From the NCBI GenBank assembly GCA_030267965.1, contig BRYA01000571.1, positions 19,307 through 83,306 of the forward strand: a DNA stretch of 64,000 nt. Reading direction: 5' to 3'. The stretch's first letter is position 1, and every line of letters starts with the position of its first letter. Positions 1 to 64,000 of the stretch are shown here, one piece after another. The notes under the pieces were generated by a model. The model was not told the origin of the DNA, made no database searches, and saw only the letters and a program-made list of their open reading frames with translations. A program made the translations under genes and the position numbers. Source of the stretch: Triparma columacea (taxonomy: Eukaryota; Sar; Bolidophyceae; Parmales; Triparmaceae).

Positions 1-18
1 AAATAAAGAAGATGTGGT

Positions 19-2034
19 ATGAAGGCTGAGGGCTTCTCAAAAAGTTGCTTCTTCTCTGTTTCTGCAAAAATTCTTGGCTTTTGGTTGGATTTGACATTCA
101 CTTTCTTGGTATACGTTGTCTGTGAGGGGCAGGATATGGCTAAATCTGACGGCCGCAATATCACACTAAACTTTCACCTCGACGGCACGCCATTCCCCAT
201 TCACACCCGTACCTTCCCCCTTCCCCCTCAATCATCTCAACAGTCTGCATGGAGTTCAATATTGGCTGCTGCAGGCGATTGTTTAGGGCTGAGCGACGTG
301 GAGGGGATATATACTAGCATCGGTGGCTACCCCGTGCATCGAGTTGCGAGCCTGCGCAATGGCGCGACCTATGCAGTTAGGCCCACTGAGGATTGTGCTA
401 TGAGTAAAAGCCTCTTGCCCCTCAGTACGAAAGAGAAGGCACAGGGTTACAACCCGACATTTCCTGCGTGGGAGAGTGTCGAGGAGGGCAGACAGGCGAA
501 GATTAAGCTCGAAGAGATGGAGAGAGAGTTTAGAGAAATGGGAGGGGGCGAGTTCTTGGAGGATGGTTCGGAAAAAGAGCACGTACACTTGGGTGGGGTC
601 GATATTGGTAAGAGTCATCAAAGTAGTTGGAGGGTGAGACTTGTGAAGAGAGGGAAACGAAATTGGAGGAGAAAGAAGGAAGGCTTGCCCCCCATTTACA
701 ACACTGACTCTGAGGGTAGCGACGAGGGAAGCAGTTGTGAAGGGCGGGGCAGCGACGATGGGAGTGATGACGGCTACGAAAGGGGGAATCCTGTTTTCAA
801 TAGCACAGCTGAGGGCTTCTACGACGAGTACAAGAGAATGCAAGTTGAGGTGGATGATGAAAGATGGATCGAAAGGTACGGCAAAGCGGGTGAGCCTCTG
901 AAACGTAACCTCAATGATTTTGCGGTAGTTGATGAGACCGGGAGGATACTCGACGACTGCCTGAGTATGCTTCGGGGAGAAGGAGGAAGACATACTGCCA
1001 CTGCGGGGGAGATTCTCGAAGCGATGGAGGACGGGATGAGAATTGGGAGAGAGAAGCAGAAATCTGAGGGCGAGCACAAAAGTAAATGCAAGCGAGTTGA
1101 GAAGTCGGGTGCTGGGGGGGGGGCATATTGCGGTGCGATAGATTTCCCCGGTGGTAAGACCGTGAAAAAACTGGGGCAAAGGCTGGAGGATGTGAGAAAG
1201 GACAACTTTGGGTCACTTGACCACCCACAAGGTTCTACGGTGGGCCTAGGAGGGAGCTACGATGGAATATCTGGTGGAGATTTTGGACCATATTCTTCTG
1301 TAGCTATTTACGGCTTGAGGGCCCTCGCTAGTGTCACCAAGTTGGACATCAAGCAGTGTGAGGAGTTCATGAGTCACAAGGGGCACAGGCTCGTCCTCAA
1401 GGCAATGATGGATCATAAGGACAACAGACATGTTGGCATGTTTGGCTCCCTATGCATGGCAAATGTGGCGAGCGGAAAAAGTGGCAAGGCCAATGCGACC
1501 ACCCTGGCGAAGGCTGGAGCGGTCAAAGAAATCTGCCGAAGGCTCGAGGTCAATAAGGCACAGGACGACGTCTGCTGGGGGGCTCTCATGGCACTATGGA
1601 AGCTTGCTGAGGCAGGGATTTACGACATATGCGAACAGATTGTAAAGCATGGTGGCGTCAAGAATGCTGTCAAGGCAGGAAAACGACACTTAGATAACAT
1701 CAAAGTCCATCAGTATAGCGTTTGGATGATGAGGGAACTCGCAAGGTGCGGAATGGAATATGAATGTAGGATGGATGAGGGCCTCTTCTTGTGCGGATTT
1801 GTCTCGAGGCGGTACTACGATAATGAATACATTGCAGAAGCTGCTGCAGAGCTTGAACAGCTTCTCATGACTGGCGTTGACACCGAAACGGAGGAGGGAA
1901 GGTGGTGGCGAAGAGAAATGGAAGAGGGGAGGGCTACAGGGGGGGGCAGCGTTGATGACCACGAAGTTGTCAGGCTGCTCAACAAATTTCCGCGAGGAGA
2001 CAGAATGGGTGTTTTTGGTGGAGGAGCAAAGTAA
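19..2034 (+). CDS. Armadillo-repeat-like protein of unknown function
   Basis: Single-exon reading frame of 671 codons from the first ATG at 19. A second in-frame ATG at 136 would drop a hydrophobic leader (about residues 17-33) and start directly on a small beta-rich segment, so I think 136 is at least as likely. Residues about 40-125 look like a ubiquitin-like or doublecortin-like fold ending in a GATYAV-type turn; this is a weak resemblance. The middle (about 170-400) is charged and low complexity, with Ser/Asp/Gly runs. Residues about 430-620 form helical repeats typical of armadillo proteins (for example AIYGLRALASV and CWGALMALWKLAEAG), suggesting a protein-interaction scaffold. No catalytic motif is visible. 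The exact family is not recognised. Confidence 0.75.
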   Translation: MKAEGFSKSCFFSVSAKILGFWLDLTFTFLVYVVCEGQDMAKSDGRNITLNFHLDGTPFPIHTRTFPLPPQSSQQSAWSSILAAAGDCLGLSDVEGIYTSIGGYPVHRVASLRNGATYAVRPTEDCAMSKSLLPLSTKEKAQGYNPTFPAWESVEEGRQAKIKLEEMEREFREMGGGEFLEDGSEKEHVHLGGVDIGKSHQSSWRVRLVKRGKRNWRRKKEGLPPIYNTDSEGSDEGSSCEGRGSDDGSDDGYERGNPVFNSTAEGFYDEYKRMQVEVDDERWIERYGKAGEPLKRNLNDFAVVDETGRILDDCLSMLRGEGGRHTATAGEILEAMEDGMRIGREKQKSEGEHKSKCKRVEKSGAGGGAYCGAIDFPGGKTVKKLGQRLEDVRKDNFGSLDHPQGSTVGLGGSYDGISGGDFGPYSSVAIYGLRALASVTKLDIKQCEEFMSHKGHRLVLKAMMDHKDNRHVGMFGSLCMANVASGKSGKANATTLAKAGAVKEICRRLEVNKAQDDVCWGALMALWKLAEAGIYDICEQIVKHGGVKNAVKAGKRHLDNIKVHQYSVWMMRELARCGMEYECRMDEGLFLCGFVSRRYYDNEYIAEAAAELEQLLMTGVDTETEEGRWWRREMEEGRATGGGSVDDHEVVRLLNKFPRGDRMGVFGGGAK

Positions 2035-2358
2035 GGAGACAACAAAAAGAGTTGAGAAACAAGAAGGGAAACACTTCATCCTTGTTAACGACGGCGACGA
2101 CGACGGCGAAGGCCACATGAAAAGAACGCCTTCAGTCTTCTTTTCCGCATTTCCGTCTAGCTTCGGCGTTGACGTGGGGGTCGGGGGGAGTGACGCATAG
2201 CGACGGGGACACTCTAGTCCCGCCCTTATTTGCATGCCAAACGTCGCAATTTTAAAATTTTCCACCAACCTGATGATTGCGCTCACTTGGGTAACTGGGG
2301 TCACAAGGATCACATGTCATTTGATCCCAACACTACACTCCACATACAACATCTTACT
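2035..2358. other. Intergenic gap, no gene seen
   Basis: This 324-base stretch lies between the armadillo-like gene and the GH3 gene, both on the plus strand. It should hold the 3' end of the first transcript and the promoter of the second. I see no RNA gene or repeat; open frames crossing it are short and lack family features. Confidence 0.5.
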
Positions 2359-4865
2359 ATGAAACTTGTCACGGCTGCCCTTTTTTTCTCCGTTGTTCAC
2401 GCTGACCCTTGGCTTCAGAACCCATGCCTCACGGATGACTTCAGCGATGCAATATTCTGTGATCCCTCGACACCAATTGATGATCGTGTCAAGGTAGGTG
2501 CCCTTCCCCTACCTATTACCTCCGTCTCCTCCTTGCTCACACCGCTCGCTTCCGCACAATATCCCTTTAGGACATTGTCAACCGCCTCACTTGGGAAGAA
2601 AAGGTGGCAATCATAGGCGACCAGGTGCAGCCCGCTATTGATTCCATTGGCATCCCTGCCTACACCTGGTGGAACGAAGCTTCCACTGGGGTAGCTTCAG
2701 ATGACAACGCCGTCACTACAAAGTTCGCCTTTCCTATTACCACGGGTATGTCTTTCAACCGCACCCTCTGGAAGGAGACAGGGGCTCAGATCGGCCGTGA
2801 GGCCAGGGCACTCATGAACGCTGGAAAGGCCTACTCGACTTTCTGGGCCCCGGTCGTTAATCTCGCTAGAGAGCCCCGTTGGGGCAGGAACATTGAGGTC
2901 CCCAGTGAGGACCCTTTCCAGTCTGGGGAGTATGCCACTGCCTTTGTGAAGGGTTTCCAGGAGTCCCCTGACGATCCTTACCACGTTCAGGCCTCCGCTT
3001 GCTGCAAGCACTTTGTCGGGAATGAAATGGAGGATTCCATGGAGGTTGGACAGCATGATGACCGCAACCACGTCGACACTGCAATTACAATGCAAGATCT
3101 CTTTGATTCCTACCTTCCCCCCTTCCAGGCTTGTGTCGAGGAGGGCAGGGTGACTTCCCTCATGTGTTCCTACAACGCTGTAAATGGTGTCCCTTCTTGT
3201 GCCAACGACTGGCTTCTCAACACCGTCGCTCGCGATGCTTGGGAATTCGACGGAGCTATTGTCTCCGACTGCGATGCTGACAGAGATGTGTTTGAGAGGT
3301 GAGAACGCCCGAGATTTGGATGTAGAGCATGAGAGATGTCTTTTGCACCTTTGTGCCCTTTGGTCATGGTGTTTGCGTTGCTAACCACCATTGTTGCTCG
3401 TCACAGCCACCATTTCACCGAAACCCCCGAGGCCTCAGTGCGCGAGATCCTCCGCGCCGGAACGGACGTCGATTGCGGCCATTTCGTGCTTGAGAACATT
3501 CAGTCCGCCATCGACAAGGGTGTTGTGACCGTGGAGGACGTCGACTTGGCCATTTCACGCCAGTTCCGCCTTCGCATGCGCCTTTCTCACTTCGACCCCG
3601 AGGGACCTCTCCAGAAGATTCCCATGAGTGATGTCTGCTCCGACTTCTCCATTGACCTTTCTCACGATGGCCTCGTCCAGTCTGCAACTCTTCTCAAGAA
3701 CGATGGAGACACTCTCCCTCTTTCTGCCAAGGAAGCTGGCTCGATTGTCGTCATTGGACCCAACTCGGAGCTCGGACAGGCCACTGCTTCCTACTACGGT
3801 CCCGAGCGCCACTGCCTTGGAAACTTTACCCTTGTTGATGCTATCAAGGACTACGTTGAGGATACTACTACTGTGGCTGGTGTTGACGAGGTCTTGAGCG
3901 AGGACATCTCAGGAATTCCCGACGCAGTGAAGGCTGCTGAGCAGGCCGATCAAGTTATCCTCGCTGTCGGCACTGACCTCACCTGGGCCAGGGAAGCCCA
4001 CGATGCCGAATCTATTGCCTTTACCGACGCTCAGGCCCAGCTCATCGAGCAGGTCTCCGCCGCTGCCAAGAAACCCGTCGTCCTTGTCATGTTCACTGCC
4101 ACCCCCCTCGACATCTCCGACGTTTTGGAAAACAAGAATATCGGCGCCGTCTTGCACGTTGGGCAACCTTCCGTTACTATCAAGGGAGCCGGTGACTTGC
4201 TCTTCGGAAAGAGAAGCCCTGCCGGAAGGATGGTCCAAACCATTTACAAGAAGGAGTACATGGACATGATCTCCATCTTCGACTTCAACATGCGGCCGGG
4301 CCCTTCCACCTTCCCTCGCCCTGACTGCACCCTCATCGATGACGTTGACAGTTGCGAACGTGGCACCAATCCGGGCCGCACTTACAGGTTTTACACTGGA
4401 GAGCCCGTTGTCGAATTTGGTTTCGGGCTTGGTTACACTACTTTCGATTACAGCGTCGTCGACGCGAAGCAGACCATGGACTTGAAGGAGGTTGAGAAAA
4501 TGCTCAGGGAGGCTGAGGAGATCGGCAAGATTGGTACCTTGAAGAAGAACGTGAAAGACGAATCGGGTTTCATCATCGAAGTCACCAACACAGGTGACAT
4601 GGATGCCGACGAAGTTGTTCTTGGTTTCGTTACTCCTCCGGGAGCTGGCACCGACGGTGCCCCCCTCAAAAGTCTCTTCGCGTTCGAGAGGATTCATGTC
4701 AAAGCTGGGGAGACCGAGACTGTGACGCTTGTTCCTGGGCTGACAGACTACACCATCGTACAGCAGGATGGCGTCAGGGTCGCAAGGGAGGGAAAGTACA
4801 CCTTCGAGTTCGGAGTTAAGAGCGGTGGTGCCTTTACCAAGCTCCAACAGTATGCTGCGGTATAG
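2359..4865 (+). CDS. Secreted glycoside hydrolase family 3 (beta-xylosidase/beta-glucosidase-like)
   Basis: Three exons, 2359-2493, 2571-3298 and 3407-4865, join in phase to give about 773 residues, a normal GH3 length. The start at 2359 gives a clean signal peptide (MKLVTAALFFSVVHA), so the enzyme is probably secreted or in the endomembrane system. The N-terminal (beta/alpha)8 domain shows the substrate-loop segment around YTWWNEAS, the conserved EPRWGRN strand and the KHF..NE segment. The nucleophile motif VSDCDA carries the catalytic Asp, and the second intron falls a few residues after it. The C-terminal half holds the alpha/beta sandwich and a fibronectin-III-like tail. The WWNEA and AGTDVDCG signatures resemble plant-type beta-xylosidase/arabinosidase members more than bacterial cellobiases, but substrate cannot be fixed from sequence. 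Confidence 0.9.
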
Positions 4866-5006
4866 ATTGCTTTTGTGCTTGACGAATTGCGTCTGACAAT
4901 TTGAAGTGGCAAGGACTAGAACAAAGAGTTGAGTCAAAAGAGGTTTTCTCCCCTAAATTTTTCTTTTATTGCATTATCACGAGGCATCCCCTCCTGCAAA
5001 AAAAAA

Positions 5007-5031
5007 CCAATCTCCCCAAAAAAAAGCCAAT
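5007..5031 (+). promoter_or_regulatory. Two CCAAT boxes upstream of the DHODH gene
   Basis: Two CCAAT pentamers, at 5007-5011 and 5027-5031, sit in near-identical A-rich surroundings 20 bases apart. NF-Y-type CCAAT elements are common in eukaryotic promoters. Their closeness to the ATG at 5041 is a caution that the true first DHODH exon may lie further downstream. Confidence 0.3.
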
Positions 5032-5040
5032 TTCTGTGAC

Positions 5041-6721
5041 ATGCTCAGTCGCTTCTTGAAGGAACGCGTGCAGGGCAGGAATTACGCGGTTCTATCCTTT
5101 GCTGTACGCTATAATTTTGGGGGAGATCCGTTGTTCTTTTGTGGTCTTTTGCAAACTTTCACTTCCCTCTTTCGTCCACTTCTTTAGTTTTTTGTGAATT
5201 TGACTGCGAAACCATAATTCTAACTTTATCTCTCGCCAAAAACTTACAGTTTCTTGTTGGTGTATTCAATCCCGACGACTACGCTGGTGTGAGTATCACG
5301 TGGTGGAAATTTTTTGTTCTCACATGTTTCTCTTCCTCTCCGACCTCACCTTCCGCCCTCTTTATCTGACTCTCACGCTTCACACACAAGATTCGTTCGT
5401 CGTCATATTACAAAAAATTTAGCGATGAATACGCCACGCCTCTTGTAAAGCGCTTCCTGGATGGGGAGCAGGCACACAATTTTGCCGTAAAGGCAGTTCA
5501 CTATGCAGGGGTTAGAGATGGAGAGAGAATGGGTTACCACGACACAGATAAGGTTCTAGAGACGAAAATATACCGTAAATCTGACAAATATAAGGAGGGC
5601 AAGCCACTAGTTCTTCGAAACTGTGTGGGTTTGGCTGCTGGTTTTGACAAGCATGGGGAGTCAATAGTTCCTCTTCTCGCCGCTGGTTTTGGGTTCGTTG
5701 AAGTCGGTAGCATCACGCCTTTGCCTCAAGATGGCAACGCAAGGCCGCGGGTCTTTCGGCTTGAGGAGGATGAGGGTGTTATCAATAGGTATGGTTTCAA
5801 CAGTGTTGGAGGGAGGGTGGGAAAAGGAAACATCATCAGTGGTTTGATGGAGCGCGAAAGGAAGATGAAGGTGGGTTGTCGGAAGAAGGGGGGGGAGGCC
5901 AGTATAGCAGAGGGGAGGGGATGGTGGTCGTTTGTTCTTGTACGCAGTCTCTGTTCTCAGCGCACTGGTAGACAATCCTTCTAACTCAGGCCGCGACCTC
6001 CCTACCAAATACCTAGGAACTCGATGTTGATGCAGGAGTCTTGGGGATAAACCTTGGCAAGAACAAGCTATCCGCGGTTGCCGTTTCTGACTACCTTACA
6101 GGAATCCAGAACTTCTCCCAGTCTTACATGCCCGACAATCGCACCGGGGAGTACATCGTGATCAACGTCAGCAGCCCCAACACCCCGGGCCTCAGAGGTT
6201 TACAGGAAAAGGGCAAACTGGAGAGTCTGCTCAAAGCCTGCGTGGATGGAGTAAAGAAATACAATGAGAAGAAAGAACCGCCCTTACTCTTTGTGAAGAT
6301 CGCTCCTGACTTGACAGAAGCAGAACTCAAGGATGTTGCATCAGTTATAATGGAATCTGGCATCGATGGCGTCATAGTAAGTAACACCACGAACAGCAGA
6401 CCAGACAGCTTACTGAGCCAAAATAAGGGAGAGAAAGGAGGACTGAGCGGCAAGCCTGTCAAGGAGTTGTCCACATCAGTCATCAGGAGCATGTACAGAC
6501 ATACCGGTGGATCGGTGCCAATTATTGGAGTTGGGGGTATAAGCAGTGCGGAGGATGCTTACGAGAAGATCCAAGCTGGAGCCGTGGCAGTGCAACTCTA
6601 CAGCAGCTTGACTTACAAGGGGTTGGGTGTCGTCGGCGATATTAAGCAGGGCCTTAAAGGTCTTCTCCGTGCAGATGGATACGCGAACATTGGTGAAGCG
6701 GTCGGGAAAAAGCAGGATTAG
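5041..6721 (+). CDS. DHODH: Dihydroorotate dehydrogenase, class 2 (quinone-linked)
   Basis: Oxidises dihydroorotate to orotate in pyrimidine synthesis, passing electrons to quinone. The secure exons are 5391-5870 and 6017-6721; joining them at the 6016 acceptor restores frame and gives the segment leading into [11 protein letters not shown]. Visible family signatures are [11 protein letters not shown], the [11 protein letters not shown] flavin segment, [21 protein letters not shown] (the Ser is the class 2 catalytic base) and [12 protein letters not shown] with the terminal phosphate-binding helix. The N-terminal alpha-helical region and NRYGFNS identify the membrane-associated class. Two small 5' exons, 5041-5103 and 5250-5288, are phase-compatible and would add a short hydrophobic leader for about 428 residues in total. 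These are my least certain exons; the upstream acceptor at 5390 is good. Confidence 0.85.
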
Positions 6722-6798
6722 AGGAGATATAGGAAGAGGAAGACGAGGGAACTTCTTACTTTTTCAAAAGAAGATTTTTTTACGTCTAATTATTACGT

Positions 6799-7155
6799 CT
6801 AATTATTGACTGACCATGTGTGACCGCAACCGGGACAATCATAAAACGCAGTCTGGCCCTCGTCTACAGATCGCAGTTGCAGTGTGTAATACTCAACCTC
6901 TGCCCTATCACACTTAGGACAAGGTTCATCAATTGTTGCCCGATTCAAACCAGAATTTGCCGCAGCTCGAGCTTGTTCTGCATCGGACTTGGACCAATTA
7001 GGCTGCTCGGTAGGAGCCGAAGTGGCAGATTTGCACCTCTTGCTTGAAGAAAGAAGGGAGAGCGTTGACTTGGCTTGACAGCAGGGGCAAACCAGATCGC
7101 CTGACGACCTCAAATTCAAAGAAGTACCGCATTCCGAGCAGAAGGGGAACCCCAT
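6799..7155 (-). CDS. RPA12: DNA-directed RNA polymerase I subunit RPA12
   Basis: Intronless, 118 residues, close to the usual family size. An N-terminal zinc ribbon (CSECG, then CPCC) is followed by a linker and a C-terminal TFIIS-like zinc ribbon: CPKC, then RSVDEGQTAFYDCPGCGH. The DE pair in that hairpin loop corresponds to the acidic residues that support RNA cleavage in TFIIS and RPA12. The protein is expected in the nucleolus as part of Pol I, promoting transcript cleavage and termination during pre-rRNA synthesis. It is transcribed away from the carrier gene at 7379 across a 223-base shared upstream region. Pol II RPB9 and Pol III RPC11 are the alternatives; the overall length and the linker fit RPA12 best. 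Confidence 0.85.
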   Translation of the reverse strand: MGFPFCSECGTSLNLRSSGDLVCPCCQAKSTLSLLSSSKRCKSATSAPTEQPNWSKSDAEQARAAANSGLNRATIDEPCPKCDRAEVEYYTLQLRSVDEGQTAFYDCPGCGHTWSVNN

Positions 7156-7236
7156 TGAACCTGTTTGGGTGCGTGGTGTTGTTTTGTTGTATTTTTGGGA
7201 AATCCAAGCGAGTGGCCAGAGTGGTGGTGGGTTATC

Positions 7237-7249
7237 GGTTAGGGTTAGC
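7237..7249 (+). promoter_or_regulatory. Telo-box-like element between RPA12 and the carrier gene
   Basis: The sequence ggttagggttagc contains almost two copies of the TTAGGG telomeric unit. It lies about 80 bases upstream of the RPA12 start and about 130 bases upstream of the carrier start. In plants, telo-boxes (AAACCCTAA) are enriched upstream of ribosome-biogenesis genes. A similar role here is inference. Confidence 0.35.
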
Positions 7250-7378
7250 TTTTAAACCGGAAGGATATCGTCGCAAGTTTTCCATTTCTCACCCTCCATG
7301 TTCCCTTTTCTTTCTACGACTGTCTTAAGTTGCTTGCTTGTGGTAAAGCAATTTAGTGCTGAGTGCTGGCCAAAAAAA

Positions 7379-8341
7379 ATGCTCCAATTACTCATAGTTC
7401 TAATCCTTGTTACCCTTCCCATTTGCTCTCCATTTTCTGGCGCTGTGTTGTCTAAGAAACCCTTGAGTTTGGTGACAAGAAATGCTCTTCCTTCCTTCCT
7501 TCCTTTTGACCTTTCCTCCGCCCTGACTTCGAGTGTCGCAGCAGGAAAGTCTTCGCTTGTTCAAGTAACGCTGTTAATGTGGACGCGCACTGTGTTAAAC
7601 TATCAGTATCGGAATGGTGTAGATTTTTCGACCGCTCTAGAAACACTTGTGGAGGAGGGTGGTATTCCTCGTCTGTACTCTGGGCTCCCCTTCGCTCTTG
7701 TCCAGGTTCCTACTTCTCGATTTTGTGACGTACTCGCGAACGAAATCGCCCAGCAGCTCAGCTTCCCACTCCCGATAAAGTCCTTTGCCGGCTCTTCCAT
7801 TGCTGCTTGCTTTCGGGTTGCTGTAACTCCACTTGACACAATCAAAACGACCCTGCAGGTGTCTGGACCTGGCGCTCTTTCCAAAATTGTCGAGGAGGTG
7901 CGGGGGGACGGGATCGAGCGCCTCTTCCGGGGTGGGCTTGGCAATGCTGCGGCGAGCATCGTTGGTCATTACCCTTTCTTCCTGACTTACAATTTTTTGA
8001 CTGACAGCATTCCCGAGACTGCGAGATCTCCTAGCACAGAAGACGGGCTGCTTGCGTTTCTCGTGTGGCGTGGCGTTGTCGGTGTTGGTGCAAGTGGTGT
8101 GTCTGATGTCGTGAGCAATACTGTGAGGGTGCTGAAAACGTATCGCCAGACTTCCCAAGAGAAGGTGACATACGGGGAAGCCTTCGGTCTTCTATTGGAA
8201 GAGGAGGGAGGGGACTTGCTCGCCTTGGCGACCAGGGGCTTGGGTACGAGGCTTTCTATAAACGCGGTGCAAGCTGGCTTGTTTTCTATAGGGTGGAAGT
8301 ATATCTCTCTCCTTCAAGGTGTCAACGGCGATGTTTCATAA
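7379..8341 (+). CDS. Mitochondrial carrier family (SLC25-like) transporter
   Basis: About 320 residues from ATG 7379; the longer frame from 7298 is less likely because it adds a poorly composed leader. A three-repeat carrier architecture is suggested. The second repeat keeps the canonical signature (PLDTIKTTLQ, i.e. PxDxxK), followed by a GGL-type turn (RLFRGGLGNAAAS). The first and third repeats are degenerate (LLMWTRTVLN and VSNTVRVLKTY), which is common in atypical or plastid-envelope carriers. The N-terminus is a strongly hydrophobic leader (LLIVLILVTLPIC), unusual for a mitochondrial carrier and compatible with a signal peptide and a secondary-plastid destination. The substrate cannot be inferred. 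Confidence 0.75.
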   Translation: MLQLLIVLILVTLPICSPFSGAVLSKKPLSLVTRNALPSFLPFDLSSALTSSVAAGKSSLVQVTLLMWTRTVLNYQYRNGVDFSTALETLVEEGGIPRLYSGLPFALVQVPTSRFCDVLANEIAQQLSFPLPIKSFAGSSIAACFRVAVTPLDTIKTTLQVSGPGALSKIVEEVRGDGIERLFRGGLGNAAASIVGHYPFFLTYNFLTDSIPETARSPSTEDGLLAFLVWRGVVGVGASGVSDVVSNTVRVLKTYRQTSQEKVTYGEAFGLLLEEEGGDLLALATRGLGTRLSINAVQAGLFSIGWKYISLLQGVNGDVS

Positions 8342-8609
8342 ACGAGTCTGGATTCAATGTCGCAATATTGGTTTAAAAAAGCAATTTATTGAGATGATTC
8401 CTGTACTGACTGGCTTTAAAGCTGCGGTCGATGGAAGGAAAGATTCAGGAAAGATTGTTTTTCAAATACTAGCGAAATTAGATTACCCTCGCTTATCCTC
8501 TCTCCCTTAGACCTCGTTTTTATGGCTGACCTTGCCTTTGAACAACCCCCTGTGGAGGGCTTCTTTACGCTCAGTTTCCAGTCTTCATTATTGGGGGAGC
8601 TCATGTTGT

Positions 8610-10762
8610 TTAGTGGTGGAAGAGCCTCACACCTGTCATGCACATTCCCATGTCATATTCGTCGCAGCACTCGATGATGGCCTTGTCGGCAACACTACCC
8701 CCGGGCTGGACAACGAAGCTCACGCCGACCTTGGACGCGTGGTCGATGCCGTCGCGGAAGGGAAAGAAAGCATCAGAGCTGAGGATCACCCCAGAGAGCT
8801 CCTTCATGTAGGCCTCCTTGGTATCGCTCGTGAGAGGCTCAGGAACCACCTCAAAGTTGGCCTCCCACCTGACACGCTCCTCGGTGGTGAAATCACCCTC
8901 GATGTACCTAACCCTGGCATTGACACGGTCCTGGCGTTTCACTCCAACCTTGAACTTGAGCCCGAGGACCTGAGGATGCTGGCGAAGCATGAAGGTAGCG
9001 ACCTTGCGGCCGGCGAGCTTCACGCAGTCTACACGGGACTGTTGGCCAGCACCAATTCCTACCATCTGTCCATTTTTGCCGAAACCGACAGAGTTGGACT
9101 GGGTGTACTTGAGAGTAATACAGCCGAGGATCATATCGCGCTTCACATCGTCGTCCACCACCCTCTTGGTGACGCTTTCCTTCATATGGTCGGCGCTGAC
9201 AATGATGCTGTTCCTCTTCTGACTGAAGGCCATGCCGAAGACCTCCCTGTACTCCATAGAGGGGGGTACAAAGTCAGGAGTCGCTTCAAGGATGATAAAG
9301 TTACCCTTCTTCTTCTGTTTCAATATCTCGAGGGCCTCGGGCGTGTAACCGGCCGCGATGATTCCGTCAGAGACCTCCTTCTTGAGATAGAGAGCAGTCC
9401 CTTCGTCGACGATGTCGGATATGGCCGCAAAGTCGCCAAAGCTGCACATGGGGTCGGCATTCCTGGCCCTGATGTAGGCGAGGGCTGAAGGTGTGAGGGA
9501 TGCGGCATCAGTCTCAGAGATCTCAAACGCCTGGCACTCGGTTGGGGTGAGGGGGACGGCGAGGGCAGCTCCGGCAGGAGAAACGTGCTTGAAGGAGGTG
9601 GCTGCGGCCAGGCCAGTTGCCTCCTTCAGTTCCTTGACAAGTTGCCAGGCATTGGCCGCGTCAAGGAGGTTGATGTAACCAGGCTTTCCATTGACGACAC
9701 TGAAGGGCAGAGGAGAGCCAAGAATGGAGGAAATTCCGGCAGGCTTCTGCTGGGGGTTGCAGCCGTACTTGAGAGGGTACTCGGGCTGGTAGATGCGGGC
9801 AGCAACGGGGGCCTCTGATTCAAGCTGGGATGCGAAGTAAGAGGCAATCGAGGAGTCGTAAGCGGCCGAGGTAGCATAAGCGCGGGCTGCAAACCTGCCG
9901 AGGGTAAAAGGAATGTGTTAGTGCGAGCAAGGAGAGGACGAGACGACATCACAGTGATCCAGCAATCCCACTATGTATTGAATGTCCACAAATGGAATCC
10001 TCACCTCTTCCTGAGGGCCAGGGTGGTTCCACCTTCATTAGACTTCATGGTGTCAATAAGCTCAGCGTACTGAGACGGAGAAGTGACAATTGTGGTGTAG
10101 GCGTGGTTTTTGGCCGTGCTGCGAAGCATCGAGGGGCCACCAATGTCAATGTTCTCCACACACATCTCAAAGGGCGAACCCTTGGCCACAGTTGCCTCGA
10201 AGGGGTAAAGGTTGAGGATGGTCATGTCGATGACACCAATATCGTTGTCCTTCATGTCCTTCTCGTGCTGCTCGTTGCCCCTGACAGCCAAGAGGCCCCC
10301 ATGGATCTTGGGGTGCAGGGTCTTGACACGGCCGTCAAGGCACTCAGGAGACTTGGTGTGTTCCGCGACATCCTTGCAGGCAAGCCCTGCTTCCCTAATC
10401 TTTGCGGCAGTCCCACCTGTCGAAAGCAACTCGCACCCGATACTACTGAGATAAGTGGCAAGCTCTACGATACCGGTCTTGTCAGAGACAGAAATCAAAG
10501 CCCTAACTGGCTTAATGACGTCGACGGTGTTACCTGTGGAGAAAGTAAGGGTGGGTTAGATGTCATGACCGCAAACGCAGGATCTAGCTGCCCCCCTCCC
10601 AGCCAATCCATAACGACACACCCGGCAGTGCAAAAGTCAAGGAAATTTACTTCCCCACACACACAAACGCAAACAACGGGCTCAACAGACAAATATCCAA
10701 AATAAACAATTGCAACATTTGCCGAACGTACCGGTAACAGCGGAAAGGATGTGAGGGGCCAT
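8610..10762 (-). CDS. ATIC: Bifunctional AICAR transformylase / IMP cyclohydrolase (PurH/ATIC)
   Basis: Catalyses the last two steps of de novo IMP synthesis. Exons on the minus strand are 10762-10732, 10533-10005 and 9894-8610; phases agree at both introns and give about 614 residues. The N-terminal IMP cyclohydrolase (MGS-like) domain shows [30 protein letters not shown] and NLYPFEATV. The C-terminal transformylase domain carries the catalytic Lys-His in [11 protein letters not shown], the [15 protein letters not shown] strand, and the [10 protein letters not shown] and QPGGSVAD segments. The first exon codes for only ten complete codons. It is divergent from the MFS gene at 11037, with 274 bases between the starts. 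No targeting peptide is evident, so a cytosolic enzyme is expected. Confidence 0.95.
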
Positions 10763-11036
10763 TTTGGTATATTGGTTGGAGGAGGAGAGCTGAAGCCTGA
10801 AGCCTGACACCTGAAGCCTGAAGCCTTCCCGAAAGCCTGAAAACTTAGGAACTTTTCAACTGTGCTCATTGGTGTTTCGAACAACGTAGCAGCGGGCATT
10901 CGATCGAGGTTGTTTGAGCTTAAAAGTTTCCCGGTTACTAAGGTCTCGTCGGCTTGCTAGTTGGAAGCAGTGTTTAAAAGAGGATTTTACGTAAGAGCAC
11001 GATCAAAATTAGCACAGCCAGTTTTTTAATCCAGTT

Positions 11037-12455
11037 ATGGCAGTGACAGAGAGCACTAGTCTCTTGAAAGGTTCTGACCCTACGCTTTCTTGGAGGCTGT
11101 TATTTTACGTGAATGTCTTCTTCAGTTGTGTGTCTTTCTCCATAATTCTCCCTTCACTTCAGCCGTACCTTTCCCGCAATGGCGCCAGCGCTTACTTTTA
11201 CGGCTTAACTGTCGCAATTTATTCCGTCGGTGAGATGGTTGGCGCCGTGGCTTTCGGTAAGGTGTACGAATCTCTTACTGTGAGATATGAGGGGGGGGCG
11301 AAGACCACCCTGCTAATGTGCATAGGATTAGGAATTGTCGGGAGCGCGTTGTATGTTGCCGGGGATATTTTTGGGAGCCCTTACATGATCATGTGGGGGA
11401 GGATGCTACAAGGTTTGTGGACTGGGGGTAAGCAGGTTGTCGAGCAGACCTACCTTTCGGAGACGGCGCCTCCCGACCGGGTCACAGAGCTTACGTCGGA
11501 GTTAGGGACGTTTGCTATCCTTGGGTTCGTGTGCGGTCCTTCCTTTGGTGCGCTCTTTACTTCAATTGACGTCAACCTCGGCAACGGGCTCATTCTGGAT
11601 GCCTACACTGCACCCGGCTGGTTTATTCTTGCCCTCTGCGTCATTATCTTTGGGGTCGTCTGTGTCTCCTTCAAGCCGGAGCCTGCGCCGAGTTTCGAGG
11701 GTGTATCCAGGGTTGATGGGGGGCTCAGAAAACTGGGAGGAGGGGGGAACAACACATTTGAACGATCGTATACCATGGACAGCGGGGGGGCAGCAAGCGG
11801 CGGTGGAAGTAGTGCCCTTTCGCCTCCGAACGAAAAAGGCCTTTCGGTCCTACTCTTGCTGTTCATAGTCCACTTTTTCTCCTTTGCAGTCCAGGAAACT
11901 ATCACTACACCGTTTGTGCTCCAAGCGTATGACTGGACGCAGCGGGACGTGAATTTGCTGTTCGTGGGCGTTGGTATCGTGAGCCTTGTGACGAGCGTCG
12001 GAGTGAAATACGCAACTCGGTGCGTGGACGATTACCACCTCCTGATCACGAGCCTTCTCGTTGGTCTCTTTGGCAGTCTTATGCTCATTGACAGCTTCCC
12101 TGGGTGGGGCGGCTCCCAAGTCCTTCCTGTTGGTAGGTTTTTCCTCGGGTTTACCCTGATTACTGTTGCTTTTCCCTTCGGTAGGAACGTGAGCCTTTCA
12201 GTATTTTCGCAGATCCTCGGACCCACCCCTCAAGGAGAGTGGTTCGGTTGGATGTTTGCAGCAGGCGCGGTACCGAGAATCATCGGACCTAGCTGGTCCC
12301 TCTACGCTCTTGATATCGCTTGCAAACTGGAGCATATGGACTGCTTCCTTGGCGGGAGGACGTGGCTTGAATTCTCGGTGACGGGTGGCTTGTTCGCTGT
12401 TGGAGTTGCAGCAGCTATGGCTTACAAGAATGACCTGAAACCGTACGGCGAGTAG
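11037..12455 (+). CDS. Major facilitator superfamily transporter, MFSD8/CLN7-like
   Basis: Intronless, 472 residues. It begins with a hydrophilic tail containing TSLLKGS, which resembles an acidic/dileucine-type sorting region, followed by about 12 hydrophobic segments. Helix 1 (LLFYVNVFFSCVSFSIILPSL), the segment YFYGLTVAIYSVGEMVGA and the loop GRMLQGLWTGG match the arrangement in MFSD8-type lysosomal/vacuolar transporters. The central cytosolic loop (about residues 225-265) is Gly/Ser rich. The second half contains ETIITTPFVLQAYDW, another block often kept in this family. A vacuolar or lysosomal chloride/anion transporter is the best guess; the assignment beyond MFS is moderate. Confidence 0.75.
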   Translation: MAVTESTSLLKGSDPTLSWRLLFYVNVFFSCVSFSIILPSLQPYLSRNGASAYFYGLTVAIYSVGEMVGAVAFGKVYESLTVRYEGGAKTTLLMCIGLGIVGSALYVAGDIFGSPYMIMWGRMLQGLWTGGKQVVEQTYLSETAPPDRVTELTSELGTFAILGFVCGPSFGALFTSIDVNLGNGLILDAYTAPGWFILALCVIIFGVVCVSFKPEPAPSFEGVSRVDGGLRKLGGGGNNTFERSYTMDSGGAASGGGSSALSPPNEKGLSVLLLLFIVHFFSFAVQETITTPFVLQAYDWTQRDVNLLFVGVGIVSLVTSVGVKYATRCVDDYHLLITSLLVGLFGSLMLIDSFPGWGGSQVLPVGRFFLGFTLITVAFPFGRNVSLSVFSQILGPTPQGEWFGWMFAAGAVPRIIGPSWSLYALDIACKLEHMDCFLGGRTWLEFSVTGGLFAVGVAAAMAYKNDLKPYGE

Positions 12456-12975
12456 GGGGGCTCATTAGATTTAACCAACAACAATAAAAGGACCGAACGA
12501 ATGTAAACGACCGTGATTATGATGTTAAGCAACCCTTGTTTCCCTGTTGTGCTATTGCCTCCAACCGTACGTCGAAACTGCTCTTCCTTTGTCGTTCTCC
12601 ACACTTTGATAAACTGTTCTCTGGAGAAGGTGGGCTTCCGGACGTGGGCGTCAAGGGGGGGGAGAGCGTCGTGAGGAATATTGTCAAATCTTTTAAGTCG
12701 ACAGAAAGACGCTGTGCGAGCCAAAAAAGATGTTTGGTAAGAAGAGGGAAGATGAAGAGATTGGCTTGCAGAAGATACACGGCGGGGTGGTGGGCAAGGA
12801 CGACATGTTCAGCTTGGCCTGAATGCAGGGAGGTCTACACAACTGCAGCCTGGTTGAAAATAGGTAAGGGATAAGAAAGAGAAGAGAATGAACGCGACGC
12901 CTTTCTAAAGCGACTGCTAACTAGCCATCATTAGATTTCCCACCCAAACAAACCATTTTTTGCCCTCCTTATATA
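12456..12975. other. Convergent intergenic gap with unresolved short frames
   Basis: This 520-base region separates two genes that end towards each other (MFS and GFAT). Short frames occur on both strands. One plus-strand run at about 12730-12822 begins MFGKKREDEEIG and has a plausible composition, but it has no convincing splice partners or family match. A minus-strand frame at 12422-12724 overlaps the MFS stop. I do not call a gene here. Confidence 0.3.
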
Positions 12976-15247
12976 TTAGTCCACGGTGACGGCTTTTGCG
13001 AGATTCCTCGGCGTATCAGGATTTATTCCTTTCTTGATGGCAAGCTCGTAGCTGATGAGTTGCAGGGGGAGGACAGCAATAAGCGCAGACAGGGGTCCAT
13101 TTGATGGAATGACGATTGTTGATTCTTCGTCGGCCAATCCACTGGCGAGGCTCTTCTTGTCTGTGATGATGATGACTTCTGCGCCTCTTGCCTTGACCTC
13201 CTCTGCAGCAGTACGCATCGTATGCTTATGTTCGTCGTCAAGGATAATCATAATGATGGGTGTCGCGCCGAACTTACCCTTCGGTCCTTCAATGAGGGCA
13301 AAAGGCCCGTGCTTCAGAGCCCCTCCACTGTATCCCTCAGCATGCAAGTAGCATGTCTCCTTGATCTTCAGAGCTCCCTCGTACGCAACAGGTTCGGCGT
13401 ATCCCTACGGTTGTTGAGGTGGTGATGAGTCAGATATGCTTTCCTGAAGGAATCTAGGCTTTACGATCTGTGCTCACCTTCCCGAGGACAAACATGTGCT
13501 CTTTGTCAACCAAGCGTTCGGCAATCTTCTTGCACTTGTCTCGCGTTTGCAGTGCCATACCAAAACTGATGGGAAGGCGCATAAGAGCATCCCTCAGCGT
13601 ACTAGTATCTTGAGACGCCTGAGAAACTCCAGAGATTGCGTCCTTTGTCTCTCTGAACCAAATCGCAAGAAGGGCTAGCACCGTTACTTGCGTGGTGAAG
13701 GCCTTTGTTGAAGCCACGGCATTTTCTCTTCCGGCGTTCAAGTAGACACCGAGTTTCGTGGTCCGCGCAATGAGCGAGCCAACGGCGTTGACGACAGAGA
13801 GAACGGTGAATCCTTTCTCCATGGCACTCGTCACAACACGCTGCACATCCTTAGTCTCTCCCGACTGGGACACCACAATCACACCAGCCTCGTCTATGCT
13901 ACCTGCGGGGAGATCCTTTCTTGTCGTTTCAGCAGCGTCAATTGCATGAACACTTTCAAATGCGGCTATGCTTCTCATGAGTTTGGCCCCGTACATTGCT
14001 GCGTTAAGGGAAGTGCCGCAAGCAGACAGTGTCATGTGCTTGATCTTCGAGAGCTTCTCTGGCTGAGAGTCCGGCCCGCCAAGCTTGACTCGGGACTCGG
14101 TGAGACGACCTCCAAATCCAAGAGCCCTGGCGATAGCTTCTGGCTGCTCAACACACTCTTTGATGGTCCAGTGCGGGTACGGGGCGGGGGAAAGGACAAC
14201 TTGTTGATCTGGAGCGTGCTGAACACGACTCAAGTCGAGCTCTCTCCCATCGGCGTGCACAACTCCAATCTCTCCGTCTCTCATACTGATGAACTCCTTC
14301 GTGTACCTGTTGAAAGCGCTCGTCTCAGAGGCAATATATGTCGCATCTCTTCCCAAGCCAATCACCAGAGGAGAACCATTGCATGCGACGATAAGTTCAT
14401 CAGGTTGGTCTCTTGACATGGCGCAAAGACCCCAACTGCCGTCGCATCGCTGCAGAGCGCGCTCAGTGGCATCACGGAGAGAAAGCGAATGCTTGTCCTT
14501 GATGTGACCGATCAGCTTTGCAACGACCTCCGTGTCTGTTTCGCTGGTGAACTGGTGCCCCAGGGATTCCAGCTCTTCTCTCAGTTGGTTTGCGTTATTT
14601 ATTGTGCCGTTGTGAACAAGGGCCACTTTCCCACTCGAATCTAGATGGGGGTGAGCATTGGCATCTGTCTTGCCCCCATGGGTGGCCCAGCGGGTATGCG
14701 CAATGCCTACAGAGTGGCCTTTCTCTTTCTCTTTTGACTTCTTGTCAACAAGTTCAACTCCGTCTGCATTGTCTCCGGCAGAGGCGTATTTGGTTACGAG
14801 CAATTCATCTCCAGAGGGTCCAACAGTGGCTATTCCTGCTGAATCGTAACCCCTATTTTTCAACACCGTCAGGCCTTCGACAAGGAAGCTCCTCGCAGAG
14901 GTTTTCCCCTTGTTGGGTGTCGCAACTACTCCAACAATCCCACAGGATGAGGCCACACCTCCAACAGGATGGAACATCCTTTTGACCTCATGGAAACACC
15001 TAGCATCATCCGCTGGACTTCCGGTAGCGACTTGGTGGGATTCATTATTACCAACTGCAAAAACCGTCGTTGCGGCGACGGCAGCCATCAGGGCGGCTTT
15101 AATTTGGGTTGATGAGTCTCGTGGAGCGGAAACCGTTTGGTACATATTGATGGTGTTGGCTGATATGGCCCGCATTGCCGTCGTGCGAACGTATCTTTGG
15201 TACATATTGATGGTGTCCAAACTCTCAGATTTTGACCTTCGTCTCAA
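12976..15247 (-). CDS. GFAT: Glutamine:fructose-6-phosphate aminotransferase (GFAT/GlmS)
   Basis: First and rate-limiting step of the hexosamine pathway: Fru-6-P plus Gln gives GlcN-6-P. Two exons on the minus strand, 15247-13478 and 13404-12976, join in phase to give about 732 residues. The class II glutaminase domain starts at CGIVGVV and includes [16 protein letters not shown] and HNGTI. Two SIS isomerase domains follow (for example [20 protein letters not shown] and the LKHGPFALI loop), ending in the [13 protein letters not shown] tail, where the usual ending is PRNLAKSVTVE. The nucleophile Cys, normally residue 2 and exposed by Met removal, is at residue 102 here. The 101-residue extension has a basic start and a hydrophobic Ala/Val stretch (about 49-65). 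Use of the enzyme therefore implies proteolytic processing or a different start. Confidence 0.92.
15136..15216. repeat. Pair of identical 21-base direct repeats, 60 bases apart
   Basis: The 21 bases at 15136-15156 recur without change at 15196-15216. They lie in the 5' coding part of GFAT, encode the repeated peptide TINMYQ on the minus strand, and keep frame because the period is 60. Sequence outside the 21-mers is not similar. Confidence 0.85.
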
Positions 15248-15350
15248 AGAAAGAGTTGAAACTGTTTTATTTTATGGTTATTTATAATTTTTTGGGAAAC
15301 AGCCATTTTCCACAAAACAAGGACACACGGTCCCTCTCTCTTGTTCTTCA
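15248..15350. promoter_or_regulatory. Very short divergent promoter, GFAT / SANBR-like gene
   Basis: Only 103 bases separate the two start codons of the opposed GFAT and BTB-protein genes. Both 5' UTRs and any core promoters must fit here, unless the GFAT start is further inside its reading frame. The stretch is AT-rich at the GFAT end. No TATA-like consensus stands out. Confidence 0.5.
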
Positions 15351-17741
15351 ATGAGTAGTCTCAGGCTCTCCGGTGAGAAACTTGATTATGATGAAGACGG
15401 GGTGGCAAGCGTCTTTGAGGAGAAAAATGAGGTTCAGCTTGGGGGGGATCACGAGGAATCACATTTTGTTGTCTCAAAAATAGATTCCGACCAAAGTAAT
15501 GATGAACAGCGATCTGTATGGAATAATCTCCAGGTTCTTGATCGCGGTCCTGGGTCTAAAGGCGTTTCGTCTCACCAGCAATCAATCCACGACAATGGGG
15601 CTGGGCCAAAGAGTTACTCCAATGATGGTGCAGATGATTCCATAGTAATTCATATTTACGACGAAAGTAGGGGTGTCAAGAAGGATTTTGATTGCAGCAG
15701 AAAGCTACTATTGAAGCACATGAAGTATTTCAAGTCTTACATCCCTGAGCAAGAGGTTCCAGAAAATGGTGTGGCAACAGACGCCGATGACATAGACATT
15801 AGTGTGCACTGTGACATATACATATTTGAGTTCTTGGTGGGTTACATGAAAAGTCCTCGCATCGCTCCAAAGTTCGAGACGAGCAGCGTAGTTTCCATTC
15901 TAATCAGCAGTGAATTCCTTCAGATGGACGAACTTGTTGTGAAATGCCTTCGATTCATTGCACAGAACTTAGGCGCCATTTTATTGCTTCCTGTTGATTT
16001 GACGTGCGTGTCCGACGCGATGTGTGCTAAGCTGGCCAAGCTCTGTCCCGCAGAAGCCTTGGTTGGGGCCGTTGATAAGAAGGGCAAGTTGCTTCCTAGA
16101 CTGTACAAGAAGCGTTTGGAGATCGACTTTAGAGAAAAATCCCCGAGAAGTGGCTCGTCGTCGGCGAATGTGAGAAGGTCTTCAACCAATTCATCTTGCT
16201 TAATCTGTTGCCGTCACTGCTATCGTCTATTTCCAGAGACGGAGGTGGCGGTAAATGGAGGTTACATCAGATGCCAGACCAAATCTGTATCTGTCGCAGT
16301 AGGATTTCATGGGGAGCTGGTCGGGCGCGAATGCGAGCCCGTTGATGAGTGGTCTTTGACCAACTTTGTTGCTAGCCTTCGTCGCCAGCAGCTAGAGTGG
16401 AGCAATATTTACTGGATGTTGTGGTCGGCAGCTCACATGTTGAGGCTAGAAGACGGTGGCCTTGTCCCTTCGGATTCCGAAAGTTCCTGCCTTTGCCACG
16501 TTAAGTCGCCTACCTTTGCAGTAACGACTGCGTCTTCTGCCGAGGTGGGCCTCTGGGGTGTGTACCCGTGCTGCGGAGAGACAGCCCTCAAGTTGAACCC
16601 TTGGGAGTTAAAGAGTGAACGCGGATGCGAAGCAACAGCTTCGAGGCTTGCCCCTGTTGTCGGGCCCAATTCTTCCCAACCACTGGGTGGAAGGGAGCAA
16701 TTTTCCAATGATGAATCGAGGGTCCGCATCGCTGCAAAGGCGAGGAAATTCCTTGGCTCTGGCTACGGGACCATGTTTCGGAAGGAGATCAAAGTGGCCT
16801 TGGACGAATTGGCGCAGTCTGCTATTCCCTCGGCGCCGACTGCCCCGGTTGGCAGGGCTAACAGTGGCTCGGGCAACAATTGGGCGTTAGTGAGGTCGAC
16901 AGTGAATTCAAGGGGATATTCGGGTGCCTCGGGCACAGCTTTGTCCAATAAAAGGGTCAGCTCACTAGGAACGAAGGGCGTTGGTGGCTGGAAGACAGAA
17001 CTGAATCCCCAAAAGGAAAGTTTTGTGTGCACAACGTCGACGAAAGCCAGCATGCATGTTAAGAGGCACGCCGTGTTTGTTAATACCCCACTCGTGTATC
17101 GAACAGATGCTGCGAAATATATGGGATCGGCCAATGGAAAGTTGAAGGGATCGAACAGCCTTGGAAAGCAAAGATCGGCGGCCCAGATAGGAGGAGCGTC
17201 TCGTTTTGTGGGCTCTGAGGGTTTCATCAGATTTGCATCCTCTCGAGGCGCTAGCATTAATACTGAGAGATACCTCTTTGCTGTTGGGGAATCAACAGAC
17301 TTGGCGAGAGGGGCAAGAGGAGGGGCTCCGGAAGAGGAAAGCAAGTCCAATTTATTTACAGAAGGATTCAGAAGCATGGTAGATAACGATGATGCAACGG
17401 TACCGGCACCGAGAAAGACTAATTTGGCGCTCAATGAACCCGTCAGGGGGCTTGACCAATCTCAAAGGGAGGCTTTGACCAGGGCGACGAGCTCCAATAT
17501 TGCCCTAATGATGGACGCCTCCAAGAGAACTTCTTGGTACAGCGATGCGACACGCCAATCCGATGTCGAACGATTGCGGCAAATTTCTTCACAACTAGCG
17601 TCCCTAAGGAGCGGTTATGACGTCGCTGAGAAGCAACTTTCTACCGGCAAAGGGTCCATGGTCAAGTCTAAGAGTAACTTTGTTAGAGGGGGGTCCTGGC
17701 GTAGCGGATTCACGATCAATAATAAGGAATTCAGTGTTTAA
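15351..17741 (+). CDS. SANBR (KIAA1841)-like BTB domain protein
   Basis: Intronless, 796 residues. After an acidic N-terminal tail, residues about 97-205 match the BTB region of animal SANBR proteins: IHIYDESRGVKKDFDC, then DISVHCDIYIFEFL, then VSILISSEFLQMDELV. The following unnamed conserved block also fits in order. It includes a short Cys-rich stretch (CLICCRHCYRLF), EWSNIYWMLWSAAHML, and a second Cys/His stretch ending in YPCCGETALKLNPW. In mammals SANBR dimerises through BTB and is described as a negative regulator of class-switch recombination. That role cannot apply to an alga, so an older chromatin or corepressor function is inferred. The N-terminal SANT-like domain of the animal protein is not evident. 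The C-terminal 330 residues are Ser/Gly rich and unconserved. Confidence 0.8.
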   Translation: MSSLRLSGEKLDYDEDGVASVFEEKNEVQLGGDHEESHFVVSKIDSDQSNDEQRSVWNNLQVLDRGPGSKGVSSHQQSIHDNGAGPKSYSNDGADDSIVIHIYDESRGVKKDFDCSRKLLLKHMKYFKSYIPEQEVPENGVATDADDIDISVHCDIYIFEFLVGYMKSPRIAPKFETSSVVSILISSEFLQMDELVVKCLRFIAQNLGAILLLPVDLTCVSDAMCAKLAKLCPAEALVGAVDKKGKLLPRLYKKRLEIDFREKSPRSGSSSANVRRSSTNSSCLICCRHCYRLFPETEVAVNGGYIRCQTKSVSVAVGFHGELVGRECEPVDEWSLTNFVASLRRQQLEWSNIYWMLWSAAHMLRLEDGGLVPSDSESSCLCHVKSPTFAVTTASSAEVGLWGVYPCCGETALKLNPWELKSERGCEATASRLAPVVGPNSSQPLGGREQFSNDESRVRIAAKARKFLGSGYGTMFRKEIKVALDELAQSAIPSAPTAPVGRANSGSGNNWALVRSTVNSRGYSGASGTALSNKRVSSLGTKGVGGWKTELNPQKESFVCTTSTKASMHVKRHAVFVNTPLVYRTDAAKYMGSANGKLKGSNSLGKQRSAAQIGGASRFVGSEGFIRFASSRGASINTERYLFAVGESTDLARGARGGAPEEESKSNLFTEGFRSMVDNDDATVPAPRKTNLALNEPVRGLDQSQREALTRATSSNIALMMDASKRTSWYSDATRQSDVERLRQISSQLASLRSGYDVAEKQLSTGKGSMVKSKSNFVRGGSWRSGFTINNKEFSV

Positions 17742-17852
17742 CAGGGTGACTTGAAAAACAACTTAAAAAGGCGTTGGGTGGTCGTTGTCGTTGTCGGTGT
17801 TAAAGGGGAAAAAAGAAAAGTGGAAAAAGTGGAAAAGGCATCAAACAAAAAT

Positions 17853-19229
17853 ATGCTCCGAAGTCTGACACGACTGAAGGCGAATGGGTACCCCTTCACC
17901 AGCGTGTCAATGGCCCGAGTGCCTTCCCCCATCCGAGCCCTCCAACCCTACGTGAATCAGCCCGGCATGATCTCTCTGGGGGGAGGGATGCCCAATGCAT
18001 CGACTTTTCCAATTTCTTCAATTGAGCTTAAATTGAAGACTGGAGCCGGCTCCAGTAGTCTTGTACTGAACGAAGATGAGACCAGGGTGGCCTTGCAGTA
18101 CTCATCTTCTCGCGGAATTCCATCTCTTGTGTCCCACTTGAAGGCCCTTCAGCAAGATGTGCATAAGGTCACCTTCACTGACGGCAGTAGAGACATAATA
18201 GTAACGACGGGTAGCCAAGACGGGCTTGCAAAGGCGTTTGAAATGTTACTTGAACCATTTCACGATACGCTGCTAATCGAGAATCCAACATACTCAGGAA
18301 GCCTTGCCTTCCTCACTCCCTTGGGTGTGAATCTGAAGGGGGTTGAGACAGACGCTGAAGGGATGATTCCTTCCAAACTTCGGGACGTCCTTGATAACTG
18401 GGAAGACGAGAATGGGGGGAGAAAGAAGCCCCGAGTCGTGTACACTATCCCGACTGGAAGCAACCCAACGGGGGGGAGCTTGACCTTTGAGCGTAAGAGC
18501 GAGATATATGACATCTGCGTTGAGCACGACATACTGATCCTCGAGGATGACCCTTACTACTACCTCGATTTTAGGACCTTTGATGGGGAATGCCAAGGTG
18601 AGGAGGACGCGTTTCTTAGTCGTGAACGAGCATGTTCGTTCCTAAACATCGACGAAAAGGGAGGGGGTGGAAGAGTGATTAGATTCGATTCTTTCTCCAA
18701 GCTACTTTCCTCCGGCATTCGGGTTGGCTTTGCCACAGGACCTACAGAACTGATTGAAAGAATAGAGCTTCACACGCAAGCGACCATGTTGCATGCATCT
18801 GGACTATCTCAAGCAGTCGTGTCCAAGCTGTTTGATGACTGGGGGACTTGCGGATTCCTTACCCATGTTGACGACGTGGCTAAATTTTATATGGATAGGC
18901 GCGATACCTTTGTGGCGTGCATTGAAAAACACCTGGAAGGATTGGTTGAGTATCGCATTCCCACCGCTGGTATGTTCGTATGGATGAAGCTGATAGGGAT
19001 ATCCGACGCACAAAGTCTTGCGATGAGAGGGGCCGCAGAGAAAAATGTGTTGGTGGTTCCAGGATCCAGCTTCGTTCCGAACGAAGCCTACCAAGGTGAC
19101 GAAAGGCGCTTGACCACAAAAAGCGATGGAGAATTTGTGAGGTTGTCTTTTAGTTCCGCTACACCCGATGACATGGACAGCGCTTGTAGAAGACTGCGAG
19201 AGCTTCTCATGGAGAGGAGAGACAACTAA
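17853..19229 (+). CDS. PLP-dependent aminotransferase, KAT2/AADAT-like
   Basis: Class I/II fold-type I aminotransferase of about 458 residues. The ATG at 17853 is chosen; the frame is open further upstream to a TTG, but that part is a lysine/valine-rich run of poor composition. Motifs in order: SLGGGMPNASTFP (substrate loop), TTGSQDGLAKAFE, ENPTYSGSL, TIPTGSNPTGG, ILEDDPYYYL, and the Schiff-base lysine in FDSFSKLLSSGIRVGF (about Lys283). The GGGMPN and YSSSRGIPSL blocks are typical of kynurenine/alpha-aminoadipate aminotransferases and the related ARO8-like group, so lysine, tryptophan or aromatic amino-acid metabolism is likely. No clear transit peptide is seen; the start MLRSLTRLK could be weakly mitochondrial. 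Confidence 0.88.
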   Translation: MLRSLTRLKANGYPFTSVSMARVPSPIRALQPYVNQPGMISLGGGMPNASTFPISSIELKLKTGAGSSSLVLNEDETRVALQYSSSRGIPSLVSHLKALQQDVHKVTFTDGSRDIIVTTGSQDGLAKAFEMLLEPFHDTLLIENPTYSGSLAFLTPLGVNLKGVETDAEGMIPSKLRDVLDNWEDENGGRKKPRVVYTIPTGSNPTGGSLTFERKSEIYDICVEHDILILEDDPYYYLDFRTFDGECQGEEDAFLSRERACSFLNIDEKGGGGRVIRFDSFSKLLSSGIRVGFATGPTELIERIELHTQATMLHASGLSQAVVSKLFDDWGTCGFLTHVDDVAKFYMDRRDTFVACIEKHLEGLVEYRIPTAGMFVWMKLIGISDAQSLAMRGAAEKNVLVVPGSSFVPNEAYQGDERRLTTKSDGEFVRLSFSSATPDDMDSACRRLRELLMERRDN

Positions 19230-19295
19230 TAATTATGTACTTGTTCTTCAGTGCTCTCCCCCTATTTACCCAAAACATCCTGATTTGCCTAAATA

Positions 19296-22200
19296 ATGGA
19301 AGACCTGGAGGACTCGGCTTATGAATGTCGGGTCCTTCTTAGAGGATTGCATGTTCAGAATTCCAACAACAAGCGGCGGCTCAAGAGCATGAAGAGGTTC
19401 AAAGATTTCGTTGCTCACCCAACTTTTTCGAGGGGGGAGCCTTGGAAAGGGCGTTGCTTCTATGATGACGACGTTTTGTATCTGTTAAGTGGTCGGTCCC
19501 CGCCTGATTCTTCTATTGGTCTTGTTTGTGGCCTTCTTGCTGCCTGTGGGGAAGTCTCATCGTCCTCATCTTCAGGGGGTTCCATCGTACGTGAGAGCGA
19601 GGCTACAATTGGGGATCTAGGTCTTGTGAAGTTGAAGAGGTCTGCGTGTGATGCCATCAAACTTCTGTTTTACTTGGTGTTTGAGGCTGTTCTGGATGAT
19701 GGGGATGCCGAAGAGGGTGATAATGTGTTTCTTGAGACGTTTGTCAACCTTGGGGAGAATGACATTGATATGATGTGCCTTTCGGCCCACGTGGCCGACG
19801 ATAGAGACGGAGATAAGGTACGACAGTTTCTATTCTTGGTTCTGTTGCCGTTTCTGAGTCGGCTTAGATTATTTGCTCACCCTCCTCGTTCCTCTCTGAT
19901 TCCTCTGCCTTCCGCAGTCTCGTTCTGGCTCCAGCTTGCACGCTTGCGCTTTGATTCTCTTGTTGCTCAGCCGCAGAAAGAATGGGTTCGCTGGAGATGG
20001 AGGAGATGTCGACCGTAACGAGGATGATGATGGCAAGCTTTGCCTTGATGACCTGCTTCCCGACACAGCCCAGCAGCAAAGCTACCTCTCTTGGCTGCGT
20101 AAGTTCCAGGCTGAGCAAACTCGCTTGGCCGGTGACGTGAATTCGACTGCACTTGAGGGGCAGCAGCAGCACCAGCCGTCGAGAGTTCGCGACCCCGAAT
20201 TCACACATGTCTGCAAAGTCATCTACAACGCTGTAATTCGTAGCCCTAGTGGTGGAGATGTTGATGCTGATGCCGGTTTTCGCGCTGATGACGTTTCGAC
20301 AGAAAGAAGGGTCGCTGAAGAGAATCTGTTGGCGACTTCGGCCGCTGGAGGGGCTCATGGCGGCAGAGGGATCTCCTCAAGTCAGAGTGGAAGCAACCCA
20401 AAATTTGATGACCCCATCGGATACGAGCTCGGCCTGCATTCGCCTGCTGTACTATCCCTACGTGGTGCTCCAACAAGATGGGAGGATTCGTCTATTCCTG
20501 CCTTGATCAAGATGAGCTCATTGATGAGCTCTGTACCTGAGGATGCCAAGAAGCTGCAGTCGATCGGAGACGCAGGGTTGCAGGTAGACGAGGAGCGATC
20601 CCAGGTACTTTCTTCTGACCCACTTGGGATCCGACCGGCTACGTTCGACCTTAGGAACCTTGAGACAGGACGGAGGAAGGTGCTCTTCGATGACGGTGCA
20701 GTTTTATCATCATCTGGGGCTAATTGTAAAATGTCTCGGGAAGGTTCGGTACTCCCGACGGACTCCAACTTCTCGCCCCTCCTCTTTCTAAGCTTGGTGC
20801 ATCCAAACGCTAGTTTCGACGAACTCACCGACGCTCTTGCGAGGTTGGAGAAGGTTGCCGACAATCATGCCATGAGGCTCCAGCAGCTCGTGAGGGACAA
20901 CTTTCCTCTATTCGTTCGGTGTGCTGAAGGCATCGACTGGTTCTCAGAGAACATTGGTTGTGCCAAGGGCGGAGGAGATGGCCAGCCCTCGGTTGGTGCT
21001 GCTATTCCCAAGTTGGAGTGCCTCGAGGCTTTGATACAACGCATTGAGCGACACGCGGACGACGCCTTCAGGCCACTGCTTGACAACACTACTGAGGTCA
21101 GAAGGACGAAAAATGCCCTTGCTATCCTGTCTAGAGTGGGTCCTATCCTTTCTGTTCCTAATTTGATGGCCAACCATCTCGAGGCTGGGCGCGTTGCTGA
21201 GGCGGTCAAGGCTTATCGACGCGTGAAATTGATCAACGATAGTTGCGGGGTTGAATTGCTCAAAAGCGTGAGGGAAAAGGCTATGGAGGCTGCCTCTGAA
21301 GCTCGTGAATCCCTAGTTAAGTTACTGGCTTCTTCAGAAGCGTCAACCAACCAGCTTCTCGGAGCTGTGCGTGACATGAAGGACTTGGACGAACTGGATG
21401 GCGACGAGCTTTTTGAAGACGGGGGGCGCTCTTCTCTGTTTTCGCCTCAAGGGAAGGGAAGCGAGAGAGGCTCGCGGGTACGGAACCCTGCCTTGCTGTG
21501 CCTCGAAGCTCAGGCCGACCATTTTGCAGCTTATGCTTTGAAGACCGTCCGGGGATGCGATGAACTTCTCCTCCAGTCAGTGTCCTCGGAGACGAGTGGC
21601 CCGTCAATCTCCTACAACAAAAACGTTGAAAAGGGGGGAGAGGTGCCGTTGCAGGAGACCCTCGAGTATTTTGACGAGGACCAAGGAAGAAGCGAAGAGA
21701 TTTTTGAGAAGAAGTTCATCGGTTCCTTTGCTTCACTAAAGATCTCGCTTTATGCCACGAGGGTTGCGTGCTGTCAAAGAGCAAGCTCTCTGGTTATGAA
21801 GTGGCTACCGCGTCTCATGAGAGTTTCGTCTATCGCGCATGACATCGAAAGCCAACTGCAATCATCGGGGCGCGGGAAGGAAACTGACAGAACTGTGACT
21901 TCTGTACTTGAGGTGCAAATTGCCGACTCAATTTCGGTCCTCACGGACCTAGTTGGCAGGTGCTCGATAGGAAACGACGCGTTTGAAGCGGAAAAGGCGG
22001 CCATGGTCAAGCATCGAAATATGACCGGTGAACGAAGTAAGGCGTTGGAGTCCAAGAGGGTGGAGTGTCGAGTCAAGGGCGCGACAGCGGCCCTTGGCAA
22101 GGTGACATATTACACGTCCCCCCTTCCTCCCGGGTACAATTCTAAGTGCGCCAACAGCTTGTCGAACCTTTCGGAAACAATTGCTGCTTGTGCGGTGACT

Positions 22201-23208
22201 GCGAGAAGGTTCAAGGGGTACGACCACTTCGGTTTTTCTCACAGATCTAAGAACGGACGCCTTGATATTGCCAAGGCTACAGAACTAGAGATCTGTGCCG
22301 AGTTTGCCGTCCGCTTTGTCGTCGCGTGTGAGAAGAGATGGTGTTCGAATGCTCTCGACCACTGCGCAACGATTTGCGCAACAGTCGCGAGCTCCAGGGG
22401 ATTTCTTGATGTTATTGCTGTGACGGAATGCGTGCAGAAGCTCGGTGACGAATTGCATCGAGGCTTTGAGTGTGGTCCCGAGATTGAGGCGGGTGTCTTG
22501 AACTGCATCGAAACCATCTGCGAGAACCTCAGTGACGTCTCGAAGGGCAGCACTGTTGCAAACAATTTGAAGATAGTCGGGGAATGTTCCAAAGCCCTTC
22601 AGTGTGAAATAGACGAGCTCGTGGATGTTGTCGGAGGGCTTGGAAGCAGCATCTCTGGGGGCGGAGCTTTGGAGCTTAGAGAAAAGTGCATAGCTTGTGT
22701 TCAGAAGCTCGAAAAGGAAATTTGGGGCTGCTACATCGACAAACTTAAGGGAAACTTTAGGGATAGTTTGCGAACAAGCTTGCAAGTGCCGGGGGTGGGG
22801 GAAGATTTTGATAAGTCCTTCCCTCCGAAATTAGCAAATGCGCTCATGTGCATCGTCAGAAATCGCGCCCTCGTGGAGGATACCCTCCCGACGACGCTAA
22901 TGATACAGAGCATAACAGGGAAGTCTTATGTTAAATTAGTTATGGAGGCAGCCTGCAGCTCACTTCTTGTAGCTGCAACTGATATCCGTCTCCCTGAGCG
23001 AGGAGAAGAAAGCTGGGAAAGGGCTGCGTCCCAGAAAGCCATGCAACTAAGCTTTCTTATCGACATGCTCGAGAAGTTTGTTACACCTGGTGAAGTTGAA
23101 TCATCCAGAAGAACTTTGAAGGAGCTCCATGTCAAAGGTGTGGAGCAAATGATTCAAGAGTTTCGAGAAAAAGGAGAGTTCTTCACGTTCTGTTTCGACC
23201 GAATATAA
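19296..23208 (+). CDS. SEC5: Exocyst complex subunit Sec5 (EXOC2-like)
   Basis: Two exons, 19296-19817 and 19918-23208, with a 100-base intron and phase 0 at both sides, give about 1,270 residues. Residues about 440-640 carry the Sec5 core: FLSLVHPNASFDELTDAL, then LVRDNFPLFVRCAEGID, then RRTKNALAILSRVGPILSVP and the AVKAYRRVKLI helix. These match the conserved start of the exocyst subunit that tethers secretory vesicles at the plasma membrane. The remainder is all-helical, as expected for the CATCHR rods. The roughly 440-residue N-terminal extension is unusual; its first 60 residues (GLHVQNSNNKRRLKSMKRF) look like a helical, basic module I cannot name. No TIG/IPT domain typical of animal Sec5 is visible. 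Confidence 0.8.
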
Positions 23209-23325
23209 AGCAAGATCTTTAAATATCACAGTCCAAACCCTTGTTCTTCTTATTATTCTTGTCACATTGACAAAGTTTTTTTGTGCAAGCAAAAAAAGTC
23301 AAGAAGAGAAGCAGTTGTTTTTGAA

Positions 23326-25971
23326 ATGTCACAAAAGAAGACCATGCCCCCATGGATTCCCTGCGGGCCGTCAAAGTCGCATGTATTTTACGGTCCGGGG
23401 GGAGACAAGGGCTCTTTGTCCTTTGTGAGCCATCTCGATGTTCTTGTGAAGTCCAAGCGTGATTCTCATCAATTTCTTACGTTTGGCGCTCACCATCGAG
23501 GAAATAGCCAAAAAATCATAGCAACTACGCCTGCTGAGATTTTACGGAACAACGAAATGTTATCTATGGACCAAGAACAACAATTCCTGGAGGACAATCC
23601 CAACGACGAAACCCTTTCCTTCAATTCTGATAGCTTGTATGACTCAATTGGTGCTAACAATGCCTTGCGCAGGACATCTGCTCATCGCAAGTACGGCTTA
23701 GTAACTATGCGGTCTTCAGCTACCCATTTTAATAAGAGGGCAATGGAATCCTTTTCAGAGCGATTATCATCTTGTTTCAACAAGTTCCACGACCACTCGG
23801 CAAGTACTAGGGAGTCGTTGTACAGGGAAGTGGAGGAGCAAACTTCCCGCGCTATACGTTCGATGGAGCAAGAAGTGAGGGACATTCAAAAGGAGGTAGA
23901 GGAGCGTTTTCGAAAGGAGGAGGTCGTGACGAAAGAAGACTTATTTGAACGAGCCTTTGCATCAATGAACCACAAATACCCCGAGGCTGAGGTCGAACTA
24001 ATCGACCGTCTGAGGTCCCAGGGCGCTGACGTCGTAGCTAGACAGAGGGCGCATGAGCAAATGCAAGCTGAGTTGAAACAACGGGAATGTGACCTCACAG
24101 AGGAGCACAGGTCGAACCTCGAAGGCGGCGCCCAGGCTCGTTTGCAGGAAAGAGAGGCTCAACTTGCGACTCAACGTGCCAAAATTCAGGCTGAGATGGA
24201 GGAATTGCAACGAAACACACTAGCTGAGCTTTCTGAGAAGCTATCAAGGGAGGCCAAAGATCAGATTGCTGCCTATAGGTTAGAACTCGAAAATCTTCGC
24301 GATGCTCGGGTTACATCTGCGCGGGAAAAGGAGGCTGAAAAAACGGAAAAACTTCTTCAGGACTTGAAGGTCAAGTTCATGACCCAGGCCGAAAAGGAGG
24401 TTCGCGCTGCGTCCATGCACGAAGAAGACGAAGAGCGCCTAGCGCTGACACAGGTGCAGGAGGAAATATCGAGGTTTCAAGCACTCAAGGCGACTGAAAT
24501 AACAACTAACGCCAGGGCTCACAGGGCTCAGACACTACCTTCCATGGCGATCGAGCTTGAGGAGAGAGCCGAGGGCATCGAGCGCAATTTCAGGTAAGCA
24601 CTTTGTCTGACCGTCTCCTCTTCTCAGCTCTTCCCCGCCAAACACTGTTTTGAGCTGCGACTTCCGATTCGTCAGCTCTCTGTTGCTTACGCCTCCACTA
24701 ACTCCCTTCCCTCCACCAGACTTGGTCTCATCAATGAAGATACAAAAGAGGAAACGGATTTGATTGACAGCGCGGCTCTGGAATTGAGAGGTCATGTAAA
24801 CGGTTGTAGGGAAGCTATACTCAGCGATAACGAGCAGTTCGTCAGGGAGGTCTCGGAGGCCTTCCATAAGGTCAGAGCTGGTGTTCTCAAGGCAAGGGCA
24901 CAGTACTTGAAAATCCCCCTACCTTCTGGGGGCGACGTTGAAGGGAGCTTAAGTAGAAGTTTAGATGTTGATGATAAGAGTGGGGGGCTCACGACTGTCA
25001 GCGACCAACCAATAAGTGTTAAGGGGCTAACAACAGATTTTGAGCAACTGCGCCAGAAGTACTTGACTATGGGATCCCGCCTCGTAGATGCCGCTATTGA
25101 GAAACTCCTATTACAACAGGAGGTGAAAGCTGCAAGGTTGCGCAGAGCGAGTGGGGGAAAGAACGGTCTCACGGCGGGTGGTAAGCCCAAAAACACCGGG
25201 TACAGGACCAACCTCCTTTGTCCAACCTGTAACCCACTTCAGGAGGCGAACTTGGAACTTCAGCGTGTAGCAAGTCGCCTACGGAGGGAAAAAAGTGGGA
25301 GGGGTGACAGCAGCACGAGGAAGAGCTCGTATATTGGCTTCGGTAGCAACCTTGACCTTTCCAATGTTGAGGGCAGTATTGCTTTGTCTGCACCATCGTC
25401 GGCTTACACGCCAGCACTTTTCAAGTACGGCAGAGAAAACCGTAGGAGCGATCAAGAAGTCGATGACGACGCTTCCATAAGTAGCACTGACAGCACCCGA
25501 GAGGCGGACTTTGTGAGGCGTTTCTTGGACAAGTGTCAAACGAAGTCGACAACCCTCAGGGGAACACTGTCAAAACTCGACCCAACAAACCAAAGCATCA
25601 AGTTCGGGCCGAGTGCATTGCTTTCAGCGAGTGCGAGCGCGAGGGCGCGTGCAACCTCACAGCAGGATCAACCTGTCGCCCCTGAAGAGGAAACCCCCTT
25701 TGACAAGATGATCGCGAACACATTCATGTCATCTTCGGTCAATAGCGCCAAAAGTGTCAGAGAAAAGTTGGCGAGTGACGAACATTTAGTGAAGCAGTTA
25801 CTGGACGTCACCATCCAAGGTGAAAGGAGTTTAACATTTGGGGGGACAGCAGCTGACAGTTTCTCCAGCGTCGAGGGAAGGTCAAGAAACTCTTCATTCG
25901 AGGTTTCACCTGCACTGATTGCGCCAGCGTTGGATGCCGAAAACGTGGATGAGTGGGTTCGTGGTTCGTGA
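23326..25971 (+). CDS. Coiled-coil protein of unknown function
   Basis: Two exons, 23326-24593 and 24720-25971, join through an AG-A codon to give about 839 residues. The ATG at 23326 is used; open frame upstream to 23281 lacks an ATG. Residues about 145-440 are a long, charged alpha-helical coiled coil rich in Glu, Lys, Arg and Gln (REVEEQTSRAIRSMEQEVRD and following). A shorter helical segment at about 430-500 spans the exon junction. A CPTC pair (LLCPTCNPLQEANLE) sits about residue 600 just before another coiled segment. The C-terminal 220 residues are Ser rich and probably disordered. Such layouts occur in centrosomal, basal-body and cytoskeletal proteins, but I recognise no family. Confidence 0.75.
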
Positions 25972-26081
25972 CGAGGACAAAGCGCTGGCTCATAGTGTAA
26001 CAGAGGTTTTTGACATCAACAAAGTTTTCTTCTGCTTTCTTTCTTTTTTAACTATCCCACCTCCACCCACCCTCTCTACGA

Positions 26082-26606
26082 TCACCTCCAAACGCCAGGT
26101 CCCTGGGGGGGTTTATACTTCTCCCTTTTGCCCAACCTATTGAGGTGAACTTCCCCCATGCCCATTTCCCTCATGGGGAGGCCTTTGCCCCCCATGCTCC
26201 CACTTAGTCTCCTCCTGTTCCTATTCTCGTGTCTCCTCACGACGGCGAGCTGCTGGCCTGTGCTGCTACTCCTCGCCCCCCCCTCAGTGGCAGGATTGAG
26301 CATCATGCCTGGTGTGCGACCCTGCATTTGGACCAAACCGCTGGTCCTGATGCTCATGGGAACGCCAGACTTCATCTTTAAGTACGCTTTGGCCTCTTGG
26401 CCACCCTTAGTCCTATGTATCTCGTTAGATATCTCAAGCTTGTCTGCAAATCGACAGCTGCTCCTCCGTTTGTCCTTAAAACCCAAGTTTTTCCGAACTG
26501 AGTCTGGGAGCGCTTGTTTCGGCATTTTCGGTCGAGGGATGCGAGTATCAAGATCAGATCCCCACGAGCATTGGAGCCCGGAGGCCGAAGAACCAAAACT
26601 TTTCAT
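26082..26606 (-). CDS. Small basic hypothetical protein
   Basis: Open frame of 174 codons from an ATG at 26606, rich in Arg, Lys, Gly and Ser with no hydrophobic segment. It lies head-to-head with the EHD gene, 78 bases away, in the only substantial gap between the coiled-coil gene and the EHD gene. A plus-strand frame overlaps it but codes an implausible Leu/Pro/Ser-rich peptide. Composition is acceptable for a short nuclear or RNA-binding protein, but there is no recognisable domain. It could also be transcribed noncoding sequence. Confidence 0.4.
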   Translation of the reverse strand: MKSFGSSASGLQCSWGSDLDTRIPRPKMPKQALPDSVRKNLGFKDKRRSSCRFADKLEISNEIHRTKGGQEAKAYLKMKSGVPMSIRTSGLVQMQGRTPGMMLNPATEGGARSSSTGQQLAVVRRHENRNRRRLSGSMGGKGLPMREMGMGEVHLNRLGKREKYKPPQGPGVWR

Positions 26607-26684
26607 TTTTCCAACTTGGTCTTTTACCTTAACGTTTTTCTCCGGTGTTTCTTCCTTTTTTTTCCACGAACCTGCTGGGTCATC

Positions 26685-28368
26685 ATGTCGAGTGCGTCGT
26701 CTTATGCTGCAATTGCGAAGGTGCGTTGGATGGCCGGTGTTGGCTCGAGAAGCTTTTGGGGAAACGTTGGCCTCTTCACTGACTTGTTATCCAAATGAGA
26801 ATCCCGTTCCCAACGAGGTTGATGAGAGATGAAAAAATTTGCGAGACAGACTTCTAACATATTGACTATGCCCCGTCGCCGTAGGAGGTCATGGAAGAGT
26901 TGAAGGTGAGTGGTACATTTTTCACTTTACGTCTCTCAAGGGCCTGAACTGCCCTTCTCTTACTTCCCAGGATCTTAATCTTGGGGCTCACCCCCCCCTT
27001 TGACAGACACTCTACATGAACAGCATCTTGCCCGTCGAAGAAGCGACCTCTTATTCTTCCTTCGGCTTTTCTCCTCTCAACGCAGGGGAGTTCGACTCCC
27101 CCCCCCTTGTTCTCCTCGTTGGCCCTTACTCTGCAGGAAAGACTACCTTTATTGAGCACCTCTTGGGCAAGAAGTTCCCTGGCCAGCGAGTCGGCCCTGA
27201 GCCCACGACGGACAAGTTCTGTGCTGTTTTGCATGGAGAAGATGAGAGAGTTATACCTGGAAATGCCCTTACAGTGACCCCAGGCACCCCCTTCAAGGTT
27301 TGTGCCGTCTTCTCTGCTTAGGACTGGTTTGGTTTCACGTTCTCACTTGCCCCCCTACCCCACTCTTCACCCTTCAGGGCCTTCAAATGTTTGGAAATAA
27401 TTTTCTTACTCGCTTCGAAGGTGCTCAGTCCAACGTCGACATTCTTAAGAACCTGACTCTTATAGACTCTCCTGGTGTTCTTAGCGGAGAAAAACAGACT
27501 CTGGGCCGTAGCTACTCGTACGATGACGTCTTGAATTGGTTTGCGGAGAGATCTGATATGATCATCTTGCTGTTTGATGTTCAGAAGTTGGACATCAGTG
27601 ATGAGATGGGAAGCGCCATCAAGGTCCTGCAAAAGTACTCCGACAAAATCAAGGTTAGAGAGACGAGGTGTAGAGACGGGGGGTGGGGGGGGTCAGAAAG
27701 ATCAAGTTGCGCTTGTTCAGTTAGCTCTTAAGCCCATTGTGCTTATTTTGCCTTACCCTCGCATCCTCACCCCCCCCCAGGTTGTTCTCAATAAGGCGGA
27801 TACAATTTCTCACCAGCAGCTTATGAAGGTTTACGGTGCACTTTTGTGGTCACTCGGAAAAGTCATCGACACCCCTGAGGTTACTCGTGTGTATATAGGG
27901 TCGTTCTGGTCGGAGCCACTGAAAAATGAGGACACTACACCACTGCTAGAGATGGAAATGGCAGACTTACTCAGAGATTTGGCCGCCCTCCCACGGATGG
28001 GAGCCGTGCGTAAGATCAACGACATTGTCAAGCGCATTCGCCAGATTCGGACACACGCTGTTCTGTTAGACCACCTTCGCAACGCTATGCCTTCCATGTT
28101 TGGGAAGGAGAAGAAAAAGGCGGAACTTCTTAGTGACCTTCCCACCGTTTTTAGGACTGTTATGAAGCAGCACAATATTTCCGTTGGAGACTTCCCGGAA
28201 CTAAACAAGTTTAAAAGGGATGTAGAAATGATGGACTTCACAGAGCTTCCAAAGATCAAGGGTGGAAGAATGCTCAAGGGCAAGAGAATGCAGGACATAG
28301 AGGAGGCCCTCAACTCTAAAATACCAGCCATGCTCAACAGGATTCCAGGGATCACCGGTTCTGAATGA
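26685..28368 (+). CDS. EHD-type dynamin-related ATPase/GTPase lacking an EH domain
   Basis: Five exons: 26685-26720, 26885-26905 (a 21-base microexon), 27007-27297, 27378-27653 and 27781-28368. All junctions are in phase, giving about 403 residues. The fold follows EHD proteins closely: the helical start LYMNSILPVEE, P-loop GPYSAGKTTF, switch segment GPEPTTDKFCAV, LIDSPGVLSGEKQ, ILLFDVQKLDISDE, NKAD and VYIGSFWSEPL, then the helical membrane-binding region (MPSMFGKEKKKAEL, ISVGDFPEL). EHDs bind ATP, oligomerise on membranes and remodel endosomes or ciliary vesicles. The C-terminal EH domain that binds NPF motifs is absent; the protein ends soon after the helical domain. The donor at 27298 (GTTTGT) is non-consensus but frame-required. 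Confidence 0.9.
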
Positions 28369-28499
28369 GACACTTGCAGGTGAAGGGGGGGGAGGAGAGC
28401 GGTTAAGGCACAATAACGAAATCAACGCTTGGCTGGTCTTCTTCCTACTTTTTGTATTTTTGTTGAAAGTATGTAAGCTGCTAGCTTTATCCTTAAGTC

Positions 28500-29791
28500 C
28501 TACTTTCGCCTCCTTTCGGGAACGTCTGGTATCTGGATTTGAATGCCGCCCTCCCTCTCCTCTGCCTCTCTGCATCTCTCGTGAAGTTCCTCCTCCAGTC
28601 CGATCACCATGGTTTCTAGTACTCCATCAACATTGTAAACCCCCCCCTTGCCCTCCCAGAGCTCCCCAATCGTTCGCAGCGTTAGCACAATCCCAAAAGT
28701 CATAACTCCGAAAAGTACCCCTTCAACGGTGAGGATGTTGTACCCCCCGATAGTCTGGGTCCCTGCGCCGAGGAGCGGGAAGCTGACGAGTTCAATTCCA
28801 GCGAGTACCCACAATAGGAACATATGCGCGGATGGAAGCTTGCGTTGTAGAGCGCCGAGTCTGGGTTGTCATCATGGGGTGAAAAGCGTAACAAGCGGCA
28901 AGGGGAAAAGTTAGGGGGGTGGAAGGGAGTGTGCCAATCACCCATATAAGCATCTATAGCCATCACAAAGAGGAAAAATACTTCTCAACCCCGCATCAAT
29001 CGTCAAACTCACCTCGTCGCCCTCGCTTGCCTTAGTGTCCTGACGGTGTCGTACACTGCACTGGGAGTTCCAACACTGGTGTAGTACATTATGCTTTCCA
29101 ATGGGTCTAGGTCAGGTCGCCTAGAGAGCAAAAGGGTCGGAGACACCTTCAACATCTTCAAGTCATTCTTGACGTACGAATCAATGCACTTGAGAATCTT
29201 CCCATAGAGAGGCCTCCCCCTTGTCAGAAGTGCAGTCTGCTCCAACAGCGACTTGGCCTCTGTCACCTCTGAAAACAGAGCGTAATACACAGCCTCTTGC
29301 TGCTGATACATGAAGTAGTACGTTTGTCCTACCAAGATGGAGAAGAGGAGTCCGCCCACAGTGAGGAAATTCTGAACAAACTGTGAACTGTCCTGAGACA
29401 GTACAGCAAACACGCCAGCGTTGTTGACAAGGGTAGCTAAGAATATGGCAAGGGGGGGGAACACGAGAAAGGCCGCTGCAGCTGCAAAAACAGCAGGGAC
29501 CACAATCCTCGAGAGTGTGCTTGCTTGGTCAAGAGGTGTTTGGCAGGTATTCGGGTCCTTCCTGCTGGCCCAATCCATAATTCTCTCCTTCAAACCGGCC
29601 TCTGCCCCCAATGAAACTCCAAATCGACTCTTATCAAATGTTCTCACGTTGGTTTTGAGTGAGAGTTGTGGCGGGGGAGGGGAGCTGAGGTGAAATTGAA
29701 GGTTCCTACAAGGCGACGGATTGAAACCGTACGCTCTTCCGATCACCACGGACGCTAATACTAGGGTTAGGTGAAAGACGCGAGAAAACAT
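28500..29791 (-). CDS. Plastid-targeted DUF4239 membrane protein
   Basis: Two exons on the minus strand, 29791-29013 and 28860-28500, join through an AG-A codon and give about 379 residues. Residues 1-23 form a signal peptide ending AYG, followed immediately by Phe (FNPSP), and then a Ser/Thr-rich, low-acid stretch. That is the ASAFAP-type bipartite presequence of secondary plastids. The mature part has two hydrophobic segments near residues 95-120 and 135-155. A conserved region follows (VYYALFSEVTEAKSLLEQ). The second exon has LPSAHMFLLWVLAGIELVSFP, LLGAGTQT, then a further hydrophobic pair and GGVYNVD. These match DUF4239 (bestrophin-like) proteins known from plant and algal chloroplasts, whose function is uncharacterised. 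Confidence 0.8.
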
Positions 29792-29894
29792 GGCGTCCTT
29801 ATTTCACAGAGAAAATGGTGAGAAAGGTGCGTTTTGACACTGGGAGTCGGCGGACCTTTTTGATGGAGATTCCGGGAAAGAGAATGTCGTTATT

Positions 29895-30044
29895 ATGCCG
29901 AAAAAGAAAGAAACGACGGAGCAAAGGAAGTTCAAGGAGGCTCGAGGACCCGAAGCCCCCCCTCGGGTCAAACTATTAAATGTTGGTGGATGTAAGAATT
30001 TGCAAAACTGGGTCATACTTGATCCGTATTTGATCATAATATAA
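29895..30044 (+). CDS. Possible short peptide gene
   Basis: A 49-codon frame starting MPKKKETTEQ and ending at 30044 lies in the gap between the DUF4239 gene start and the end of the first RGS gene. The frame stays open upstream to 29838 with acceptable composition (SADLFDGDSGKENV). A different frame from ATG 29818 is also open for about 55 codons and very basic, so the reading is ambiguous. There is no family match. It may be the tail of a spliced transcript or simply noncoding. Confidence 0.2.
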   Translation: MPKKKETTEQRKFKEARGPEAPPRVKLLNVGGCKNLQNWVILDPYLIII

Positions 30045-30112
30045 GTAAGTCAGAAGTCTCTTTCCGAAAGCAAAGTATTTATTTTCACAACACGTTCATT
30101 TGCACCCCCCCC

Positions 30113-32392
30113 CTAGAACACATCTTGCATGTCTTTCTCAAAGTCCCGGATGTTCTCCTTTGTTATCGCATCCAACTTTTTGTTCTTAAGGTGAGCGTCA
30201 AAGTCAAAGTTTTTATCCTCGTCTGCGACCTCGTCGAAATTGAGGCTGCTCTCCTTGATCTTGTGGTGCTCTTTGATATCCTCCTTTTTGGGTTGGAAGC
30301 CAACGACAAAGTTCCTCTGCGCAAACTTTCTCTTGTGTGCTTGCTTGAAGTGGTCAAAGAGGTCGTGCTTCTTGAATTCCATGAATCCGCCGATCCTCAT
30401 CTGGTGAAAAATTTCACGCTGCGCCTTGTCGAATATACCCGAGTGAATGTCGTTGTTTGAAAAACCTAGCGTTGGGTGGGGAGGGGGGGGGAAGTGGCTG
30501 TGTGAGAAACGGGAGCAGTCCAAAGTCGCTCCGCTCACCCCCCCAACCCCCACCCCTGCCCCAATCTACAGTTACACTTACTCTCTATCAGCTTATCTCG
30601 TACTTCGGCGCTCACGTTGACCTGGTACATGCTCCCCTCCTTCACATATGTAGTGAAAATCTTCTCTGCAGAAACGGCGAGAATGTCCTCCAGCGACATG
30701 CTGAGTTCTATGTCAGGGGTCGCAGATTTAACAAAGTGCTGGATCTTCATGTCTTGAACGTCGCGGAAAAATAGAAAGTTTTCCTCTTGAAAGCTGACCC
30801 TGAGAAATCTTCTAAAATATGCGCTGAGGAGAGGGTCCTCAAGCACATTTTCCAGTCTCATCGCCGTGCTCAGATCCGCAACGTAAGCTTCCTTCGTTCG
30901 CTTCAGTTGTCTGTCCTCTTTAAAGTCGCTGAGGGTCATTATAACCGAGTCTAGTTTGTACTCGTCGCTAGCATTCGCCAAGAAGTCGGAGTACTGCGAG
31001 GAGAGAAGCGGCGGGGGTGGGTAAGGCGGGGGTAGGTCAGAGAGTTAGGGTTTTGCTTTCATAAGGTGGGGCCCTTTCTTCGCGTGCCAGGTGCCCACCC
31101 ACCCACCCCGCACCCTCCTTCCGTGGCATCGCCAATTTCGCGAAAATTTCGAGGTGGATCCATCGACTCGTACCTGCTTCGAGACGAGAAAGGGACGCTG
31201 AATCTCTGACTGAAGTGTATCGGCGAGGAAATGCGACAAGTCTTCGAAGCAATCCATGCCTGGCCCACTATCGGGGTTGTTGTTTCCGAGGACATTCTCA
31301 TTCGTCACAGCCCTCAAGTGGCTGGGGAACTTGGATGCCGCCTGACAGTCCTCCCATATTTTCTTACTTCTCTTCTGCTGTTCCTGGGGACTCATTTTTT
31401 CGTAGTCGGCCTTAAAATCGGATATATGTTCCCACAGCCTCACGTTGGTAAGCATCTTGGCGTTGCCCTGTTCGTTGAGGAAGTCGGAAAGAGCCTTCAA
31501 AGCCCGGGGTTCCATGAGGATCGCCTTGAGCTCAATCACGTTAGCAGAGCTCCCGCGTCGCACCTTGGTGCCACTTTCTAGGGTCATGAAGGCATCTGAA
31601 ATGAGGAACTGAGGCATATAGTCGAATTTTAGGCACTGGTAAGCCTTCTCATAAGCCAAGTCAAACACTGCGAAGTCGTACTTGTCCGTCACAAATGCAA
31701 GCTCAATTGTTCGGCGCGTTGGTTTGTCTAGCATCAATTTCTTCTCCGCATTCACAGGGAGGTATTTCTTAAATATTTCTAAAATCTTAGCCTTCTGTCT
31801 GGCCGCCTTTCTCTCATTCTTCATCTCGTTGACGTCGAGTACAAACTCGAGGTAGACTCCGCCTTCTTTCACGTTCTCCGAGTGAGCCCATCGGCTGAAG
31901 GCCTAGGAAATGGTGGGATTGAGAGGATCGAGGGGCAGCGAGCGAAAATAAGTAAGAGAGATGAAAGCGATCAAATCGCGGGAGGAGCACCGTGCTCATT
32001 GCGCTACATCAAATTCGAAACCATTCGCAACACTTGCTAGCGCCGTCGCCTCATTCCTACACCTGTTCCCCCAACTTCCCAAAGACAACCTCCCCCCTCA
32101 AAACCTCATGGAAACAACATCTCAACCGCTTACCTTCTGGACGACTTGCTCTTCGACTATTTTCAACAAGCAGAAGTCACTCCTTGTCCTTATTTTCTCC
32201 TATAAAAGAAAAAGGGGGGGTAAGCCATGAGAGGTGCACCACAACACAAAAACTTCAGGGTGAATTTTCACTTACCATGGTCCGCGGCCCCGCGCTGAAA
32301 CCACCCTTCACGACCTTACCAGACCAGTTCGTTTTGGGGTAGTGTACAGGAGCCTCAGTACTCGCTGTAACCACTGATTGCCCACCCCCCAT
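30113..32392 (-). CDS. RGS-domain protein A (tandem RGS-like repeats)
   Basis: Five exons on the minus strand: 32392-32276, 32199-32134, 31902-31174, 30993-30582 and 30465-30113. All junctions agree in phase and give about 558 residues. The start MGGGQS matches the N-myristoylation pattern MGxxxS, hinting at membrane attachment. At least two RGS-type helical bundles are visible. One is around exon 3 (VFDLAYEKAYQCLKFDYMPQFLIS, then ALKALSDFLNEQ). A more complete one runs from LLSAYFRRFLRVSFQEENFLFF through DILAVSAEKIFTTYV to the terminal FKKHDLFDHFKQAHKRKF. RGS domains accelerate GTP hydrolysis by G-alpha or serve as scaffolds. It is the divergent paralogue of the gene at 33017: exon 2 motifs (RTRSDFCL), domain order and C-terminal RNFVVG all correspond. 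Confidence 0.82.
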
Positions 32393-33016
32393 GGCCTTCG
32401 CGTGGATCTGAAAAAGATGCCTAAATAGGGGAGCTGTTAGTTTACGTCGCCCAAAAACCGCACAGGAGGGGGTGGGGTGGAGAGAGAGAGACAGGGCGGC
32501 AGTAGTACAAAGCATTAAAAGTCTCACCTTATCAAAGAAGTAGAAGTTTTGTGTTGGGTAAATTGCCGAAAACATAAGTCAGGTAGAAGAGTGTCATGGC
32601 TTTTTGTTTAGCCTTTGGGGTAATAGGCAATGCCTAAATGTTTGCCTATAAATTCGCTTAAAAAGTTTATTCAACGGCTATATATCCGTAAAGCCGGCGA
32701 TCTGATTGGTCCAACGGGTGCCTATTTGCCTTTGGCTATAAAATTGGCTATTTATTTCTCTGAAAACTTTCGCTTATTACCTGAAGGCCTAGGCCCAAGA
32801 AATCTCCTTAACCACTTCGGCAATTTTTTATTTTGTTTCTCTTGTCCACTCACCAAATCGTGCATATTCGTTCCAGCGTTCCTCCCATCCGCTATCCCTA
32901 CCATTCATCTCTCCCCAAGTGGTGTTTATTCGCTCGTTCTTGCCCTTTTTGCCTTACTTATCTACCCATTCATCCCTTCTTCTTCTTTCTCGTGAGGAGA
33001 AGAAAAAAAAAAGGAG
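32393..33016. promoter_or_regulatory. Shared upstream region of the divergent RGS pair
   Basis: The 624 bases between the two start codons are AT-rich compared with the flanking coding sequence and hold several ggctata/tgcctat-type motifs at 32630-32750. A frame at 32630-32995 is open but hydrophobic and without a family. A spare exon-like frame (32575-32528) precedes the RGS-A start, and its GTGAG donor suggests a 5' UTR or alternative first exon. Confidence 0.45.
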
Positions 33017-34915
33017 ATGGGTGGTTTCGTTAGCCATGCTACTCCAGTCGACGAGAACGGCGACCCCAGAGTGCATGTACCCACTGGTCGGAGGTTGTCA
33101 GGGAGGCCAAGGGTTGGTTCCTTTTCTGCGGGGCCCAAGACCTTGACAAAGTTGAGGACAAGGAGCGACTTTTGCCTCGTCAAGATATTCGAGGAGAAGA
33201 TAGTGTTGACAGCGTTTCAATTATGGTGCAAAGACGAGAAGTGTACAGAAGCTTCTACGTTTCTCTCCTTCATTACCGCAGTAGATGCAGGTAAGTGAGA
33301 TGGCCAAGGGCACCCACTCCCGCAATGATGTCTACGTCGGGGGGTTGCGTGGCGAACCTTTTTTGCCCATGCTAAACCTTCCCCAATCCTCACGCTCGCT
33401 TCTTTCGCCTCAGTGAAAGGCGGCGTTACAGGCTTGGGGATCAAGGCGAAGAGGGTCAAAACGATGAAGGTGTTCAACGATTTCATCTCGGCCAAGTCGC
33501 CCTCACGATTGATTGTTGACTCCGCTACGATTGAGACTATCACTCAAGCGTTCGAGAACAAAGCCTCGGACGAAAATGTGTTTGACCTTGCTTACGAGAA
33601 GTGCTATCAGCGTCTCAAGTTTGAGTTTATGCCCCGCTTCCTCATCTCGGACAGCTTCACGAAGCTCGAAGACAGCACAAGAGAGAGAAGGGGAAGTAGC
33701 ACGAAGGTGGTTGATATGAATGCTATACTGAATGAGCCGAAGGCCCTCAAAACGTTTGAAAATTTCCTGGCTACTAAAAATAACACCAACATGATTAAGC
33801 ACACGAACCTCTGGGTCGCGACGAGGAATTTCACTCAACTCTACGAAAAGAAGAAGGGTGGGGTCGTACAGACAAGCGAGTGCTTGCTAGAACTCCAAGC
33901 CGCCATAAAAGAACTTCAGACAAAAGGTACGACGCAACACCAAATAGGTCCCAAAGCAGCCTCTATTCCCTTACCCCGATTTCGTATCTCCCCTCGCAGC
34001 GTGGACGCTCCAGCAAGATGGATCGGTGAGGCTCCCCAAGGGACTGGAGATCGGCATCTCAAACCAGTTCAACGCAGCCCCTGACGGAAACACGATAATG
34101 TTATGCTACAAGCTCATGAACTTTCTAGCCGACGTCCTTCACACGCAAGTCCAACGAGCTTTCTTAAAATCTAGTCTATTTGAAGACTTTCAGAGGCATG
34201 CTCCTGAAGATTTTGTTCTAGACACCGTGGTGATGCACCTGAGCACTTTCAAGGACGACAGACGTTTGAAGGCAACCAAGGAAGATTACCAAGGAGATTT
34301 CGAGAAGGCGTTGGATTTCAACAATATCTTCACTGAGTCTCTTTTCTCAGCTTACTACCGTCGCTATCTGAGGCTCACCTTCTGTGAAGAAAACTACTTC
34401 TTCGTCCAGGAGGTCTACGACCTCAAGAACAACGAACCTCTGAAGAGAAGGTGGTGGATAGACGACGATAGAAGCTTGAACATAGACCCAGACAAATTTG
34501 ATGCCAGTCGCAACCTTAAGCTGAAGTGCATGAGCATTTACGAGCACTACATCGTTGATGGGAGAAAGTACGAGATCAACATCCCTGACAAAGCCAAGAA
34601 GGAGATAAAGGAGCTGGTAGAGAACGGAAAGGTGCGTCTTGCGCCAAATACGGCCAAGGAGAAGTCTCTGGTGCAGTCTCTGGTGCTCACCTCGCCCCTC
34701 ATCCGCCTCGCCCCCCCTCCCCCCCTCATCGACCGATATAGTTTGATAAAGACATGTTCGCCAGGTGCGAGAGCGAAATTCTCAGGCTTCTTCAGCAAGA
34801 CACTTTTGCCCGATTCAAGAAGCACTACATCTTCGACCACTTCAAGAAAGCTTTCTTCATCAAATTCAGCCACAGAAACTTTGTTGTCGGGGAAAAAATC
34901 AAAGTCATACAATAG
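33017..34915 (+). CDS. RGS-domain protein B (paralogue of protein A)
   Basis: Four exons, 33017-33290, 33414-33926, 34000-34631 and 34742-34915, give about 530 residues with consistent phases. The start MGGFVS again fits N-myristoylation. Matching blocks with protein A are FSAGPKTL, RTRSDFCLVKIFEEKIV, VFDLAYEKCYQRLKFEFMP, LFSAYYRRYLRLTFCEENYF, YIFDHFKKAFFIKFSHRNFV and the early stop after it. The RGS fold signature (SAYYRRYL, CEENYFF, CMSIYEHYI, FDHFKKA) is clear in the C-terminal half. Introns are not all shared: protein A has an extra intron after exon 1, and the last intron differs in phase. This implies an old duplication or intron turnover. Function in heterotrimeric G-protein signalling is inferred from the domain only. 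Confidence 0.82.
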
Positions 34916-35018
34916 ATTGTTGCAAAATTCACAAAAAGCTTTGTTAAGGATTCATTTGCGTCCGAGCAATGTTTTTTCCCTGCCCTAGACTCCCCACCCC
35001 AACCCACACCCCACCCCC

Positions 35019-38000
35019 TCACACCTCATTGTAGCTCTCCAACCCTTGGATCTCCTCCAGTGATGCCCTCTTGAACGTCTCAGTTTGCGCCCAATTCGAG
35101 CTCAGCTCAACCCCGTCGATTTCTTTTGAAGTGGAAATGTGCTCCAATCCACTGTCCACATCGTCGTGATGACTTTTTCTTTTTCCCCAGATGCTCTCGA
35201 AACCACAACAAAAATTGGTGCTAACCTCCTCTTCCCGCTGGTCTCCGTTTGCCTTCCTCTCCCTCAAAAGTTTCGAGTTCTCAACTTTACTTATTTCTTG
35301 GTAAATATTGGTTTGGCTGGGGAAATAAATGTACGCTATCAATTTGGCAGTCACGTCGAGTGTAGTGCAGGCCACAGTGACAACTATCACGAAGAGATAG
35401 GTCCAAGGTCGATCAACGAACGTGTGTTCTGCAACCCAGACGAAAAACCCTCCCGCACTACCGAAGTTGCCGAAGTATACAAACTGGTAAAGACCGACAC
35501 CAAGAGCAAAGAGACCGAAGGTGCCTACGGTCAACCCTATCCATGTGTACGGAAGGCGGTCGACGAAGTCTCCCCTGAACTGCCCTGAAATGAAAGACTT
35601 CGTCTCGATCATAACCTTGATGGTCAGACAGACGACCAAGGTAGCGTAAGTCGTAGTCCCGTACGCTGCGAGGTTTTCGCCGCTGCCGTCAGCAAAGCCT
35701 GGTATGTATGCAAATGTGGCTGAGGCTTTGCCACTCATGCCGTTGCCGTACACAATTTGGGAGAAAAAATAGATGATGCTTGCCTGACTCACAGCGAGGG
35801 TCGCCCACCGGTAGATGACCCTCCGAGCCAATTCCTGGTTCATCCTCCCGACGATGTAGGTCTCTGGGTTATCAAGGGCGAACCGTTTGGTCACGTCGCG
35901 GTCAAATATCCCTATGAAGAGGATTGGGAATCCTAGGACAAAGTTGTACATACCAATGACCCACTCGTCATAGAGAGGACGTCCAGTCCAGTGGCAGTAT
36001 ATTTGGAAGTAAAATATCGTGAAAACCAGGATCGCATTCTTGTAGAACGAGTACATGCACACTTTTGCCATGCGGACGTAGTTCCACCGACCGTGGACGA
36101 GGAGAAGAGGAGCCAAGAATCGGAACTGAGCGATCGCAAAGTCGCTGTTATTAACGGCTTGTTGGCCTTCGAGGCCGCTGATACCGATACCAACCTGGGC
36201 CTCCTGGATCATGCCAACGTCATTAGCCCCGTCTCCGATAGCGAGCGTCACAGGGCGAGGGCTCACGTACTTCTTGACCATTTTCACAAGCAAGGCTTTC
36301 TGTTTCGGGCTAACGCGGCAGGCGATGACGCTTTTGGAGCAAGCTGCAAGGTTGAACAGCATCTCCTCCATATTGTGATCCCCGAGGATGTTCTTCAGCG
36401 CGCTGCCTGTGATTATGAGGGCCCCGTCGCTCTCAGAAAAAGGAGATTTGATGTCAGTTGCCGGGGTTGCTTCGAGGGTTGCAGTGGTGAAGGTCCTCCT
36501 CCTGACCTCTTCGCGGTCGTCCTCCACAGGGGATAGCGGAAGTGAGGAGTTGCTCGGGCGAATCGGGAAGCGATCGCTTTCCTCCCTTGCCACAGCTCTA
36601 GTTACGGAAGCATTGTGTTTAGCCCTCTTCTTCAGAACGTGTTTCTTCAGCAAACCATGACGAACGTACTTGTCAACAGCGAAGAGCCTCTCCAATCTGG
36701 AAGGCTTTACGGCATTCTCACTATCGTGTAGGGTGATGACGGATTCGTTGTCATCTTCGGGGCTGAAACCAAAGGAGGAAGAATTTGACCTGGACCTAGA
36801 CCTCGAGGATCTACTGAATTTCTCGGAGATGCGGCGAGAGAATCGCCGGGCAAGCTTGGCTTTCGCGAAGATGTTTCGTCCAGCGGGTTGAGTCCTATCC
36901 TCCTGAAGCTTCTTCACGAGTATGTTTGCGTGATGTCTGACCTTCAATTTCTTCCTGTTGTCGGTGAGGAGTTCCTCCTTTCCCGCGCATCTCCTGAAAA
37001 AGTTGTTGAGCTTGATTCCAAAAGGAACCCTCTCGTCCAATACGTACGTTTTACTGTATTTCGGGAGCTTTCCCGATTTGACACGCTCGATGAAGGCCTT
37101 CGCCATATACTCCTTGATTTCAGCTTCGCTATTCTCGTCCCCGTCAAAAATTGTCAATTCCGTGTCCTCCTTCAACAAGAGAGTAGCGTATCCGATTTCG
37201 ATTGCCGTTTCCTTTTTGTCCCCTGTGAGTACCCAAATCTTGATGCCTGCACTTCCCAATTTGTCGATTGTAGAAGGAACGCCATCTTGCAACTTATCTT
37301 CGATACCGGAGGCCCCCACGACGTAAATATTGCGCTCGATCGAGAGAGCTGCCCTGGTAAGTGCTGAAAAGTGAGCGATTGGGTTGAGGTGTATTGGGGG
37401 TTCATTGTTAGGTTAAACCTACACTGCACGTAACTGCTCCATCTGCTCAGTCGCAGTCCATGAATAAAATGTGAACTCAATGATTTACCCATTTTGCAAC
37501 CTGAACACAAAATCGTACCTTCGTTTCTTTCCTCACCAACCTTCTCGGTCGCCGCCTTGTACTCGCCTATCCAGCGGCCGCTCTCTCCTTCGCTCAGCAC
37601 CCTAACCCCCATCACGAGCGTCCTCAGACCGTCCCTCGCAAACTCTGCAAGGTCCTGTTGCAGTTGTAAGAGGTGTTCGAAGTGGTCAATAGAGCACCCC
37701 AGTGTCGACAAGTCGATGGTAGAGCGGTCAACCATGGTGCCGAGGGCACTCCCTGCGATGCAAACTCCGTCGACGAGCATGCTGCTGTCGGCACCTTTAC
37801 AGAAAAGAATTGGAAGCCTCCCCAAGTGGGCAGGGGAACGCAGAAGGACGGACATCCTCTTCCGGTCCGAATCAAATTTATTTACTGCGAGTACCTCCCA
37901 TTCCTCTTCACGAACCTTTGCCGGGCCTTGCTGCAGGTCAACAAATTGTGCTGTACGGTCCTTGCAGTCCCCAACGGAGCTGATACACTTGGCTAAGCCG

Positions 38001-39832
38001 TCTTGAAAGGCGTCCTGACTTGTCACGCTCTCTGAAGGAGGGTTGGAAAGTAGGCTCAAGTTTCCATTGACTTTAATCCTCACCCCTACTTGGGTACCAC
38101 CAAGCAATTGATAACCCAACGCACTCCCAGCATTAACCAGGGCGCTCTCGTCTGGGGATTCTGCTTGGTACTCAAATCCCTCGGGGGCGTCAGAGTCATT
38201 GGTCGTGCCCGGGGTCGCCTCGACTACCACAGTGTGACAGAGCGCCATGACCCTCACGAACATCTCAGCCTCGAAGCTCTTCTCCCTGACGATGTCCTCC
38301 ACGTCCTTGTAGTCTCCCATCGATGCGTCCGCCCTCTCCATCACTGGCTTTCCGTAAATATTACCACGCACGGTCGCCCGTTTGAATTCCATAATGTTGG
38401 CGGTAAGTGTACCAGTCTTATCTGAAAATATGTACTGGACCATTCCTAAATCTGCCACGGTGTTCGACCTGGCCATCGCGGGAGTGGAAGACTCCTCGTG
38501 AAACATGTCAACATCAGTTGAGATGAAGTGCATTAAGGCGAAGATGGTGACCTCCAACGTAACGTATAGGGAAAGAGGGACGAGATTTGAGTATATCGTC
38601 AGGAAAGTGAACCAGTTTTGTAGCCAGTTGTAACGAAAGGTGTCAGGTTGGGTAGGGACAAGCATCACACCACCAAGAGATGCGATATTTCCGCTGGTAA
38701 GGTACCAAGCATTATTGTAGAAGGTCGTGTTCACGGCACTGCTCACAATGGCACAAATCGTAACCACCACGGCCTCTGCCGCAAGAATCATCCAAATAGC
38801 CCTGTTGACTAACCTGTCGAGTTGGGAAAGCTTGCTCGGAGGGTGCCTACTGTTCCGCACGAGCTTTGTATCGACTCCTGTATAGACAACAAGAGCAATC
38901 ACCCACTCAGTGTTCCTCAAGACACTTCCGCGTACAAGGAAATTGGCTTCGTCCACTGCTGTCCGCGCTCCTGAGCTATCCTCGATGACGCCCGAAAAGG
39001 TGTGGACACTTGCATTGGGTTGTTCGGCTTCTACCTTCCCCCCCGTTAACTTTTGCTCTAGAGATGCACCCCACGACAAAACGTCCTTTGGAACGACCTT
39101 GACTTTCAAGTTTGTTTCTCCATCAATATTGCTCGTTTCGACGTAACCGACCTCCCCGCTGCAAGCTACCATGATGCAATCCGCGGGTATCACCGTGCGG
39201 TTGGAAAGGTAGAGGAGGGACCCCGTCGTAATATTTTGGGAGAGGACAGGCCTCGTGTTAGTGGAGGGACCAAAGCGCTGGTGAAGGGTGGATGTCGTTG
39301 GAGACGTTGGCGGTGTGTTTTCAGTCCTCTCGAGCGAGTCAGAGAGACCCTCGTCGCTGCTGTCGCCTCTACCTTCCTCGTCGCTCAAAGTGGATGAAAA
39401 CGAGACCTTTCTAAACTTTGTCAGATTGATCCTCTTGTCACTGTTATGCCTCCCGCGGTCGGTAAGGAATTCGTTCAATAGCGATACTGAGACAACCAAG
39501 GCGAGGGGTCCGAGGGTCGTCCAAGGGGTTATGGCAGAAGGAAAGGCCGAACTGTACCACCCCACAGCCATTATCAGACCAATTACCAAAAAGTAAATAT
39601 TCCCCAAACGCCTGAACTGCTGCGCCACGGCCTTGATCAGAAACCACTTCCGAAACCTCTTGAATCCCAAATGAAACCTGGGAGTAAAATCATATTTATT
39701 GGTCTGCAGCGTGTTGTTGCAGTGTTCTGGATTCTGCGAACAGTGAGTGAAGAAAACATTTTTGATGTGTGGGGGGGAGGTGTAGAGATGAGGTGAGTTC
39801 GTGTGCGGAAGAATTATGGCGGTGGATGTCAT
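35019..39832 (-). CDS. P4-type ATPase (phospholipid flippase)
   Basis: Two exons on the minus strand, 39832-37519 and 37363-35019, joined in phase 1 through NEALTRAALSIERN, give about 1,552 residues. Landmarks in order: the start helix FLIKAVAQQFRRLGNIYFLVIG; TGSLLYLSN; the actuator DGET in SNIDGETNLK; FSDKTGTLT with phosphorylated Asp about 471; YQAESPDESALV; FDSDRKRMSV; KGADSSM; WVLTGDKKETAIEIGY; IGDGANDVGMIQEA; and ten hydrophobic helices including the C-terminal P4 domain (SFYKNAILVFTIFYFQ). P4-ATPases move aminophospholipids from the outer to the cytosolic leaflet. The P domain carries a long insertion between GDKKET and ACSKSVIACRVSP, with a Ser/Arg-rich stretch (RRFSRRISEKFSRSSRSRSR) that could be a phosphoregulated linker. 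Confidence 0.93.
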
Positions 39833-40560
39833 GGATGAGGCGAGGGTGTGGGGGCTCCTTGTAAATATAGTGGACTAAACTGTGACGACCCTTTTGTCAA
39901 ATGCATAAGTCATCCAGTGACGCAACCCTTTCCGCTGCTCGCTCCGTCCGCCGTGGTGTTCTTAACTGGTCGCTTCACACCTCCCATTGTTCATTCTGTG
40001 ACACACATTCTCTTTTGTGACCTCATTCTCACCTCCTCAAGTGTCATAATCAACCGAGAAGCGGAGGGCACATCAGAGTCGAACGACATGGAGAAAGGGG
40101 GGGGAGAGGAGAGATGGAGAAATACTGTATACAAAGTTGGTTCAGGAGACAAGGAATAATGATTCCCAATTTAGCTCAATGACCGTTGGGGCGACTGCGG
40201 GTCGAGGGGGGGTCAGCAAAATCCCAGGCCTTTGTTCCTAAAAAGTCGCCGTCATTGAAACAGCCGTGAAGTTGACGTAAGTACTGCGCCCATCTGAGTG
40301 ATCTACGTCCCAAAATGTGTACAAAACGCTGGAAACAGGGCCAAAACACAGCAAAACACGGACAACCAAACTTTTAAAGGGGCTCCATCTTCCCTCTCTT
40401 TCGCACCTGAATTCCACAGTTAGGACCTTGAAGGAAACTGGTCTACCAATAAGATGTACCTAAGATCGGTGGTAGAGAATGACAGCAAAAAGTGAACTAA
40501 AAATGAAAAAATTTGAGAGAGAAGAGGAATTCCTAAACCCAAAAACCCAGGTCATCAATT
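39833..40560. other. Intergenic gap, no gene seen
   Basis: About 730 bases lie between the flippase start and the EF-hand protein stop, both on the minus strand, so it should contain the flippase promoter. A 103-codon plus-strand frame (39848-40159) lacks an ATG start and any family feature. I see no RNA gene or dispersed repeat. Confidence 0.5.
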
Positions 40561-41739
40561 TCAATATTTGCGGGCGGTGAGCATAACTTCTCGAGCATTT
40601 TCTTTCCTTCTCGGGCTATTCTCGATCCTTGTGTTGGTAATGTAACTCGTTTTTGCTACGGTCACTCTGTTTTTATCCCCGTGAAAGCTGCTTGTCATCC
40701 ATGGGTTTTCGCGGAGTTCGCGAGTTTTTGCTTCGTCTAATCTGGACTGGCAAACGAACCTGTCTTTGTTCTTTCGGAGGTTCTTGAGGGTGTCGAGGCT
40801 GCCCTTGTGGTCTGTGCTGAGGTGAAAGTTGGGATCCCTTGGCCCAGGGGCCCCAAAGTCGTTCCAGGCGGTGACGTCGAATTTGTTCGTGAACCAGTTG
40901 TGCTTGATGATCTCTGGATTCCAGCAAGTCATGGCGTCCTTCATATTCTTTGAGGAGACCGTGGCGAGATTCTGCTCAATATTCTTAAGCTCTTGGATGC
41001 GCTTCTTGAATGCAGGTCCAGGAGCGTCCGCGAGCTCCCTGATGTTTTGCTCCATGCCTTTCGTTAGAAAGTCCGGATCGAATAGCTCGAGATCTCCTTT
41101 TGCCTCCCTGGCCATGAAGAATTGCTCCGCAATGATTTGTTTCCCAATGTGTTGCTCCTCCCTGTCCAGCACCCCGTTTCCGTCGATATCGAACCTCTTA
41201 GCCATAAAGAGATCTTCCGGCCCGACAATGCCGTCCCCATCGATATCGTATGATATATGCGGAAGATTCATCGTCCTAAGTTTCTCCTTGTACTCTGACA
41301 GCGTTTTCGAGGGAGGGATCGGGTTGTTGTCAGGGTCCATCCACTGCGACTTGAGCTGGCACCCGTACTTGAAGCTAGGCCTTGGCATCGCATGGGAGGT
41401 GTCGGAGTGGTCGATGTCATCCTCTCCTTCTTGTTGCATTTTGAACATCCTCAACCTCTCCTCGGCGGCATTGGCTCCAGCGGCTACGGCATCCGCAATA
41501 TTCGTGTTCCTCTGGTGGCCTGTTATGGAAAGGTTCTTCTCCCCCACCATCTTTTTTAGATGGTGGTGATGCGTATGACGCCTTGCCACAACTTCGTGAC
41601 GATCGGGGGTTTGTACTCGACCAGAGGGCTGCTGCGAGAGAGACATACGCGAGCTAGGATTTGTAAAGATAGACGATTTCGACCGGGCAGTAGCTGAAGG
41701 TTGAGATCGAGCTGAAGAGTGGGTTGGGGGGAGGTCCAT
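40561..41739 (-). CDS. EF-hand calcium-binding protein
   Basis: Intronless, 392 residues from ATG 41739. Residues about 160-205 hold two closely spaced EF-hand loops: DIDGDGIVGPED and DIDGNGVLDREE, both with the acidic 1, 3, 5 and 12 positions intact. The N-terminal third is Ser/Arg/His rich and disordered. The C-terminal half is a helical and Trp-containing region (WFTNKFDVTAWNDFG, RENPWMTSSFHGDKN) with no named domain but conserved-looking composition. Proteins of this layout recur in ciliated protists and algae; a flagellar or axoneme-associated role is inference. The 5' end abuts a 15-G run at 41765. Confidence 0.8.
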   Translation of the reverse strand: MDLPPTHSSARSQPSATARSKSSIFTNPSSRMSLSQQPSGRVQTPDRHEVVARRHTHHHHLKKMVGEKNLSITGHQRNTNIADAVAAGANAAEERLRMFKMQQEGEDDIDHSDTSHAMPRPSFKYGCQLKSQWMDPDNNPIPPSKTLSEYKEKLRTMNLPHISYDIDGDGIVGPEDLFMAKRFDIDGNGVLDREEQHIGKQIIAEQFFMAREAKGDLELFDPDFLTKGMEQNIRELADAPGPAFKKRIQELKNIEQNLATVSSKNMKDAMTCWNPEIIKHNWFTNKFDVTAWNDFGAPGPRDPNFHLSTDHKGSLDTLKNLRKNKDRFVCQSRLDEAKTRELRENPWMTSSFHGDKNRVTVAKTSYITNTRIENSPRRKENAREVMLTARKY

Positions 41740-41764
41740 GAAAGAGGGCTGGGGTCGGCGCAGT

Positions 41765-41779
41765 GGGGGGGGGGGGGGG
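41765..41779 (+). repeat. 15-base G homopolymer
   Basis: An uninterrupted run of 15 G lies just upstream of the EF-hand gene start (minus-strand C run), between that gene and the stop of the next minus-strand gene. It could form a quadruplex or be a length-variable tract. Confidence 0.8.
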
Positions 41780-41812
41780 TGATGTGCCTTAGTTAGGATT
41801 TAAGGGCGCATT

Positions 41813-42546
41813 TCAAGCGGTCTCGTCCTGGTGCACAAACATTACCTTATTTGCACTTCTCCTAGCACTCGTTCCATCCCTGGCACTCTGTCCTCCTCTA
41901 GCGCTCCATAGCCTAGCACTCCCTCCTTCTCCTCCTCCTCCTCCTCCTCCTTCTCTCCTGGTTGTTCCACTCCCATCGTCTTCCTGGTTATTCTCGCGAG
42001 CACTTCTTCCAGTTCGCCGAGAAATGGGAGCTTGCTCCTCGCTTGTCGTCATGACTTGATCTCCCAAGTGCATCCTTGATTCTTCGTGAGCACGGTCAAA
42101 ATGACCAAACTTGCGAGTGCGAACGGATTTCAGTTGCGCCTTGCGTCTCGGGGTATCCACAGCGTACTCCGCACCGAGAAGGCATGCGCCAACGCCTTTT
42201 CAATGGTGGATACGGGGATGTGTGAGAAGGTGAACAGAAGAAAAGGGAGACAAGGAAGGAAGGGTAGCAGACAAGGGAGCTCGTCACCAAAACCAAGAAA
42301 AGAGGAGGCATCATAGCTCTGTACGCACAAGTACACCAAGAAAATGCAAATGAATACGTGGTTCCTACCAAAACGTCCAGATTTCCTCTCATCTGGGACG
42401 GCCCCTCACGAGATCCACTTCCAAACCTTACCTGCAGAAGAGTCATTCATGCTCAACGGGATATTATCATCGGGAGAGCTTGTCCCGGCGAACGAAGCGC
42501 TTCGATTTGTTCTCCCTCCTCCAGTCCTTGGTCTTCTAGATGACAT
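41813..42546 (-). CDS. Low-complexity hypothetical protein
   Basis: Two exons on the minus strand, 42546-42432 and 42195-41813, join in phase (GCA G / GC GTT) and give about 165 residues. The protein is rich in Arg, Ser and Gly, including an eight-residue Gly-rich run (GGGGGGGE) encoded by a CCT/CTC repeat at about 41928-41952, and several SAR motifs (SARLWSARGGQSARDGTSARR). There is no hydrophobic segment or named domain. The ATG at 42546 lies 217 bases from the opposed GAF-protein start, so the two may share a promoter. The intron acceptor (gaaaag) has a weak pyrimidine tract. Confidence 0.55.
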
Positions 42547-42763
42547 GATTTTCCCCTTTGGAGTTGAGACTGGAGAGGCTGTTAACAACTGGCTCTCAAA
42601 TCTGAAATTGAACAGGTTCGTCCAAATTGTTACTTTTAAACCCCAAACGATGTTCCTCTGCCTATAAAATGCGCTCTTGTATCAGTATCGCCCCCCATTT
42701 TTAGTCTGTTGCACCTTTTTGTCCTAACCATGCCCGTAACCTCCTTCTCTGCAGTTAGAGTAA

Positions 42764-44289
42764 ATGGCTGTAACTCCTGAAGATGCCGCAGACTATCTCT
42801 CCCGTACGAACTTTAAGTCTGTCATTGAGCTATTGACTGCCGAGGCGATCCTTCATCGTTCCGAGGACCCAGTGCTATTCTGCCGCACATTGCTTGACCA
42901 GAAAATCCAGGCCAGAGGAGGAGCTGCGTATGCCCCCGAGCAAGCTACGGAATACGTTCGCCAGTGTTATGCCGATGCATCGGCCAACGCCGACGAGAAC
43001 GGCCGCATCCAGGGTAAGGTCAACGCGGCAGCAGGCTCTGCAGATGTTGATGGGCTGACCAATAGGCTTGCCCTTCTTGAGGCTCTGATAGAAGCGTGCA
43101 GGACTATTGCTACCAAGCTCGATCCTATGGAGGCAACTGCGGCGATTATCAGTCAGACTCTCAAGGTGCTAATGGCAGATCGCGCCACAATCTTCACCAA
43201 GGATCCTCACAGTAACCATCTGGTCCTCACGGTCGCAGAGGGGGCGAGGAATATCAGGGTCCCTATCGGGAAGGTAAGTCATCGACCTACGCGACCGCAT
43301 GTTGTGCTCGCGGAACGGATTTTTCTCAATCGTCCACCCTAACAAGTTCGTTATAAACCCCAAACAAACAGGGCATTGCTGGGTCGGTAGCCGAGACTGG
43401 GATCATCTGCAACATCAAGGATGCTTACACTGACCCTCGTTTTGACCCTACCCACGATCGCGAATCTGGCTACAAGACAAACACGATCTTGTGTGGACCC
43501 ATCAAGGATCAAAATGACAACATTGTTGGTGTCCTTCAGGTCATCAACAAGAAGGACAACACGACCTTCTCTGATCTGGATGCTGAAATGCTGACGATTC
43601 TCTCTACCCAGGCCGGGATCGCTCTCAAGAATGCCAACCTATACTTGCAGATGGAAAAGTCTCGCCAGAAGTTCCGCTCCCTTCTCGACATCATTGCCGC
43701 CCTCCAGTCAGAGCTCGGGACCAACTCCCTCATTTTCACAATGACGCAGCGCGCTCCAAAGGTTGTTGGTGCTGACCGTTGCACCATATTTTTGGTGGAC
43801 AATGACAACCAAGAATTGTGGGCAATGCAAGGCGAAGTAAACATCAGGATCCCCAAAAACGCTGGCATTGCTGGAGAGGTTGCGACCTCGGGGGAAATAA
43901 TCAACATTCCAGATGCCTACAGCGACTCGCGCTTCAACCAGGAAGTCGATAAGAAGTCTGGGTACGTCACACGCAGCATCCTTTGCATGCCAATTAAAGC
44001 CGGGAAGGAAGTCGTAGGGGTAATCCAGCTTCTCAACAAGGACATTGGACCCTTTGACTTGGAGGATGAGGAGGTTATGGGATCGTTCCTTTCCATCGCC
44101 GGGCCAATCATCAAGGGCAGCAACCTTTTTCAAACTGGCGCAGGCAAAAAATCCAAAGGGGACGACAGCGGAGAATTCCCAGGCAACTCTCAAGGTTTCA
44201 AGAGGGAAAAAACTAGCAAGGGGGCCTCCATGATGCCAGCGTTCGGAGAAAACGATGAGGATGAAGAGGAGGACGATGGGGGCTTCTAA
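42764..44289 (+). CDS. Tandem GAF-domain protein with RII-like docking domain
   Basis: Two exons, 42764-43273 and 43372-44289, phase 0, about 475 residues. Residues 5-48 (AADYLSRTNFKSVIELLTAE, then SEDPVLFCRTLLDQK) resemble the RII-alpha/DPY-30 dimerisation-docking fold seen in PKA regulatory subunits and ciliary proteins. Two GAF domains follow (about 105-260 and 280-450). They have GIAGSVAETG and GIAGEVATSG helices, RFDPTHD / RFNQEVD loops, and the cyclic-nucleotide GAF signature NKxnFxxxDE intact in the second (NKDIGPFDLEDE). No phosphodiesterase, cyclase or kinase domain is attached; the tail is acidic (NDEDEEEDDGG). This suggests a cyclic-nucleotide sensor or regulatory subunit tethered by an anchoring partner. 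A splice-acceptor-like tctctgcag sits just before the start, so a 5' UTR intron is possible. Confidence 0.82.
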
Positions 44290-44559
44290 ATATGAGGGGG
44301 GTTAAAATAAAATGTGAAACGAACATAAAAAACAAAAACAAATATCGTCAAATCGGGTTGTTAAGGTTACGGGAATAAATTGAAGAAAGGTGGTCGTCTC
44401 TTCGTCGCTTCTTTTCGAATTTCAATATCCAGCGTCCCCTCCTTTTCTGACATGTCCCTCCCCCTCCTCCAAAAATCCAATCCAACCTCCGAACAACCCC
44501 TTCCCTCCACAATCCAAAATAAATCCAGAAAGGCATTTAGAACCTCTAATTCGTGGACA

Positions 44560-47500
44560 ATGGACCAAGTCTCTATTATGTTGACCTCTCTGCGTAAGTA
44601 ATTCCCACGTATTCTTCCCGCTGTCCTTCCAACTTTTAGTTGAGGGACACCCCATCTCCCGCCAGAGGGTTCGAGAGGGCTAAAAATCTTTTCCTTCATG
44701 TTAGACCCCGATCTATAGTCCCGAAGTCGGGCGCTCTTTTTGTTATTAACCCTTTCCTCTGCCCTCCCTTCAGGATCGTCCGACTCAGGTATCAGGAGAG
44801 GGGCTGAGACTACCTACGAGCGAATGAAGGCAGAAGATTCTGTCCAGTTGACTCAGATGCTGGTGACCGGTCTTTCGTCTACGGGGGATGGGGACGTTCA
44901 GTTTGCATCTGTGCTACTCCGTCAGCTCGTCAGCCAGCTTCCTCAGCTTTCTGATGCTGTCCCCAACCTCCTCTCAACAGTGATTGGTATTTTCTCTTCG
45001 ACTTCTGACGCATTCACGCAGAGAAGGTTGGCGCATTTGCTCGCTCAGATTGCTGCGAGTAGCAAGAGTGCGGATGGGGTAAATATGATCCTGAACGGTA
45101 TTGCAGCTGGAGTCCAAAATGTCGAGGAGACGAGTTTGTTTTTGCTGGAGAAGTTGGCCGAGTATAGCCCCACCCGAGTCTGGGCAAGTAAGGATTCGCT
45201 GACTCGTCTCCTCGTTGTCTCCCTTACGGCGGCACCCGCGTTGGCATCGCAGTCTTCCACTTCTGCCCTTTCTCAGCTTATCACCACAACGTCGGCTATT
45301 GCCGAATCGACATCTTTCTCCCAACCCCCTTCGCCCGCGGATACGGCCGTCCTCGGTGCTGCTACCCTCCCCCTTCTGCTCTCTGTCCTGTCAACTCTCC
45401 TATCCCAGCCGAATGGGGGCGAAGCAAGCATTAAGCCCTTGGAGGCTCTTTCTGACGCTGTGTTGCAAGGTAAGGGGTGGACGAGGACGATGCCGCTGTG
45501 GCAGACGGTAGACCGATGGGTATTGATGACAGATCGCCTACCCGCTCGGCTCGTCACTCCAATTTTTGTTACCGTCTCACACCCTTCTTCGAACCTTCAC
45601 ATTCACCGCAGCCACCCCTTTTTTCAGCTACAGCCCCGAAGCCCTCTCCTCTACAATCAATGCTTGCTTACAGATCGCACAGGCAGCATCGCTCCCAATG
45701 AAAACTCGCCTCAACTCTCTTCACCTTCTCGCCAACCTCCTCAACAAGGAACGCAAGACCATAAACAAAAACGTAACCCTTATGACTTCGCTTTGCTCCT
45801 CCGCGGGGCCTGCCGCCCTTTGCTTAAGCTTCATACACTCAGAGACCGATGAAGACTTTGAGAGTTGGGCCGAGGAGCCACCCCAATTCTACGACGACCA
45901 CGTGTGGGAAGGGGACGACGACGCTTGTGCCGCCGAGAGTTACCTTGAGGCTTTCGTCCACGACCTTGGGGGGAAATCAGTCTTTCCAACCCTCCTCCCG
46001 GGTATTGAGCAGATGCTTAGGGGAGATTGGAGGTCCAAGAGGGCCGGCCTTGCCGCGTTGGAGCGCCTTGTGGAGGCCTCCCCTGTCGCCTTTTCCCAGT
46101 TCAGCACCAGCGCGGTGGAGGCAACGACGTCGTCCTCCAAAGACCCTAACGTTCGCGTTCAGTTCCAAGCCCTGCAGCTCCTAGGGAGCCTGTGTAACAA
46201 GCACGCCACCTACAAGCTCCAGCAGAGCTTCGCACAAGACATGATATCTTCTATTTGTTTGTTGATAGGAAGCTCCTGCATGAAGGTTTCGAGCCACGCG
46301 TGCAATGCACTCATAAGCTTCTTGAGGGGGGATGGTTCCACTAATGAGAACTGCGTTGAAGGGGAACTCGTCGTCCCTTTTTTGAGAGGGCTGCTCCAGG
46401 CCTTGGGAGAAGGTCCTTTGGGGAAGGCTGGCACAATCAATCAGGAGGGCGCAGTCCTCGTTGTGAGTGGCATCAACGCACTTGCATGCTTAGCTGATGT
46501 CGTCGGGAAGGACTTTGAGCCTTACTATGCCAACTTTATGCCTGGATTGCTATCTTTCATGAAGATTGGGTTGAGTTCTCAAGGAATGCCCGTCAATGCC
46601 GGAGAGGACTCAAGCATGGCTATCCTTCGAGGGTCTGCTATCGAAGCGGCCTCAATCCTTGGGGAGGCCGTTGGCGGCAAAGAATCCCCCGTCTTTCTCC
46701 AAGATGCCACCCAGATCATGCAATTCGTCCTCACCTACCTTGCGTGCGCCAACCAGATCGCAACCCTTCAGGCCGCTGCCAACGCTGGGCTATCCTCAAG
46801 CGTTGCCCTTCCACTTCCTATGGACAAGGTCCAGGCGAGCTGCGCAAGAATAAGCGGCATGATGGAAGAAGAATTTGCGCAATTCATGCCTGCCATCCTT
46901 CCTCACCTTCTCAGGCAGGCCAAGGCCAAGAACGACATGAGTATGAGTGAGGGCGACGAGGCTGGTCTCGATGCCACCAACAAGGGCGAAGTTGAACGGG
47001 ATGCTGACATGGGCACTGAGAGCATGACAATCAAAATCCCCGGAATGGGTATCAAGAAGATAACGGTCAACACGACTGTCGTACAGGAGAAGAGCCAGGC
47101 TGCAAGAGCCATTTACGAACACGCATATGCCCTTGGATCCCTATTTGCGCCCTTCGCCAAGCTCTGTGCTGCAGCCCTTATCCCTCTCGTATCCTTCCAG
47201 TACAGTGCCGAGGTTCGCTCCACCTCTGCCATGGCGCTTGCTCCTATCTTCGACGCCGCCTGCGCTTACGGACTCAAGCAGGAGATAGGAGGAAAGGCCG
47301 TCACCGCTCAGCAGAAGGCTCTCCCTCAGCAACTTTTCGGGACCATTTGCAACACCATCGTAAAGCAGCTGAGTGAGGAGAGGAGTGACCCCGAGACCAT
47401 GGTCAGCCTGGCAGACGCCCTCTCTGAGGTCACAGGGTCGGCTTACCTTGGATTGATCGACGATATCCCTGGAAAGCATGTCGCAAAGTTGAACGAAAAG

Positions 47501-48589
47501 GAGGGCCGTCAGCTTGTGGTGAGCTTGACGACCTTGGTCGGCGAGTGTTTGGAGAGGAGGAGGAAACTCTTCGAAGGCATGGCATTGGCCGAGGATGAGG
47601 ATGAGGTGGCTGAATACGAAGAGTCCCTAGGTGCAGAGAGTGACTTGTTGACTCCTCTGGTTGACAGCATCGGTTACACTTTAAAGAGCGGTGGGGAGGC
47701 CTTTTCTCCCGTCTTTGATGCCATCATTGCTCCCAGTTTCGGGAAGATGCTTGTCGGCGCTGGAGTCGACGTCCGAGCAAGGTGAGAGATTTCTTGTGAT
47801 ACACTTGCGTGGACTCTTATATATTCTGTCTGTTCTTGGGTTGACCCCACGTCGTTCGCTTCTTCCTTTCCTAGGTTTGCCTCCGTCTGCCTCTTCGACG
47901 ATTGTGTCGAGCACTGTGGGAAGGGTAGCGCGAACAAACACGCCCCCATGCTCCTCCAAGGAGTCCTCGAGGGCATGGACGACTCCAAGAACCACGGAGA
48001 CCTGGAGCTCAAGCAAGCTAGCGTTTACGGTATTGCTCAAATCACAAGGCAGGCCCCTCATGTGCTCGCAGCTCACTCGAAGCAGGTAATTGGCTATCTC
48101 GCGAATCTCGTGCAGGTTGGCCCTGCAAATGAGGACGAGGTCAGCCTCTTCGAGAACGCCGTCTCTGCTCTTGCCTCAATGGCGGTTTTCAAGCAGGCAC
48201 CATTTGCCAAGGCACTCGGAGACGTGGAGCTAGCCAGCGTAAAGGAGATGGTGCTAAACAACTTTCCTTTAAAGGAAGACGAGACGGAAGCGCACTTGTG
48301 TCACGAGAATTTGGCCGACATGGTTGAAATTGGAGAGTTTTGCGTCGTCGGCGACGAGGCGAGGGTGCTGAGGACAATGAAAATCATAAGCGCTGTTTTG
48401 CAGGCGGTGGAGGACGGCAGTTGCCTTGCTGCCCCTAGTACTCAGCACAGGTTCGCCGAGCTCATGCACAAGCTTCAGAGCAATGAGTTCGCTGCTAATG
48501 CCTTCGGTAAGCTAGGAAGCGAGGAAAAAATAATGGTGCAGAAGGCGGTCGAGGCGGGGGCGAAAGGGGGGACTGTGATCACACCCTGA
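44560..48589 (+). CDS. Importin-5-like karyopherin (importin beta family)
   Basis: Four exons, 44560-44593, 44774-45469, 45612-47781 and 47875-48589; phases agree throughout, giving about 1,204 residues. The protein is a continuous HEAT-repeat solenoid. Blocks typical of IPO5/RanBP5/Kap121 are ETTYERMKAEDSVQLTQML, the acidic pair SETDEDFESWAEEPPQFYDD, DWRSKRAGLAALERLVE, YYANFMPGLLSFMKIGL, EEFAQFMPAILPHLLRQAK and VVQEKSQAARAIYEHAYALG. These proteins bind RanGTP and carry cargo such as ribosomal proteins and histones into the nucleus. The tiny first exon (34 bases) encodes only 11 complete codons. The 45611 acceptor was chosen over stronger-looking neighbours because only it keeps frame. Confidence 0.88.
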
Positions 48590-48707
48590 CTAGCAGCGAC
48601 CTAGCAATACAGTAGGGGGGTGGTGTGAAGTGTGGCAGGAGGCGGGCGAGTGATCTTGGGTGCGTTGGGATTAAAAGCAAAACACAGGCGAAGACAAAAT
48701 GAAACTG

Positions 48708-49655
48708 TTATTTTTTCATCTGTTTGGAGAGAGTACGGAACGCCTTAAACGTAGCTACCATATCAGGATCGGGCTTTGACTTGGCGCTTGCCTTGACAAA
48801 GGAATGGGTGATCGACAGAGTGGAGAGGAAGAGAACGATGTAGATGACTGGCTTGCAAACGTTGAGCACCGCCCCTTCCTTGGACGCAAAGATTTTCTTG
48901 CATTCGTGAAGATTCTTGGCCCAGAATGCTTCGTCTCCGTGGTACGTTATTCGGGCACATATCTGAGGGTAAGACAGGCCCTCCCAACCAAACAGTGAGG
49001 GACCGTAACGGTAAATCTGCTTGATCGGAGCCTCAATCACCACCTCAACAAAATGGAACGGCACCATGACAACAAAAGAAATAACGCGGTCGAGAAGGCC
49101 AATCCCGTAGGCAGCAACAAAAGCGAAGAGCCCGCCAAGGACTATGTATGGATCGTTCCAGATGGGAGCTTTTGAAACCTTCGGCTTAGGCTGCAAAGAG
49201 GAAGGCAGCAACGAGAGATCTTGCTCATCATAGCTATCTGTTGCAATGAAAGTGGACAGCGGTACAAAGGTTCCCTCCTGGTGACGCGACAAAGAGGGCA
49301 TGGTCAGTAAAGTCCAAAAATCTCGCAAACGTTTCAGGACATGTATGGGACAACTCACCGGGGAGAAGAGCCCATGGATACTGTCCAGAGACTGTTTTGA
49401 TATCTCCTTGGCAAATAACTGTCCAAGACAGAGCGATAACTCGTCAGAAGTCGTCGACTCGCCAACCAAAACCCGCAGACCGTTTTTGCTGCCATAAACA
49501 GACACCTTCGCATCGAAAGACAGAGGGGAAGTGTTAAGGGTAAGGGTTAATGCGAGAAGAGAAATTGAATGACAATAATATTTAATACTGACCTTGATGC
49601 ATCTCACACCTTCCGAGGGATCCAAGCCATCGTCCTTGTTCCTCTTTCCAGGCAT
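48708..49655 (-). CDS. Two-helix membrane protein of unknown function
   Basis: The minus-strand frame is open from ATG 49655 to the stop at 48708 (315 codons). Two segments inside it look like introns with good GT-AG ends: 49592-49506 (87 bases) and 49358-49278 (81 bases). Both are multiples of three and free of stops. Splicing gives about 259 residues and brings together VRCIK with VSVYGSKNGLRVLVGE, forming a plausible beta-grasp start, and GLFSP with EGTFVPLSTF. The remainder has hydrophobic segments at IVLGGLFAFVAAYGIGLLDRV and VIYIVLFLSTLSITHSF, with a conserved-looking loop between (PQICARITYHGDEAFWA). I do not recognise the family. Confidence 0.7.
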   Translation of the reverse strand: MPGKRNKDDGLDPSEGVRCIKVSIKYYCHSISLLALTLTLNTSPLSFDAKVSVYGSKNGLRVLVGESTTSDELSLCLGQLFAKEISKQSLDSIHGLFSPVSCPIHVLKRLRDFWTLLTMPSLSRHQEGTFVPLSTFIATDSYDEQDLSLLPSSLQPKPKVSKAPIWNDPYIVLGGLFAFVAAYGIGLLDRVISFVVMVPFHFVEVVIEAPIKQIYRYGPSLFGWEGLSYPQICARITYHGDEAFWAKNLHECKKIFASKEGAVLNVCKPVIYIVLFLSTLSITHSFVKASAKSKPDPDMVATFKAFRTLSKQMKK

Positions 49656-49837
49656 AACTTTTCCTTTTTATCAAAACAAGAAGCGGATGGTGCATTGACA
49701 CGGTTCTGTATAATATAGCATTTCGAACTTCGCCCTTAACTTTTGATCTTGCTCTCAACTTGTTTAATCTTGGTTTGAAAAGAATAATATATCACCGTGA
49801 AAACGCCACATTTTTGTTACATGCCCCCCTCTCCCCC

Positions 49838-51362
49838 CTACAATAAACTCTCCGCCTCCATATCGGCGTCCTTGACGTTCTTGGTGGTTTTGAGAATGTC
49901 AACTAGCTTGAACTGGCAGAGAGCCGCCCCGAAGAGCATGACTGAGCAACAGAAGAATGCAGATGTCATCTCGATTTTGCTCAGAAGCACTCCGAGAACG
50001 ATGATGTTAAGAGGTATTCTGAATATATTGTAGATGGCACTCCTTTGGCTCTCTGGGACGACCATTCCCTTGACAGTCCCAATCGCTGGGAAGTACAAGC
50101 CGACACACGCCTCGAAGACAAGGAATCCAATAAAGATCAGTGTGTAGTTGCTTGTCAGGACAGGGATGAAGAGGCTCGCGCTTGCAACGCAAAACGTGTA
50201 CTTTGACAACTCCTCAACTGGGGTGCTCTTGGTTAAGATGGAGAATAGCGTGCTCCCGGCCATGCAGGCCACCATGAAGGTTGCGAATATGAGTCCAAAT
50301 GGTAACGTTTCGCCCTCGGCTGCGGCAGGATTGAGAGCTGGAGTCCACATGAAAACGAAGGTGAACATGCTGTGTTGGAAATCAGGGGAGAGGGGGTTGG
50401 GGGACCAGAACGCACGTAACATGCAACATTTCCAGCGAATTAGTTGCGATGGTGCCCCCCTTGGCTCACCTTCCTTCAAATAAACTTGATATTAGACCGC
50501 ACAACAAGACAGCCTGGTTTTCCACAATTGTCTTGAATCCCTTCTTCAGTACCTTGGCGGATCCCTCGATGCCGGAATCCGCGTCATCTCCCCGACTGCC
50601 GTAGTTTTCACCCCAATTCTTGTTTATGTAGAGGCCTCCCGCTATAAGGACAAGAATAGCAACGTCAAAGGGGGCGCAAAACCCACCGTTCATCAGGCTC
50701 CCATCGTTTGTATTAACTTCGCCCCCTGAAACCACGTGAAGGTCGCTCACGCCGGCCGCTGCGTTGGCAATGAGTCCGGCGAGGATGGCTACAACACTAT
50801 TGCCAAAGATTGCAATTGCGAAAGTGTCAGATAGCCACGACTGGTCAAAAGTTCTTGCGTTGTGTTCATTGATCATCCAGCTATCGAAGACGCTGTAAAG
50901 CAGGGAAGTTGAGACACCACCTAGAAGGCGTCCAAGCATCAGCCAGTTGTAGGAATTCATGTGCTTGGTTAGGCAAGATAATATGTAAGACGCGATGTAA
51001 ACCAGACAGAACTTCTTTCGTCCGAACCTGTCAGCGAAGCTTCCGAGGAAGGTACCAAAAACCATACTGCTCCCAAACCCCGCGACGAATAGGACGGCAA
51101 TGTCGTGCTGGTCAAAGCCGTAGCTGTCATAAAGGGCGTACACATAAGGTCCTTGAAGCCAGTCTCCAGCCATTACACAGAAGTAAACAATCAAATACGT
51201 CTTCTGAAACCTTTTGAATTCCACACTGTCGCTAGCAGATTTACCACTGTCGTCTTCCCCTTCACTGCTCGTCCATTTCTTGTGGAGCAAAACCCCAGTG
51301 ATGACTATCGCGACCAAGAAGAAGAAAAGGAAGGCCGGAGCCTCTGATTTAGAGTCAGTCAT
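49838..51362 (-). CDS. MFSD5-like major facilitator (molybdate-anion transporter family)
   Basis: Two exons on the minus strand, 51362-50470 and 50369-49838, join through AG-C and give about 474 residues. ATG 51362 is chosen over an upstream in-frame ATG (51455) because it starts right before the first membrane helix. The MFSD5/MOT2 landmarks are present: YLIVYFCVMAGDWLQGPYVY in helix 2, GFGSSMVFGTFLGSFADRFGRKK, LGRLLGGVSTSLLYSVFDSWMI, FEGSMFTFVFMWTPAL across the splice site, and PLNIIVLGVLLSKI near the end. MFSD5 relatives transport molybdate in Chlamydomonas; that substrate is inferred from the family. It is divergent from the U-box gene, with 332 bases between starts. Confidence 0.88.
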
Positions 51363-51694
51363 AGTCTTAAGGTGGTGTGAGGAGCTAAAGGGAGTTAGAA
51401 CTTCGATCGCATCGAGTGGTTGTATTTTTTTAAAGAGATCCCAAATGTCGTTCAAGAGTTTTGAACAAACAGTAGTATAGCAGCTTTCCGTTACTAAATT
51501 GGAGCAGCTGTCGGACGATCACAGAGATGGTGTCCAGATACGTCGTATCGAACTCACAATAATCGACTGGAAAGTGCTTGTCAAGCAAACAATTTGTTTT
51601 TTTGTCCATCGAGAGGAAACTGGAGCCTGAGTTTCGGAAATTGGAAATGCCAGTCCGAAGCCAGGAAGGATTCGACCAAAACATTTGAAGGTTT
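51363..51694. promoter_or_regulatory. Divergent promoter, MFSD5-like / U-box-VWA-Vint genes
   Basis: 332 bases separate the two opposed starts. The stretch is AT-rich and contains no open frame with family features. Both core promoters should lie here. Confidence 0.45.
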
Positions 51695-54243
51695 ATGGAT
51701 TCTTTCCGCTCTTGTCCACTAACCAAAGAAAGGTTCCAAGGTAAGCTTATTGAAGTGCTGGTCCTGCGCCTCCTTTTTGTGGGATTATTCTGCGCCCCGG
51801 AAAAAATAAATGTGATTCAAGACTCATCGAATCTTGGGAAAAAATATTACAGTTCACCAGCGTCGATCACCGCTGCCTCGCCACCGACCCCCATCCCGTC
51901 TATATAGTCGAATCTCACGCCGTACCCGTACCCCACCCCCCCCTCAAATCCGTCTATCTAAGATCCTGTTATAGATCCCGAAGGTAACACTTACGAGCGA
52001 TCCGCTATTGAGGAGTGGTTGAAAGACCATTCTACTTCCCCCATCACGCGGTCTCCCTTGACTCTGGAGCATTTGGTTCCAAATCGCGCCTTGTTAGACG
52101 CGATTTCTTCTTCATCTGTCCATCTCCCACCCCCTCCTCCTCTCGTGGACGAATGGGAGAGTGTGAGTGTACCTCACGGAAGTCCAGGTCTCTCCGCTAC
52201 TATTGTGGGTTCCAACTCCATCTGCTTGGAGAGGAAGACTCTACTTTCCGTTGACGTCGTCGCTCCGGTTTCGACCAAAAGGACGCCTACTCACCTAGTG
52301 CTTGTTATCGACGTGAGCGGGTCGATGGGGTGTTCTGCTGATGTTCAAGGTGCTTCAGAGAGTACCGGTTTGTCAGTCTTGGACATTACGAAGCACGCAG
52401 CCAAGACGGCTATCAAGCTTCTCTCCCCTCTCGATACCTTGTCAGTCGTCAAGTTCGACAGCAATGCAAGTGTTGTTTTCGATGGCATGCCGATGAGCGT
52501 TTTGAATATGAAGCAGGCTATCAAAGTGGTTGAGGAACTTCACCCTGGGAGCTCCACAAACTTGTGGGACGGCTTGCTCAAGGGTATGCAACAGGTTAAG
52601 AAATCAAACGTCGCCAACAAGTTCTCTTCTGTGTTCCTGTTAACCGACGGAGTTCCAAACGTTGAGCCCCCTCGTGGGCACATCCCGATGATGCAAAAGT
52701 TTATGGACGAAAACCCCAACCTCAAGTTCAGCGTCAATACTTTTGGCTTCGGCTACAACCTTATGTCATCTCTTTTGCTCGAAATCGCTCTTAACGGCGG
52801 TGGCAACTACTCGTTCATTCCTGACGCGTCCTTTGTTGGCACCGTGTTTGTTCACTCGGTCAGCAACGAGCTATGCAAGGTGAGTCGTAATGGACAAGCG
52901 AGGCGTCTTTCGACAAAGCGTCATAATCTCACCCATTCACCACGGCGCCGCCTCAATTCTTGCAACACTCGCCTCAGTTTGGGGTATCTGCCGTTCTGAA
53001 AGTCGAGACGTCGAATTCCTCGGGTGTAGTTCTCGGCGCAAGCGGTAAGAAGCAGCTGAAAACACTCCAAACGTCGTGGGGCTATTTGATCGATGTCGGA
53101 TCCCTCTCTTTCGACCAAACGAGGTCCTTCATCATGACTTTCGACGGGCCTGTCTCGGTTGACTCCGTCACACTCTCGTACCATGATCTGAATGATGGAG
53201 TGGGCCAGACGAGTGAATTGGTCACAACACCTTCAATTTCCCCGTCAACAAATCCTTCAATCAACCATGAAATTCTTCGATTGCTTTCAGTCGATGCCAT
53301 CACCGACGGACTCAGCAAGTACGATGGCAAGCGCATGCGGAATCTCAGTGAGGCCCAAAGCGCCATCGCGTCCGTCGTTTCTACGATCAAATCAAGCGAT
53401 TCGCCCGCCTCTGTCGCTCTCACCATTGATATGACGGGACAGATAACCGAGGCTTTCAGCAAGTCAGATTACGCGGATAAGTGGGGGGTCCATTATTTAC
53501 CGTCCATCTGCCGTGCTCACCTTCTCCAAGTCTGCACTAACTTCAAGGATCCCGGTCTTCAGAAGTACGCCGAGGGGACCCTGTTCGAGAAACTGAGAAA
53601 CGAGGGGGATGATATTTTCATGGCTATGCCCGCTCCCAAGCCCTCTCACGGTGGGGAAAGGATGAACAGTGCCAACTTCTCTAGGACCTACTACAACGCC
53701 TCCAATGGATGCTTCCACGGCAATTGCGACGTTACTTTGGAGGGCGGTATGTCTATCAAGATGCGCGATCTGAAAAAGGGCGACCGTGTTGTGGGCACGG
53801 GAGGGGCCATTGTTGAGGTTCTATGCATCATGAAAACCCTGGTGGGGGGCTCTAAGTGCGATATGGTCACTCTGAGTGGAGGATTGTGCGCGACCCCTTA
53901 CCACCCAATCTTCTACGAAGGAAAGTGGCAGTTTCCAAGGGACATCACGACCCCCGCTGAGACGGCCTGTGATGCCGTTTACTCTTTCGTAATCAAAGGT
54001 GGTACAGGAATCCTAGTCAACGGGATTGAGGGAATCGCCCTTGGGCACAATATCGTCGACGATCCCATCGCTTCTCACCCTTACTTCGGCACTGACAATA
54101 TTGTCGAGGACTTGAAGAAGCTGAGGTCTCTTTGGGAGCACGGGCTGGTTGTATTCGACTACGGGTGTATGAGGAGGGAGGAGGACAACAACACCGAAAC
54201 ACTTATCGTCGGCTTCCACATGGAGCGTCTAGTTTTGGCGTAA
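51695..54243 (+). CDS. U-box + VWA + Vwaint/Vint (Hint) domain protein
   Basis: Three exons, 51695-51740, 51963-52879 and 52978-54243, with phases 1 and 0, give about 742 residues. Exon 1 ([15 protein letters not shown]) completes a U-box with exon 2: [39 protein letters not shown] (about residues 7-66). U-boxes recruit E2 enzymes for ubiquitin transfer. A von Willebrand A domain follows (about 120-300) with an intact MIDAS: DVSGS near residue 132, and LLTDG later. A beta-rich Vwaint-like linker leads to a C-terminal Vint/Hint domain. This starts at the candidate nucleophile in [10 protein letters not shown] (Cys about 566), has block-B-type ATPYHPIF (His about 630) and ends with the LGHN and SHPYFGT signatures. 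Hint domains can self-cleave. Activity here is inferred, as is any link between cleavage and ubiquitination. Confidence 0.85.
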
Positions 54244-54292
54244 GGTGGTGGTAGGATCGGATTCAAAAGTAAAGGAGAAAAGAGGTGACGGA

Positions 54293-54310
54293 GGGGGGGG
54301 GGGGGGGGGG
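54293..54310 (+). repeat. 18-base G homopolymer
   Basis: An uninterrupted run of 18 G lies 50 bases after the stop of the U-box gene. It is the longest homopolymer in the window and may be a quadruplex or a polymorphic tract in the convergent 3' region. Confidence 0.85.
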
Positions 54311-54504
54311 ATAGTACTCGCTGTAATCTCGATTGGACGGGTGAACCTGTGCTAAATCCAATTTGGCAACTGGTATATCCCAAAAATAGATGCAAGCTCG
54401 AAAGGAAAAGAATTTCATTTTTCTTCACGTCTCTTCTCTCGTTTTGCTTGGCACCGGTCACCCAATCTTCGTGGGTTTTTCCACTTCCTCCTTCGTAATT
54501 GCTC

Positions 54505-54990
54505 CTACTCCGTCTCTTCATCGGGGGACGAATCAGAAGATGCCACAGCAGCGAGTTTTTTCTCTGCCTCCTCAGCCTCAGCAATTTGTTCCTTTTCCCA
54601 GTCCCTCAATTCATCGTCGTCATCCATGTCGCTCGTGGACTCTCCGCGCATCATCTTGATCATGCGTAGGGCATCCTGCATCCCCCTCTCCATGTTTTCT
54701 TCGATGTAATCATCCTCTTTGAGCGACGTGTTGCGGGCAAAGTACTGTTCACGCCACTCTCTGGCGAGGATCTCCCTTGCATCATTTTCAATTTGCTTTC
54801 TCTCAAACTCGGCGGATTCTGCCTTTGCCTTGGCCATCAGATCTTTGATTTCCTGCTCGCGAGACTTTGAAATTTCAACCTTTTTCACTTCCTGCACCTT
54901 GGCAACCTGAAGATGAATGCGATTGGATAAGCAAGCCTCGTGGCAGGGAAAGCCGCACCAAATATGTCCCACCCCTCTTGACCCCTGGGC

Positions 54991-55023
<33 letters not shown>

Positions 55024-56366
55024 ATTCTCACCTCTTCCTCTTTTTGCTCCTTCTCAACTAAAGCAGCCTCGTATTTCTCGACACCTCCCATGATCATGTT
55101 CTCAACTTCCTGTGAGCGCGTGTATCCCTTGGAGCGGAGAGACTTGAGATACTCGTAGCTTTTGTTCTCGGTGGACACACCACGAAAGGATATTGCCTTG
55201 CCAACCGAAGATTCCAAACCGAGGCACTCGGTGATGAGCCTTAAAGCCTCGTCCCTGGGAATGGTGCAGTCAGCGAAGCTTTCGACGTCTGTCGCCTCGC
55301 CTACACGGTAAGGGGAAGAACCTTCGGCGCCGTCGACGATAGTAGGCATCGTAATGACAGTGAACGAGACTCCTCCGGCCTTGCTCAGGGCACTCACAGC
55401 ATCCTTCACCTTCTTTGCACTCTCAGGCTTCTCCATGACAACCACAGCATTCCCCACCTTGGCCTCAGACATGCTCTTCGCGAGATCTTTGACCTCGGAG
55501 GCCTCAACACCATAAGCAATAACCGAGTCGACGCCGGAAAGATCGTCCTTACTTGGCATGCAATCAGGTTTGGTGGCCTCTTGGAAAGTAAGAATGTCCA
55601 AGAGTCCCGAATACCTGTGGCGAGCCAGCGAGAAGACTTAAACTTATTAGAAGCGAGGGGAGGGCCTTTTAAGCCTCTTTCACGATAACTCGTGCAAGCT
55701 TCGGTGTTCCACCCTTCCTCAACATATCTCAAGGACCTCATTGCTTCGCTTCGATCCCCTTTTCTCACCTTGCACTTCTACTAGTTAACCTCTTTTTCGC
55801 GAACGCAGCGTCGTTGCAGTAGGCAACAATTTTGCTGAAAGAAAATGAAGGGCTGTCCTTCAAAAAGTCAAAGGTTGTCTGATCTGTCCTCTCCTTGGTC
55901 TTGAGCAGACCGCAGACCAACACTGTGGAACCTGAATTCCTAACGGCAACGGGTTTTGGCCCCATGGTAGCGGCATCTAGCGTCGAAATTTCGCCCTCGA
56001 CGATCTAATTTGAAGATTGGCACGGGAGGGGTGTTAGGTTCCCATAAGAACAACGACCAGCTGGTGCCCATCTCAATGAGACCATGAAAAATGACCACCA
56101 ACAACTCACATTCAATCCACCACCATCAATTCCAGCCATATAGAGCGGCGATACAAAATATGAGCGTGGATGGGATACAAGCTGTGCATGAGGGGGGGAG
56201 CATGAAGGGATGAGAAATGGCATCCTCGACATTAAAGATCTGAGAAAATTAGGGCCACACAGGGACCTCACGTTGCTGAGGTATTAGTACACACCTTAGT
56301 GACCTTGGGGATGCCAAAGCTGGTAGCCGTCGTCGCGAAAAGGAAGGGTAGCAAGATCCGAAGCAT
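54505..56366 (-). CDS. Plastid-targeted protein, Rossmann-like, with charged helical tail
   Basis: Four exons on the minus strand, 56366-56295, 56004-55769, 55614-55032 and 54906-54505; phases 0, 2 and 0 agree, giving about 430 residues. The first exon is a signal peptide (LLPFLFATTATS) followed by Phe (FGIPKV), an ASAFAP-type plastid presequence. Residues about 45-240 alternate strands and helices as in an NAD(P)-binding or SDR/NmrA-like fold (STVLVCGLL, ARYSGLLDILTF, VDSVIAYGVEAS, NAVVVMEKPES, SFTVITMPTIVDG). The glycine-rich nucleotide loop is not canonical, so binding is uncertain. From about residue 290 the protein is a long charged helix (EKEQKEEE, SREQEIKDLMAKAKAE) ending in an acidic tail. 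No exact family is recognised. Confidence 0.7.
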
Positions 56367-56690
56367 TATTTAATTTTTCCACTCCGACTCCCCTTGGGCA
56401 CCCTATAATTAATTTTTATCGATTTTTATACCATCTTAGGTGTGTGTGTGTGTGTTGATTCTGGCTCTGTAATCCAATCCCTAATCTTTATGCGGGTTTA
56501 ACGGGCCTATGCAATTTTTCCGGCGTGCTAGGTTTTTGATTGAATGAGAAGATGCATTCCTTCTTCATCGTCGAACGTGATTCCGTTGAAGTGCCAATTT
56601 AATACAGTTCTACGTCTCTTCTTGCGCAATCAAACTCGTGAAATCGTTCTAACATCTTTCAAAACGCACGATATCGACGATCACAGAAAA
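56367..56690. other. Divergent gap with a GT dinucleotide run
   Basis: These 324 bases lie between the plastid protein start and the NDP kinase ATG. A run of alternating GT, about eight units, sits at 56440-56455. An in-frame ATG at 56544 could extend the NDP kinase. Otherwise I see only promoter-like AT-rich sequence. Confidence 0.5.
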
Positions 56691-57137
56691 ATGGAGCGCA
56701 CTTACATCATGATTAAGCCTGACGGAGTTCAGAGGGGTCTCGTTGGTGAGATCATCAAGCGCTTTGAGCAGAAGGGCTACAAGTTGGTCGCTATGAAGCT
56801 CTGGTCTCCTCCTCGTGAGTTCATGGAGAAGCACTACGCCGACCTCTCCAGCAAGGGATTCTTCGCTGGCTTGATCAACTACATGACCAGCGGACCTGTG
56901 GTGTCCATGGTCTGGGAGGGCGCCAACGTTGTCCTCGAGGGTAGGAAGATGCTCGGAGCCACCAAGCCTTCAGACAGTGCCATGGGCACCATCCGCGGAG
57001 ACTTCTGCATTGAAGTTGGGAGGAACATCTGCCATGGCTCTGACTCTGTTGAGTCTGCCAACGCCGAGATTGCTCTTTGGTTCCCTGATGGTGTTTCTGA
57101 GTGGGACTCCTGCGAGTCTGCATGGCTTTACGAGTAA
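56691..57137 (+). CDS. NDK: Nucleoside diphosphate kinase
   Basis: Transfers gamma-phosphate between nucleoside di- and triphosphates through a phospho-histidine. From ATG 56691 the protein is 148 residues, the classical group I length. It shows [20 protein letters not shown], the KPN-loop region, [30 protein letters not shown] with the active-site His, and the terminal WLYE. The frame is open upstream to ATG 56544, which would add 49 mostly basic and hydroxylated residues ([21 protein letters not shown]); this could be a mitochondrial presequence or an accidental UTR frame. The canonical start is preferred because family proteins begin at this Met. It converges with the KH gene, with 117 bases between the stops. 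Confidence 0.95.
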
Positions 57138-57254
57138 GTTTGGCTGCTAAAGTGATTTTAAAAAGGGGATCATTTGTGGAAGTGACTCGAAGTTTGTCTC
57201 ATGCTTTGAATTTGAATTTGGCTTCATTTATTATCTCCCCATCACCCACACTTG

Positions 57255-57546
57255 TTAGGGGCGATCATCGGCATTCGTTTTGGGAGAAGCCGAAGGGTTG
57301 GGGTGAGGAGTACCCACCGGAGGGGACCAAGCTCCGTAGTATTTTCTAGCAGCCTCCTCACCGTAGTAAGAAGTGTACTGCCAGAATTGCTCGTAGTACG
57401 CGGTCGGGTCAGTTGCCACAGCCTCTTGAGTAGGCGCCGAAGCCGGGGCCTGTGCTGGTGCCGGAGCTGCTGGCTGCCTTTGCTGCTGCTGCTGTTGTGC
57501 TTGTGCGGCATAGTAAGCTGCCCATTCCTTCGAGTAATCCTTCTGC

Positions 57547-57578
<32 letters not shown>

Positions 57579-58775
57579 ATAGTGATGTGGCTGCTGCTGT
57601 TGATGGTGTCCATAATACCCTTGTTGCTGTCCCCCGTAGCCGTAAGCACCCTGGGGTTGACCGTTACCCATCCCCCCCCCGTAGCCACCCTGTCCCATTG
57701 AGTTAGGTTGTCCCCCCATGAAAAATGCGGTGTTCTGCTCTACGAGCATCCTCTCGACAATCTGTTTGACCTGCTGGACGCTGTCGTTGGTGCCTGATAT
57801 AGTGCAGGTGCGGTGCGGCATCCCAACGTCGGCAGCAGGAGGAATTTGAAAGCGTGCCTTGGTCTGACGTTGGATCTCCTTGATGACGCTACCACCGCGC
57901 CCAATCACCATACCAACGTCCCTGTCTGGGATGGCCATTGTAATCGTTACTCCTCCCATCCCGATGGTGGCCCCCCCACCAGCTCCGTCGCCTCTTTTCA
58001 AAAGGACGTCTTCCATGAGCTCCTTTGTCTGATCGCACCCCTCCCGAGTGGGGTGGGTAATGACGCAAGTCCTGACAGTAGGATCGTCAGAATCAGCCTG
58101 GGAAGGAATTTGAATGTTGCCCCCGGTACGGTCCTGAATTGACCTAATCGTTTGTCCCCCCTTGCCGATTATCAAACCAACATCAGAATCGGGAATCTTC
58201 ACCTTGATCGAGCTGTGTCCAGCGTCAATTGCAGATCTGATCCTTTCCGCCACCCCGCCACCCCCCCCTCCAGAGGACGACCCCCCCCCTGAAACGGCTG
58301 CCAACCGGTCCTTCACCATCTTCTCCACCATGGCTTTGGCCATGGCAACTGTTGAAGGCTCAGGGCTCTTGAAAGTTACCCTGCGGACGTTGGAACCAGG
58401 GGGCATATCCTGCTCCCTCTGAATCTGCACATTGCAACCGGTGACGCTCTGAATATTCTTGATACTCTCACCACCCCTACCAATCACGTACCCTATAACA
58501 GCATTGGGAACATTTATGCTCTCCTCTGTGTCACTTCTACCATTGCCGTAGACCGATATCTCGGAATGATCTCCTAGGCCACTAGAATCGCCGCCTCCGT
58601 TGGCATCGCGGGACAGCTTAGATGGCCTTTCCCCATCGGCCGAGTCCGCTCGATTCCTCTTATTCGTCCCACCACCGATATCACTCGAATATACGCCATC
58701 AGAAGCGGTCTCATCATTGCTGTTGAGCTTAGCAGCGATGGCCTTAGCCTTTTCAAGTGCTGTGAGAGCAGACAT
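57255..58775 (-). CDS. FUBP/KSRP-like protein with three KH domains
   Basis: Intronless, about 506 residues from ATG 58775 (MSALTALEKAKAIAAKL). Three KH domains with intact GxxG loops are visible: VIGYVIGRGGESIKNIQ, VGLIIGKGGQTIRSIQ and VGMVIGRGGSVIKEIQ. They are separated by Gly/Ser linkers. The C-terminal third is Gln, Gly and Tyr rich, with a Gln run encoded by CAG repeats. It carries a tyrosine-rich motif, DYSKEWAAYYAAQ, resembling those in the FUBP C-terminal region; a second Tyr-rich block (YYEQFWQYTSYYGEE) is nearby. FUBPs bind single-stranded DNA or AU-rich RNA and act in transcription, splicing and decay. Having three rather than four KH domains is common outside animals. The upstream open frame to 58931 is ignored since the chosen Met matches family starts. 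Confidence 0.9.
57548..57578. repeat. CTG/CAG trinucleotide repeat (poly-Gln)
   Basis: About ten uninterrupted GCT/CTG units on the plus strand encode a poly-Gln run in the C-terminal region of the KH protein on the minus strand. Shorter CTG runs occur nearby (about 57480-57497 and 57590-57600). Such tracts are length-variable. Confidence 0.9.
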
Positions 58776-59018
58776 ATTTTTTATGATGCTTGTGGTGGGT
58801 AATTTCTCGCCTAATTCAAAACAGTAGTGACGCCAAACAAGAAACTTTTGCTGGATTCTGGGAAATACATTGACAGGACCTAGCTCTATGCCAATGAATA
58901 AGCTTTTCATTGGCCTTGTGTTTTGCTTCATGCAACCTCATGTGGTCTCGTCTCAGTGAAGCATTATTTCATAGGAAATCGATGGAATAGAGCAGTTTCG
59001 GCAGCTTCTTTGCGTAAT

Positions 59019-59581
59019 ATGTCGTCTTTATCATCATATACAAGCAAAGATGAAATGGATAGGTACAGGTATGAATATGCAAAGAGAAACTTTCGTCAAG
59101 TGTCCCCTCTCTCTTCACAGATGTTGACAAGCGGCCTATAATCCTTTTTGACGGGTTGTGCAATTTGTGCAACTCTGGTGTGAACTTCGCCCTTGCAATG
59201 ATTCAGAAGGGCATTGTCGTTTTGCTTCCCTGCAGTCTACTGTGGGAAGGAGCCTGCTAATATGCTTGGAGAAGAACCCGCATGACATTTCGTCTATCTA
59301 TACATCTGCGGATAGTGCTTACTTCAAGAGCGATGCCGTGCTAAGAATTTCTCGTTGGGCTTGATTCCCCCGTGTACAGGGCGTTTGCAGCTTACACTTA
59401 GCCTGCATTGACACCTCGTTTTGTTCGTGATGCTGTGTATGGCCTCGTGTCGAAGTATCGCTATAGGGTATTTGGTGCTTCAGATGGTTGCCGATTGGAG
59501 AACGAATCGTTCGAAAATCGCTTCGTGGAGGATCCAGTGGTGTCGGCAAAAGACATTGAAGCATGGATGGAATCAGGGTAA
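59019..59581 (+). pseudogene. Broken DCC-family (DUF393) thiol-disulfide oxidoreductase-like gene
   Basis: Pieces of a DCC-family protein occur in order but in changing frames. First comes an N-terminal leader from ATG 59019 (frame closes at about 59139). The core RPIILFDGLCNLCNSGVNFA, with its DxxCxxC motif, begins at about 59129 in a second frame. CRFASLQSTVGRSLL to SDAVLRISRWA then lies in a third frame (59214-59361). Finally VRDAVYGLVSKYRYRVFG runs from about 59354 to 59581 in the second frame again, with an in-frame TAG at 59399-59401. At least three frame changes and one stop make this a likely pseudogene. No GT-AG introns of sensible size explain the shifts; a 21-base candidate at 59100-59120 does not correct the frame. 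Sequence error is the other explanation. Confidence 0.7.
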
Positions 59582-61749
<2,168 letters not shown>

Positions 61750-61909
61750 AATTCAAGGAAAACAAATATAGATTTGGCGAAAAAATGCTTTACATTTGAG
61801 CCGTACGACAAACATTTTCACCGGGATGAGGGCATTTGTTGTGTAAAATTCTTGCTCTTCACATCTCATGCATGCAGTCATAAGTCCTTCAGCTCTCTTC
61901 GGTGTTGAC

Positions 61910-63290
<1,381 letters not shown>

Positions 63291-63403
63291 TCATATTTTT
63301 TATCCGTTTCGTCCAGGTTGAAATTTCCCATTTCGCTTTAATATAGTCGAGAGAGGACCGTTTCTCTCCTCCAGGGAAAAAGGTTTCACTTTTAATTTCC
63401 TTC

Positions 63404-64000
63404 ATGGCCTCTGGCACTTGCTCCGTGAGGGTGTCAGTAAGGGTTCGTCCCCCTACTACCTACGATAGTATATCAGGTCGTTCAAATGCAGTACAAGTCC
63501 ACAAACAAGTCAAGGCTATTACTATCGGGTCATCCCTATCGACCTCCTCTGCTTCTGGTGCTGGCCATCAGTTCACATACGATGAAGTATATGATGAGCA
63601 TGCTTCTCAGACTGAAATTTACCAGGGCGTCGGGGCTGGAATGCTCTCGAGTGTATTTGAGGGATATAACTCAACTGTGAGTACAAAGGTTCGAATTTGT
63701 CCTGTTGTGTTTGGACCTTTGTAGCAAATTCTCGGCGTTTTGGGGTTTGTATTTGGTTTGGATCCTTATTTGACTGAGAGAAATTCGTCTGTTCTCTCAC
63801 TCGGCGCTTTTCTTTATCCTCTTATCCTCTCTAATCCTATTCCCCTTCCTCGCCTCTCCAGATTTTGGCTTATGGCCAGACGGGATCAGGGAAGACATAT
63901 ACGATGGGTTCTGAGGCAGGACAGGTGGCATGCCCAACGTCTTCCGGCCTGCATCCTTCGTCGTCCTGTAGAGTTGACATGGGTTCCTCCTCTGTCGGCC
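63404..64000 (+). CDS. Kinesin motor domain, N-terminal part (runs off the window)
   Basis: Exon 1, 63404-63676, and exon 2 from 63862 are joined in phase 0. The start MASGTCSVRVSVRVRPP is the first motor strand; FTYDEVYDEHASQTEIYQ and the P-loop ILAYGQTGSGKTYTMG follow, which define the nucleotide site. The VRVSVRVRPP start is reminiscent of kinesin-4 members, but the subfamily is unresolved. After TMGSEAG the literal frame (QVACPTSSGLH) looks unlike kinesin, whereas another frame reads GGMPNVFRPASF before a stop. Either a further intron begins near 63925 or there is a sequence problem. The remainder lies beyond the window. Confidence 0.85.

Follow-up and report, generated by a model that had tools for sequence, protein, structure and literature searches.

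A Triparma columacea protein of the U-box–VWA–Vwaint–Vint family with an apparently intact Hint active site

The gene at 51695–54243 on the forward strand of the window, i.e. the whole 64,000-nucleotide stretch of Triparma columacea DNA analysed here, encodes a new member of the U-box–VWA–Vwaint–Vint family, an architecture already known since 2008. The best, somewhat probable reading is an intracellular E3 ligase with an ArnB/Sec23-like core that undergoes slow-to-moderate, perhaps regulated, self-cleavage before Cys566 of its Vint domain without the participation of a sterol.

The VWA-Vint family was named in 2008, when four members were reported to carry a U-box (Pfam PF14623/PF14624). In that report no signal peptide was noticed, motifs A and B were described as retained, Metazoa were regarded as devoid of the family, and the plant RING-VWA protein At5g60710, which lacks a Vint domain, was pointed to as related (PMC2362128). 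The window protein exhibits the identical VWA-Vwaint-Vint order and keeps the motifs; it stems from a new species, the architecture being otherwise the same. The preliminary description had considered the coupling of a U-box to a Hint module as not established. With regard to architecture this view is outdated, as the combination is contained in the 2008 report (PMC2362128) and a U-box tag is found in 107 of 120 listed homologues. The window gene is therefore well suited for testing, but it does not represent a system of a new kind. Features noted in the present analysis are the strong conservation of the active site, a member fused to ubiquitin, a subgroup apparently devoid of the U-box and the occurrence of copies on giant-virus-like contigs. 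In a literature search covering few subscription journals, functional work on proteins combining U-box and Vint was not found.

Gene structure and domain organization

The gene consists of three exons (51695–51740, 51963–52879 and 52978–54243, forward strand), which together encode a protein of 742 residues. Exon 1 comprises, from the start codon on, 15 codons and one base, contributes the U-box start CPLT and terminates at a GT donor. It is followed by intron 1 (51741–51962, 222 bases, GT-AG, donor AAG/GTAAGC, acceptor CTAAG/ATCC), whose retention would lead the reading frame into a stop. Exon 2 encodes the remaining U-box, a proline-rich linker and the VWA domain, and is separated by intron 2 (52880–52977, 98 bases, GT-AG, GTGAGT..CCTCAG) from exon 3, which provides the remaining β-sandwich, the helical Vwaint region, a disordered linker, the Vint domain and the stop codon. 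The start of exon 2 was set to 51963 on the basis of the sequence of the homologue P0001 and of the higher U-box score, 56.9 bits compared with 39.8 bits for an acceptor 12 bases further 3′ (exon 2 from 51975, 738 aa).

P0001 (741 aa) is 98% identical to the window protein, is continuous across both junctions and contains exon 1 unaltered apart from S6C; the 11 differing alignment columns spare Cys566, Thr627 and His630. As its coding sequence plus the 320 intron bases of the window would amount to ca. 2546 bases and its contig measures 2278, P0001 has to be spliced or intron-free, and by this comparison it supports the splicing of the window gene. The predicted frame of P0002, with 77% identity the next closest among the matches listed, starts within the U-box on a 4243-base contig and lacks the first half; its first exon was possibly overlooked. 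The absence of 51695–51740, named in the preliminary description as a refuting finding, did not refute the earlier reading: the exon is present in the spliced or intron-free P0001, though absent from the predicted frame of P0002. The earlier claim that a 46-base first exon completes the U-box is upheld, its coordinates being exact.

In a Pfam scan of the 742-residue protein all four domains exceed the Pfam cut-offs. The U-box (residues 6–64; 51710–52108, interrupted by intron 1; 2.4e-15) reaches 56.9 bits against a curated cut-off of 21.4; 29 chains of known structure resemble it at E ≤0.01, the best being the bacterial effector LubX (6.5e-13), with plant PUB12 (2.7e-12) and CHIP among the others. 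Residue 9, Trp34 and Pro42, which we take to be E2-facing positions, are conserved in the non-gap sequences (Leu/Ile in 87/88, Trp in 104/109 and Pro in 113/115, respectively). The VWA domain extends over residues 127–303 (52295–52825; Pfam VWA_2 5.5e-9 at 127–245). Its metal site (MIDAS), described earlier as intact, is indeed so, and is invariant among the non-gap sequences of the window protein and its 120 listed homologues: Asp132, Ser134 and Ser136 are found in 120/120 and Thr214 and Asp244 in 121/121. The Vwaint domain (residues 467–531; 53413–53607; 2.2e-21) and the Vint domain (residues 565–721; 53707–54177; 3.9e-37) complete the chain. Structure models were prepared for exon 3 of the window together with 49 of the 120 listed homologues and, separately, for 49 of the 120. 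The Vint part of the window model matches the Tetrahymena Vint structure 8r2c over model residues 243–415, equivalent to protein residues 564–736, and has the same fold. The observation of the gene and of U-box, VWA and Vint/Hint domains in one protein is thereby confirmed; the interpretation attached to it is, as a whole, partly supported.

Homologous proteins and their distribution

The homologue search, with a query lacking four U-box residues, yielded 1447 matches, of which 120 were listed and examined, and a Vint-only search 152 matches, of which again 120 were listed and examined (second set). Vwaint and Vint tags are present in all 120 listed homologues and a Pfam U-box tag in 107 (hand count); the best named relatives among the matches listed are Triparma proteins with 52–53% identity. 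In the alignment of the window protein with the 120 (121 sequences) both halves of the U-box are found in 87, the second half only in 22, the first only in one and neither in 11, and residue 7 is gapped in 33. Ten of the 11 proteins without either half begin with a Met between the U-box and VWA positions, the remaining one (P0005) within the VWA domain. From these ten starts a U-box-less subgroup seems likely, while missed first exons are possible. The ten frames (P0043, P0048, P0058, P0070, P0072, P0073, P0080, P0085, P0094 and P0114) all keep the Hint Cys and His. P0092 (847 aa), a single fused protein, bears a ubiquitin domain N-terminal to U-box-VWA-Vwaint-Vint.

VWA-Vwaint-Vint proteins are also encoded on three IMG/VR contigs (L002:5080-7149, L003:5947-7821 and L004:1-1857), each with Cys and TxxH; two of them have a U-box, and the L004 frame is incomplete at the contig start. 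L002 additionally encodes a ribonucleotide reductase small subunit and a PIF1 helicase, a gene content consistent with a giant virus, and L004 an asparagine synthetase. With these three contigs the family likely has a branch in giant viruses. Vint proteins are also listed under the bdelloid rotifers Didymodactylos and Rotaria (P0090, P0110, P0140 and P0144), two with a U-box tag; as genuine rotifer genes they would conflict with the 2008 statement on Metazoa. The spread of the family across eukaryotes is only partly shown. A pattern scan of genome contigs for prokaryotic relatives, a method which reaches limited divergence only, returned six matched stretches, none of which was confirmed.

The Hint active site

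Cys566 (53710–53712), the predicted nucleophile, takes the place of the Hedgehog catalytic Cys in the alignment and is present in 121/121 sequences; the predicted cut lies between Gly565 and Cys566. The TxxH motif (TPYH, 53893–53904) contributes Thr627, found in 120/121, and His630 (53902–53904), found in 121/121. Motif A (Cys566) and motif B (TxxH) are accordingly both kept, neither Cys nor His is lost in any of the 120 listed homologues, a loss which would have refuted the earlier reading, and the two candidate residues proposed earlier, Cys566 and His630, prove to be conserved throughout. In the second set 70/120 sequences do not extend to the Cys and 26/120 not to the His; these were excluded from the respective counts. 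Judged from these alignments, the Hint active site looks intact.

Residues 664–673 (54004–54033) deviate from the family: the window protein has Thr664 and Gly673, whereas most members have His664 (100/121) and Cys673 (99/121). The pair is shared with P0001–P0005, two of which are Triparma proteins, and represents a paired change in one lineage, which may be altered owing to the absence of His664. The Tetrahymena protein 8r2c carries a block-F-like His (GHTMNI) where the window protein has Thr, and the crystallised chain contains Ala at the position of Cys566. A 2024 FEBS Letters paper on this Tetrahymena structure reportedly claims ligand-regulated cleavage and describes an adduct recognition region. 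Beyond the Hint core the window protein continues with a C-terminal tail (residues 679–742; 54049–54240) with conserved His688, Gly692 and Gly710, which lies mostly inside the 8r2c match and is possibly a regulatory or adduct-recognition region.

Cleavage chemistry

The Hog domain of Hedgehog (1at0/6tyy) has the Hint fold, the Cys and the TxxH in common with the window Vint domain and differs in several other respects. Its Asp303 (Asp46) aligns with Lys607 in the profile alignment, the N-terminal part of the window protein is a U-box, and no lipid acceptor is known. Column 607 contains K94 R11 E7 V5 Q2 A1 H1 and column 608 T111 A3 S3 M2 H1 I1 of 121, with Asp in 0/121 at both; among the 71 sequences of the second set covering column 607 Asp is likewise not found. 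According to a study on Hedgehog, Asp303 assists the attachment of cholesterol to the N-terminal fragment, cholesteroylation is not completed in D303A, mutants at 303 including D303R are cleaved more efficiently by DTT, and the D303H variant is active (PMC9163320). The missing Asp at 607 together with the behaviour of the 303 mutants leads to the prediction of a cleavage driven by thiol or water, devoid of sterol transfer. Since the active D303H variant demonstrates that Asp is replaceable, its absence alone leaves conjugation possible. On these residues a Hedgehog-like sterol conjugate appears less likely, and the adduct model of the preliminary description is weakened in its sterol form.

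The residue preceding Cys566 is Gly in the window protein, and its column reads P63 G38 V14 S2 A1 I1 L1 F1 of 121. For one archaeal intein, cleavage-rate classes were assigned to the residue before the Cys, and cleavage was nearly complete in 20 h for every residue (PMC11842431). Applied to the 121 sequences, these single-intein classes place 40 residues in the moderate class, 81 in the slow and none in the fast one, the Gly of the window being moderate. In the second set (G31 P12 S3 V2 T1 F1 of 50) the same classes, assigned by hand, yield 32 moderate residues, 18 slow ones and no fast one. The term slow does not apply family-wide, as Gly is dominant in the second set (31/50). Slow residues before the Cys can mean either a regulated cleavage or little cleavage.

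Intein-like splicing was considered and rejected. The window protein contains His678-Asn679 in LGHN, but column 679 contains G55 and N42 of 121, and the end points of the fold alignment place intein ends earlier, near Ala675. No +1 Cys, Ser or Thr was found after the candidate ends, column 676 being L115 F2 M2 W1 of 120 non-gap sequences and column 680 F59 I26 L25 V3 Y3 plus five others of 121. Splicing is thus unlikely for want of a +1 nucleophile and of a family-wide terminal Asn.

Proposed mechanism and alternatives

In the favoured scenario the U-box would recruit an E2, and the VWA domain, the β-sandwich and the helical Vwaint domain would form an ArnB/Sec23-24-like platform, as in the WAV3 E3 ligases, for binding of a substrate or partner. 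WAV3 ligases share the likeness of the ArnB/Sec23-24 core and carry a RING, not a U-box as in the window protein. Cys566, aided by Thr627 and His630, would then perform an N-S acyl shift at Gly565-Cys566, and the thioester formed would be resolved slowly to moderately by water, a small thiol or an amine, not by a sterol, and perhaps only once the tail has bound a ligand. The outcome would be the separation of a 61-kDa ligase core from the 19-kDa Vint part. The E3 activity, the cleavage, its regulation and the agent resolving the thioester are proposed from sequence features. The Pro before the Cys in 63/121 sequences, which belongs to the slow class in the single tested intein, counts against this scenario, and so does the lack of His664 in the window protein. 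If it is true, self-proteolysis would provide a built-in irreversible control of a ubiquitin ligase in many protists; the conserved active site minus the sterol base of Hedgehog turns it into a sharp prediction, namely that thiol or water drives the cleavage and a sterol takes no part. A further-reaching version, which we consider unlikely, envisages a family of U-box ligases, widespread in eukaryotes and present also on giant-virus-like contigs, in which the Hint domain detaches the E2-recruiting core and the activated C-terminus is taken by a non-sterol nucleophile, for example a small thiol, an amine or a second protein, thereby switching ligase activity or location.

Alternatively, the Vint domain might retain Hint fold and active site and yet function without being cleaved, serving the ligase as a module for ligand sensing or autoinhibition. 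The slow residues (Pro, Val, Ser, Ala or Ile) before the Cys in 81/121 sequences, with none of the fast class, and the conserved tail beyond the Hint core would fit this idea; a structural role alone, however, leaves the joint retention of Cys, Thr and His unexplained, and 32/50 sequences of the second set have a moderate residue. We regard an uncleaved Vint domain as rather unlikely. The model put forward earlier, in which the released U-box/VWA fragment becomes conjugated C-terminally to a lipid or other adduct, is favoured by the fold, Cys and TxxH shared with Hedgehog, by the conserved tail located where Hedgehog carries its sterol-recognition region and by the activity of Hedgehog with His303 (PMC9163320). 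It is decidedly unlikely in view of Lys607 at the Asp303 position and of the lack of Asp there and at 608 in all 121 sequences. Moreover, inspection revealed no secreted N-terminus as in Hedgehog; with the U-box beginning at residue 6 there is no space for a signal peptide.

It is highly improbable that ubiquitin is relayed as a thioester from the E2 to the Hint Cys, in the manner of HECT or RBR ligases: an E2-binding module and an invariant Cys do reside on the same chain and P0092 is a natural ubiquitin fusion, but the Cys occupies the standard Hint site and is retained in the ten proteins that begin between the U-box and VWA positions. That the U-box lies outside the protein by an artefact of the gene model, as the mere 46 bases of exon 1, the gap at residue 7 in 33/121 proteins and the missing Pfam U-box tag of the close relative P0002 might insinuate, is barely credible given the U-box of the spliced or intron-free P0001, the tag in 107/120 listed homologues and the rise of the score to 56.9 bits.

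A further Hint-type module, the BIL2 domain encoded at BUBL1 in Tetrahymena (6tmm, 6y75), has weak sequence similarity to the window protein (E 0.007–0.03). The products of BUBL genes are ubiquitin-like repeats rather than E3 ligases.

Genomic context

The genome (37.9 Mb, 789 contigs) contains one Vint and one Vwaint match, and its sole, weak Hint match is the window gene itself. A search of it with P0001 found no second copy; besides the window gene there are 13 weaker matches, all ≤40 bits, twelve of which cover the U-box part and one the VWA domain. Five flanking frames were subjected to a Pfam scan, in which three had no match and no link to the ubiquitin system was seen. The neighbouring genes encode an MFS_5 transporter (50466–51455, reverse strand) and a nucleoside diphosphate kinase (56544–57137, forward strand). 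A run of 18 G is located at 54293–54310, ca. 50 bases past the stop codon and likely within the 3′ untranslated region.
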